Positions 1 to 41,880 of a stretch of DNA of 41,880 nucleotides are shown piece by piece. Source of the stretch: Actinomycetota bacterium (GTDB lineage Bacteria; Actinomycetota; Acidimicrobiia; Acidimicrobiales; Ilumatobacteraceae). Position numbers and translations under genes: made by a program. A model generated the notes under the pieces. It saw nothing but the letters and a program-made list of their open reading frames with translations, was not told where the DNA came from and did no database searches. Numbering within the stretch: position 1 is the first letter of the stretch; the number at the start of each line of letters is the position of its first letter. Location: contig WLIV01000031.1 in assembly GCA_009702045.1 (NCBI GenBank), positions 1 to 41,880 of the forward strand. Direction: 5' to 3'.

Positions 1-495
1 AAGCGCCGCCACCCACACGTGGAGCTGGCGCTCGAGGGCGACACGCTCACCACCGATCTGCTGTTGGGCAGCCACCCCGACACCGACCGCCTGTTCGACC
101 ACGCCACCACCGAAACCGTGTTGTGCGACTGCCTGATCCACCAGATCATGCGCGGCACCGATTCACTACCCATCGGCTATGGCCGTGCGCGTTACAGCGT
201 GCCCCGGCACCTGTTCCGCCTCACCGCCCAACGCGACGGCGGTTGCCGTTTCCCCGGCTGCGACCGCCCGGTGTCCTACTGCGACGCCCACCACCTGTTC
301 CACTGGCGCAAGGGTGGCCCCACCAACCACGACAACCTGGGCATGTTGTGCAACCGCCATCACCACATCGTGCACCGCGAACGCGTGCAGGTGAAGCTGC
401 TCCCCAACGCCGACATGCACTTCACCTGGCCCGACGGCCGACACCGCGAAACCCGGCCACGCGGCAAACCGCCCCGACCACGTCCACCGGTGTGA
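1..495 (+). CDS. HNH endonuclease, DUF222/13E12-type, 5' truncated by window edge
   Basis: The reading frame is already open at base 1, so the gene starts outside the window and only the C-terminal part is here. The end carries a classical HNH nuclease: a zinc-type CxxxxC pair (CRFPGC, near base 244), then CDAHHLFHW, then NLGMLCNRHHHIVH. Metal-binding histidines and cysteines are all intact. This order is typical of the HNH tail of DUF222 (13E12 repeat) proteins, which are abundant in actinobacteria and often repeated in a genome. The biological role of that family is not settled; nucleic-acid cleavage is inferred from the motif only. The tail after the HNH is short, basic and proline-rich. 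A GTG at base 19 is in frame but is unlikely to be the true start. Confidence 0.85.
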   Translation, partial: KRRHPHVELALEGDTLTTDLLLGSHPDTDRLFDHATTETVLCDCLIHQIMRGTDSLPIGYGRARYSVPRHLFRLTAQRDGGCRFPGCDRPVSYCDAHHLFHWRKGGPTNHDNLGMLCNRHHHIVHRERVQVKLLPNADMHFTWPDGRHRETRPRGKPPRPRPPV

Positions 496-507
496 AGCGC
501 GCAGCGT

Positions 508-543
508 TGGTCAGGATCATCCGATTCGTAGCGATCCTGACCA
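508..543. terminator. Hairpin between convergent genes (bidirectional terminator candidate)
   Basis: Perfect 11-bp inverted repeat, TGGTCAGGATC at 508-518 and GATCCTGACCA at 533-543, with a 14-nt loop. It lies just after the HNH gene and downstream of the convergent crotonase gene. No U-tract follows, as is common in high-GC actinobacteria, so termination is inferred from stem and position. Confidence 0.55.
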
Positions 544-618
544 GGGTGGCCCTCTACGTCCTGTTCGGTCCCGAGCAGTCCAAGGCCTTCTTCGCCAACT
601 CCTGAGCCACCGCGCTCG

Positions 619-1410
619 TCAACGCGACGGTTTCCGATCCAGCACATCTTGCGCCAGGGTGGCAAACGTTGAGGACGAGCGGAACCATTCGCGGACCTGC
701 GTCGCGAAACGCAGCGACTCCTCCTTGGAGAGATCCTCCACACGGCTGAGGTGCGCCATCGTCATCTGTACACCCTCGGGGCTCATCGCTGCGATCGAGC
801 GGGCCATCGTCATCGCTTCATCCCACAGTTGCTCGGATGGCACGACCCGTTGCGCGAATTGGATCCGCAGCGCCTCATTGCCGTCGATGACCTTGCCGGT
901 GAGAATCAAGTCCTTGGCCTGAGCGACGCCCACAAGACGACTCAGCCGGGTGCTCGCACCCCAACCACCAAGACCCGATCCCAGGCGCGCGAGATGCCAG
1001 TCGCTGATCTGCGCCGTCTCCGCCACCACACGCAGGTCGCATGCCAGTGCGAGTTCCAGCGCACCCGTGGTGCACACACCGTCGATGACGGCAATCGATG
1101 GCTTCAGCGATTCGTCGATCGCGTTGCACAGCTTGTTCCCCGGATTCCCCGCCGGGTGCAGACCGGCCGCAGCCTCCTTGAGGTCGTCACCAGCGCTGAA
1201 GCACGGCCGCCCGTCGGCACGTGGGGCACCTGTCAACACCATGCAGCGCACCGAGTCGTCCCTATTCGCCCGCTTCACCGCAGCGATCAGCTCGAAGAGC
1301 ACGCGACCATCCAGTGCGTTCATCGCGTCGGGGCGGTTGATACGCAGGATCAGGACGTGACCGTCCTGCTGGACGTCGACAGGTGATGGGTCGGCTGGCT
1401 GCTCGGGCAT
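619..1410 (-). CDS. Enoyl-CoA hydratase/isomerase family (crotonase) protein
   Basis: A 263-aa protein of normal length for the crotonase superfamily, which acts on acyl-CoA thioesters. Family features are the N-terminal strand ILRINRPDAMNALD, the oxyanion-hole region CFSAGDDLKEA (about residues 70-80) and the DGVCTTGALELALACDLR core. The glutamate matching the first catalytic Glu of enoyl-CoA hydratase (in ALELAL) is present. The region of the second one (GQPE in hydratases) reads HLARLG, so the second Glu is missing. A simple hydratase reaction is therefore doubtful; isomerase or another crotonase chemistry is possible. The ATG at 1410 is supported by a TAACGT box 6 nt upstream. The antiporter gene lies just upstream on the same strand. 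The precise substrate cannot be told. Confidence 0.85.
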   Translation of the reverse strand: MPEQPADPSPVDVQQDGHVLILRINRPDAMNALDGRVLFELIAAVKRANRDDSVRCMVLTGAPRADGRPCFSAGDDLKEAAAGLHPAGNPGNKLCNAIDESLKPSIAVIDGVCTTGALELALACDLRVVAETAQISDWHLARLGSGLGGWGASTRLSRLVGVAQAKDLILTGKVIDGNEALRIQFAQRVVPSEQLWDEAMTMARSIAAMSPEGVQMTMAHLSRVEDLSKEESLRFATQVREWFRSSSTFATLAQDVLDRKPSR

Positions 1411-1416
1411 GTCCCG

Positions 1417-1422
1417 ACGTTA
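1417..1422 (-). promoter_or_regulatory. -10 box of leaderless crotonase transcript
   Basis: On the minus strand TAACGT lies 6 nt before the ATG at 1410, fitting TANNNT with transcription starting at or next to the start codon. Confidence 0.45.
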
Positions 1423-1427
1423 CCGAC

Positions 1428-2636
1428 TCAGCGCGTCTGTGACCGGCCGCGGACTGCGAGCGCGATCAGCGGGAAGGCGATGACCGACAAGAGTCCGGCA
1501 CCCACCATCGCAGCCGCATTGTCGGGCCGCATCCGCCCGGTGGACACACCGAGGCCGGTGATCACCACCACCAACGGCAGCGCTGCCGACTGCAACAGCG
1601 CGAGCGCAGCGAGGTTCGGCCGGTCGAGGTCGCGTCGGTACAGCAACGCTGGCAGACCGCGGACCACGAGGAACAGCGCCAGGAACATCGGCACCTTCGC
1701 CAACGCGCCGAGGTGACCCAGCGCGGCAAGGTCGAAGTGCACACCGCTCACCACGAAGAACACCGGGATGAAGAACCCGAAGCTCAGCGCTTCGATGCGG
1801 ACCTGCACCTCGTGGCGATGATCAGCGTCGTGCTGCACGTCGTCGGTGGCCTCGGCAGCGTGACCAACGAGGAACAGACGGGCCACCATGCCAGCAGCGA
1901 AGGCGCCCAACAACACGTCGAGCCCGAACGTCTGGGCGACCCACACGAGCAGAACGCACAGCAGCATGCTGAAGCGCACACCGAACTGCCCGCTCGTGTG
2001 CAGCGTGCGCGCGATCAGGCGGATGATCCGCGGCTGGGCGGGCCGTGTCGCCAACCATCCGACGAGCAGCGTGATCGCGCCGAAGCCCAGCAACACAGCG
2101 GTGGTCTTCGCCGGCGAGTCCGTCGCCAGCGCCACCGAGATCGCGAGGATCGGTCCGAGTTCACCCATCGCACCGCTGGCCAGGATGTTGCGCCCAAGTG
2201 TCGTGGGCAGCACACCGGCGTCCCCAAGGATCGGCAGCAGCGTGCCGACCGCTGTGGTGGTGAGTGCGATTGCGACGAAGCGGATACCCGAGGTGACGTC
2301 GAGCGAATGCAGCACGACGGCCACGCCGGTGCCGAGGCCGAGCGACAGCACCCAACCACCGACAGCCAACTTCACCGGCCGCCCCTTCACCGCATCCGGG
2401 TCGATCTCGAAACCGGCCAGGAAGATGAGCAGCACCAGCCCCATCTCGGCCAGCACCTCGATCACCTCGTCGAGGTGCGCCCAACCGAGTACGTGCGGTC
2501 CGATGAGGATCCCGAGGAAGATCTCGATCACCACACCGGGCACGCGGGTCCAGCGTTTGGCGAGGTCGGAGATGAGCGGGCTGAGTGTCGCGATCGACAC
2601 GATCAGCACGAGTGAACGGAGCGCCTCGGGTTGCAC
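1428..2636 (-). CDS. Cation:proton antiporter (CPA2 / KefB-type)
   Basis: A 402-aa very hydrophobic protein with about 11-12 predicted membrane segments. The repeated-helix pattern of monovalent cation:proton antiporter-2 proteins is visible: an early EIFLGILIGPHVLGW segment, then a GLVLLIFLAGFEID segment whose FLAGFEID acidic motif is typical of CPA2 membrane domains. A charged cytoplasmic loop (DDVQHDADHRHEVQ) splits the protein. There is no C-terminal TrkA-N/RCK domain, so any nucleotide-regulated gating is absent or in another protein. The likely role is exchange of K+ or Na+ for H+ across the inner membrane; the ion is not determinable here. The start is GTG at 2636, chosen because TACACT lies 7 nt upstream and the first helix begins soon after. 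Confidence 0.87.
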   Translation of the reverse strand: MQPEALRSLVLIVSIATLSPLISDLAKRWTRVPGVVIEIFLGILIGPHVLGWAHLDEVIEVLAEMGLVLLIFLAGFEIDPDAVKGRPVKLAVGGWVLSLGLGTGVAVVLHSLDVTSGIRFVAIALTTTAVGTLLPILGDAGVLPTTLGRNILASGAMGELGPILAISVALATDSPAKTTAVLLGFGAITLLVGWLATRPAQPRIIRLIARTLHTSGQFGVRFSMLLCVLLVWVAQTFGLDVLLGAFAAGMVARLFLVGHAAEATDDVQHDADHRHEVQVRIEALSFGFFIPVFFVVSGVHFDLAALGHLGALAKVPMFLALFLVVRGLPALLYRRDLDRPNLAALALLQSAALPLVVVITGLGVSTGRMRPDNAAAMVGAGLLSVIAFPLIALAVRGRSQTR

Positions 2637-2643
2637 GCCGCCG

Positions 2644-2649
2644 AGTGTA
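2644..2649 (-). promoter_or_regulatory. -10 box of leaderless antiporter transcript
   Basis: Minus-strand TACACT sits 7 nt before the GTG start at 2636. Confidence 0.45.
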
Positions 2650-2679
2650 GGAGACAGCCGTAACCCGAGGTCGCCCTCG

Positions 2680-3090
2680 TCAGTACGTCTTCGGGATCAG
2701 ACCGGAGACGTCCTCACCCGAGAGCATCTTGCCCGGCAGACCGAGATCGAAGTAGTCGCGCCAGCTGACGATCTTGCCGTCGCGCACGACGAACGTGCCC
2801 ATCACCGGCAAGCCGACCGGGGCGCCACCGGGCACGCTGATGAAGTCGAGGCGCTCGGTGAGCACCACGTCGCCGTCGGCGGCGATGCTCTTCATCTCGT
2901 ACTTGTACGAGTCGGGGAACATAGCGAACTGACCGGCGAGGTTGGCGACGATCGCATCGACGCCCACCGACGCGGCCATGCCGACGTTCTGGTAGATCGC
3001 GTCGTCGGCGATGAAGCCGCGCAACGCCTCGACGTCGCGGTTCACCATCCGGTCGCAGAACTCCTGCACCAACGCCTTTGCATCCGACAT
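2680..3090 (-). CDS. Limonene-1,2-epoxide hydrolase-like / SnoaL-like NTF2-fold protein
   Basis: 136 aa when started at the ATG at 3090, which has a good ribosome site (AAGGGGAG, 6 nt upstream); the frame runs longer upstream but would cross the operator and the divergent gene. The cone-shaped NTF2 fold is suggested by the N-terminal helix pair (ALVQEFCDRMVNRDVEALRG, DDAIYQN) and by the C-terminal strands TERLDFI and SWRDYFDLG. In limonene-epoxide hydrolase the catalytic Arg-Asp...Asp set sits in equivalent strands, and an RxD (ERLD) and a D (WRDYFD) are present here, which favours an epoxide-hydrolase-like enzyme over a simple binding protein. It is divergent from a TetR regulator across a 60-bp gap with a perfect palindrome, so it is probably that regulator's target. 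The substrate is unknown. Confidence 0.8.
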   Translation of the reverse strand: MSDAKALVQEFCDRMVNRDVEALRGFIADDAIYQNVGMAASVGVDAIVANLAGQFAMFPDSYKYEMKSIAADGDVVLTERLDFISVPGGAPVGLPVMGTFVVRDGKIVSWRDYFDLGLPGKMLSGEDVSGLIPKTY

Positions 3091-3117
3091 GTGTCTCCCC
3101 TTGTTCGCGTGCTGTCG

Positions 3118-3134
3118 ACATACAGCTTGTATGT
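3118..3134. promoter_or_regulatory. Palindromic operator, probable TetR binding site
   Basis: A perfect inverted repeat ACATACA-GCT-TGTATGT (7-bp arms, 3-bp centre) in the gap between the divergent NTF2-like and TetR genes. It overlaps the spacer just upstream of the GATAAT box of the regulator, so a bound repressor would block both genes. AT-rich arms stand out in this GC-rich window. Confidence 0.75.
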
Positions 3135-3135
3135 G

Positions 3136-3141
3136 GATAAT
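3136..3141 (+). promoter_or_regulatory. -10 box of tetR-type gene
   Basis: GATAAT, 9 nt before the ATG at 3151 and directly after the palindrome; with no room for a ribosome site, the mRNA is probably leaderless. Confidence 0.55.
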
Positions 3142-3150
3142 ACTGACGCC

Positions 3151-3756
3151 ATGTCCACCAGTCAACCGCGCTCCCGCCAGGTGGCTGAGCGCGCCGAAGC
3201 GACCCGCGCCGCGTTGATCTCGGTGGCCCGCCGACTGTTCGTCGAGAAGGGTTACTTCGACACCGGCACCGAGGAGATCGTGCAGGAGGCGGCCGTCACC
3301 CGCGGCGCGCTCTACCACCACTTCGCCGACAAGAAGGCGTTGTTCCTCGCTGTGTTCGAAGCCGTGGAGGACGACCTGTTGGCCAACGCCGGCGGCATCG
3401 ACGCACCCGACTCGTTCACCCGCCTGCGCAACGGCCTGATCGGGTTCCTCGACGCGTCGCTGACCACCGAGGTGCAGCGCGTGTTGCTCATCGACGGCCC
3501 GGCAGTGTTGGGCTGGCCCGAGTGGCGCGCGCTCGAAGCCAAGTACGGCCTCGGCGCCATCCGCGCGCTCCTCACCGCCGCGATCGTCGAAGGCTCAATG
3601 CGCGACCAACCGATCGATGCGCTGGCGCACATCCTGCTGGCCTCGGTGGATGAGGCCGCGTTGTTCATCGCCAACGCCGCCGACCCGCACGTTGCCCGCG
3701 ACCTGGCGGTCAGTGCGATGGACTCACTGCTCGGGGGCCTCTCTCGCACCGCCTAG
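3151..3756 (+). CDS. TetR/AcrR family transcriptional regulator
   Basis: A 201-aa protein, normal for TetR repressors. The DNA-binding helix-turn-helix is at about residues 17-60: AALISVARRLFVEKGYFDTG, then EEIVQEAAVTRGALYHHF and ADKKALFLAVFE, the hallmark TetR_N pattern. The C-terminal ligand domain (from about residue 70) is helical and contains the conserved DGPAVLGWPEWRALE stretch seen in a subgroup of actinobacterial regulators. The ATG at 3151 is chosen because a -10 box lies 9 nt upstream; the open frame continues far upstream through the antiporter as an artefact of base composition. It probably represses itself and the divergent NTF2-like enzyme through the palindrome, and perhaps the SDR gene that begins 32 bp downstream. 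The inducer is unknown. Confidence 0.93.
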   Translation: MSTSQPRSRQVAERAEATRAALISVARRLFVEKGYFDTGTEEIVQEAAVTRGALYHHFADKKALFLAVFEAVEDDLLANAGGIDAPDSFTRLRNGLIGFLDASLTTEVQRVLLIDGPAVLGWPEWRALEAKYGLGAIRALLTAAIVEGSMRDQPIDALAHILLASVDEAALFIANAADPHVARDLAVSAMDSLLGGLSRTA

Positions 3757-3788
3757 TGTCCCCACTGGGGACGACACAGGGGGAAGAT

Positions 3789-4640
3789 ATGGGACTCGAC
3801 ATTTTCGGTTTCGCGGGCAAGCGCGTCTTGGTGGTGGGCGGCGCCACCGGCATGGGTGCGGCTGCGGCGAAACTTGCACTCGGCCTCGGTGCCGAGGTCG
3901 TGGTGATGGACATCGCACCGATCACGCTCGCCGGCGTGACGGCCGTGCACATCAACCTGTGCGACCGCGCCGGGATCGACGAGGCATTGTCATCCATCAG
4001 CGGGCCGATCGACGTGGTGCTGGCGTGCGCCGGCGTTGCCGAGGGCACGCCCGGTATCGAGAAGGTCAACTTCATCGGTCACCGACATCTCATCGAGCGA
4101 CTGCTCGCCGACGACCGCCTGCCGCGAGGTTCGACGATCGGCATGGTCTCGTCCATGGCCGGGCTGGGGTGGGAGCCCGAGTTGCCCCTGCTGTGCGAGT
4201 ACCTCGACACACCCGACTTCGAGTCGGCGGCAGCCTGGATCGAGGCGCACCCGGGTACCGCCAACTACCGATGGAGCAAGCAGGCGATGAACGCATACGT
4301 CGCCCGGCAAGCGTTCCCGCTACTGCAGCGCGGCATCCGCATCAACGCCATCCTTCCTGGACCCACCGACACCCCGCTCGCGCAGGCGAACGCCGAGCAG
4401 TGGTTGGGTTTCGGCAGCGACTACCGCAGCGACGCCGGCATCCCCCCGGCCAGCGCAGAGGATCAGGCGTACCCCCTGCTGTATTTGTGCAGCCGGGCCG
4501 CCAACTACATCAGCGGCGTCACGCTCGTGGTCGACAACGGAATGCTGGGGGCCGGTCTCACACAGGCCTACCCCGCTGCCACCCCGGCGGCTGGCGCGCT
4601 GCTGGGCCGCATCGGTGAACTCGTCTTCGGCACCAACTGA
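3789..4640 (+). CDS. Short-chain dehydrogenase/reductase
   Basis: 283 aa from the ATG at 3789, supported by AGGGGGA 4 nt upstream; a GTG at 3756 overlapping the tetR stop would add 11 non-conserved residues. The Rossmann nucleotide site is GGATGMGAAAAK near the N terminus, followed by VVVMDIA. The dehydrogenase triad is visible: Ser in IGMVSSMAG and Tyr/Lys in NYRWSKQAMN (YxxxK). The substrate loop after INAILPGPTDTP and the end GVTLVVDNGM are typical of SDRs near 3-alpha-hydroxysteroid dehydrogenase/carbonyl reductase; an extra segment before the Tyr (DTPDFESAAAWIEAHPG) is also seen in that subgroup. Cofactor NAD(H) is favoured by the acidic residue (MD) after the second strand. It lies downstream of the TetR gene and may be under its control. 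Confidence 0.9.
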   Translation: MGLDIFGFAGKRVLVVGGATGMGAAAAKLALGLGAEVVVMDIAPITLAGVTAVHINLCDRAGIDEALSSISGPIDVVLACAGVAEGTPGIEKVNFIGHRHLIERLLADDRLPRGSTIGMVSSMAGLGWEPELPLLCEYLDTPDFESAAAWIEAHPGTANYRWSKQAMNAYVARQAFPLLQRGIRINAILPGPTDTPLAQANAEQWLGFGSDYRSDAGIPPASAEDQAYPLLYLCSRAANYISGVTLVVDNGMLGAGLTQAYPAATPAAGALLGRIGELVFGTN

Positions 4641-4646
4641 CGCCAG

Positions 4647-5438
4647 TCAGGGTGCGACCGTCACCGCCGGTGGTTCATCCATCTCGGCGCGCACGTCCGT
4701 CAGCGATGCGAACGGGACCGTGATGAAGCCGCGCTGCGGCCGATCGAGGTCGAACGACACGAACAGGATCATGATCACCACGATCGACGCGACCAGCGAA
4801 GTCGTGGCTCCACGCCCGAGCAAGCTGAGATAGAGCGCAAGCACTCCGATCGCAACCGCACCGCCGACGACCTGCAGGAGCAACACCGTGCTCGGCACCC
4901 GATCGAAGAGCGACGCCACACGTTCACCGTTGACGTCGATCGTTTCGTTCAACGTCTCGATGTACAGGCGCGGTGCAGTACCTGCCGGATCTGCGGCCAA
5001 CGCCACACCGGCGGCAGCCCACAGCTCGCGTTGCAGCTCGCCGAGGCGCGACCGATCGGCGCGGAACTCAGCGTTGGTGGGCACCTGATCAGCCAGGTCG
5101 ATCGCCCGGCCGGTGTACTCCTTCAACAGATCAAGTGAGGTCGAACGCGCTGGCTCGGACAACATCTGCGCACGCAGGTACGTCGTGCCGATCGCGTTCG
5201 CCTCCTTCACGACCAGTTGCCGACGCATCTCGTAACGACCCACCGACATCGTCAGCCCGAACGCCAAGAGCAGACCGACCAATCCCAGCAGCGTGCCCTG
5301 CACCACACCGACTGAGTTGTGACCAGCCTCGGATCGACCACGCAGACGTGCACCCGCCAAGATCCCGAGGCCAGCGCTGCCGAGCACTGCCAGCGCCAGC
5401 ACGATGAACAGCAGCGGCGAACTCAGGCTCACGAACAT
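4647..5438 (-). CDS. DUF4239 (bestrophin-like) membrane protein
   Basis: A 263-aa membrane protein with two N-terminal hydrophobic segments (about residues 8-28 and 45-66), a soluble helical middle, and two C-terminal segments (about 185-205 and 212-230). Family-like features are the GTLLGLVGLLLAFGLTM helix, RRQLVVKEANAIGTTYLRA and, in the last part, SFDLDRPQRGFI. That architecture and the FDLDRPxRG motif match the DUF4239 or bestrophin-like family. The function is not established; bestrophins are anion channels, but the relation is structural and should not be read as proof. A GGGGAAG ribosome site supports the ATG at 5438. It is convergent with the SDR gene, with 6 bp between stop codons. 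Confidence 0.75.
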   Translation of the reverse strand: MFVSLSSPLLFIVLALAVLGSAGLGILAGARLRGRSEAGHNSVGVVQGTLLGLVGLLLAFGLTMSVGRYEMRRQLVVKEANAIGTTYLRAQMLSEPARSTSLDLLKEYTGRAIDLADQVPTNAEFRADRSRLGELQRELWAAAGVALAADPAGTAPRLYIETLNETIDVNGERVASLFDRVPSTVLLLQVVGGAVAIGVLALYLSLLGRGATTSLVASIVVIMILFVSFDLDRPQRGFITVPFASLTDVRAEMDEPPAVTVAP

Positions 5439-5554
5439 CGGACACTTCCCCAGCTTGGTCTCGGTTCGCCGATGCTATCCATCGAGAGGACGAGGCCCCT
5501 GCGTGGCGCAACCGACTACGTTGTCGGCGGGGATTCCTGGAGGGAGGACAGTCG

Positions 5555-6766
5555 ATGTACGACGTCATGCAAGGTGTTCGGGTAATCGAAGTCGCAGAGC
5601 ACACGTTCGTGCCCGCAGCAGCCATGATCCTGGCCGACTGGGGTGCCGACGTGATCAAGATCGAACGCGTCGTCGGGGGTGGCGATGCAGCGCGCAGCAT
5701 GCGCGCCATTCAGCGTCCTGGCCTGAAGAGCAACCCGTACTTCGAAGCTGCCAACCGCGGCAAGCGCGGGTTGGGCCTGGACCTCACCAAGGCCGAAGGC
5801 CGCGAGTACCTGTACAAGTTGATCGAGGGTGCCGACGTGTTCATCACGAACATGCGCGACGACGCCTGCGTCAAGTTGGGGATCACTGCTGCCGACGTGC
5901 AGAAGATCAACCCGAAGATCGTCTACGCCAGCGGTACCGGCTACGGCCGTCGCGGCCCACTGTCCGCCGCCCGCGGTTTCGACATGCCGTCCTCGTGGAC
6001 TCGCAGTGGCTCGGCGTTCGTGCAAGCACCCGCAAACGGTGGACCGCCGCCGAGCCAGCCTGGGTCGGTGGGCGACCTCACCGGCGGCGCCACGCTCGCA
6101 GGCGCGATCTGCGCCGCGCTGTTCCGCCGCGAACGCACCGGCAAGGGCGCCATCGTCGATCACGCGCTCTACCAGATGGGCACGTACATCATGAGCCAGG
6201 CACTCATCCAGGCCTCGATGGGTTGGAAGGCCGCCGGCCCGATGCCGGCCCGTGAGGCCATGCCCGACCCGATGCTGAACTGGTACAAGACCAGCGACAA
6301 CCGCTGGCTACTGCTGTGCCTGCTGTACGAAGCCTGGTGGGAAGACTTCGCCACGAAGGTCGGCCGACCCGAGTGGATCACCGACCCGAAGTTCGTCGAC
6401 TCTGCGGCGCGCGCCGCCAACTGCGTCGAGATGATCGCCCAGCTCGACGCCATCTTCGCGAGCCAGACACTCGCCGAATGGGAAGCCCAGTTCGCCGAGC
6501 TCGAGGGCGTGTGGTCGCCGGCCAAGAGTCCCGAGGAGGTCATCGCCGACCCGCAGGCATTGGAGAACGGGTTCGTCACCCCGGTGACGTACCCCGACGG
6601 CGACCACTACCTCACCGGCGCTTCCCCCGCCCAGTTCGACGGCCGCCCGGTCGGTGAGCTGAAGGCCTCGCCCACCCACGGCGAGCACACCGACGATGTG
6701 ATGCGCGAACTCGGCCTGACGGACGAGCAGATCACTGCCTTGAAGTCGCGCGGCATCATCATCTGA
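5555..6766 (+). CDS. CaiB/BaiF family (class III) CoA-transferase
   Basis: 403 aa, the standard length of class III CoA-transferases, which move CoA between acyl-CoA and a carboxylic acid through an enzyme-bound aspartyl anhydride. The N terminus GVRVIEVAEHTFVPAAAMIL, the LADWGADVIKIE motif, the NRGKRGLGLDL segment and TGYGRRGP are all family signatures. The catalytic aspartate is most likely the one in GAIVDHALYQ (about residue 202). The C-terminal part (AEWEAQFAELEGVWSPAKSP) matches the small domain. An excellent ribosome site (GGAGGGAGGA) fixes the ATG at 5555. Substrate specificity (fatty acid, carnitine-like, bile-acid or terpenoid CoA) cannot be read from sequence; the nearby SDR and crotonase fit acyl-CoA catabolism in general. 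Confidence 0.92.
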   Translation: MYDVMQGVRVIEVAEHTFVPAAAMILADWGADVIKIERVVGGGDAARSMRAIQRPGLKSNPYFEAANRGKRGLGLDLTKAEGREYLYKLIEGADVFITNMRDDACVKLGITAADVQKINPKIVYASGTGYGRRGPLSAARGFDMPSSWTRSGSAFVQAPANGGPPPSQPGSVGDLTGGATLAGAICAALFRRERTGKGAIVDHALYQMGTYIMSQALIQASMGWKAAGPMPAREAMPDPMLNWYKTSDNRWLLLCLLYEAWWEDFATKVGRPEWITDPKFVDSAARAANCVEMIAQLDAIFASQTLAEWEAQFAELEGVWSPAKSPEEVIADPQALENGFVTPVTYPDGDHYLTGASPAQFDGRPVGELKASPTHGEHTDDVMRELGLTDEQITALKSRGIII

Positions 6767-7080
6767 ACAGTCGCTGACGACCAGGACAGATCGTCAAGCC
6801 AGTCATAATGATGTGACATTCTCCGTCATTTCTGACGCCATTTGGTCACTCTGCGTGCTTTGCATTCGCTGTGCGTCTAGGTCATCTGGCCTATTTGTGA
6901 TGTTATGGCTTGCTTTATGGATTCCGGACGGCTTGAGTACATCCCGCTGGACAGCACGTCCGGCAGGCGAAGTGATGACGTCCCGACTGCATATTGGTCG
7001 CCCTGGTCGGGACCGAGCGAGTGGCGAACCCGACGCCTGTGCACTACCCCAGCCAAATACACAGGACAAAGGAAACGAAA
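6767..7080 (+). other. 314-bp intergenic region with promoter and long leader
   Basis: No convincing gene is seen here. The first part holds a weak stem TGACGA/TCGTCA (6775-6780 and 6791-6796) that could end the CoA-transferase transcript, then an AT-richer stretch (about 6800-6922) with several GTCA/TGAC half-sites, probably promoter DNA, though no strong -35/-10 pair is clear. From 6924 the sequence folds into two perfect hairpins (separate entry). A ribosome site AAAGGA lies 7 nt before the ATG at 7081. Confidence 0.6.
6924..7013 (+). ncRNA. Candidate structured 5' leader, two tandem hairpins
   Basis: Two consecutive perfect inverted repeats lie in the leader of the SipW-type secreted protein. 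Hairpin 1 is CCGGACG (6924-6930) with CGTCCGG (6957-6963), loop 26 nt. Hairpin 2 is GTCCCGAC (6980-6987) with GTCGGGAC (7006-7013), loop 18 nt. The stems are GC-rich while the surroundings are AT-rich for this genome. Both loops contain a C triplet (CATCCCGC, TCGCCCTG). I match it to no riboswitch class I know; it might be a regulatory leader, an sRNA, or paired protein sites in DNA. Confidence 0.4.
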
Positions 7081-7545
7081 ATGAAGATCACCAAGAAGAA
7101 GCTCGCCATTGTCAGCACCGTCGTCGTCGCCTCCCTGGGCGCCACGGCCGCCTTCGCTTACTGGACCACTGGTGGTTCGGGTACCGGTACTGCCGACGCT
7201 GGCTCGACGGCCACCGCGCTGACGCTGCACGCCAACTTCAGCGATGGCCTGCTGCTCGGCCACCATGAGACCGTCACGGTCACCGCAGATGGCAACGGCA
7301 CCGACGATGTGTCACTCGGCGGCAAGACCCTGTACTTCACCGTCTCGACCGATGACGCCGGCTGCACCGCCGCCGACTTCACCCTGCCGAGCGCGACCGC
7401 CACTGCTGGCACTGTCGTCCACGCAGCGGATGTGGGCGTCGAGATCGGCTCCGCCACGTTGACGATGATCTCGCGTGACCTGGTGAACCAGGACGGCTGC
7501 ACGGGCGCGACGGTCACCGTCAACGTCACCACCACGGCCCCCTGA
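7081..7545 (+). CDS. Secreted protein with SipW-type signal peptide (camelysin/TasA-like)
   Basis: 154 aa from the ATG at 7081 (AAAGGA ribosome site). The N terminus is a lysine-rich MKITKKKLAI followed by a hydrophobic core and the cleavage context AAFAYWTTGGSGTGTAD. The AYWT-x-GSGTGxA form after the core is what is seen in proteins cut by SipW-like (ER-type) signal peptidases, such as Bacillus TasA/camelysin relatives. The mature part is about 125 aa, threonine-, valine- and glycine-rich, predicted all-beta, with two cysteines (AGCTAADF and QDGCTGAT) that may pair. It has no catalytic motif and is probably a surface or matrix-type protein. It stands alone between a long structured leader and a strong terminator, so it is a monocistronic unit, possibly highly expressed. 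No SipW peptidase gene is in the window. Confidence 0.75.
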   Translation: MKITKKKLAIVSTVVVASLGATAAFAYWTTGGSGTGTADAGSTATALTLHANFSDGLLLGHHETVTVTADGNGTDDVSLGGKTLYFTVSTDDAGCTAADFTLPSATATAGTVVHAADVGVEIGSATLTMISRDLVNQDGCTGATVTVNVTTTAP

Positions 7546-7557
7546 TCTGATTCGTTG

Positions 7558-7591
7558 CGTGATGGGGGCAGGGCAACCTGCCCCCATCACG
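7558..7591. terminator. Strong hairpin terminator with GCAA tetraloop
   Basis: Perfect 15-bp stem (7558-7572 with 7577-7591) closed by a GCAA (GNRA) tetraloop, 12 nt after the stop of the secreted-protein gene. No U-tract follows; termination is inferred from the exceptional stem and its place. Confidence 0.85.
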
Positions 7592-7765
7592 GCGATTCCC
7601 GACCGCGTTGGGACGACCCGTGTAATTCAGGCGGCGCCGAGACCTTTACCAACGCCGGACCAGTGATCATCACCTTCATCGCCAGCTGATCCGCCAGACC
7701 TGGCCAGAACGCCCCCAGGAACCGTTAGGCTGCCATATCCCGATCCATCGGGTTCGGAGGACATC

Positions 7766-8035
7766 ATGGCCACTACGAAGAAGCGCACGACGAAGTCGAT
7801 CGCCGACGGGCTGATCGCCGCCGACGACACCAGCCCGAGCGCCACGTTGGCACGTGAGATCCTCGCTGACTACAGCGACCTCACGCCGTCCGTGATGCGC
7901 ATCGTGAGCGCCGATCTCAGCGAAGGTCAGCGTCAGCGAGCACTCGAGCAGTTTCGCAACTCGCTCGGGGCAATCGACGATCCGAACCGTGACCCGCGGT
8001 ACGCGATCGCCAACTGCGGCCCTGCCGAGCACTGA
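7766..8035 (+). CDS. Small hypothetical protein
   Basis: 89 aa with a good ribosome site (GGAGG, 6 nt before the ATG at 7766). The N terminus is basic and threonine-rich (MATTKKRTTKS), followed by a predicted all-alpha region including TLAREILADYSDLTPSVMRI and GQRQRALEQFRNSLGAI. No membrane segment, signal peptide or known motif is visible. I do not recognise the family. It converges on the hydrogenase operon, with 18 bp between the stop codons, and is preceded by about 170 bp without a gene that holds a possible TAGGCT -10 box (7727-7732). Coding is supported by the ribosome site and frame composition, not by homology. Confidence 0.6.
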   Translation: MATTKKRTTKSIADGLIAADDTSPSATLAREILADYSDLTPSVMRIVSADLSEGQRQRALEQFRNSLGAIDDPNRDPRYAIANCGPAEH

Positions 8036-8053
8036 CCACAACGCCCTCGTCAG

Positions 8054-8536
8054 TCAGGCGAGCGTGTCCCTCAGCGCCAGCGACAGAAACGCGACTGCCG
8101 CGTCCACACCCGCGTCGACGTCTGCGCTGAGCCCCACACCGTTGTCGAAGTCGACACCCTCGATGCCGAGGATGCGGAGATCAGTCGGTAGCAGATCGAG
8201 CGCGCCAGCAAGATCGACCGCCTCGCTCAACCCCATCAGGTGACCGCCGCCGAGGCGCTTCCCGGTGTCGTCGATGTCGGCCAGGTGCGCCGCATCCACC
8301 TCATGGATCGAACCTGCTGGCCGACCGCTGCGCACGGCATCGACGATCCACACGTGCCGCGAGCCCTCCCACGCCTGCACCAGACGCACCGACTCGCCGT
8401 CGAGTTCCACCAAGCGGACCCGCGGGTCGGCACTCCACTGCGTCGCCAGTCGTTGCAGCACTGCGGCTGCAGCGCCGTCGTCACGGCGATACGGGTTACC
8501 GATACCGATCACCGTCACGAGCGGTGCTGCGGTCAT
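8054..8536 (-). CDS. NiFe-hydrogenase maturation protease (M52/HycI type)
   Basis: 160 aa from the ATG at 8536, which overlaps the stop of the large-subunit gene as ATGA. M52 peptidases remove a short C-terminal peptide from the nickel-loaded large subunit. The signature GIGNPYRRDDG lies at the N terminus (the second acidic residue takes the place of the nickel-binding Glu), a second acidic residue is in WIVDAVRSG, and the histidine is in GGGHLMGLSEAV; together these match the metal-sensing residues of HybD-type proteases. It is the last gene of the operon and should process the neighbouring large subunit, which carries a 9-residue tail after its last metal-ligand motif. Confidence 0.92.
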   Translation of the reverse strand: MTAAPLVTVIGIGNPYRRDDGAAAAVLQRLATQWSADPRVRLVELDGESVRLVQAWEGSRHVWIVDAVRSGRPAGSIHEVDAAHLADIDDTGKRLGGGHLMGLSEAVDLAGALDLLPTDLRILGIEGVDFDNGVGLSADVDAGVDAAVAFLSLALRDTLA

Positions 8537-9840
8537 GTACGGATCACCCGCATGTCGAGGAAGTGGGTGGCACACGAGATGCACGGGTCGTAGTTGCGCA
8601 CAGCCTGCTCACACAGGTGCTCCAGCGCCGCGTCGTCGAGGTGTAACGAATGCTCCACCAGGTGCATCAGGTCGTGCTCGATCGACGGTTGGTTCTGTGA
8701 CGTCGGCGGCACGATCTGGGCGGTGACGATGCGCCCCTCGGCGTCGATCTCATAGCGGTGGAACAGCATCCCGCGCGGGGCCTCGGTCCAACCACAGCCG
8801 ACACCGGCGCGTGGTTCGACCGGCACGAACGATCGGGCCGGCGGCGTGTAGCCCTCAGCGATCGCGAGAGCGACCTCGCACGCGTGCACTGTCTCCACTG
8901 CGCGCACGACGATGCTGCGGAACGGGTTGCGCTCGGCGGCCGTCAGTCCCACCTCGGCAGCGATCGCCGCCGCGTGGGGCGCAAGGTGATCACTGTTCAG
9001 CGCAAAGCGGGCCAACGGGCCAACCATGTAGTCGCCACCGACGAGCATCCGCCCGTGCAGCGCAGTGGAGTGCTCCACATGCTCCTCAGCGAAGTGATTG
9101 CGCCATTGCGACGGATCTATGTCGAGCCCGCCCGTGCTGACCAGGCGCTCACCCAACATCGGGTACTCCGTGGGGTGACGCAGGGCGACGAGCGTGGTGT
9201 GATCGGGGAGTTCGTGCTCCGGCATGGGGAACGTGGCGACCCACCGCACGATCTCCAGCGACGCCTCCAGTGCCCAGCGCAACTCGGTGGCCAACTCGTG
9301 CATGGAGACCGGCGACGGCGCGCTGTAGAACCCGCCGACCTTGACGTTCACCGGGTGTACTGCCCGGCCACCAACAACCTCGACGATGCGATTCCCGATC
9401 TTCTTCAGTCGCAGACCGCGTTCCACCTCAGCCCGGTGATCGGCGGCAAGTGCGATGCCGTTGGGGTAGCCGAGAAAATCGGGAGCATGCAGCAGGTGGA
9501 TGTGCAATGCATGGCTTTCGATCCACTCGCCGCAGTAGAGCAGTGAGCGCAGCGTGCGAATCTCGTCGTCCACCTGCACGCCCAAGGCATGCTCGATCGC
9601 CTGACAGGCACTCATCTGGTATGCCACCGGGCAGATACCGCAGATACGCGCGGTGATGTCGGCCGGTTCGGTGTACATGCGTCCGCGCAGGAAACCTTCG
9701 AAGAAACGCGGTGGCTCGAAAATGCGCAGTCGCACATCCGTGAGCGCCCCCTCGTGGATCTCGACGATCAGGCCACCTTCGCCCTCCACGCGGGCCAGTG
9801 CATCCACCTCGAAACGACGGGCACGATGCTCGTGGGTCAT
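8533..9840 (-). CDS. hyhL: Group 3b NiFe-hydrogenase large (alpha) subunit
   Basis: 435 aa, carrying the NiFe active site. The N-terminal ligand motif is RICGICPVAYQMSA, with C67 and C70 as nickel ligands; the C-terminal motif is DPCISCATH (C420 and C423). The last nine residues (FLDMRVIRT) follow His426 and are the expected tail removed on maturation. Length, motif forms and operon partners match bidirectional NAD(P)-linked cytoplasmic hydrogenases of group 3b, which exchange electrons between H2 and NAD(P)H and in some archaea also reduce sulfur. The start ATG overlaps the small-subunit stop (ATGA). In aerobic actinobacteria such enzymes are linked to redox balance under low oxygen; that is family knowledge, not seen here. 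Confidence 0.95.
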   Translation of the reverse strand: MTHEHRARRFEVDALARVEGEGGLIVEIHEGALTDVRLRIFEPPRFFEGFLRGRMYTEPADITARICGICPVAYQMSACQAIEHALGVQVDDEIRTLRSLLYCGEWIESHALHIHLLHAPDFLGYPNGIALAADHRAEVERGLRLKKIGNRIVEVVGGRAVHPVNVKVGGFYSAPSPVSMHELATELRWALEASLEIVRWVATFPMPEHELPDHTTLVALRHPTEYPMLGERLVSTGGLDIDPSQWRNHFAEEHVEHSTALHGRMLVGGDYMVGPLARFALNSDHLAPHAAAIAAEVGLTAAERNPFRSIVVRAVETVHACEVALAIAEGYTPPARSFVPVEPRAGVGCGWTEAPRGMLFHRYEIDAEGRIVTAQIVPPTSQNQPSIEHDLMHLVEHSLHLDDAALEHLCEQAVRNYDPCISCATHFLDMRVIRT

Positions 9841-10625
9841 ACATCCTCTTTCGCACGGAACTGCACACGTTGCGCGCCGTCGGCGAACACCGGCGCTGCG
9901 GCATTGAACGTCAACAACGTGCGCACCAATTCACCATCATCGAGCCCGGTTGCGCGCCATGTGGCGTGCAACGCGTCGACGTTCGCCGCCTCGGAGGGCC
10001 CGAAGCAGCCGAAGCATCCACGCTGGAGCGACGGGCACAGTGCCTGACAACCGGCATGAGTGACCGGGCCGAGACACGCGGCGCCATGCGCCACCAACAC
10101 ACACGCGTTGCCGGCCTGTTTGCACTCGACGCACACGCTGTGGGACGTGACCGATGGTCGGCGTCCGGCCAGCAGCGCGGTGATCGTTGCCAACAACTGC
10201 TCCTTGGACACGGGACAGCCGCGCAGCTCGAGGTCGACCTTCACGTGATCGGCGATCGGTGTGCTGGTGGCGAGCGTGTGGATCCATTCGGGTCGGGCGT
10301 ACACGGCAGCGGTGAACGCGCCGACGTCGGCAGTGTTGCGCAGTGCTTGCACACCTCCGGCCGTCGCACAGGCACCGATGGTGATCAACAGACCCGAGCG
10401 TTCACGTACGTCGCGGATCCTCTCGGCATCGTGTTCGGTCGTGATCGAGCCCTCGACCAGCGAGAGGTCGTAATGGTCGAGCAACTCGCTCGGTCCGGCC
10501 TCCAGGAACATCCGCAGGTCGAGTGCCGCGGCGATCGCCAACAACTCGTCCTCGCAGTCGATGATCGTCAGTTGACAGCCGTCGCACGAGGCGAACTTCC
10601 AGACGGCAACGGTAGGTCGGGTCAT
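9837..10625 (-). CDS. hyhS: Group 3b NiFe-hydrogenase small (delta) subunit
   Basis: 262 aa from the ATG at 10625, which overlaps the stop of the gamma-subunit gene (ATGA); the frame runs further upstream but only inside that gene. It carries electrons from the active site through iron-sulfur clusters. Proximal-cluster cysteines are in ASCDGCQ (C14, C17), IGACATAGG and RGCPVSKEQL. A cysteine-rich C-terminal region, from CVECKQAGNACVLV through GAACLGP and LCPSLQRGCFGCFGP, supplies ligands for two more 4Fe-4S clusters. There is no Tat signal, so the enzyme is cytoplasmic, as expected of group 3. Confidence 0.94.
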   Translation of the reverse strand: MTRPTVAVWKFASCDGCQLTIIDCEDELLAIAAALDLRMFLEAGPSELLDHYDLSLVEGSITTEHDAERIRDVRERSGLLITIGACATAGGVQALRNTADVGAFTAAVYARPEWIHTLATSTPIADHVKVDLELRGCPVSKEQLLATITALLAGRRPSVTSHSVCVECKQAGNACVLVAHGAACLGPVTHAGCQALCPSLQRGCFGCFGPSEAANVDALHATWRATGLDDGELVRTLLTFNAAAPVFADGAQRVQFRAKEDV

Positions 10626-11467
10626 CGGCCTCTCACCTCCAACAGTCGTTCGACGTGATCCCAGCGCACGACCGCGCCGTCGCGACACAGCAACTGCGAA
10701 CCCAGTTGACAGCGGCCACAGTGGCCGATGCCGCAGTGCATGTTCCGCTCCAGCGACACCCAGATATCCGATGGCTGCACACCGCACCCGACGACCGCAC
10801 GGGCGCCGGAGGTCATCATCAACTCTGGTCCGCACACGAACGCCATCTCGTGGCGCTCAGCCAACCGCTCGAGCACGGCGGTGGTGGTGCCCACCGCGCC
10901 GTGCCAGCTGCGACCGGCGGCATCGACGGTGAGATGCACACGAGCGCCTGCAGCGGTCCACCGCTGCAGGTCGTCGGCGTACAGCAACTGTGGCTGCTCG
11001 CGGGCACCAACGACCACGGACAACCGCGTCGGATCCTGGGCAACCTGTGCGTCGATCGCCATCCGCAGCGGCGCGAGCCCCAGCCCCCCGGCCACGACCA
11101 CCAGGTCGCGTCCGGCAGCGGCAGCTAAGGGCCAGGCGGTACCGAATGGTCCACGCAGCCCGAGCACATCGCCCACCGTTGTTCCGACCACTGCCGTACT
11201 CGTGGCGCCGACGGCGCGAACGGTGAGCAGCACCTCGCCGGTCGGCAGTGTGCGGCTCACCGAGATGGGAATCTCGCCCACCCCGAATGCCCACACCATC
11301 AGGTACTGCCCGGGCAGCACCGATGCAAGGCCAGCTGCGACCGGCACCAACGTCAGCGTGGTCACATCGACCGTCTCGCGGCGACTGTGCGTCACGCGGT
11401 ACGGCGTCGGCTCCATCGGCTCGACCGCTGGCATCGTGCCCAGGTCAGCGAGCGAGTCCATACACAT
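10622..11467 (-). CDS. hyhG: Hydrogenase gamma subunit, FAD/NAD(P)-binding diaphorase
   Basis: About 281 aa. It belongs to the ferredoxin-NADP reductase-like family that includes sulfhydrogenase gamma and the PyrK subunit of dihydroorotate dehydrogenase. An FAD-binding barrel comes first (ISVSRTLP near the isoalloxazine site), then the nucleotide-binding motif VVVAGGLGLAPLRMAI, the FVCGPELMM segment near the C-terminal side, and a C-terminal 2Fe-2S cysteine cluster CGIGHCGRCQLGSQLLC. It passes electrons between the hydrogenase clusters and NAD(P). The first ATG (11467) overlaps the upstream gene by 23 nt; an ATG at 11461 is equally possible. Confidence 0.92.
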   Translation of the reverse strand: MCMDSLADLGTMPAVEPMEPTPYRVTHSRRETVDVTTLTLVPVAAGLASVLPGQYLMVWAFGVGEIPISVSRTLPTGEVLLTVRAVGATSTAVVGTTVGDVLGLRGPFGTAWPLAAAAGRDLVVVAGGLGLAPLRMAIDAQVAQDPTRLSVVVGAREQPQLLYADDLQRWTAAGARVHLTVDAAGRSWHGAVGTTTAVLERLAERHEMAFVCGPELMMTSGARAVVGCGVQPSDIWVSLERNMHCGIGHCGRCQLGSQLLCRDGAVVRWDHVERLLEVRGR

Positions 11468-11906
11468 CCACCAGTTGGTGACGAGCGGCCTCCAGCCGCG
11501 AGGCCAGTACGCGAGTGAGTTGACCGGCTACGTGGTACCCGAGTTCGTGATCGACTGCGCACTCCGCACGCAAACGGGGCGCATCGATCGCCAGCAAATG
11601 CAGATCGTCGAGGGCGACGACATCGAAGTGCCACCGATGTGGTTCAACGAACCACGACCACCCGATCACGTCACCGGAGTGGACGGTGGCCACCACGAGC
11701 GGATGACGGTCTGCGGCATGGATCTCGATACCGGCACGGCCATGGATGAGCGCGTAGAAGACGTCGGCGTCGGCGCCCGTGCGTGCCAGCCATTCACCAG
11801 CCGGCAGGTCGCGTACGAAGGCGAATGCGGCGAGCGTGTCGATGCGCCGCTCGCTGAGGCCAGCGAAGAAGGGGTGTGTGGCGAGTGACTGACGGATCTC
11901 GTTCAT
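11445..11906 (-). CDS. Stand-alone cyclic-nucleotide-binding-fold protein in hydrogenase operon
   Basis: 153 aa from the ATG at 11906 (ATGA overlap with the beta-subunit stop). A cNMP-binding beta-roll is clear: FFAGLSERRIDTLAAFAFVR, then LPAGEWLARTGADADVFYAL and SGDVIGWSWFVEPHRWHFDV. There is no helix-turn-helix, so it is not a CRP-type regulator. The phosphate-binding cassette differs from cAMP-binding proteins: the site of the conserved Glu reads GWSW and the Arg-Ala pair reads WH, so cAMP or cGMP is probably not the ligand. The GWSW/RWHFD form is seen in a subgroup of cNMP-fold proteins next to redox enzymes. Its place between the beta and gamma genes suggests a regulatory or structural role in the hydrogenase, possibly sensing another small ligand; this is inference. 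Confidence 0.85.
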   Translation of the reverse strand: MNEIRQSLATHPFFAGLSERRIDTLAAFAFVRDLPAGEWLARTGADADVFYALIHGRAGIEIHAADRHPLVVATVHSGDVIGWSWFVEPHRWHFDVVALDDLHLLAIDAPRLRAECAVDHELGYHVAGQLTRVLASRLEAARHQLVDVYGLAR

Positions 11907-13081
11907 GTGCGGAAGTCTCCTGCTGAGTTCAGCCGTGCTCGCTCGGCGACGAGCGCTGCGGCCTCCTGGACGATGTCGATCCCGGCGGGGCACCACACAG
12001 TGCAGCGACCGCAGCCGACACATCCGGTAGTGCCGAACTGTTCCTGCCATGTCGCCAACTTGTGGGTGAGCCACTGCCGATAGCGATCAGCAGTGGTCGC
12101 GCGCACCGCACGACCGCCGAGCGCCGAATGGTCGAGCTGAAAACACGATGCCCACGACTGCTCGCGCACCGTTTCGACGACGGCCGAACCGTCGGAGGTC
12201 AACGCGGTGTGGTCGGAGAACGTCGAGCAGAAGCATGTGGGGCAGACCATCGTGCAGTTGCCGCACGAGAGGCACCGCTCGGCCACCACCTGCCAGTGCG
12301 GCGAATCGTCGGCATCCGCCAACAGCGTGGGCAGGGCAGCGCCGTCGAGGCGCACACCCATGGACTGCGTCGCCGCCTCAGCCACCGAGCGAACCGCAGC
12401 CAGATCATGTTCGTCGACAGCAGTCGCCGCTAGACGGATGAGTACCTGTGCGCCGCGCTCGCTGCCAGCTTCGGCGACCAGTCGGTGCCCGTGGTGGTCG
12501 GCGGCTTCGGTGATCCGTACGTCGTACCCGGTGCCCGGCTGTGGGCCGCCGCCCATCGAGGTGCACCAGCACGTCGCGGCAGGGGTTCCGCACGTGACAG
12601 CGACAATGAACGTGCCCGCCCGTCGTTGCGCATACCGAGGGTCGGGATGCGACGGGTCGAGTTCGACACGATCGAGTACTGCGAGCGCGCGGAGTTCACA
12701 GTCGCGCACGGCCAAGAAGGCGAACGGTCGCTCTGGCGGCGCCGGCCGGGTGACCGCGAACGACCCATCAGTGCGGCGGATGCGCAGCACCTCCTGACGA
12801 GCCGGGAACACGTACCGCTTCCACGACTCCGCGCCAGGGGTCCAGGCGAAGCGCAGACCGCTGTCGTCGTGGTGCAACCGCCAGCGGCCGGGAGCCTGTT
12901 CGACGGTGACGCCCGTGGGCAGGTCATCACCAGACATCACGTCGTCGTACTCCACCACTCCGTTGCGCACGACCGGTCCGAGGACCCGGTAGCCGTCGGC
13001 TGCCAGCAGTCGTACGAGTGCGTCGAGTCCCACCCTGGGGTCGAGCCGTACGGCAACCGGAGCGTGGGAACCTGTCATCAC
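11903..13081 (-). CDS. hyhB: Hydrogenase beta subunit, 4Fe-4S dicluster protein
   Basis: 392 aa. Two ferredoxin-type CxxCxxCxxxCP motifs lie in the C-terminal half: CLSCGNCTMVCPTCFC and CVGCGRCTVWCPAG; the N-terminal part has no such motif and is typical of the sulfhydrogenase beta/4Fe-4S dicluster family. It links the gamma diaphorase to the hydrogenase dimer. First gene of the operon. The start is taken at 13081 (MMTG...), with an ATG one codon later equally possible; no TANNNT box stands at leaderless spacing, so transcription may begin further upstream or read in from coaE, whose stop is 58 bp away. Confidence 0.93.
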   Translation of the reverse strand: MMTGSHAPVAVRLDPRVGLDALVRLLAADGYRVLGPVVRNGVVEYDDVMSGDDLPTGVTVEQAPGRWRLHHDDSGLRFAWTPGAESWKRYVFPARQEVLRIRRTDGSFAVTRPAPPERPFAFLAVRDCELRALAVLDRVELDPSHPDPRYAQRRAGTFIVAVTCGTPAATCWCTSMGGGPQPGTGYDVRITEAADHHGHRLVAEAGSERGAQVLIRLAATAVDEHDLAAVRSVAEAATQSMGVRLDGAALPTLLADADDSPHWQVVAERCLSCGNCTMVCPTCFCSTFSDHTALTSDGSAVVETVREQSWASCFQLDHSALGGRAVRATTADRYRQWLTHKLATWQEQFGTTGCVGCGRCTVWCPAGIDIVQEAAALVAERARLNSAGDFRT

Positions 13082-13139
13082 CCGCAGCGTGGCTCACCCA
13101 CGACGCATCGACAAGAGCCGAAGGACAGTTCAGCCAGAG

Positions 13140-13754
13140 TCATTCGGCTGACGCCCACCCCATGATCGTGATCCACAGCTCGCCAACTCGCTGCGCCAAT
13201 CGGTCGCGATCGCCATCGTTCGTGAGGACCACATCGGCCACGGCCCGCCGTTGCGCATCGCTCGCCTGAGCAGCGATGCGCGCCCGCACATCGTCAGCGC
13301 TCATGCCGCGAGCCACCGCCCGGTCGACACGCAACTCGGTCGGTGCTTCCACGACGACGACCTTGGTGTAGCCGTTGCCGTCTGGCAGCTTGCCGAGGTT
13401 GCTCTCCACGAGGATCGCCATGTCGAGCACGACCAACGACGCAACAGGCAGCGCCGCCAACCGGGCAGCAAGTTCGGTGTTGATCGCCGGATGGCTGATC
13501 GCGGTCAATCGGGCCAACGCCTCGGGCTGTCCGAACACGGCGCGGCCCAATGCAGCCCTGTCGACGTGACCTGCGGCATCGGCGACGCCCACACCGAACT
13601 CAGCCAGAACGTCAGCCTCGGCGAGCCCGCCGGGGGCGATGACCTCGCGACCCACCGCATCCACGTCGAGCACCACCGCACCGCAGTCTGCCAGCAGACC
13701 AGCCACCGTCGACTTACCCGAACCGATACCGCCTGTGAGACCAATGACTAGCAC
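13140..13754 (-). CDS. coaE: Dephospho-CoA kinase
   Basis: 204 aa. It phosphorylates the ribose 3'-hydroxyl of dephospho-CoA, the last step of CoA synthesis. The P-loop is GLTGGIGSGKST right at the N terminus, followed by DCGAVVLDVDAVGREV (substrate-binding Asp) and, later, HPAINTELAARL, LVVLDMAILVE and VVVEAPTELRVDRAVARGMS, all CoaE signatures. It lacks the C-terminal extension found in some mycobacterial CoaE. The start is GTG at 13754, because TAGGGT lies 7 nt upstream and the P-loop follows at once; the frame is open far upstream only by chance. It is divergent from ctpE with 51 bp between. Confidence 0.96.
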   Translation of the reverse strand: MLVIGLTGGIGSGKSTVAGLLADCGAVVLDVDAVGREVIAPGGLAEADVLAEFGVGVADAAGHVDRAALGRAVFGQPEALARLTAISHPAINTELAARLAALPVASLVVLDMAILVESNLGKLPDGNGYTKVVVVEAPTELRVDRAVARGMSADDVRARIAAQASDAQRRAVADVVLTNDGDRDRLAQRVGELWITIMGWASAE

Positions 13755-13761
13755 GCTGCCG

Positions 13762-13767
13762 ACCCTA
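13762..13767 (-). promoter_or_regulatory. -10 box of leaderless coaE
   Basis: Minus-strand TAGGGT lies 7 nt before the GTG at 13754. Confidence 0.5.
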
Positions 13768-13792
13768 GTGGTGGCCTGGTTCCGTGAACGTC

Positions 13793-13798
13793 TAACGT
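13793..13798 (+). promoter_or_regulatory. -10 box of leaderless ctpE
   Basis: TAACGT lies 7 nt before the GTG at 13806, the same spacing as for the divergent coaE box 31 bp away. Confidence 0.5.
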
Positions 13799-13805
13799 CG
13801 CAGCC

Positions 13806-16175
13806 GTGCCCAGCCTCATCACCGACCCGAGCACCGGCCTCTCGAGCGCCGAAGTTGCCGACAGAGTCGCGAGGGGTCTCACCAACTCCGTTCCAGCAGC
13901 GCCCACGCGCACGGTCAGCCAGATCATCCGCGGCAACGTCATCACCCCGATCAACTTCGTGGTCGGCGTCTTGGCGGCGATGGTGATCGTTGCCGGATCG
14001 CCGAAAGATGCGTTGTTCGGTGGTGTCATCATCGCCAACAGCGTGATCGGCGTCGTTCAGGAACTGCGCGCCAAGTCGGTGCTCGACCAGCTCAGCGTCG
14101 TCAGCGCGCCACGTGCCCGGGTAGTGCGCGACGGCGAGGTGAGCGAGCTGCAGGTGCACGAACTCGTGCTCGACGACGTTGTCGAGCTGCGGGCCGGAGC
14201 CCAGGTGGTGGCCGACGGCACGGTGCTCACCGCCGAGAATCTGGAGATCGACGAGTCGCTACTCACCGGCGAGGCCGATCCAGTGGTGAAGGGGCCGGCC
14301 AGCGAGGTGCTCAGCGGCAGTGCGGTGGTTGCAGGCACGGGTCGTATGGTCGTCACCAAGGTCGGTGCCGAGAACTACGCAGCGAAGCTCGCCGAAGAGG
14401 CCCGGCGCTTCACGCTGGTCAACTCGCCGTTGCGCAACGATGTCAACCGCATCGTCAGCTGGGTCGGGTATCTCATCATCCCCGTCGGAGTGCTGCTCGC
14501 CAGCAGCCAATTCTTCCGCCGCGACGAGGGGTGGCGCGACTCCATCATCAGCACCGTCGCCGGGCTAGTGGGCATGGTGCCCGAAGGTTTGGTGCTGCTC
14601 ACCAGCGTTGCCTTTGCCGTGGGTGTCGTGCGCCTTGCCGGCAAGCGCTGCCTCGTGCAGGAACTGCCGGCCATCGAGGTGCTCGCGCGCGTCGATGTGT
14701 TGTGCGCCGACAAGACCGGCACCATCACCGAAGGTTCGCTCGCCGTATCGGGTGTGCATCTCATCCGCGACGCTGATCAATCCGAAGTCGACGCGGCTCT
14801 CTCTGCGATCGCACAACTCGACCCCGACCCCAACGCGACGTCGCAGGCGCTCGACGAGCACTACGACGAACCCACGTCGTGGGTGGCGACCGGACGAGTG
14901 CCATTCTCCTCGGCCCGCAAGTGGAGTGGAATGTCGTTCGCCAGCCACGGCAGTTGGGTATTGGGAGCGCCGGAGAACGTTCTCACAGACGCCTACGCAG
15001 GTGCACTGCGCGACGAGGTCGAGCAGCACGCCGCGCTGGGCCAGCGCGTGCTTGTACTCGCCAAGGCCGATCGCGAGTTCACCGATGGGGGACCCGCCGG
15101 AACTGAGGTCGTACTGCCCGGTGTGCAGCCCACGGCGCTGGTGCTACTGGAGGATGTCGTGCGCCACGACGCGCCGGCAACCCTGCAGTACTTCGCCGAG
15201 CAGGGTGTCACCGTCAAGGTGATCAGTGGCGACAACAACATCACGGTCGGTGCGGTCGCGCGACGCGCCGGCATCGCCTCATGGGACGACAACGTCAATG
15301 CCACGACGTTGCCGCCTGAGGGCACCGAGGAGTTCGCCGATGCGGTGGAGCGCGGCACCGTGTTCGGCCGCGTCACACCGCACCAGAAGCGGGCGATGGT
15401 GAAGGCACTGCAGGCGCGAGGGCACATCGTCGCGATGACCGGCGACGGGGTCAACGATGTGCTGGCGTTGAAGGACGCCGACTGCGGCATAGCGATGGCC
15501 TCGGGCAGTGAGGCCACACGCGGCGTCGCGCAACTGGTGCTGCTGGACTCCAACTTCTCGGCGATGCCCGCCATCGTGAGTGAGGGGCGCCGAGTCATCA
15601 ACAACATCGAGCGCGTGGCCAGTTTGTTCCTCGTGAAAACCCTCTACTCGGTGGTGCTCTCGATTCTCACCGGTGTCTTTGCACTCGCCTACCCGCTGCG
15701 GCCGATCCACCTCTCGATCCTCAGTTGGTTCACCATTGGCATCCCCGCGTTCTTTCTGGCACTTGAGGCCAACGACCAACGGGTGCAGGAGGGTTTCCTG
15801 CGCCGCGTGCTCGGTCGCGCAGTACCCGCCGGAGCGATCATCGCGGCGGCAACAATGGGTGTCTTCTCGTTGGTACAACTCGACAACACGATCGACGCCG
15901 ACCACGCTCGCACGGTTGCTGTGTTGGTGGCCGGTTCGGTCGCGTTGATGAACCTGTACCGCACGGCACGCCCGTTGAACCGGCTCCGGGCGACGCTCGT
16001 GGTCACGATGGTGGCGCTCTTCGCCCTGGCCTTCCTGGTGCCGTTCGGCCGCGACACGTTCGAACTGCCGATGACAGCGTGGTGGGCGTACGCGCTCGCC
16101 GCCGGCGCAGCAGCGATCGCCTGGCCACTGCTGCAACTCGGCAGCCGAGTCGCGGAACGACTACACGACCGATAA
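13806..16175 (+). CDS. ctpE: Cation-translocating P-type ATPase, CtpE-like (Ca2+ uptake)
   Basis: 789 aa, close to mycobacterial CtpE. Order of parts: N-terminal GLSSAEVADRVARGLTNSVP and two membrane helices, actuator domain with LEIDESLLTGEADPV, helices 3-4 with the MVPEGLVLLTS ion site, phosphorylation motif DKTGTITEG, the nucleotide domain, the hinge MTGDGVNDVLALKDADCGIA, and about six C-terminal helices. There is no N-terminal CxxC metal domain and no CPx in helix 4, so it is not a copper or zinc pump. The N terminus, length and TGEADPV motif favour the CtpE group, for which calcium uptake has been reported in mycobacteria. The GTG start is set by the TAACGT box. It is transcribed alone or with the next gene. 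Confidence 0.9.
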   Translation: MPSLITDPSTGLSSAEVADRVARGLTNSVPAAPTRTVSQIIRGNVITPINFVVGVLAAMVIVAGSPKDALFGGVIIANSVIGVVQELRAKSVLDQLSVVSAPRARVVRDGEVSELQVHELVLDDVVELRAGAQVVADGTVLTAENLEIDESLLTGEADPVVKGPASEVLSGSAVVAGTGRMVVTKVGAENYAAKLAEEARRFTLVNSPLRNDVNRIVSWVGYLIIPVGVLLASSQFFRRDEGWRDSIISTVAGLVGMVPEGLVLLTSVAFAVGVVRLAGKRCLVQELPAIEVLARVDVLCADKTGTITEGSLAVSGVHLIRDADQSEVDAALSAIAQLDPDPNATSQALDEHYDEPTSWVATGRVPFSSARKWSGMSFASHGSWVLGAPENVLTDAYAGALRDEVEQHAALGQRVLVLAKADREFTDGGPAGTEVVLPGVQPTALVLLEDVVRHDAPATLQYFAEQGVTVKVISGDNNITVGAVARRAGIASWDDNVNATTLPPEGTEEFADAVERGTVFGRVTPHQKRAMVKALQARGHIVAMTGDGVNDVLALKDADCGIAMASGSEATRGVAQLVLLDSNFSAMPAIVSEGRRVINNIERVASLFLVKTLYSVVLSILTGVFALAYPLRPIHLSILSWFTIGIPAFFLALEANDQRVQEGFLRRVLGRAVPAGAIIAAATMGVFSLVQLDNTIDADHARTVAVLVAGSVALMNLYRTARPLNRLRATLVVTMVALFALAFLVPFGRDTFELPMTAWWAYALAAGAAAIAWPLLQLGSRVAERLHDR

Positions 16176-16231
16176 TCTCCGCTACGACGGCTTCCCCCGG
16201 AACACACCACCGCCTTCTCCGGGAGGGTCCC

Positions 16232-16735
16232 ATGTCGTACAGCTCACGACGCCGCCTACCGCGTCGCCGTCAACAAGCGCTCCAGCTCCAGTCAGATGAT
16301 CACTGCTGGAGCATCTTTCACCCCGATCCGGACGAACCGATAGTGCTGTCCGGCTTCGCCGAGGCCGCGGCGCTGGCGTTCGATGTCGTCGAGCTCCCGG
16401 CGCAGCACGAGATCGTGGTGCTCCTCGACGAGCGACGCACCGTCACCGCAATGCTGCTCGATCCACCGGCCGAGGTTGGCCTGTTGGTGGGTATGGCGGA
16501 ACTCCCCGGCATCGAGGCACCGTTCTGCCAGACACTGTGCATCGTGGTGGAGCATCATGTGGGCGGTGGGCCACCTTCGGACGACGAACGGCGCGGCTAC
16601 TTCGCGTTGCGCCGGGCACACATGGCCCAAGGTCTGCTGTTGCTCGATGTGATCCTCACCGACGGCGACACGATCCGCAGTCTGGCCATCGCCTGCGACC
16701 CCGACCCTGCCTGGTTCGACGAACCCGCCGCCTGA
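16232..16735 (+). CDS. RadC/JAB-like protein lacking the metal motif (inferred)
   Basis: 167 aa with a strong ribosome site (GGGAGGG) before the ATG at 16232. No confident family by simple motif. The C-terminal half, however, lines up in order with the JAB domain of RadC: VVLLDERRTVTAMLLD (like the LDxRNR strand), VVEHHVGGGPPSDDER at the place of HNHPSGDPxPSxxD, and GLLLLDVILTDGDTIRSLA at the place of LLDHIIVGDG. The catalytic HxHPSG is replaced by EHHVGG, so metalloprotease-type activity is unlikely. A basic N terminus (SSRRRLPRRRQQ) could bind nucleic acid. It follows ctpE by 56 bp. Confidence 0.65.
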   Translation: MSYSSRRRLPRRRQQALQLQSDDHCWSIFHPDPDEPIVLSGFAEAAALAFDVVELPAQHEIVVLLDERRTVTAMLLDPPAEVGLLVGMAELPGIEAPFCQTLCIVVEHHVGGGPPSDDERRGYFALRRAHMAQGLLLLDVILTDGDTIRSLAIACDPDPAWFDEPAA

Positions 16736-16756
16736 GCGGGGCGCTGCCCGGCGGCC

Positions 16757-16762
16757 TACGCT
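16757..16762 (+). promoter_or_regulatory. -10 box of leaderless SDR gene
   Basis: TACGCT lies 8 nt before the ATG at 16771; there is no ribosome site in the gap. Confidence 0.5.
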
Positions 16763-16770
16763 CGGCCGCC

Positions 16771-17682
16771 ATGAACTCGCACTCCGCCCCTGCCATCTCC
16801 GCGCCCGGCATCTGTGTCGTCACTGGCGCCAACAGCGGTATCGGCCGCGCCACAGCAATCCACCTCGCCCGCGAGGGCTACACCGTGTGGGGAACCGTGC
16901 GCAGCCTGGACAAGGCGGGCAAGCTGCACACGATGGCCCAGGCGGCCGACGTGCAGGTTCGACTGGTGGAACTCGACGTGGCCGACGACGATTCGGTGCG
17001 CGCCGGGTTCGAACTTTTGCTCGGCGAGACCGGCGGCGTGGTCGACGTGCTCGTGAACAATGCGGGTGTCGGCGGCAACGCCGTCGCGGAGGAGACACCG
17101 ACGGCGTTGTACCTCGACGTGATGAACGTCAACCTGTGCGGGGCGGCCCGGTGCTGGCAGCAGGTGCTGCCGGGTATGCGAGCTCGCGGTCGCGGCGCGA
17201 TCGTCAACGTCACGTCGGTCACGGGCCGGTTCGCGGCGCTCGCACAGAGCCCGTACGTGGCATCGAAGTGGGCACTCGAGGGTGTCAGCGAAGCGCTCGC
17301 GCAGGAGCTGGCCCCGTTCGGCGTGCGCGTCGCGATCATCGAGCCGGGGGTCACCAAGTCGGCGATCTTCGCCAAGAACATCGATACCCCACGCCAGTCC
17401 GCGGCCTACGACCCGGCGTACCGCCGGATGTTCCAGATGTACGCCGCCGGCCTCGCCCACGCCACCGACCCGTTCGAGGTGGGCAGCGTGATTCACCAGG
17501 CCATCACTGCACCGCACGCCACACTGCGTCACACGGTGAGTTGGGGCGCAGCCGAGATGTTGGCGGGCCGCGCGGCGATCACCGACGAGCAGTGGGTCGC
17601 GATCGGAGCCGCCGACACCGATGAGGCGTACTACGACGCGTTCCAGGACGCGTTCAACCTCGATCTGCGCGACCTGGCCTGA
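16771..17682 (+). CDS. Short-chain dehydrogenase/reductase (classical)
   Basis: 303 aa. The cofactor site is VVTGANSGIGRATAIHLARE; VNNAGVGG follows at mid-strand; the active site is Ser in IVNVTSVTGRF with Tyr and Lys in YVASKWALEGV. After VAIIEPGVTKSAIF it has a longer C-terminal arm (MFQMYAAGLAHATDPFEV and on), like actinobacterial retinol/17-beta-HSD-like SDRs acting on lipids or steroids. The arginine in GTVRSLDK after the second strand favours NADP(H). The start ATG at 16771 is picked for the TACGCT box; the frame extends upstream inside the previous gene. The true substrate is unknown. Confidence 0.9.
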   Translation: MNSHSAPAISAPGICVVTGANSGIGRATAIHLAREGYTVWGTVRSLDKAGKLHTMAQAADVQVRLVELDVADDDSVRAGFELLLGETGGVVDVLVNNAGVGGNAVAEETPTALYLDVMNVNLCGAARCWQQVLPGMRARGRGAIVNVTSVTGRFAALAQSPYVASKWALEGVSEALAQELAPFGVRVAIIEPGVTKSAIFAKNIDTPRQSAAYDPAYRRMFQMYAAGLAHATDPFEVGSVIHQAITAPHATLRHTVSWGAAEMLAGRAAITDEQWVAIGAADTDEAYYDAFQDAFNLDLRDLA

Positions 17683-17695
17683 TTCCCAGGCTGGG

Positions 17696-18031
17696 TCAGC
17701 CAGCCGACGGGTTGGCCAGTGCTGGGCGATGCAAGATCGCCGAACTCGGCACGAACTCCACGGTGCCCACATCAGTGACCTGCGCCGAGCCATCGACGAT
17801 GAGCGTGTACTCACCCGGCGTCGGGTGCGGGAACACCATCGTGACCCCCGGTCGCGCGGCGATGTTCGCGCGCGTCGATCGCCCACCATCGGCGTACAGC
17901 AGACCGGCGCGAATATCGGTAGGCACCGCCAACGAATGCGCGCGCAGGTCGTCGCTGACCGTCACGAGATAGCCCCACGGATAGGCACCGATCGCGGCGG
18001 TCAAGTCGTCGAGGGAAACCGGGATGCTCAT
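17696..18031 (-). CDS. Pyridoxamine 5'-phosphate oxidase-like split-barrel flavoprotein
   Basis: 111 aa, the size of short FMN/F420 split-barrel proteins. Strand order is typical: WGYLVTVSDDLRAHSLAV, GLLYADGGRSTRANIAARPG (phosphate-binding Arg/Thr/Asn of the flavin site) and TMVFPHPTPGEYTLIVDG. It ends in HRPALANPSAG. A GGAGGAG ribosome site fixes the ATG at 18031. It probably binds FMN or F420; the reaction is unknown. It is convergent with the SDR gene (13 bp). Confidence 0.8.
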   Translation of the reverse strand: MSIPVSLDDLTAAIGAYPWGYLVTVSDDLRAHSLAVPTDIRAGLLYADGGRSTRANIAARPGVTMVFPHPTPGEYTLIVDGSAQVTDVGTVEFVPSSAILHRPALANPSAG

Positions 18032-18053
18032 GTCGTACTCCTCCAGATATCGC

Positions 18054-18677
18054 TCACACGACCGAGCACTGCGGCGGCACGGTCATCAGCCCCAACGGGT
18101 TCACCGCAGCGCCGCCACCAGGATGCCACTCGAAGTGCAGGTGGTAGTTGCCCGTGCCGGGATTTCCGGTATCGCCCACGTACCCGATCACCTCCCCCTT
18201 GAACACCGTCGAGCCTTTGGCCAGTCCGGGTGCAAAGTTCGAGAGGTGCGCATAGAACCAGTACGTACCGCCGCCGACCGAGGTGAGCTTCCACGAATTA
18301 CCCGACAGCGCAGTACCTGCCCTGCCGTCACCGACGACGTTCTGATAGGTCAGCGTGCCATCGGCCATCGCATAGACCTCCTGCCCGAGCGTGGCCATGA
18401 TGTCGACACCTTCGTGGGTCCGGCCACCGGAACGTGGGTCGCCGAAGTTGTCGAGGATCATGCACCTCGGAGTCACCTGCATCGGGAAGTTCTCCGGCGC
18501 CGGCGGCCGCAACCGCTGGGCCGGCTGCAACACGTCGCCGGCACCGACGATGGTGGTGATGGTGACACCGGCTGGCGCAGCCCCCGCATCGAACGAGATC
18601 GCAAGCACCGTCGTGGCGAGCGCCGCGATCGTGAGTGCGGACAGGGCGAGGGTGGGGTGTGAGCCTCGTAACAACAA
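18054..18677 (-). CDS. Secreted M23 family metallopeptidase (LytM-type), TTG start
   Basis: 207 aa when started at the TTG at 18677, which has an ideal ribosome site (AGGAGA, 6 nt upstream); no ATG or GTG fits, and longer upstream reading has no coding character. After a short basic start comes a hydrophobic signal segment (LALSALTIAALATTVLA), then a linker, then the peptidase domain: GRTHEGVDIM supplies the first zinc His and Asp, and NYHLHFEWHPGG the catalytic His and zinc His. Between them GTYWFYAHLSNFAPGLAKG and VIGYVGDTGNPGTG are LytM signatures. It should cut peptide bonds in peptidoglycan or act as a wall remodeller outside the membrane. Confidence 0.87.
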   Translation of the reverse strand: MLLRGSHPTLALSALTIAALATTVLAISFDAGAAPAGVTITTIVGAGDVLQPAQRLRPPAPENFPMQVTPRCMILDNFGDPRSGGRTHEGVDIMATLGQEVYAMADGTLTYQNVVGDGRAGTALSGNSWKLTSVGGGTYWFYAHLSNFAPGLAKGSTVFKGEVIGYVGDTGNPGTGNYHLHFEWHPGGGAAVNPLGLMTVPPQCSVV

Positions 18678-18756
18678 AGATTTTCTCCTGGACCGGCAGT
18701 GGAACTCGACGATCCGCCCGGGCCAGAGAGTAGCGCTTGCGTCGCAGGTCGTTCGG

Positions 18757-19218
18757 TCAGGGCCCGACGGCGAGGTCGGCGTCAAGTACCGCCTGATCCT
18801 CCGGGTCGGCGATGTGCACGGCCTTGGCCCCGGCCCATTCCTGCAGCGCCTCCTGCTCGCGGCCCAGCACACGCAGTGCTCGGGCGCGGCATTCGTGCGC
18901 GTATGCGAGATCGAAGCCGACCAGACCGTGCTGGTTGCACTCGGCAAGACACCGGTCACCGTAATGCAGTGCTCGTTCCGGTTGTCCGATCAGCAGGTGC
19001 ACCTTCGACAACATCCACACCGCACGCGCTTCGTTCGCCGGGCCCCGGCCCGTGGCTCGCTGCCAGTGGTACGCCGCGGCGAAAGCACGCCGCAGCATCT
19101 CCTCACCATCATCGGCGGTGCGCTCGGTCTTGTCGATGAGCTCCCACACGCTGTTGTTGCACTCGACACCCTGCGCCCGGTGCCAGCCACCACGCTCGTC
19201 GTCGGTCTGGTCGGCCAC
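18757..19218 (-). CDS. TPR-like helical-repeat protein
   Basis: 153 aa from the GTG at 19218 (AGGAGGAGAC ribosome site upstream); the longer frame has a low-complexity arginine-rich lead that is not coding. The whole protein reads as paired amphipathic helices (EEMLRRAFAAAYHWQRATG, ARAVWMLSKVHLLIGQPERA, DLAYAHECRARALRVLG, EEWAGAKAVHIA-like end) in tetratricopeptide style. There is no enzyme motif. TPRs hold partner proteins, but the partner is unknown. It lies 11 bp after the DUF3052 gene on the same strand, so it is probably co-transcribed. Confidence 0.7.
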   Translation of the reverse strand: MADQTDDERGGWHRAQGVECNNSVWELIDKTERTADDGEEMLRRAFAAAYHWQRATGRGPANEARAVWMLSKVHLLIGQPERALHYGDRCLAECNQHGLVGFDLAYAHECRARALRVLGREQEALQEWAGAKAVHIADPEDQAVLDADLAVGP

Positions 19219-19229
19219 GCGTCTCCTCC

Positions 19230-19667
19230 TCAGCGCTTGCGCGGGTGGCGCTGGTCCTTGCGCTGTGCGAAGCGTAAGGCATTCCACGTCTCGTCGATCG
19301 CGATCAGTTTGTTGTCCACCCACCCGGTCTTCAGCAGATCGGCGCGCAGCACGTCTTCAGTGATGTCGCCGCGCTCTGCGCCGGAATGCTTGGGCCACGC
19401 CACCCAGATCGCGCCGTCGGGATGCGCCGCGGCGGTGAGGTCGGGCCACTCGGTGCGCAAGCGAGTGCGCTGGGCGAAGAACGCAATGATCACGTCGAGC
19501 GGTAGCTCCAGGTTGCGCTGCCAGATCGCGTCGCCCGTGTCGCCGAGGGACGCGACGAAACCTGACGGAGCGTGCACGACGGCAAACACCAAGTCGCCGG
19601 CAATTCCCAACTTCTTGGGCAACGGGGTGCCCACTTCCTTGTCGTTCACTTCGACCTGCTGTTGCAC
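19230..19667 (-). CDS. DUF3052 family protein
   Basis: 145 aa with the GTG start at 19667. It matches DUF3052, a family widespread in actinobacteria: early LPKKLGIAGDLVFAVVHAPSG, a middle LDVIIAFFAQRTRLRTEWP, GAIWVAWPKHSGAERG, ITEDVLRADLLKTGWVDNK and the family end AIDETWNALRFAQRKDQR. No catalytic residues are known. The start overlaps the upstream reductase gene by 22 nt; a GTG at 19649, which overlaps the reductase stop as GTGA, is an equally good choice. Confidence 0.85.
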   Translation of the reverse strand: MQQQVEVNDKEVGTPLPKKLGIAGDLVFAVVHAPSGFVASLGDTGDAIWQRNLELPLDVIIAFFAQRTRLRTEWPDLTAAAHPDGAIWVAWPKHSGAERGDITEDVLRADLLKTGWVDNKLIAIDETWNALRFAQRKDQRHPRKR

Positions 19668-20035
19668 ATCATCCGCTGCACCTCGATCTCGATCACGACC
19701 CGGTCGTCGCGTTCGCGGGGCTGACGGTAGCGCCGCGCGTAGGCCTCAACCGCGTCGGCCACGTCGACCGCGTCGTCCAGCACCCTGGCGGGCCCCTCGA
19801 AGGTGACCCATCGTGGCCCGTCGATCTGCGTCACGCTGGCACGACCGGAGCGCCGCACGTTGGCAACCTTTACCGACGAACCGCTGGTGATGACGCGCAC
19901 CACGCCGGTAGATCCTTCGTCGCGATAGGTGAACCCGACTGGCACCGAATGGGGTGTTCCGTCTGCGCGCAAGGTCACCAGGGTCGCCAGGTGCCGTTCG
20001 GTCAGGAACGTACAGAGCGCGGGTGACAGCGGCAT
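19646..20035 (-). CDS. F420-dependent split-barrel oxidoreductase, Rv2074-like
   Basis: 129 aa. It resembles the mycobacterial F420-dependent biliverdin reductase Rv2074 and kin along its length: FLTERHLATLVTLRADGTPH, PVGFTYRDEG, VRVITSGSSVKVANVRRSG (F420 phosphate site), ASVTQIDGPRWVTFEGPARV and YARRYRQPRERDDRVVIEIE. F420 use is inferred from family; the substrate could be a tetrapyrrole or another compound. The start codon ATG at 20035 overlaps the stop of the upstream ABC permease by one base (TGATG), so it is translationally coupled to the exporter, an unusual neighbour. Confidence 0.85.
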   Translation of the reverse strand: MPLSPALCTFLTERHLATLVTLRADGTPHSVPVGFTYRDEGSTGVVRVITSGSSVKVANVRRSGRASVTQIDGPRWVTFEGPARVLDDAVDVADAVEAYARRYRQPRERDDRVVIEIEVQRMMCNSRSK

Positions 20036-22572
20036 CAGCCGTCCGCAGCGATCGCCGCGAGGATGTTCATCCGGGTCGCCCGCCAGGCGGGCACGACGGC
20101 AGCGATCACACCGGCCACGAATGCCAGAGTGATGATCCAGGCAATGGCGCTGACCGGGATGCTGTAGTGCGTGAGGCCCTGGTCGCGCAGTGCCAGGATC
20201 ACCACGTACCCGAGAACAAGGCCCATCAGCACACCCACCGTCGCACCATAGATCGAGGTGATCACGCTCTCCCATCGAATTGTGGTGCGCACCTGTGCAC
20301 GGGTCATGCCCACTGCTCGCAAGAGGCCAGTCTCGCGGCGCCGTTCGTACACAGCAAGGAGCAACGTGACGACAATGCCGAAGGTGGCAATCATGATCGA
20401 CAGCAACAGCAGGCCGTAGATGAATGCAAGGCTGCGGTCGACGATGTCCGCTCGGCTGTTGATGAATTGGTTCTTGTCCTGCAGTTCGCCGATGCCGTTG
20501 TCGTGCACCGCAGCCCCGACCACACGCCGGAAGTCGGCATCGCTGATGCCTGGCGCCCGCGTCAGTGAGACGATGCCTGCCGGTGCAGCGACGCTGGTGC
20601 CGTTGAACGTGTCGCGATGGTAAATGCGCGCAGCGCGCAACAGACCGGTAGATCGGTAGATCCCCTGCACGGTGAGCGGCGTGGGTATCGCATCGATCCG
20701 GATGACGAATTCGCCGCCGATCGTGAGGTTCCGTTTCCTCGCCTCGTCCTCGCTGACCAGCACCCCGGTCGGTGTGAGATCGATGAGCGCCCCCTGCACG
20801 AAGTCGACCTTCAACAGTCCCCCGGCGGTCTGCGGGTTGACGACCGTCCCGATGGCCGGCGAACCGTCGGGCATCGCGACGCGGGCGAAGCCGAGACCGC
20901 TGGCCGTACCCACCTCGGGCAGTGTGTTGAGCGAGTCGACGAACACCTGCGAGAGGCTGACGGCGCCACCGTTGGTGGAGTTGATCACGTAGTCACCGGC
21001 GAACGTGTCCCCAACGGTCGAACGGATCTGCTCCTTGATCGAGGCTGCGAACACCGCCGCACCGGTGACGAGCGCGACGCCGATCAGGACCGGCGCTGCG
21101 GTACGGGCGGTACGCCGCGGATTGCGCTGCACGTTCCCCCTGGCCATCGTGCCGGTGACCCCACGCACGCGCTGAACCGGCGCGCCGATCACCCGCGCGA
21201 CGGGTCGGGCCATCACCGGGCCCAACAACAACACTGCAGCGAACAGACCGACGACGCCGACCGCCAGCACGATCGCGTCACCGCCGGCCAACACATCGAC
21301 GATCGCCAGCGCACCCACGGCGGCGCACGCAATCGCCGCGCCGACGCGAGCACGGGTTGCACCCACACGATCGAGCACCGCATCACTCATGGCCGCCACC
21401 GGCGGTACCCGGCCGGCGCCGATCGCGGGGCCGAGCGCCGCGAGCAAGGAGGCAACTACTCCGGCCACGATGGTGATGATGACCGTCCGCGGTTCCACCA
21501 CGATGCCGCGGGCCGGAATCACGTAGCCGAGCGCGTCGAGGAGCCGCTTGATCGCTGCGGCCAGGCCGATTCCACCGAACAGGCCGAGCGTCGAACCCAG
21601 CACCCCGATCGTCAACCCCTCGAGCAACATCGTCCAGGTGATCTGTCGCCGACTGGCGCCGAGCGCCCGCAGCAGCGCGTTTTCGCGCTGACGTTGTGCC
21701 GCAGTGATCGAGAACACGTTGTAGATCACGAACATGCCGACGCCGAGGGCGATGAAGGAGAAGATCCCGAGGAAGATGGTGAGGAACCCGAGGCTCTGCT
21801 CGACGTCGGTCTGCGACTGGGCAGTGATCTGCTCTGAGGTGAGTGCTACAGCGATGTCGGGATTGAGCGCGTCGCCGATGCGTTGTACCAGCACGTCTGG
21901 CGCCACCGAACCGTCACCCTTCACGAGCACGGCATCGATGAACCCAGGTTTGGCCACGAACTGCTCCGCAGTAGCCGCATCGAACAACGCCCATGTCGCG
22001 TTTCCCGGCGAGATGATCGCGTCGTACTCCACGATGCCTACGAGGGTGAACTTCCGCGACCCACTGTTGCTGTTCACCTTCACGCTGTCGCCCAGTTGGT
22101 ACGCGCCGTCGCGCGCAGTCAGCGTGTCGAGCGCCATCTCGGTGCCGCCGACCGGCAGGCGGCCCTCCTTCACCTTCCACACTGACAACTCGCCGGAGTT
22201 GACGGTGGCACCGAACGTCGGCGCCGTCGGCCGCTCGATCGGCTCGCCGTTCTTCCCGATGACCACGGCGTCGTCGGTGATGCTCGCCTGAGCATCGGCG
22301 ACGCCCGGCACCGCCTGCACTTGCTGCAGCACCGAGGACGGCATCCGGTCGCGTTCTTCCAGACCGAAGAAGTTCTCGACCGTGTTCGCGCTCTGCACAT
22401 ACGCGTCAACCCGGTCGTAGACATCGGCGAAGAGCGCATTGAACGTGCGCTCGATCGTGTCGCGGAACACGAACGTGCCAGCCAGGAACGACGTACTGGC
22501 CACGATGGCCAGCGCCGTCAGCACCAGGCGCGGCCATCGGGCCAGCACACTTCTCCAGGCGAGTCGGATCAC
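20035..22572 (-). CDS. ABC transporter permease, double-FtsX (MacB_PCD) type
   Basis: 845 aa. Order of parts: a first membrane helix (LVLTALAIVASTSFLAGTFV), a large extracellular domain (about 45-255), three helices of the first FtsX domain with QRQRENALLRALGASRRQI between them, two further segments, a second helix pair, a second outer domain, and the C-terminal FtsX core with YERRRETGLLRAVGMTRAQ. The duplicated FtsX pattern is that of lipoprotein/macrolide-type exporters without a TolC. The start overlaps the stop of the other permease (ATGA). It works with the paralogous permease and the ATPase upstream. Confidence 0.93.
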   Translation of the reverse strand: MIRLAWRSVLARWPRLVLTALAIVASTSFLAGTFVFRDTIERTFNALFADVYDRVDAYVQSANTVENFFGLEERDRMPSSVLQQVQAVPGVADAQASITDDAVVIGKNGEPIERPTAPTFGATVNSGELSVWKVKEGRLPVGGTEMALDTLTARDGAYQLGDSVKVNSNSGSRKFTLVGIVEYDAIISPGNATWALFDAATAEQFVAKPGFIDAVLVKGDGSVAPDVLVQRIGDALNPDIAVALTSEQITAQSQTDVEQSLGFLTIFLGIFSFIALGVGMFVIYNVFSITAAQRQRENALLRALGASRRQITWTMLLEGLTIGVLGSTLGLFGGIGLAAAIKRLLDALGYVIPARGIVVEPRTVIITIVAGVVASLLAALGPAIGAGRVPPVAAMSDAVLDRVGATRARVGAAIACAAVGALAIVDVLAGGDAIVLAVGVVGLFAAVLLLGPVMARPVARVIGAPVQRVRGVTGTMARGNVQRNPRRTARTAAPVLIGVALVTGAAVFAASIKEQIRSTVGDTFAGDYVINSTNGGAVSLSQVFVDSLNTLPEVGTASGLGFARVAMPDGSPAIGTVVNPQTAGGLLKVDFVQGALIDLTPTGVLVSEDEARKRNLTIGGEFVIRIDAIPTPLTVQGIYRSTGLLRAARIYHRDTFNGTSVAAPAGIVSLTRAPGISDADFRRVVGAAVHDNGIGELQDKNQFINSRADIVDRSLAFIYGLLLLSIMIATFGIVVTLLLAVYERRRETGLLRAVGMTRAQVRTTIRWESVITSIYGATVGVLMGLVLGYVVILALRDQGLTHYSIPVSAIAWIITLAFVAGVIAAVVPAWRATRMNILAAIAADG

Positions 22573-25103
22573 GTTGTCGCGATCGCAGCCAAGATGTCGG
22601 CTTTGGCACCCTTGCGGGCAGGGATGATCGCCGCCAACCCAGCTAGCACCAACGACAGCGCCGATGCCGTGACGATCGTGCTGACCGGCAACGAGAAGGT
22701 GCTGAGCCCCTGATCCTTGAACGACCGCACGATGACCCAGCCGAGCGTCAACCCGACGACGACACCCATGATCACGCCGACGGCGCCGGTGATCATGCTC
22801 TCCCAGAGCACACTGCTGCGCACTTGGCGGCGGGTGGTACCGACCGCCCGCAGCAGACCGAGTTCACGGCGCCGTTCCCATACCGACAACCACAGCGTGA
22901 TCACGATGCCGATGGCCGCAATGAAGATCGACATGCCAAGGAGCGCGTAGATGAAGTTGAGGAAGCCGTCGATCTGCTTGCTCTGTTCGTTGATGTACTG
23001 CTCGCGGTTCTGCACCTTGGCCGTCGGGTAACGGTCCATCAACGTCGTCAACGTCGCCGTGTTCGCAGCAGTGACACCACCGTTGGCCTTGACGAACACA
23101 GAGATGTCGAACAGCGGGTACTTCTGACCCTCGAACATCGAGCGGTCGACGATCAGGTTGCCGAATGTGTCGGTGGAGAACAAGCCACGGATGGTGAGCT
23201 TGAACTGCGTGCCATCGAGCAGCTGCACGGTGACGACATCACCCACCGCCAGACCATCCCGAGCGGCCTTCTTGACCGAGTAGAGGATGCCGTCGGGGCC
23301 CAGCTTGTCGAACCCACCCTCGGTGAACGTGAAGCTCAGCACCGCCTGGGCATCGACGGGCACTACGGCCAGCACACCCTTTGCGTTGAACGTGCCCCGC
23401 TCCTCGAGTTTCACCTTGGTGGCGGCGACACCCATCGCGTGGGCGACACCAGTGGCATTGACATCGGCAGCGATCGTGGACGGCAACCCGAGACCGCTGT
23501 TGCCCTGCTTCGGAGAGACCACATAATCGTTCTGGAACGCCTTGCTGAACACCTCACGGGTGCTCGACTTAGCCGACGCTCCCAGTGTGGCAACGCCGAT
23601 CATCAGCGACAGGCCCACCGCCAGCGCGCCAGCGGTGAGTGCTGTGCGCTTTGGGTTCCGTGCTGCGTTGCGGCCAGCCATCGTGCCCGCCGCGCCGCGG
23701 AGGCGACCCAGTACTGGCGCAGTGACGCGAGCGACCGGCGCGGCCACGAACGGCCCGAGCGCAATCAGCGCCATGTAGATCGAAGCGGCACCGACCCCCA
23801 GCCACACCGCGCTTCCCGAGAGGCCCAGCAGCATTGCCACAATCGACAGCAGCACGGACACGAGGCCGATGACCTTGCGCTTCGTGGAGACGCCGGCGCG
23901 ATCGACCGCGACATCGCGCATCGCTGCCAGTGGCGGTACCCGGCCGGAACGGATGGCAGGCGCGACCGCACACACCAACGTGACCACGACGCCGACGATC
24001 ATCGTGATGATGAAGCCGGTGGCGTGAATCGTGAGCGGTGTGTCGCCGGGGCCGAACCCGGCTGCGTTGAGCGCGCTGAGAATGCCGAACGCCAGTCCGA
24101 TACCGCCGAGGCAGCCGAGCACGGTGCCGCCGATGCCGACAACGAGCGCCTCCTCGAACATTGAGCGGATGATCTGGCTGCGACTGGCGCCGATGGCCCG
24201 CAGCAACGCGTTCTCCTGTGTGCGCTGGGCGGCGCTGATGCTGAACACGTTGTAGATGATGAAGCTGCCGACGAACAGCGAGATGAGCGCGAAAATCGTC
24301 AGGAAGATGGTGATGAAGCTGAGGCTCGTGGCCACAGCGCTCTGACTCTCCTTGGTGATCTCCGCGCCCGTCAGCACCTCCACTTCCGGCTCGGCGAGGG
24401 CCGCGTGGATCGAGTCGGCCAGCTCACGGTCGTTCATCGTTTCGTCACCGTGCACGATGATCGCGTCGAGATGTTCCGTGTCGCCGATGACGAACTCCTG
24501 GGCGACAGGTAGCTCGAACAACGCCCACCCCGAACCGCCGGGACTGTCGCTACCAGCGAACGTGACCAAACCAACGACGGTGAAGTCGCGTGCCGCGCCG
24601 ATGGAGGTGATGCTGACCGTGTCGCCCACCTTCACCTTGCCGGTCTTGGCCGATGCTTTGTCGAGCACCACCTGGTTGGGCCCGGCGGGCTCGTGACCTT
24701 CCGCAACCTGGAACGGAGAGGACTCGCTATGTGCCCACGACGAGCCGAACTTGGGCGGGCCGTCCTGGCCCAACACCTTGCCGTTGAACGACACGACGGC
24801 ATTGCCCGTGACGTTGCCATACGCCTCCCGCACACCAGGCATGCCCTGCACCTTGGCGAGCAGATCTAGCGAGATGCGATCGCGCGTGTCGTTGCCGAAA
24901 TCGCCCTCGATCACGTTCGTGGAGCGCACGAAGGCATCGGTGTTTGCGTAGGCGGTGGCAAACATCGAGTTGAAGCTGTTCTTGATCGTGTCGGTGAACA
25001 CGAACACACCGGAAAGGAACGCGGTGCCGGCGATGACCGCCAGCGCCGTCAGAACGAGGCGGCCCTTACGGCTCCAGATGTTCTTCAGACTGAGCTTGAA
25101 CAT
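22569..25103 (-). CDS. ABC transporter permease, double-FtsX (MacB_PCD) type, paralog
   Basis: 844 aa, same architecture as the next gene and clearly related by duplication: N-terminal helix LVLTALAVIAGTAFLSGVFV, TFADTIK-like start of the outer domain (VFTDTIKNSFNSMFATAY), central QRTQENALLRAIGASRSQI, linker RSGRVPPLAAMRDVAVDRAG and C-terminal ERRRELGLLRAVGTTRRQV. Together the two proteins form a heterodimeric permease. The ATP-binding gene ends 3 bp upstream of this start. A substrate cannot be assigned; FtsX/MacB exporters move peptides, lipoproteins or lipids away from the membrane. Confidence 0.93.
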   Translation of the reverse strand: MFKLSLKNIWSRKGRLVLTALAVIAGTAFLSGVFVFTDTIKNSFNSMFATAYANTDAFVRSTNVIEGDFGNDTRDRISLDLLAKVQGMPGVREAYGNVTGNAVVSFNGKVLGQDGPPKFGSSWAHSESSPFQVAEGHEPAGPNQVVLDKASAKTGKVKVGDTVSITSIGAARDFTVVGLVTFAGSDSPGGSGWALFELPVAQEFVIGDTEHLDAIIVHGDETMNDRELADSIHAALAEPEVEVLTGAEITKESQSAVATSLSFITIFLTIFALISLFVGSFIIYNVFSISAAQRTQENALLRAIGASRSQIIRSMFEEALVVGIGGTVLGCLGGIGLAFGILSALNAAGFGPGDTPLTIHATGFIITMIVGVVVTLVCAVAPAIRSGRVPPLAAMRDVAVDRAGVSTKRKVIGLVSVLLSIVAMLLGLSGSAVWLGVGAASIYMALIALGPFVAAPVARVTAPVLGRLRGAAGTMAGRNAARNPKRTALTAGALAVGLSLMIGVATLGASAKSSTREVFSKAFQNDYVVSPKQGNSGLGLPSTIAADVNATGVAHAMGVAATKVKLEERGTFNAKGVLAVVPVDAQAVLSFTFTEGGFDKLGPDGILYSVKKAARDGLAVGDVVTVQLLDGTQFKLTIRGLFSTDTFGNLIVDRSMFEGQKYPLFDISVFVKANGGVTAANTATLTTLMDRYPTAKVQNREQYINEQSKQIDGFLNFIYALLGMSIFIAAIGIVITLWLSVWERRRELGLLRAVGTTRRQVRSSVLWESMITGAVGVIMGVVVGLTLGWVIVRSFKDQGLSTFSLPVSTIVTASALSLVLAGLAAIIPARKGAKADILAAIATT

Positions 25104-25106
25104 GCG

Positions 25107-25850
25107 TCACTCACCAAAGCGCTTCATGCGGTCGAGTACACGTGCCGCCGTCGGCTCCTCCATCTCGTCGACGATCTTGCCGTCAGCGAGGAAGATCGCC
25201 CGGTCGGCGTAGCCGGCAGCGTTCGGGTCGTGCGTGACCATCACGATGGTCTGGCCCAGCTCGCGCACGGCGAGTCGCATGAACTCGAGGATCTCCGCGC
25301 CGGTGCGACTGTCGAGGTTGCCCGTCGGCTCGTCGGCGAAGATGATCGTCGGTTGACTGGCGAGTGCGCGGGCGACGGCCACACGTTGCTGCTGGCCGCC
25401 CGACAACTCACTGGGGCGGTGCTTGAGACGCGACCGCAGGCCGACGGTGTCGATCACCCGGTCGATCCAGACCTGGTCGCCCTTCACACCGCCGAGCAGC
25501 AGCGGCAGGGTGATGTTCTCCAGAGCGGTGAGCGTGGGCACGAGGTTGTACGCCTGGAAAATGAAACCCACTGACGTGCGCCGTAGTTCGGTGAGCTGCT
25601 TGTCGTTCAACGAAGCCAACTGCACATCGCCAATCTGCACCGTGCCACCGGTGAGCGAATCGAGGCCCGCCAGACAGTGCATCAGCGTGCTCTTTCCCGA
25701 GCCGGACGGCCCCATGATCGCGGTGAACTTGCCGCGCTCGAAGCTGACCGTCACCCCGTCGAGGGCACGCACCTCGCTGTCGCCACCGCCGTAAATCTTC
25801 ATTGCTCCGACGGCACCCGCCGCAGCCACCACTGTCGTCATCTCAGTCAT
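25107..25850 (-). CDS. ABC transporter ATP-binding protein (LolD/MacB type)
   Basis: 247 aa from the ATG at 25850; longer upstream frame is noise. All ATPase motifs are intact: Walker A GPSGSGKST, Q-loop in GFIFQAYNLVP, signature LSGGQQQRVAVARAL, Walker B IIFADEPTGNLD and the switch His in VMVTHDPNA. The LSGGQQQR form and the A-loop near KIYGGGDSEVRALDGV are typical of LolD/MacB-like ATPases that pair with FtsX permeases. It is the first gene of the operon; a TATAT-type -10 box lies 6-7 nt upstream, so the operon mRNA is probably leaderless. Confidence 0.95.
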   Translation of the reverse strand: MTEMTTVVAAAGAVGAMKIYGGGDSEVRALDGVTVSFERGKFTAIMGPSGSGKSTLMHCLAGLDSLTGGTVQIGDVQLASLNDKQLTELRRTSVGFIFQAYNLVPTLTALENITLPLLLGGVKGDQVWIDRVIDTVGLRSRLKHRPSELSGGQQQRVAVARALASQPTIIFADEPTGNLDSRTGAEILEFMRLAVRELGQTIVMVTHDPNAAGYADRAIFLADGKIVDEMEEPTAARVLDRMKRFGE

Positions 25851-25856
25851 GGAGTC

Positions 25857-25862
25857 GATATA
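25857..25862 (-). promoter_or_regulatory. -10 box of ABC exporter operon
   Basis: Minus-strand TATATC (or TTATAT shifted by one) lies 6-7 nt before the ATG at 25850. Confidence 0.4.
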
Positions 25863-25940
25863 AGCGGAAAAAACCCTCAGATGCATCCCGTTGGGCAGAG
25901 TTGGCCAGATTCTCAGGTCCGACGCGACGTGGATGTGGCC

Positions 25941-25946
25941 TACGCT
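25941..25946 (+). promoter_or_regulatory. -10 box of cyclase/AAA gene
   Basis: TACGCT lies 9 nt before the ATG at 25956. Confidence 0.45.
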
Positions 25947-25955
25947 CAGAGGTTG

Positions 25956-28900
25956 ATGCATTGCACGTCCTGCGGCTCCGAGATCCCAGCGGGGGCACGA
26001 TTCTGCCCGTCGTGCGGTCACGCGGTAGCACTTGCACAGCCTGAGGAACGACGCATCGTCACCGTGCTGTTCGCCGATCTGGTGGGTTTCACCAGCCTGG
26101 CCGAACGGATGGACCCTGAGCAGGTCAAGCGGCTGATCGACACCTGTTTTGAACGACTCGTCGACGTGGTCGCAGGCTTCGGGGGCAGCGTCGACAAGAT
26201 CCTGGGCGACGGCATGCTCGTGCTCTTCGGCGCGCCGGTGGCCCACGAGGACGACCCCGAGCGGGCCGTTCGCGCAGCGCTGCGCATGCAGGAGGTCGTG
26301 GCTCATTTCGTGGAAACCAGCCACCTCGAGGGCAGCGGCGAGATCCGTATGCGCGTCGGCATCAACACCGGTGAAGTACTCGTGGGCACGCTGGCCGGCA
26401 CCGACTACACGGCGATGGGCGATGCCGTCAACATCGCCGCACGACTGCAGGCCACAGCCCCGCCCGGTGGTGTCGTGGTGGGCGAGGCGACGCACGCACT
26501 CACCGCGCACACGGTGCTGTACGAGCCAGCCGGCGAGGTGCAGCCTCGCGGCCGCGAGCAGTCGCTGACCTGCTGGCTGGCGCTCGAACCGACCGCTCCT
26601 CCGGGGGCAGCCCGCAAGCGCCGACGGGACGCGCCGATGGTCGGCCGCACCACCGAACTGGCCATCGCCATCGCCGTCTACGAACTGGTCGCCTGGAATG
26701 ATCGCGGCGCGGTACTGCACGTGAACGGTGACAACGGGGTGGGCAAGAGCCGGCTGATCGACGAGATCATCACTCACATCCGCAACGAGGGCGACGTCTT
26801 CCTCCTGGAAGGCACCTGTGTGCCGTATGGCGAGGCCAACGTGTGGTGGCCGATCGCCAGCGCACTCTCCAACTACCTCGACCTCGACGTGTCCTTGCCG
26901 GTCGAGGCGATCCGCGCCGAAGGGATCGCACGTTCGCGCAAGATGTTCCCCGACATCACCGACAACGACGCAACGCGACTCACCGAGGTGTTCATGCATC
27001 TCTTGGGCTACCCCTCCACCGTCGACAAGCTCGACCCGACCAGCGCCCGTGCCACCATCCATCGAACGGTCGCCAAGGTGTTCGAAGCGAGGTCGGAACA
27101 GACGATGATGGTGCTCAGCATCGACGATCTGCACTGGGCCGATCCTCTGCTGCTCGATCTGCTCGAACACCTCGTCTCCAGCGTCGGCCGCCACGCGTTG
27201 CTGCTGATGACCGCGATGCGGCCCGGCACCGACGTCATCTGGCCACCCCACAGCGAACGAACCACCACTATCTCGCTTGCGGTGCAGCCGCTCAGCAGAG
27301 CCGAGACCGACCTGCTCGTGCAGACGCTGCTGCCCGAGGCACCCGACGAACAGTTGCTTGCTGCGTTGTTCGAACGCAGCGGCGGAAACCCACTGTTCGT
27401 GCACGAGCTCATCGCCCTGCGAGAAGCAGGCGGCAACCAAGGCGACCTTCCCGATTCCTTGCGCAGCCTCATCGCCGCCCGCCTCGACCAGCTGACGCCG
27501 GGGCTGCGCCAAATGCTGGAGAACGCTGCCGTGCTCGGCACGTCCGGCACGATCACCTCGCTGGAGAAGTTCAGCGAAGAACTCGGCCAGACGTTCCGCC
27601 TGCTCGACGTTGAAGCCCTCGATGAGCTGGGCTTGTTGGAGGTGCGCGGAAAGCGCTGGGAGTTCCGCAGCGAATCCGTGCGTGACGCCGCCTACCAGAC
27701 GCTCACGAAAGCGTCCCGTGCACAGCGGCACGCAGGTGTGGCGAAAGCGCTCACGACGTCAGGCGGCGGTTTCGACGACCGAGCACACCACGCCGCATCG
27801 GCGGCCGAACTGGTACAGGAGCTCGGTCGCGTGGACGGGGTTCCTTCCGACATCGGCGATCGCGCGGTTGAACTGCTGGCCACCGCCGCCGACCGTGCGC
27901 TTGAATCCGGCAGTCTGCGTATGGCCGTCCGCCATGCCAGCCGCGCGCTCGATCTGGCGACCCAGTACTCCGCGACACCTGAGCAACTGGCTCGTCTTCA
28001 CCTGGTGCGGGCCACCGCCTACACCGAGAAGCGCAACTTCGATGCCGCTGCTGCCGATATCAATGCGCTGCAGGCCATTGCCGAGCAACTCGACGACTCG
28101 ATCCTGGTGGCCCAGGCCTACCGCTTGCGAGGCGCGCTCAGCCAGGTGGCCGGACGGATGGACGACGCCCGCCGTGAACTGGGCCAGGCAGTCGATCTGC
28201 TGCGCGAAACGCCACGCACCGACCTGCTGGCGCAGGCCCTCCGGGTCCGTGGCTTCATCGAGATGTTCGGCGGTTCACTCACCGACGCGGAGTGGTTCTT
28301 TGGCGAGGCCGATGGGTTGTACCAGAAACTCCACGACGAGCGCGGTCTCGCCTATATCAAGCAGCACCGCGCCTGGATCGCGTTCCTCTCCGGCGATCTC
28401 GTCGTTGCCCGCGAACGGCTCACCAGCGCCGCCACCACACATGAGCGGCTCGGCGATCGCAACGGTGTCGGCTGGGCACTCGGCCTGCTTGCCTTCGTCG
28501 AGTTCTTCGAGCGCAACTTCCTTGAAGCAGAGCGCCTCGCAGTGCTCGTGGGGCAAGAAGCCCTGCAACGCGGCGACGACTGGGCAGTCGGGATGATGGA
28601 CACGTTGATGGCCGACTTGCGCCTGTGGCAGGGGCAGCTCGAAGCTGCCCTGGTACTCGCCGAGAAGGCTCGCACCCGGTTCAAGAAGCTCAGCGACCGC
28701 TTCGGCACCGTCCAGGCGCTGGCACCGCTGATGAGGGCGCAGGTGGCGATGGGTCGTGATGGCGCAGCCCAACGCAACGGCGAGGAGTTGCTGGCGATGG
28801 CCGACTCCGGGCAGAACGGCCCGTATCCGCTGATGGCGGTTGCTGGCGCCGCGATGCACCGCGGGAATGGCCAGGGGGCGGCCTCGTTCTCCGAGCGGGC

Positions 28901-29414
28901 AATCACCGAACTCGGTCGGCTCGGCGCCCAAGCCTCCGAACCGCGGATCGTGCTGGCCATGGCCTACACCCAGCTCGGACGTCTCGACGACGCACTCACC
29001 ACGATCGAGTCGGTGCCCCCCGCCGCGCTCGAGCACCCTTTCGCCCATGCCGTTGCTGCCCTGGTGTACGCCGCTTCGCGGCAACCCAAGGTGGCGCTGG
29101 AACACGTCGGAGCGGTCACCGTCGCGCACGGCTCCACGTACCTCGATCAAGTCTTCGCCTACGTGGCCGCCGCCGGGGCATCGGCACAACTGGGCGACGC
29201 GCAGCACGCCACGCTCGCAGCCGAGGCCGCCATCGCTCGCGCGATCGCAGTCGGCGACGTGATCGCGATGGGCCTCGCCACCGGGATCTACCGCGCCGTT
29301 ACCGGCAGGGACCACTCCACTCACGATGATCGGGTGCGACTCTCCGAAGGGTGGACCACCGTGCTGTGTCTGGTCAGCGACACCTCGCCAGAGGTGGCCT
29401 CAGCCGGCGATTGA
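25956..29414 (+). CDS. Class III adenylate/guanylate cyclase fused to AAA ATPase and TPR regulator
   Basis: 1152 aa. Parts in order: a zinc ribbon (CTSCGSEIPAGARFCPSCG, residues 3-21); a class III cyclase domain (about 35-190); an ATPase domain with Walker A GDNGVGKSR and Walker B VLSIDDLHWAD (about 225-480); a winged-helix-like part; and TPR-like helices to the end. In the cyclase both metal Asp are present (VLFADLVGF and KILGDGML), the Lys of the purine site (KILGDG) and the transition-state Asn and Arg (VNIAARL). The partner purine residue is Thr (TAMGDAVN), as in class IIIb cyclases, a group that includes bicarbonate-responsive enzymes. It should be active. The fusion resembles soluble adenylate cyclase and many actinobacterial regulators; target and input are unknown. 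It ends inside the convergent Nei-like gene (15-bp overlap). Confidence 0.92.
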   Translation: MHCTSCGSEIPAGARFCPSCGHAVALAQPEERRIVTVLFADLVGFTSLAERMDPEQVKRLIDTCFERLVDVVAGFGGSVDKILGDGMLVLFGAPVAHEDDPERAVRAALRMQEVVAHFVETSHLEGSGEIRMRVGINTGEVLVGTLAGTDYTAMGDAVNIAARLQATAPPGGVVVGEATHALTAHTVLYEPAGEVQPRGREQSLTCWLALEPTAPPGAARKRRRDAPMVGRTTELAIAIAVYELVAWNDRGAVLHVNGDNGVGKSRLIDEIITHIRNEGDVFLLEGTCVPYGEANVWWPIASALSNYLDLDVSLPVEAIRAEGIARSRKMFPDITDNDATRLTEVFMHLLGYPSTVDKLDPTSARATIHRTVAKVFEARSEQTMMVLSIDDLHWADPLLLDLLEHLVSSVGRHALLLMTAMRPGTDVIWPPHSERTTTISLAVQPLSRAETDLLVQTLLPEAPDEQLLAALFERSGGNPLFVHELIALREAGGNQGDLPDSLRSLIAARLDQLTPGLRQMLENAAVLGTSGTITSLEKFSEELGQTFRLLDVEALDELGLLEVRGKRWEFRSESVRDAAYQTLTKASRAQRHAGVAKALTTSGGGFDDRAHHAASAAELVQELGRVDGVPSDIGDRAVELLATAADRALESGSLRMAVRHASRALDLATQYSATPEQLARLHLVRATAYTEKRNFDAAAADINALQAIAEQLDDSILVAQAYRLRGALSQVAGRMDDARRELGQAVDLLRETPRTDLLAQALRVRGFIEMFGGSLTDAEWFFGEADGLYQKLHDERGLAYIKQHRAWIAFLSGDLVVARERLTSAATTHERLGDRNGVGWALGLLAFVEFFERNFLEAERLAVLVGQEALQRGDDWAVGMMDTLMADLRLWQGQLEAALVLAEKARTRFKKLSDRFGTVQALAPLMRAQVAMGRDGAAQRNGEELLAMADSGQNGPYPLMAVAGAAMHRGNGQGAASFSERAITELGRLGAQASEPRIVLAMAYTQLGRLDDALTTIESVPPAALEHPFAHAVAALVYAASRQPKVALEHVGAVTVAHGSTYLDQVFAYVAAAGASAQLGDAQHATLAAEAAIARAIAVGDVIAMGLATGIYRAVTGRDHSTHDDRVRLSEGWTTVLCLVSDTSPEVASAGD

Positions 29415-30299
29415 GTCGCGCCGCCACGGCAGGTCGGCCAAGTACTTGGCCGCCGCCGGATGCGGATCCATCTCACGCTTCTGCTCGCCGGTACACGCCA
29501 CCACCGGTTGATGCAGCACTTGGCACCCGGGGCACCAGTACAACGCGCGAGCGTGCTCGCCGACGTTGCGCACGTGAACGGTGTCGCTGCAGCGGGCGCA
29601 CCGCTGACCGTTGCGGCCGTACACCGCCAGACCACCGGGAAGTTCAGCGTTGGTGACCCGATAGACAGGTTGTGCATTGGCCCGCAACATTCGGGCTGCA
29701 GCGTTGATCACATGTACGCAGTCTTCAGGGTGCAACTCGCTGACTACTGCGAACGGGCTGAGTTCGCATGCCCAAAGGATCTCGCTGCGAAGCACGTTTC
29801 CGATACCGCCCACGAGATGCTGATCGAGCAGCACCTCAGCGATCGTCGCCAACGGATCGGGGTACTGCGAAATTCCTCGCGCACACTCGGTCAGTTGGGC
29901 ATCGGTGGCGGTGACCACGTCAGGACCGAGCCGTCCGAAACCCGGATGGCGGTAGCGATCGAACTCGCGATAAGTCTCCACGATGGGGGCGTTGAAGCAC
30001 ACTGCCACCCACTCGGGGACCTCGATCGCGACACGCATCTGCTCGCCAGGTTTCCGCCACCGCTCGCCGATGCGATAGAGATGCCACGACCCGCTGAGGC
30101 GCAGGTTGGTGTGCAACACCAACCCGTCGTCCCACGCGATCTCGAGGTTCCTTCCGGAGCACTCCACGCGTTCGATCACACGCGATTGCGTGGGCCGCGG
30201 ACCGTAGTGCCCGGGCGCATCGAAGCGCGTGGTAGCCCGCCCGACCAACGCCGTCCGCAATGCTGCGGCGGACCGATGAACCACGTCCCCATCAGACAC
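29400..30299 (-). CDS. Fpg/Nei-family protein with altered catalytic residues
   Basis: 299 aa, full length for the Fpg/Nei DNA glycosylase family. The H2TH region (VGGIGNVLRSEILW), the LHTNLRLSGSWHLY strand and a four-cysteine zinc finger (CARCSDTVHVRNVGEHARA, then YWCPGCQ) are in place, so DNA binding is likely. The N terminus reads MSDGDVVHR where active enzymes have MPEGD: the Pro nucleophile is Ser and the Glu is Asp. The conserved Lys of the GKxL strand is Arg (CSGRNLEI). All three catalytic positions differ, so base excision by the normal chemistry is doubtful. The GTG start is supported by a TAGTCT box 6 nt upstream. It overlaps the end of the cyclase gene tail to tail. Confidence 0.87.
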   Translation of the reverse strand: MSDGDVVHRSAAALRTALVGRATTRFDAPGHYGPRPTQSRVIERVECSGRNLEIAWDDGLVLHTNLRLSGSWHLYRIGERWRKPGEQMRVAIEVPEWVAVCFNAPIVETYREFDRYRHPGFGRLGPDVVTATDAQLTECARGISQYPDPLATIAEVLLDQHLVGGIGNVLRSEILWACELSPFAVVSELHPEDCVHVINAAARMLRANAQPVYRVTNAELPGGLAVYGRNGQRCARCSDTVHVRNVGEHARALYWCPGCQVLHQPVVACTGEQKREMDPHPAAAKYLADLPWRRDSIAG

Positions 30300-30305
30300 G
30301 CCGCA

Positions 30306-30311
30306 AGACTA
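30306..30311 (-). promoter_or_regulatory. -10 box of leaderless Nei-like gene
   Basis: Minus-strand TAGTCT lies 6 nt before the GTG at 30299. Confidence 0.45.
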
Positions 30312-30358
30312 TTCCTTCCGCAACGTTCGATCGCGCGATACCCCTCGCAGCGCGTGGA

Positions 30359-30364
30359 TAGCGT
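30359..30364 (+). promoter_or_regulatory. -10 box of small gene at 30372
   Basis: TAGCGT lies 7 nt before the in-frame GTG at 30372 and decides the start in favour of it over the ATG at 30405. Confidence 0.45.
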
Positions 30365-30371
30365 GCACTCG

Positions 30372-30656
30372 GTGGACGACGAGATACCTCCCGAAGAACA
30401 GCCGATGGCGAACGCGCGGCGACGTCACGGGGCAGCTGGGGCGATGCTGGCGGCCGGCATGTTCGGCCTCGAGCAGGCGATGGGGTTGCGCAAGAAGAAG
30501 GAAGAGGCGCCCATCGTGGTTGCGGCTCCCACCGAGCCCACCGACATCGACGAAGAGGGCATCCACATCCCGGTCGACGAGGCAACCCGTGTGTTCGCCC
30601 CACCGCAGCCGCCAGCCGATCCGTTCCCACCACGACGGCCGCGCAAGCGACGCTAG
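30372..30656 (+). CDS. Small hypothetical protein with acidic middle and basic ends
   Basis: 94 aa from the GTG at 30372. A glycine/alanine-rich segment (HGAAGAMLAAGMFGLEQAMG) could be a short membrane-touching helix, followed by a lysine cluster (RKKKEE), an acidic stretch (PTDIDEEGIHIPVDEATR) and a proline-rich basic tail (PPRRPRKRR). I do not recognise the family. It is divergent from the Nei-like gene by 72 bp and precedes the subtilase by 59 bp. Confidence 0.6.
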   Translation: MDDEIPPEEQPMANARRRHGAAGAMLAAGMFGLEQAMGLRKKKEEAPIVVAAPTEPTDIDEEGIHIPVDEATRVFAPPQPPADPFPPRRPRKRR

Positions 30657-30715
30657 GCGACCTTCCGCCAGGCGGGACGCCCACTACGCTGGGACGACAC
30701 CCGAGGAGGTTTGTC

Positions 30716-33592
30716 GTGCGGATGGTTCGGGCAGCCGCGACTGCAGTAGTGCTCACTGGCGCCCTCTGGGCCGCGCCGAGCGAGGCCGCCAGAACTCCCC
30801 TTCGGGATGGCACCGCCGTTCCCGTCGAGGTACTCACCAGCGACACCGCGCTCGTCGCCGACGCGATCACCGCCCTCGGAGGGCACGTCACCGGCTCGGT
30901 CGAGGGAGAAGTCGTGCAGGCCATGGTGCCGGCCGGTCAGGTGCGAGCGTTGGCCGCCACACCTGGCGCCGAGGCCGTGCAGTCCCCGCACAACGTCAGC
31001 CAACTGGCGAACCCCTACACACGCATCGACGCTGCCATCGGCACCGGCACTCCGGGCAACGAAGTTGCGCTCACGAACGCCGATGCATGGCACACGGCCA
31101 ACTACACGGGTCAGACCATCAAGGTCGGCATCGTCGACTACTTCGACCTCAGCCTGTGGAACACGGCCGAGCACGGCCCCACCCCGACTGCGGGCAACTC
31201 GTTCTGTCTCGACACGGCCGGCTTCGGTCTGTGCAGTGGTGCCAGCACATTCGCCCCCAACTCGAACGGCCAGCACGGTGTCGCTGTCGCCGAGATCGTC
31301 AAAGACATGGCGCCGGGTGCCCAGTTGTACCTGGCCACGGCCAGCACCGTCTCCGACTTACGCGCGGCCATCGACTGGTTCGCGGCCAACGGCGTCACGA
31401 TCCTCACCCGTTCGCTCGGCGCCGCGTACGACGGACCCGGCGACGGCACCGGCCCACTGGACGCTGTGGTGGACTACGCCGTTGAGAAGGGCATTACCTG
31501 GTTCAACTCCGGCGGCAATGGTGGCGTCGACAACTACGTGCGCCGCACGGTTCCCACGAACCTCGCCACCGGTGGCTACGTCGACTTCGATCCGGGCGCG
31601 GGAGTCGACACCTGGCTGCGGTTGGATGGCGCGAATGTGGCGCTGGACGGCGTGCGCTGGGCCAACGACTGGTACCTGCCGGCCGCGCAGAAGTCGGACT
31701 ACTCGGTGGAGTTCTGGGTGCCGACCGTCGATCCCACCACGCAGTCGAACCCCGAGCACTGGGATCCCACGGGCAACGCCAGCCGGATCACTGTCGTCGA
31801 TGCGCACCAGACCGCCGGGGCGAACCCGCTCGAGGCGGCCGACATGCAGTTCACGCCCACGAACTCGTACGGCTCGTACGGCGGCATCACCTACCTGCGC
31901 ATCAAGCTCAACCCCGGGTCGTCGGTGGGTGCCACCCCCGACGCGATGGAGATCGAACTCGCCAGCGGTCTCACCGAACTGGGCTATTCCCAAGCGTCGG
32001 GCAGTTCGGCTCGGCCGGTGGTCGACTCGCGGAGCATCGGCCTCATCGCGGTCGGAGCCGTCGATCCCGCCGCTGGCAGCGTCATCGCCCCCTACTCATC
32101 TCAGGGCCCCACCACCGATGGGCGGATCAAACCCGACCTCTCGGCGCCATCGGGCCTGACCAGCACGATCTACACCGGCGCCTCCGGATTCCAGGGCACC
32201 TCGGCGGCGGCGCCCACCGCAGCGGGGGCTGCCGCCATCCTTCAGGGCGCACACCTCGCCAACCCGCTGACCACCAGCGCGCTCCTACGCTCGTTCGCCA
32301 CCGAATACGGCGATCTCGGCGCGCCCGGGGCGGACAACGTGTTCGGCGCCGGCAAGTTGGTGCTGCCCGATCCGCCCGCCGCTCCGGCACTCGGCTACTC
32401 GGCGAGATCCAAGTACGTGCCGCTGGGAGCGCCCACGCGAGTGCTCGATACCCGCCCGGCGCCGGACCACGTCGGCCCCGCAGTGCTCACCGGGCCGTAC
32501 CCCACGCAGACCGTGTTCGAGTTCCACGTGCTCGGCACCGGTGGCGTTCCCACCACCGGTGTCTCGGCGGTGGCGATCAACCTCACGTCGGTCGGCTCGC
32601 TCAGCGCTGGGTACGTCCAGGCGTACCCGTCGCTGAGGGCCACCACTGGGGCGACCAGCACGCTCAACATCTCCTCGATCGGCGGCCCGCGCCCCAACTT
32701 CGCTGTGGTGCCGGTGGGTGAGGGCGGCAACATCAGCGTGTTCCTCCCTGTCGGCGGCGAGGCAGTGATCGACGTGATGGGGTACTTCGCCGACAACCAG
32801 ACCACCTCCAGCGACGGCCGCTTCGTGCCCATCCCCACGCCTGAACGGTGGATGGACACACGCGGACTCGGCGGCGCTCCACTCCCCCTCTCGTTCGGTG
32901 GGAGGCCGCGCCTGGCCGCGCCTGGCGAAGTCATCGACGTCCCGGTGCTGCGCACCACCGCGGTGCCGGCCACCGGTGTCAGCGCGTTGGTCGTCACCCT
33001 CACGGCGGCAGACGCGAGCGCAAACGGGTTCCTGCGGGTGATGCCCAAGGGGATGGTGAACCCACAACACAGCAACCTGAACTGCACACCGGAATCTGCT
33101 GTCGCCAACGTCGCGATCGTGCCATTGGGGGCGAACGGGCAACTCTCCGTCGGCACGCAGCGCAGCGTCAACATCATCCTCGATGTCGTCGGTTACATCA
33201 CGTCCGGCACCACTGCGGCGGGCACCACCGGGCTGTTCATGCCGATCACACCGGGCCGTGCCGCCGATACACGGCTGGCACCGCCGAGCCCGCTCATCGG
33301 CGGCTCGATTCGCAGGTTCCAGATCACCGCCCTGACGGCGGTTGGTGCCCCGGTGGTGCCCGGCAGCGCGATCGGCATCTCTGGCAACCTCACCGTCACA
33401 CAGCCGCAGGCCAGCGGCTGGTTGAAAGTGTTTCCGGGGTTTGAGCCGCCGACGAGCAACCTCAACTACGGTATGTCCCAGACTGTCGCCGCCGGTGCTC
33501 TGTTGAAGCTCGACGGGTCCGGGGGCGTGAACGCCCGGATGAGCAAGACGGGACACGTCATCATCGATGTCAATGGTTACTTCCTCCCCTGA
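30716..33592 (+). CDS. Secreted subtilisin-like (S8) serine protease with three C-terminal repeats
   Basis: 958 aa with a GTG start (GAGGAGG site upstream). A signal peptide (MRMVRAAATAVVLTGALWAA, cut near SEA) leads to a pro-region, then the protease domain: Asp141 in VGIVDYFDLS, His187 in NGQHGVAVAE, the oxyanion Asn region in FNSGGNGG, and Ser496 in FQGTSAAAPTAAG. Between the Asn and the Ser about 130 residues are inserted (GGYVDFDPGAG to MEIELASGL), probably a beta-sandwich. After the domain come three repeats of about 140 aa with the marks VLDTRP, WMDTRG and AADTRL and ends such as VIDVMGYF, ILDVVGYI and IIDVNGYF; these beta-rich repeats are common on acidimicrobial surface proteins. The next gene starts 8 bp downstream. 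Confidence 0.9.
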   Translation: MRMVRAAATAVVLTGALWAAPSEAARTPLRDGTAVPVEVLTSDTALVADAITALGGHVTGSVEGEVVQAMVPAGQVRALAATPGAEAVQSPHNVSQLANPYTRIDAAIGTGTPGNEVALTNADAWHTANYTGQTIKVGIVDYFDLSLWNTAEHGPTPTAGNSFCLDTAGFGLCSGASTFAPNSNGQHGVAVAEIVKDMAPGAQLYLATASTVSDLRAAIDWFAANGVTILTRSLGAAYDGPGDGTGPLDAVVDYAVEKGITWFNSGGNGGVDNYVRRTVPTNLATGGYVDFDPGAGVDTWLRLDGANVALDGVRWANDWYLPAAQKSDYSVEFWVPTVDPTTQSNPEHWDPTGNASRITVVDAHQTAGANPLEAADMQFTPTNSYGSYGGITYLRIKLNPGSSVGATPDAMEIELASGLTELGYSQASGSSARPVVDSRSIGLIAVGAVDPAAGSVIAPYSSQGPTTDGRIKPDLSAPSGLTSTIYTGASGFQGTSAAAPTAAGAAAILQGAHLANPLTTSALLRSFATEYGDLGAPGADNVFGAGKLVLPDPPAAPALGYSARSKYVPLGAPTRVLDTRPAPDHVGPAVLTGPYPTQTVFEFHVLGTGGVPTTGVSAVAINLTSVGSLSAGYVQAYPSLRATTGATSTLNISSIGGPRPNFAVVPVGEGGNISVFLPVGGEAVIDVMGYFADNQTTSSDGRFVPIPTPERWMDTRGLGGAPLPLSFGGRPRLAAPGEVIDVPVLRTTAVPATGVSALVVTLTAADASANGFLRVMPKGMVNPQHSNLNCTPESAVANVAIVPLGANGQLSVGTQRSVNIILDVVGYITSGTTAAGTTGLFMPITPGRAADTRLAPPSPLIGGSIRRFQITALTAVGAPVVPGSAIGISGNLTVTQPQASGWLKVFPGFEPPTSNLNYGMSQTVAAGALLKLDGSGGVNARMSKTGHVIIDVNGYFLP

Positions 33593-33600
33593 GAGAACGT

Positions 33601-34137
33601 ATGAGCGATCAACTCGACACCAAGACCGGCTGGCTTTCGCGCGATGAGCTCGAGAGCATTCGCGCGAACGTCCCGCTCGTCTACGTCGACGCGGTGCCGG
33701 TGCGCGTGGACGACACCGGCCGGGTCACCAAGGTGGGCATGTTGCTGCGTCAGGCCGCCGACGGCACGATCAGTCGCATGGTCGTCAGCGGCCGCGTGCT
33801 CTACGGCGAGCGCGTGCGCGATGCGCTGCTACGCCATCTCGAGAAGGACCTCGGCCCTGTCGCCTTGCCGCGTATCCCCGCCGAGGTCGCACCGTTCACG
33901 ATCGTGGAGTACTTCCCCGACCCCGATGTCAGCGGCTTCCACGATCCCCGCCACCACGCCGTCAGCCTGGCGTTCGTCGTGCCCGTGTCGGGCGACTGCA
34001 CACCCACCCAAGAGGCACTCGACCTCACCTGGTACACCCCTGAACAAGCGATCAGCGAGACAGTGCGCAGCCAGATGACCGGCGGCCACGACCGGCTCAT
34101 TCGCCTCGCGTTGGCCCACGTCGGCCTGCTGCCGTAA
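33601..34137 (+). CDS. DUF4916 / NUDIX-fold protein
   Basis: 178 aa, 8 bp after the subtilase stop, so probably co-transcribed. It reads like DUF4916: start TGWLSRDELESIRANVPLVY, then VDAVPVRVDDTGRVTKVGML, a Nudix-box-like GRVLYGERVRDALLRHLEKD, and IVEYFPDPDVSGFHDPRHHA and LTWYTPEQAISE. The Nudix box keeps the first Gly and Glu but not the full REUxEE core (RHLEKD), so hydrolase activity is uncertain. Substrate unknown. Confidence 0.82.
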   Translation: MSDQLDTKTGWLSRDELESIRANVPLVYVDAVPVRVDDTGRVTKVGMLLRQAADGTISRMVVSGRVLYGERVRDALLRHLEKDLGPVALPRIPAEVAPFTIVEYFPDPDVSGFHDPRHHAVSLAFVVPVSGDCTPTQEALDLTWYTPEQAISETVRSQMTGGHDRLIRLALAHVGLLP

Positions 34138-34152
34138 CCCGCCGCAAAACGG

Positions 34153-34201
34153 CTTCTGGGCAGGGCCCGTCCCGGAAACCGGAACGAATCCTGCCCAGAA
34201 G
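34153..34201. terminator. Bidirectional terminator hairpin between DUF4916 gene and sucD
   Basis: Perfect 12-bp inverted repeat CTTCTGGGCAGG (34153-34164) and CCTGCCCAGAAG (34190-34201) with a 25-nt loop holding a further CCGG-AAA-CCGG. It lies between two convergent stop codons. Confidence 0.8.
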
Positions 34202-34225
34202 GACGAATCGGGTGAGTGCGGCGGG

Positions 34226-35137
34226 TCAGAGACCCTTGATGATCTCGGCCATCAGGTCGCCAGCCTCGGTGGGGTTGAGGCCCACCTTCACACCGGCGGC
34301 GCGCAGCGCATCGATCTTGCCTTGGGCCGTACCCTTGCCGCCCGAGGTGATGGCGCCGGCATGGCCCATCTTCTTGCCCTCGGGGGCGGTGACGCCCGCG
34401 ATGTAGGCGCTCATCGGCTTGGTGACGTTGGCCTTGATGAACTCCGCGGCCTCTTCCTCGGCAGAGCCACCGATCTCGCCGATCATGATGATCGCGTGCG
34501 TCTCGGGGTCGGCCTGGAACTCCTTCAGGCAGTCGATGAAGTTCGTTCCGGGAACCGGGTCGCCGCCGATGCCCACGCAAGTGGACACGCCGATACCGCG
34601 CTGCTTCAGCTCGTACAGCGCCTGGTAGGTGAGCGTGCCCGAACGGCTGACGATGCCGACGTTGGGGCCACTGGCCGTGGGCAACTGTGCAATCTCGCCG
34701 GCGGTGATGCCGATGTTGCACTTGCCGGGGCTGATGATGCCGGGGCAGTTCGGGCCGAGCAGGCGGGTGTTCGGGAAGTCACGGAGCAGCGTGTTGAACA
34801 CCTTCGCCTCGTCCTGCGCCGGGATGCCCTCGGTGATGCAGACGATGAAGGCGATACCCGCAGCCGCGGCCTCGAGGATCGCCGCGCTGGCGGCCTTCGG
34901 CGGGACGGAGATGAACGACGCGGTGGCGCCGGTGGCAGCAACGGCCTCAGCGACCGAGTTGAACACCGGAATACTGCCACCCTCGGGGATGGCTACGTCG
35001 GTGCCACCCTTGCCGGGCGTGACGCCGCCGACGATCTGGGTGCCGTAGGCCTGGTTGCGCAGGCCGTGGTACTTGCCCTGCCCGCCGGTGAGACCCTGGA
35101 CGATGACCTTGGTGTCAGCGTTGACGAAGATTGCCAT
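34226..35137 (-). CDS. sucD: Succinyl-CoA synthetase alpha subunit
   Basis: 303 aa. With SucC it makes succinate, CoA and ATP or GTP from succinyl-CoA (TCA cycle). The CoA site (VQGLTGGQGKYHGLRNQAYG), GGVTPGKGGT, the LLGPNCPGIISPG segment and the phosphorylated histidine in MGHAGAITSGGKGTA are all present. The start ATG at 35137 is 1 bp from the sucC stop codon, so translation is coupled. Confidence 0.98.
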   Translation of the reverse strand: MAIFVNADTKVIVQGLTGGQGKYHGLRNQAYGTQIVGGVTPGKGGTDVAIPEGGSIPVFNSVAEAVAATGATASFISVPPKAASAAILEAAAAGIAFIVCITEGIPAQDEAKVFNTLLRDFPNTRLLGPNCPGIISPGKCNIGITAGEIAQLPTASGPNVGIVSRSGTLTYQALYELKQRGIGVSTCVGIGGDPVPGTNFIDCLKEFQADPETHAIIMIGEIGGSAEEEAAEFIKANVTKPMSAYIAGVTAPEGKKMGHAGAITSGGKGTAQGKIDALRAAGVKVGLNPTEAGDLMAEIIKGL

Positions 35138-35138
35138 G

Positions 35139-36293
<1,155 letters not shown>

Positions 36294-36296
36294 TGA

Positions 36297-36701
36297 CTAG
36301 TCCTCTCTCTGATCCAACTGGGCTTCTAGCCATGAACTGATGGCCTTCAACGAACTTCCGGGGCCGAACACCTCGGCGACACCCTGCTGCCGGAGCACGC
36401 GGGCGTCTGCTTCGGGGATGACACCGCCACCGAACACCAGGGCATCACCCAGCCCACGTGCACGGAGTTCCTCCATCACACGCGGGAACAACGTGAGGTG
36501 GGCGCCGCTCAGCAGGGACAGCCCAACGGCGTCGACGTCCTCCTGCAGGGCAGTCTCGGCGATCTGTTCCGGGGTCTGATGCAGGCCGGTGTAGATCACC
36601 TCGAACCCATGGTCACGGAGTGCTCGGGTAATGGTCTTGGCGCCACGGTCGTGGCCATCCAGACCGGGTTTCGCCACGACGACGCGATATGTGCGCTTCA
36701 C
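36297..36701 (-). CDS. Cobalamin B12-binding domain protein (methylmalonyl-CoA mutase C-terminal type)
   Basis: 134 aa with GTG start. The base-off B12 motif is in LDGHDRGAKTITRAL (DxHxxG), followed by GLHQTPEQIAETALQEDVD, VGLSLLSGAHLTLFP (SxL motif) and LVFGGGVIPEAD (GGxxP motif); these are exactly the small-subunit or C-terminal domain of acyl-CoA mutases. It is a separate protein, so its large catalytic subunit must lie elsewhere. It stands first in an operon with sucCD, so the mutase product succinyl-CoA feeds the next enzyme. A mutase other than methylmalonyl-CoA mutase is possible. Confidence 0.92.
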   Translation of the reverse strand: MKRTYRVVVAKPGLDGHDRGAKTITRALRDHGFEVIYTGLHQTPEQIAETALQEDVDAVGLSLLSGAHLTLFPRVMEELRARGLGDALVFGGGVIPEADARVLRQQGVAEVFGPGSSLKAISSWLEAQLDQRED

Positions 36702-36710
36702 AAGTCGATA

Positions 36711-36716
36711 ACCCTA
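36711..36716 (-). promoter_or_regulatory. -10 box of B12 protein-sucCD operon
   Basis: Minus-strand TAGGGT lies 9 nt before the GTG at 36701. Confidence 0.4.
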
Positions 36717-36783
36717 CGGCCCAGGCACGTTTCTGCTCAATTCCGTGTCGACCAACTGCAGCGACACGGCACACTGTGAGGCG

Positions 36784-37296
36784 ATGCCTCGCCCGCAACT
36801 CCAGTCCACTTTTGCCAGAGCCACCGTGCCCGTGGCCGCCGGCATCGGGTTCTTCGGCCTGTTGTTCGCCGCCCTGTGGGGTGTCGCTGCACTGGTGGCG
36901 CACAACGGCGCAGACACCACCGAGCGCCTCACACCGGCATTTCAGGAGATGGGTCGGCTGGACAGCATCGCCCTCACGATCACCCAGGGTGGGCCGATCA
37001 TCCTGCCCGACCTCGTCGGCAGCGACCGCCACGTTGTCCTCGACCACACGGGCGACGACGATCTCCGCAACTGGTCGCTGCATCTCGCGCACCCCGCCGA
37101 TCGCGACAGTTCGTGCGCCATCCAACAGATCGAGCGCACACGCCAGTTCACCGACTGTGACGGCCGCACGTTGGACGTGGCCGACCTCGCCGAGCCTCCC
37201 CAAGGTGTCTCGCCGATCATCAATCGCAAGGCCGGCACTCTGACGCTGTCGCTGCGGGAAACTCCCGCCACACCAGCCACAACTCCCACTAGTTAG
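36784..37296 (+). CDS. Membrane-anchored hypothetical protein
   Basis: 170 aa from the ATG at 36784; an ATG at 36745 is possible but has no conserved look. One N-terminal membrane segment (VAAGIGFFGLLFAALWGVAA) is followed by about 125 residues outside: SIALTITQGGPIILPDLVG, RHVVLDHTGDDDLRNWSLHL, and two cysteines (SSCAIQQIER and TDCDGRTLDV) that could pair. No known family is recognised. It runs into the serpin gene, 34 bp downstream, with a hairpin between. Confidence 0.65.
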   Translation: MPRPQLQSTFARATVPVAAGIGFFGLLFAALWGVAALVAHNGADTTERLTPAFQEMGRLDSIALTITQGGPIILPDLVGSDRHVVLDHTGDDDLRNWSLHLAHPADRDSSCAIQQIERTRQFTDCDGRTLDVADLAEPPQGVSPIINRKAGTLTLSLRETPATPATTPTS

Positions 37297-37300
37297 GAAC

Positions 37301-37323
37301 CGACGGCGTGCGCTGCGCCGTCG
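37301..37323 (+). terminator. Hairpin just before the serpin start
   Basis: Perfect 8-bp inverted repeat CGACGGCG (37301-37308) and CGCCGTCG (37316-37323) with loop TGCGCTG. It ends 7 nt before the serpin ATG, so it may be a terminator of the previous gene or control of translation of the serpin. Confidence 0.4.
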
Positions 37324-37330
37324 AACGGAC

Positions 37331-38626
37331 ATGCAACGACGCACCTTCCTCTCGCTCCTCGCACTCCCCGCGATCGCCCAGTTCCTGCAGGCGTGCGGGT
37401 CCGACTCCGGTTCGAAGAGCAACGGCAACAACGGCGTTGGCCGCTCGTCGCTACGAGGCTTGGCACCGCACGCCACCGCCGGACCGACCGACGCCGCCCA
37501 GGCGAGCACCGCGATCAACGCCTTCGCCCAGGATCTCTACGACCGCTTGGTCGCCGTCGACCCGACAGCGAACCTGGTGTTCTCCCCCGCCAGCATCGCC
37601 GTCGCCCTCACGATGACCGCCGCCGGCGCCCGCGACACCACCAACGCCGAGATGAACTCCGTGCTGCACATCGAGGACGACGGCACGATCGATCGCTCGA
37701 TGAACGGCGTCACCACTGCGCTGAGCAACGCGAACCGCACTCGGGACAACAGCGCCGACGGCGGCACAGGTACCAGCTCGGTGCAGTTCACGATCGCCAA
37801 CTCGTTGTGGGGCCAGAGTGGCCTCAGCTTCGAGCAGGCGTTCCTCGATGTGCTGTCATCCGAGTACGACGCCGCGCTCGAACTGGTCGACTACCGCACC
37901 GACCCGGAAGCCGCGCGAGCGGCCATCAATGAGTGGGTCAACACGCAGACGCACGAACGCATCCCCGAACTGCTGGCCAAGGGCACGATCACCAGCGATG
38001 CTCGGCTCACGTTGGTCAACGCGATCTATTTGAAGGCCAACTGGGACACCGCGTTCGACCCCACGCTCACCGTCGACGCCCCGTTCCACGCACCTGCCGG
38101 TGACGTCACCGTGCCGATGATGCACACCGAACGCGACCTCGCCTACGCCGAGGGCACCGACTGGCAGGCCGTCAACATCTCCTACGTGTTCGGTGCGCTT
38201 GCGTTCACCGTCGCAGTGGGTGGCGGCACCCTGCCCACGGGCGACGAGGTGTTCGCCGCCCTGGCAGAGCGACCGGTCGACTTGGGGATGCCTCGTTTCG
38301 ACATCGGCACGTCCATCAACCTCACCGACGTGCTCGCCGGCATGGGGATGCCGACGGCCTTCACCGACCGAGCCGATTTCAGCGGCATCACCCAGACCGA
38401 GCCCTTGGCGATGGGCGCAGTGATCCATCAGGCGAATATCACCGTCGACGAGGTGGGCACCGAGGCCGCTGCCGCGACCGCCGTCGTGATGGTCGGCACC
38501 TCAGCGCCGGTCGACCCCCCGGTCACCGTCACGATCGACCGGCCGTTCACGTTCTGGCTGCGCGAGACCACCACCGGCACGATCGTCTTCATGGGCCGGG
38601 TCAACGACCCGACCACCGGCCGCTAG
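37331..38626 (+). CDS. Serpin family lipoprotein
   Basis: 431 aa, a full-length serpin (inhibitor of serine or cysteine proteases by a trapped acyl-enzyme). The N terminus has twin arginines and a lipobox (MQRRTFLSLLALPAIAQFLQ, then AC), so export as a membrane lipoprotein, perhaps by Tat, is likely. Serpin marks follow: NLVFSPASIAVALTMTAAGA, NSLWGQSGLSFEQAFL, AINEWVNTQTHERIPELL, TLVNAIYLKANWDTAF, and the reactive-loop hinge EVGTEAAAATAVVMVG with small residues that allow loop insertion, so it is probably inhibitory. The scissile bond is expected in the loop near VGTSAPV; the exact P1 residue is uncertain. The C-terminal FTFWLRETTTGTIVFMGRV fits. It is followed immediately by IS sequence. Confidence 0.93.
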   Translation: MQRRTFLSLLALPAIAQFLQACGSDSGSKSNGNNGVGRSSLRGLAPHATAGPTDAAQASTAINAFAQDLYDRLVAVDPTANLVFSPASIAVALTMTAAGARDTTNAEMNSVLHIEDDGTIDRSMNGVTTALSNANRTRDNSADGGTGTSSVQFTIANSLWGQSGLSFEQAFLDVLSSEYDAALELVDYRTDPEAARAAINEWVNTQTHERIPELLAKGTITSDARLTLVNAIYLKANWDTAFDPTLTVDAPFHAPAGDVTVPMMHTERDLAYAEGTDWQAVNISYVFGALAFTVAVGGGTLPTGDEVFAALAERPVDLGMPRFDIGTSINLTDVLAGMGMPTAFTDRADFSGITQTEPLAMGAVIHQANITVDEVGTEAAAATAVVMVGTSAPVDPPVTVTIDRPFTFWLRETTTGTIVFMGRVNDPTTGR

Positions 38627-38628
38627 GG

Positions 38629-38724
38629 CGACGGAACACAACCGGGTATCTCCTGGCACGATGACCCGCTCACCCGCGCCCGAGATTCAGGTACCGGAGA
38701 ACGGGCGATTCCGGGGTCAGACCA
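38629..38724 (-). mobile_element. IS3-family element end (remnant)
   Basis: Reading the minus strand from 38724, a TGGTCTGACCCC end is followed by about 96 nt that align, at roughly three-quarters identity and with one 1-nt gap, to the left end of the IS3-family element at 41420-41516, including the orfA start (GTGCCAGGAGATACC vs GTGCCAAGGAGATATC). It is cut off after about 30 nt of orfA. It begins within 5 bp of the serpin stop codon. Confidence 0.7.
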
Positions 38725-38807
38725 ACGATTCACCCCCCGGCCAAGGGAAGGGGCGGAGACTCGTTAGTAACGACGCGACCATCCGACAACGTCAACTCAA
38801 AGGATTT

Positions 38808-40145
38808 GGGGCTCTCCGCGTTTCAGGGTTGGATTGTGGGTAGGAGGGTCCAGTCGGGCTTGCCGGCGTCGAGCAGACAGCGGACTCGGTGGTGTCGGGA
38901 GTTCACGATCCCGAACGCGACTCGCTTGATGCGCTTGGCCAGGCTGTTGACGGCTTCGGTCGGTCCGTTGCTGACATGCGACAGATGCCACGCCGTGATC
39001 TGGTCGGCTCACTTGGTGATCGTGCGGCCGAGGCGTTGCACCTCGACAGGCATCTCCTCATCGGTGAAGTCGCGGCCGATGTCAGCGACCCACTCGACAG
39101 CCAGCTCGTGGTCGCTGTGGTCGTAGATCTGACGAACAACCTCTTTCGCGTTCCACGCGAACCACACCTCCCGGTGCGGGTCACCAGCGCGGAGCAGACC
39201 GAGCACCCGGCCGTGTTGCTCCTCGGAGAGGCGTTCACGAGCAATCGTCAGACGACGCCGCGCCCGCCACAACGGATCATCCCGACGGCAGCGATGGCCG
39301 AGGGTTTCGTTCTGCACCCGCCGACGGCACTCGTCGCGCGCGGTGTTGCCCAGGCGAACGACGTGGAACGGATCGGCGACCTGGACCGCGGTGGTCAGCA
39401 TCGTGTCGAACACCGTCCGATAGCTCGACGAGAGATCCAGCGTCGCCCAACGAACTCGTTCACACCACCCGGTCGGGCAGCGAACCAGGCGCAACATCCA
39501 CTGACCTCGCGGCCGGGCACGACATCGAGGAGCTGACCGCGTTGCACGTCGACGGTCTGGGTTGACCACAGCTGGCGGCGGTAGCGGCCCTCGCGCACGT
39601 AGAGCGTCTCATCGAGACCGACCGCGTCGACCGTGGTGAAGCGTGCCGGGTCGTCGATCAACGGTCCGCCGAACACGGCCACCGCGTCCATCACCTTGCG
39701 CCAGTCACACCCGAGATCGTCAGCGACTTCCGACACCGCTCGCCCCTGGCGGCCGACCTGAATGGTTGCCCACCGCGCCGCCCTGGTCGTCATCGCGCAA
39801 CGGCTCGAGGCGATCGTCGGGTCCTGCCCGGTCCACGACCGCCGACACGCCGGACACCGCCATCGCTGCTTGAGCCACACCAACCGCGTCGGCCGCCCGA
39901 AGCACGGCAGATCGACCAGCACCACCTCGCGAATGCCGTGGCGATGAGCTGCCTTCCCGCACCCGCACAGCGGCCGTTCTACACGCGAGCTGATCTCGAT
40001 CCGAAGCCACTTCGGCCAGTCACCGACCCCGTTCACGATCACGTCGGGCAGCCCGACAAGCAGCGCGCACATGCGCGTAGGATCAGATTCCACAGGGCTC
40101 CTCGACACTGGCCGGCTTAGACACCGTCAGATTCGCAGAGCCCCC
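38808..40145 (-). mobile_element. ISL3-family insertion sequence, decayed
   Basis: About 1.34 kb. Ends are imperfect inverted repeats: GGGGCTCTCCGCGTTTC at 38808 and, on the other strand from 40145, GGGGGCTCTGCGAATC. It encloses one transposase reading on the minus strand (separate entry). No 8-bp target duplication is seen beside the ends (AGGATTT on the left, CAAACC on the right). The left end is repeated at 41355. Confidence 0.75.
38823..40108 (-). pseudogene. ISL3 family transposase, frameshifted and with a stop
   Basis: The N-terminal part (40108 down to about 39470) has the ISL3 zinc finger (CGCGKAAHRHG, WRCPACRRSW), a helix-turn-helix region (VSEVADDLGCDWRKVMDAV) and the first catalytic Asp region (TVDAVGLDETLYVREG). 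A one-base loss near 39470, in a GGG run after CAWFAARP, moves the reading to a second frame that goes on with CERVRWATLDLSSSYR and VQVADPFHVVRLGN. That frame ends at a TGA (39009-39011), where a Trp codon is expected (TITK-W-ADQITAWH), and after it the same frame reads HLSHVSNGPTEAVNSLAKRI to the true end at 38823. All three acidic catalytic positions are still recognisable. Two independent lesions make it a pseudogene, unless one is a sequencing error. Confidence 0.88.
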
Positions 40146-40163
40146 AAACCCCATAATCGGAGA

Positions 40164-40180
40164 GCTCGGCCACACCGAGC
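40164..40180 (-). terminator. Weak hairpin after the lipoprotein gene
   Basis: GCTCGG (40164-40169) and CCGAGC (40175-40180) with loop CCACA, 47 nt after the lipoprotein stop; no U-tract. The stretch 40146-40226 holds nothing else. Confidence 0.3.
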
Positions 40181-40226
40181 ACATCACCCTGACCGGGACT
40201 CCCTCACCTAGGACCTTCACGAATGG

Positions 40227-40769
40227 TCACGAGTCTGTCGGTGGGTATGTCTCGGGCGGAAGGAGCGATGTCGCGGGGCGTTCCGAGCCAGCGAGCGCAC
40301 GTGCTTGCGCCGGGTCGACCCCTTGTGAGGCCAAAACCACGTCGCAGCTTGTATCGAAGTTCTCGAACGCCCCGACTGCGGCCATACACTTGACAAGAAG
40401 ATCGAGCATGAGCGGATCGTTGCCAACCTTGCTATCGACGAATCCCGTGTTCCCAGCCAGGAAATAGCCGAGGACAGATCCATCTGTAGCGAGCACTGCC
40501 ACCGCCTGGACGGGGGACGCAGCGAGGTCCGACTCGCCATTGGCATGAGTCTGTTGGAAATCCTCTGGAATGTAGCCTCTCACGCGCCCCTGCCGATCCT
40601 CGACAGCAAGCATGCCGTCGGGCACCGGCTGCCCGGTATAGTCGACAATCAAATCCGATGCTGCGCTTGTCGTGTCACGCGGGGAAACTACATCCGTTGT
40701 TTGACCCCGTCCGCATCCACCCAAAGCGAAGACGACAACCACAATGGTGGCCGCACGTAATACCCGCAT
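40227..40769 (-). CDS. Lipoprotein of unknown function (island cargo)
   Basis: 180 aa from the ATG at 40769 (GAGAGGTG ribosome site); the longer upstream frame runs into the neighbouring gene. A lipoprotein signal is clear: MRVLRAATIVVVVFALGGC with the lipidated Cys at residue 19 (lipobox ALGGC). The mature part is about 160 aa: GQPVPDGMLAVEDRQGRV, RGYIPEDFQQTHANGESD, VAVLATDGSVLGYFLAGN (a beta-strand pair as in small ligand-binding folds) and two cysteines (VKCMAAVG, TSCDVVL). I do not recognise the family. It follows the secreted six-cysteine gene by 23 bp on the same strand, so the two probably form one unit. Confidence 0.7.
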   Translation of the reverse strand: MRVLRAATIVVVVFALGGCGRGQTTDVVSPRDTTSAASDLIVDYTGQPVPDGMLAVEDRQGRVRGYIPEDFQQTHANGESDLAASPVQAVAVLATDGSVLGYFLAGNTGFVDSKVGNDPLMLDLLVKCMAAVGAFENFDTSCDVVLASQGVDPAQARALAGSERPATSLLPPETYPPTDS

Positions 40770-40792
40770 TCGTCGCACCTCTCTTATCTGGT

Positions 40793-41275
40793 TCACTGGG
40801 TTACCCACGCCGTCCAACACGCGCCAGCCTGCCAGGCGAAGTTTCGGGCGACTTGGCCCTGAGCCAAGACTCTGTAGGTCCCAGATCCGCATGTGGGCGA
40901 GTAGTTCCCTGACCACCATACCGTGTCGCGTGTAGTGCTGTTGTAGTAGCCGGGCGCCCAGAAACAAACGGTACTCGTGTTGTTATGGTACACCGTGTAT
41001 GCACCACCGTAGATGTAGTTCGCAGGTAGAGGATCGGAGTTTGCACAATAGAGATCCTTGTGTGAGATAGCAGCCGAGTAGGTGACGAGGTTGTTATTGG
41101 TACCAACAATCAATCGCCCGTCAATAGCTGCACAACGAACTGTGCCTCCGATGTCCGTCTGTGCGAAGTACCAGACGAAGCAATCAGATTCGCCTGAAGC
41201 CATGGCCTTCGCAGGTAGGAGAAAGACGACTGCCATCGCAAGTAAAGTAACGAACGTACGCCGTAATCTGTTCAT
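40793..41275 (-). CDS. Secreted six-cysteine, aromatic-rich protein (island cargo)
   Basis: 160 aa from the ATG at 41275; a TTG two codons earlier is less likely because a TAGCCT box sits 6 nt before the ATG. A signal peptide (MNRLRRTFVTLLAMAVVFLL, cut near AMA-SG) is followed by about 130 residues with six cysteines (SDCFV, VRCAA, LYCAN, TVCFW, PTCGS, GACWT), enough for three disulfides, and many Trp, Tyr, Asn and Thr residues (WAPGYYNSTTRD, WWSGNYSP). No catalytic motif or known family is recognised. Base composition is clearly more AT-rich than the surrounding chromosome, a sign of transfer. Candidates are a small toxin, an adhesin or a wall-binding protein; none is supported directly. Confidence 0.75.
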   Translation of the reverse strand: MNRLRRTFVTLLAMAVVFLLPAKAMASGESDCFVWYFAQTDIGGTVRCAAIDGRLIVGTNNNLVTYSAAISHKDLYCANSDPLPANYIYGGAYTVYHNNTSTVCFWAPGYYNSTTRDTVWWSGNYSPTCGSGTYRVLAQGQVARNFAWQAGACWTAWVTQ

Positions 41276-41281
41276 TTCCAA

Positions 41282-41287
41282 AGGCTA
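41282..41287 (-). promoter_or_regulatory. -10 box of leaderless six-cysteine protein gene
   Basis: Minus-strand TAGCCT lies 6 nt before the ATG at 41275. Confidence 0.4.
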
Positions 41288-41354
41288 GGCCGAGTCGCCG
41301 CTCTTTGTCAACAGCACTCCACGGCGCGCTGCCTCTGCACATTGCTCGTAATGT

Positions 41355-41419
41355 GGCTCTCCGCGTTTCAGGGTTGGATCGTGGGTAGGAGGGTCCAGTC
41401 GGGCTTGACGGCGTAGAGC
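41355..41419 (-). mobile_element. Second ISL3 end (remnant), direct repeat of 38810-38874
   Basis: 65 nt identical to the left end of the decayed ISL3 element except for three substitutions, in the same orientation. On the minus strand it encodes the last residues of an ISL3 transposase (KPDWTLLPTIQP and stop). It is cut at 41419 by the end of the IS3-family element. Confidence 0.85.
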
Positions 41420-41763
41420 TGGTCTGACCCTGGATTTGCGCGTTCGGCGGTACTTGAATCTCGGGCACTGATGAGGAGGTCATTGTGCCAAGGAGATATC
41501 CGGTCGAGTTCCGTCGAAAGGTGCTGGATCTGATCGAGGCCGGCAAGCCGGTCGCTGAGATCGCTGTGCAGCTCGGAAAGACGGCGCAGACGGTCTACAA
41601 CTGGCGGAACCAGGATCAGATCGATCGGGGGCTTCGCGCTGGCGTGTCGACGAGTGAGTCAGCGGAGCTTGTTGCGGCGCGTAAGCGGATCCGTGAGCTC
41701 GAGACGGAGCTGGAAGTCACGCGTCGGGCGAATGAGTTGTTGAAGGCCCAGTCCGACCCAAAA
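41420..41763 (+). mobile_element. IS3-family element, left part
   Basis: It starts with TGGTCTGACCCTGG, the same type of end as at 38724 but in opposite orientation, and includes orfA from 41485. It is inserted in the ISL3 remnant at 41419 and is itself interrupted near 41764 by another end sequence. orfB is not in the window. Confidence 0.75.
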
Positions 41764-41796
41764 GGGCTCTACGCGTTGAACGCTGGGGGCGTGTGA
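41485..41796 (+). pseudogene. IS3 family transposase OrfA, interrupted at its 3' end
   Basis: The GTG at 41485 (GAGGAGGT site) opens an OrfA of the IS3 type: PRRYPVEFRRKVLDLIEAGK, helix-turn-helix VAEIAVQLGKTAQTVYNWRN, and the leucine-zipper-like RIRELETELEVTRRANELLK. Homologous sequence ends near AQSDPKG; the last codons (LYALNAGGV) are read from the inserted ISL3-like end that begins at 41764. OrfA alone is not an active transposase, which needs the OrfAB fusion by frameshift; here that is impossible. Confidence 0.75.
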
Positions 41797-41880
41797 TGGG
41801 GGTGCCCCTGGGATAGGGGTCCGCGTTGTGTGTCGGAGGCCTCGACATTCTGTGGATTGCGACATCTGCAGACAAGGAGG
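41764..41880. mobile_element. Third ISL3-like end, continues beyond the window
   Basis: From 41764, GGGCTCTACGCGTTG resembles the ends at 38808 (GGGGCTCTCCGCGTTTC) and 41355. It lies inside the orfA reading frame and diverges from it there, so it marks an insertion. The rest of the element is outside the window; no transposase reading is clear in the 117 nt seen. Confidence 0.5.

Follow-up and report, generated by a model that had tools for sequence, protein, structure and literature searches.

The class II c-di-GMP riboswitches of Clostridioides difficile are described as ON switches that precede the genes of a collagen-binding adhesin and a thioester protein as well as a pilin operon (PMC11477304, PMC7865049). 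In Paraclostridium, tandem c-di-GMP-II riboswitches lie before COG4932 surface-anchor genes (PMC9481103). The related c-di-GMP-II-GAG family, RF03169, appears as the name of a model in PMC12452182. Our search of the literature, mostly outside subscription papers, found no description of an RF03169 surface-protein regulon. The GAG variant itself was reportedly described by Weinberg and colleagues in 2017. We report here a real member of this already known family in the leader of a gene for a small, probably secreted protein from the Acidimicrobiia, together with an association of the family with surface-protein genes across the class that is worth following.

The sequence analyzed, called the window throughout, is a stretch of 41,880 nucleotides from a member of the Ilumatobacteraceae (GCA_009702045.1, contig WLIV01000031.1). 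In it, a gap of 314 nt (6767-7080) separates the end of a CoA-transferase-type gene (5555-6766, with a PF02515 match) from an ATG at 7081, which opens a plus-strand gene (7081-7545) for a 154-aa protein with an N-terminal hydrophobic segment followed by a predicted beta-rich domain. The original prediction placed two perfect stems of 7 and 8 bp, 16 nt apart, in this gap, and both are present: stem 1, CCGGACG/CGTCCGG, at 6924-6930/6957-6963 with a loop of 26 nt, and stem 2, GTCCCGAC/GTCGGGAC, at 6980-6987/7006-7013 with a loop of 18 nt. The pair by itself is not strong evidence, because 500 dinucleotide shuffles of the gap included 20 with two stems of at least 7 bp, one of them of at least 8 bp, and loops of at most 30 nt, and because folding stability is ordinary. 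The stretch 6924-7100 folds no better than shuffles (z -0.27), and excess stability was rejected as evidence for structure in the leader. Stem 2 is lifted above chance by an Rfam match and by covariation.

Other features of the neighborhood were recorded in passing. A scan of positions 4000-10000 of the window for sigma-70-type promoters found none. The block GGCCTATTTGTGA at 6888-6900 is identical across the three closest leaders, and palindromes resembling GGGCCG..CGGCCCAT were seen by eye 5' of the aptamer in several other RF03169 loci; the strict form GGGCC(N)2-4GGCCC occurs in 5 of 78 upstream stretches compared with 0.2 in shuffles. On the minus strand, open reading frames (ORFs) at 8054-12900 resemble, by eye, a NiFe hydrogenase cluster with its maturation protease and adjoin the riboswitch unit.

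The sole Rfam match at curated cut-offs in the 41.9-kb window is RF03169, the c-di-GMP-II-GAG riboswitch, at 6959-7044 on the plus strand (50.2 bits against a gathering cut-off of 40, E 4.4e-07 for the window), covering the model in full from 1 to 86. The hairpins had been thought to match no riboswitch that could be named, a claim that this match overturns. RF01786, the model of c-di-GMP-II proper, misses its cut-off of 53.5 both in the window (43.5 bits) and in a second copy in the same genome (46.9 bits). The parts of the aptamer, all on the plus strand, can be laid out on the window. The 5' strand of P1 occupies 6963-6969 (CAGGCG at 6964-6969 plus one G-U pair) and is partnered by 7034-7040, and the P2 hairpin at 6980-7013, with arms 6980-6987 and 7006-7013, is the former stem 2. 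The pseudoknot strand TGGTCGCC in the P2 loop (6995-7002) pairs with 7023-7027 and 7030-7032, and the P1 3' strand takes up 7034-7041, of which 7036-7041 (CCTGTG) can alternatively pair with 7060-7065. The four outermost pairs of the model and one inner pair are non-standard here. The aptamer ends 36 nt before the ATG at 7081, and it is presumably transcribed together with the gene.

Covariation was assessed in an alignment of 68 of 78 aptamers from the family, order and class; L020, L024, L026, L028, L034, L041, L044, L049 and L051 were left out for insertions or an odd core and L071 as a near-copy of L070, other near-copies being retained. Standard pairs fill 89.4% of the cells of the whole structure, compared with 70.8% in shuffles; the rows were retrieved with the Rfam model and are to that extent biased toward its structure. 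Changes on both sides of a pair are seen in 348 cells, compared with 127 in shuffles (0/500), and affect 20 of the 26 pairs; since the alignment holds related sequences, these counts are of sequences and not of independent events. Sliding the structure by 1-3 columns lowers the paired cells to 29-45%. All seven pairs of P1 and all eight of P2 are changed on both sides, with 72.0% and 92.6% of cells paired, respectively. The pseudoknot is paired in 99.4% of cells and four of its eight pairs are invariant; one of its pairs is G-C in 43 of the 68 sequences and A-U in the other 25. An RF03169-type aptamer almost certainly lies in the leader, and its fold, its pseudoknot and its placement before the gene are established at the level of sequence.

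Stem 1 fared differently from stem 2. Its 5' arm, CCGGACG in the window, reads TCTGTGG in the leader of a paralog on contig C15 of the same genome and TCCCCAG in that of genome G063. Over the three leaders 14 of 21 cells are paired, and four of the seven pairs are broken in at least one relative. We rejected stem 1 as a functional hairpin, as it is broken in both of the closest leaders. A better account of its 3' arm, as far as these alignments indicate, is a local plus-strand hairpin directly 5' of P1 (GCTGGAC-AGCAC-GTCCGGC, 6946-6952/6958-6964, with a 5-nt loop). This hairpin shares its 3' arm with stem 1 and has 20 of 21 cells paired with two compensatory pairs in three leaders only, and a covariation score as high was reached in 54 of 500 shuffles. 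Covariation at the level of the genus rests on three leaders because orthologs of the window protein are so few: three among 15 genus genomes, two of them in the genome of the window itself. The compensatory changes that were to be sought in both stems are found in stem 2, whereas stem 1 is broken in its nearest relatives. As for the self-contained, regulated unit that had been envisaged, a structured regulatory leader does precede the gene of a probably secreted protein, but it is not a pair of tandem hairpins.

The second RF03169 copy of this genome (C15:52816-52901, 53 bits) precedes a paralog 83% identical to the window protein. On the 3' side of that copy, a reading frame with Ig-like repeats recognized by eye stays open for at least 637 aa and continues past the end of the retrieved stretch (L003 8709-10619, contig C15), and two further ORFs with hydrophobic N-termini are found beyond the copy. 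At E <= 0.001, the genomes with RF03169 number 8 in the genus (of 15 sampled), 18 in the family (of 200), 71 in the order (of 298) and 80 in the class (of 296), and these samples overlap; the gathering cut-off is exceeded in 4, 10, 57 and 73 genomes, respectively. None of 14 control genomes had a match. We examined 80 loci, at most 30 per search, from a longer list of matches, the remainder of which were mostly lower-scoring. Two of the 80, L019 and L022, have low scores (30.4 and 30.9 bits) and no ORF for a secreted protein; they were taken as chance matches and dropped from all subsequent tests other than the control ORFs. One locus, L025, has a pair of same-strand aptamers with 236 nt between them (G266:C32 86073-86155 and 86392-86475), a possible tandem riboswitch, before a gene of the type of the window protein. 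In L078 and L079, the ORF directly 3' of the aptamer has only about 35 codons and by eye resembles a signal peptide alone, with HNWR or HGWR at its end, possibly a secreted peptide under riboswitch control.

A preference-free rule was used to choose the downstream ORFs, since the start-codon heuristic favors hydrophobic N-termini, and 67 of the 73 ORFs chosen in this way have an N-terminal hydrophobic stretch (6 fell below the hydrophobicity threshold, and 5 of the 78 loci gave no ORF under the rule). The same stretch is found in 22 of 215 control ORFs, which were picked mechanically at random places of the loci and of which many may not be genes. Protein families were scanned in 72 of the 80 loci, leaving out L019, L022, L036, L042, L050, L061, L079 and L078 (the last has no ORF of 60 aa), and many of the scanned ORFs are truncated at the 1500-nt flank. 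Pfam matches at E <= 0.001 among the 72 proteins include three SpaA-type models (7, 5 and 5), SdrD_B (6), camelysin PF12389 (6), subtilases (4), the phospholipase C C-terminal domain (4), LPXTG anchors (2) and one each of a thioester domain, a GH114 glycoside hydrolase and a prepilin motif. The NCBIfam matches listed for the same proteins, which cover the best 25 of 30 families, include TasA (2), SipW-type signals (2 and 2) and an LPXTG major pilin (1). The recurrence of the RNA before genes with hydrophobic N-termini is plain from these counts. RF03169 thus appears, from gene content, to be associated with surface-protein genes in the class, and much of the downstream set is what would be expected under c-di-GMP control.

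The window protein itself fits no named family. It had been called SipW-type, a label without support from the searches, in which it gave no SipW-type, TasA or PF12389 match up to E 1 and matched no other family model. A search of the genome for a SipW-type signal peptidase returned two TIGR02228 matches of 47.8 and 26.6 bits, below the cut-off of 51.85. The AlphaFold2 model is beta-rich and of middling confidence (mean pLDDT 70.3, pTM 0.66). With this model, Foldseek gave a best E of 0.017, for adaptin ear domains, and nothing at E <= 0.001; a TasA fiber stood at rank 32 with E 0.21. Comparison with the PDB found only generic folds (best VIA Z 6.5), and we claim no fold family for the protein. 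It shares 22-39% identity with six proteins behind other copies of the RNA, with five invariant columns over nine sequences; the six were picked by eye, and five belong to other families in the order, the sixth to a different part of the class. The RNA and this type of protein may therefore recur together. The protein is probably secreted, judging from its N-terminal segment, and a role in adhesion or biofilm formation would suit it. Behind the gene, a plus-strand hairpin of 15 bp with a 4-nt loop (7558-7572/7577-7591) bears out part of the claim of a strong terminator at the end of the unit; the hairpin at 7558-7591 exists, but no T run follows it.

The space between the aptamer and the start codon suggests how the switch would work. 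On the plus strand, a probable Shine-Dalgarno sequence, AAAGGA (7068-7073), read from the sequence, lies 7 nt before the ATG, and the segment CACAGG (7060-7065) ends two bases 5' of it. This anti-P1 segment can pair with 7036-7041 in the P1 3' strand. In an ensemble computed without pseudoknot and ligand, the helix 7036-7041/7060-7065 has a probability of 0.80-0.81 compared with 0.03 for P1; as isolated helices, P1 is the stronger, at -9.2 compared with -7.7 kcal/mol. Genome G063 has the same exclusive pairing arrangement with CACAGG as its anti-P1 segment, and in the paralog the segment is GCAGG, within the nearer Shine-Dalgarno-like GCAGGA. At low levels of the ligand, most likely c-di-GMP, 7036-7041 would pair with 7060-7065 and the loading of ribosomes would be hindered; when it is bound, the pseudoknotted aptamer and P1 would be stabilized, 7060-7065 would be freed and translation would be on. 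In 69 of 77 heuristic picks the aptamer and the start codon are separated by 14-60 nt, a distance that leaves little room for an intrinsic terminator, and in the window this gap contains no T run; both points fit translational control. A terminator-type platform was rejected, the sole terminator-like site in 4000-10000 being at 6878-6893, upstream of the aptamer; 2.5 such sites are expected by chance in the scanned region.

Complementarity between the P1 3' strand and the ribosome-binding region was compared across loci by swapping regions within groups. Pairing with a locus's own region averages -11.73 kcal/mol compared with -10.05 for swaps (0/500, z -6.0, n = 66), and the counts per group are 3, 4 and 0 of 2000 swaps. 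The 66 of 80 loci exclude, besides L019 and L022, those with an uncertain start codon or no ORF (L036, L042, L050, L061, L069, L078, L079) and those with a gap over 70 nt (L007, L008, L016, L028, L035). Against the coding DNA of its own locus the strand shows no excess complementarity (z 0.0), and neither does it against the upstream DNA (z 0.2). When the aptamer core served as a decoy strand, it scored z -3.1 with the ribosome-binding region (1/500) and z +3.4 with upstream DNA. Within the order group, the length of the longest exact helix does not clearly exceed that in swaps (57/300; 24/300 with G-U pairs), so that the test is not perfectly clean. Since the complementarity is specific to the locus when set against swaps, a general richness in C and G does not explain it. 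Accessibility of the Shine-Dalgarno sequence was computed, with folding that ignores pseudoknot and ligand, for 60 of the 68 aligned loci (gap 8-70 nt, recognizable Shine-Dalgarno). Forming the aptamer leaves it freer by more than 0.1 in 25 of the 60 and less free in 9 (Wilcoxon p 0.003). It rises in G063 (0.61 with the aptamer formed vs 0.41), falls for the segment scored in the paralog (0.46 vs 0.55) and does not change for AAGGA in the window (0.61 vs 0.61).

We consider it likely that a c-di-GMP-II-GAG riboswitch controls the translation of a small secreted surface protein and that ligand turns it ON. Our confidence in a translational ON switch in general is only a shade lower, and for this very window we favor it by a smaller measure. 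Both the ON direction and the choice of translation over transcription are our reading of the pairing potential. The same aptamer might instead work as an OFF switch or through transcription, for example by Rho-dependent termination in the leader, with the complementarity between P1 and the ribosome-binding region a by-product of G-rich Shine-Dalgarno sequences and C-rich P1 strands. The unchanged accessibility in the window would agree with this, Rho needs no T-run terminator and the core strand is also somewhat complementary, but the specificity of the complementarity to each locus (0/500 within-group swaps) speaks against a by-product, and the C. difficile class II switches are described as ON (PMC11477304); we judge such a mechanism unlikely. 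Far less credible, and in our view next to negligible, is that the two tandem hairpins as first drawn form a new functional element: both stems are perfect in the window, yet stem 1 is broken in both of the closest leaders and stem 2 is P2 of a known aptamer.

The identity of the ligand raises a further alternative. GAG has a catalogue entry of its own as a variant family, and the ligand can differ between variants; some c-di-GMP-I variants sense c-AMP-GMP (PMC7266159), and RF01786 scores below its cut-off in this genome. The variant could then sense another cyclic dinucleotide or related signal and not c-di-GMP. Against this stand three indirect points: many of the downstream genes are of the kinds that a c-di-GMP regulon would be expected to hold, the genome encodes ten GGDEF domains and sites resembling those of BldD lie beside many copies. 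A different ligand is accordingly rather improbable, somewhat more so than an OFF or transcriptional switch, and c-di-GMP is most likely the signal, judging from family membership, the gene set and the ten GGDEF domains.

The sites resembling BldD boxes raise the prospect of a second reader of c-di-GMP. The pattern CAC(N)5GTG, spaced like the BldD box, is present in 37 of 78 stretches of 150 nt upstream of the aptamers, a count that near-copies among the loci inflate, compared with 5.3 in shuffles. Of the 77 stretches taken 100-250 nt 3' of the aptamer, 12 contain it, as does 1 of 73 taken 450-600 nt 5' of the aptamer. Other CAC/GTG spacers from 2 to 8 occur in 3-12 upstream stretches; CAC(N)3GTG is also above shuffles (12/78 vs 5.1, 0/200), and CAC(N)6GTG (8; 29/200), the N4 and N7 forms (4 and 3) and an inverted decoy (4; 27/200) are not above shuffles in the upstream stretches. 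The published box TNAC(N)5GTNA occurs exactly in only 7 of 78, compared with 1.8 in shuffles (2/200 as high). A stricter nine-position form is matched at 8 or more positions in 13 of 78 upstream stretches compared with 1.7 in shuffles (largest 5 in 100), and in none of 77 coding stretches or 6014 other non-coding windows. In the window, the plus-strand site TCACTCTGCGTGC at 6846-6858 has one mismatch to TNAC(N)5GTNA. Genome G063 has an exact box at the same offset, and the paralog, which has none there, carries an exact box 25 nt 5' of its aptamer. Many sites of the class set sit 15-35 nt 5' of the aptamer and might be hairpins in the RNA, not operators.

A BldD homolog is encoded at G000:C45 (L088 1207-1722), the genome's one match to PF21179, the BldD-like C-terminal domain (56.1 bits vs a cut-off of 27). 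Its N-terminal HTH was recognized by eye only, and its c-di-GMP signature, RXD-X8-RXXD according to PMC4151990, is intact (RQD-FNGKVITV-RGDD). In Streptomyces, BldD with c-di-GMP acts as a repressor (PMC4151990). We tentatively raise the idea, which is at present doubtful, that c-di-GMP is sensed twice in succession at surface-protein genes of the class, first through a BldD-type operator at the promoter and then through a c-di-GMP-II-GAG riboswitch in the leader. If so, one second messenger would gate both the transcription and the translation of the same adhesins and fibers; should the upstream sites turn out to be BldD boxes, these genes would be a natural case of a single signal read twice per gene.

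With these results, an orphan secreted protein and an unannotated leader can be explained as probable parts of a c-di-GMP surface program. For a class sampled here from genome sequences only, they provide a list of adhesin, fiber and pilin genes, all open to testing with a single ligand, as well as a hypothesis for the switch, in which the P1 3' strand doubles as an anti-Shine-Dalgarno sequence. Among known systems, the RF01786 riboswitches of Clostridioides difficile (CD2831, CD3246, cmrRST and the pilin operon) belong to the same clan and also precede surface adhesins or pilins. They are described as transcriptional, apart from one that affects translation together with a group I ribozyme; the platform in the window looks translational, unlike most of these copies, and the phylum differs too. 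The tandem switches of Paraclostridium likewise have a surface-anchored output, in another phylum, whereas the window copy is single. With BldD of actinomycetes the genome shares a homolog and box-like sites, here putative, but BldD acts on DNA and not on RNA. Compared with the RF03169 type itself, the window aptamer shares the full-length match, P1, P2 and the pseudoknot, with no difference of kind.
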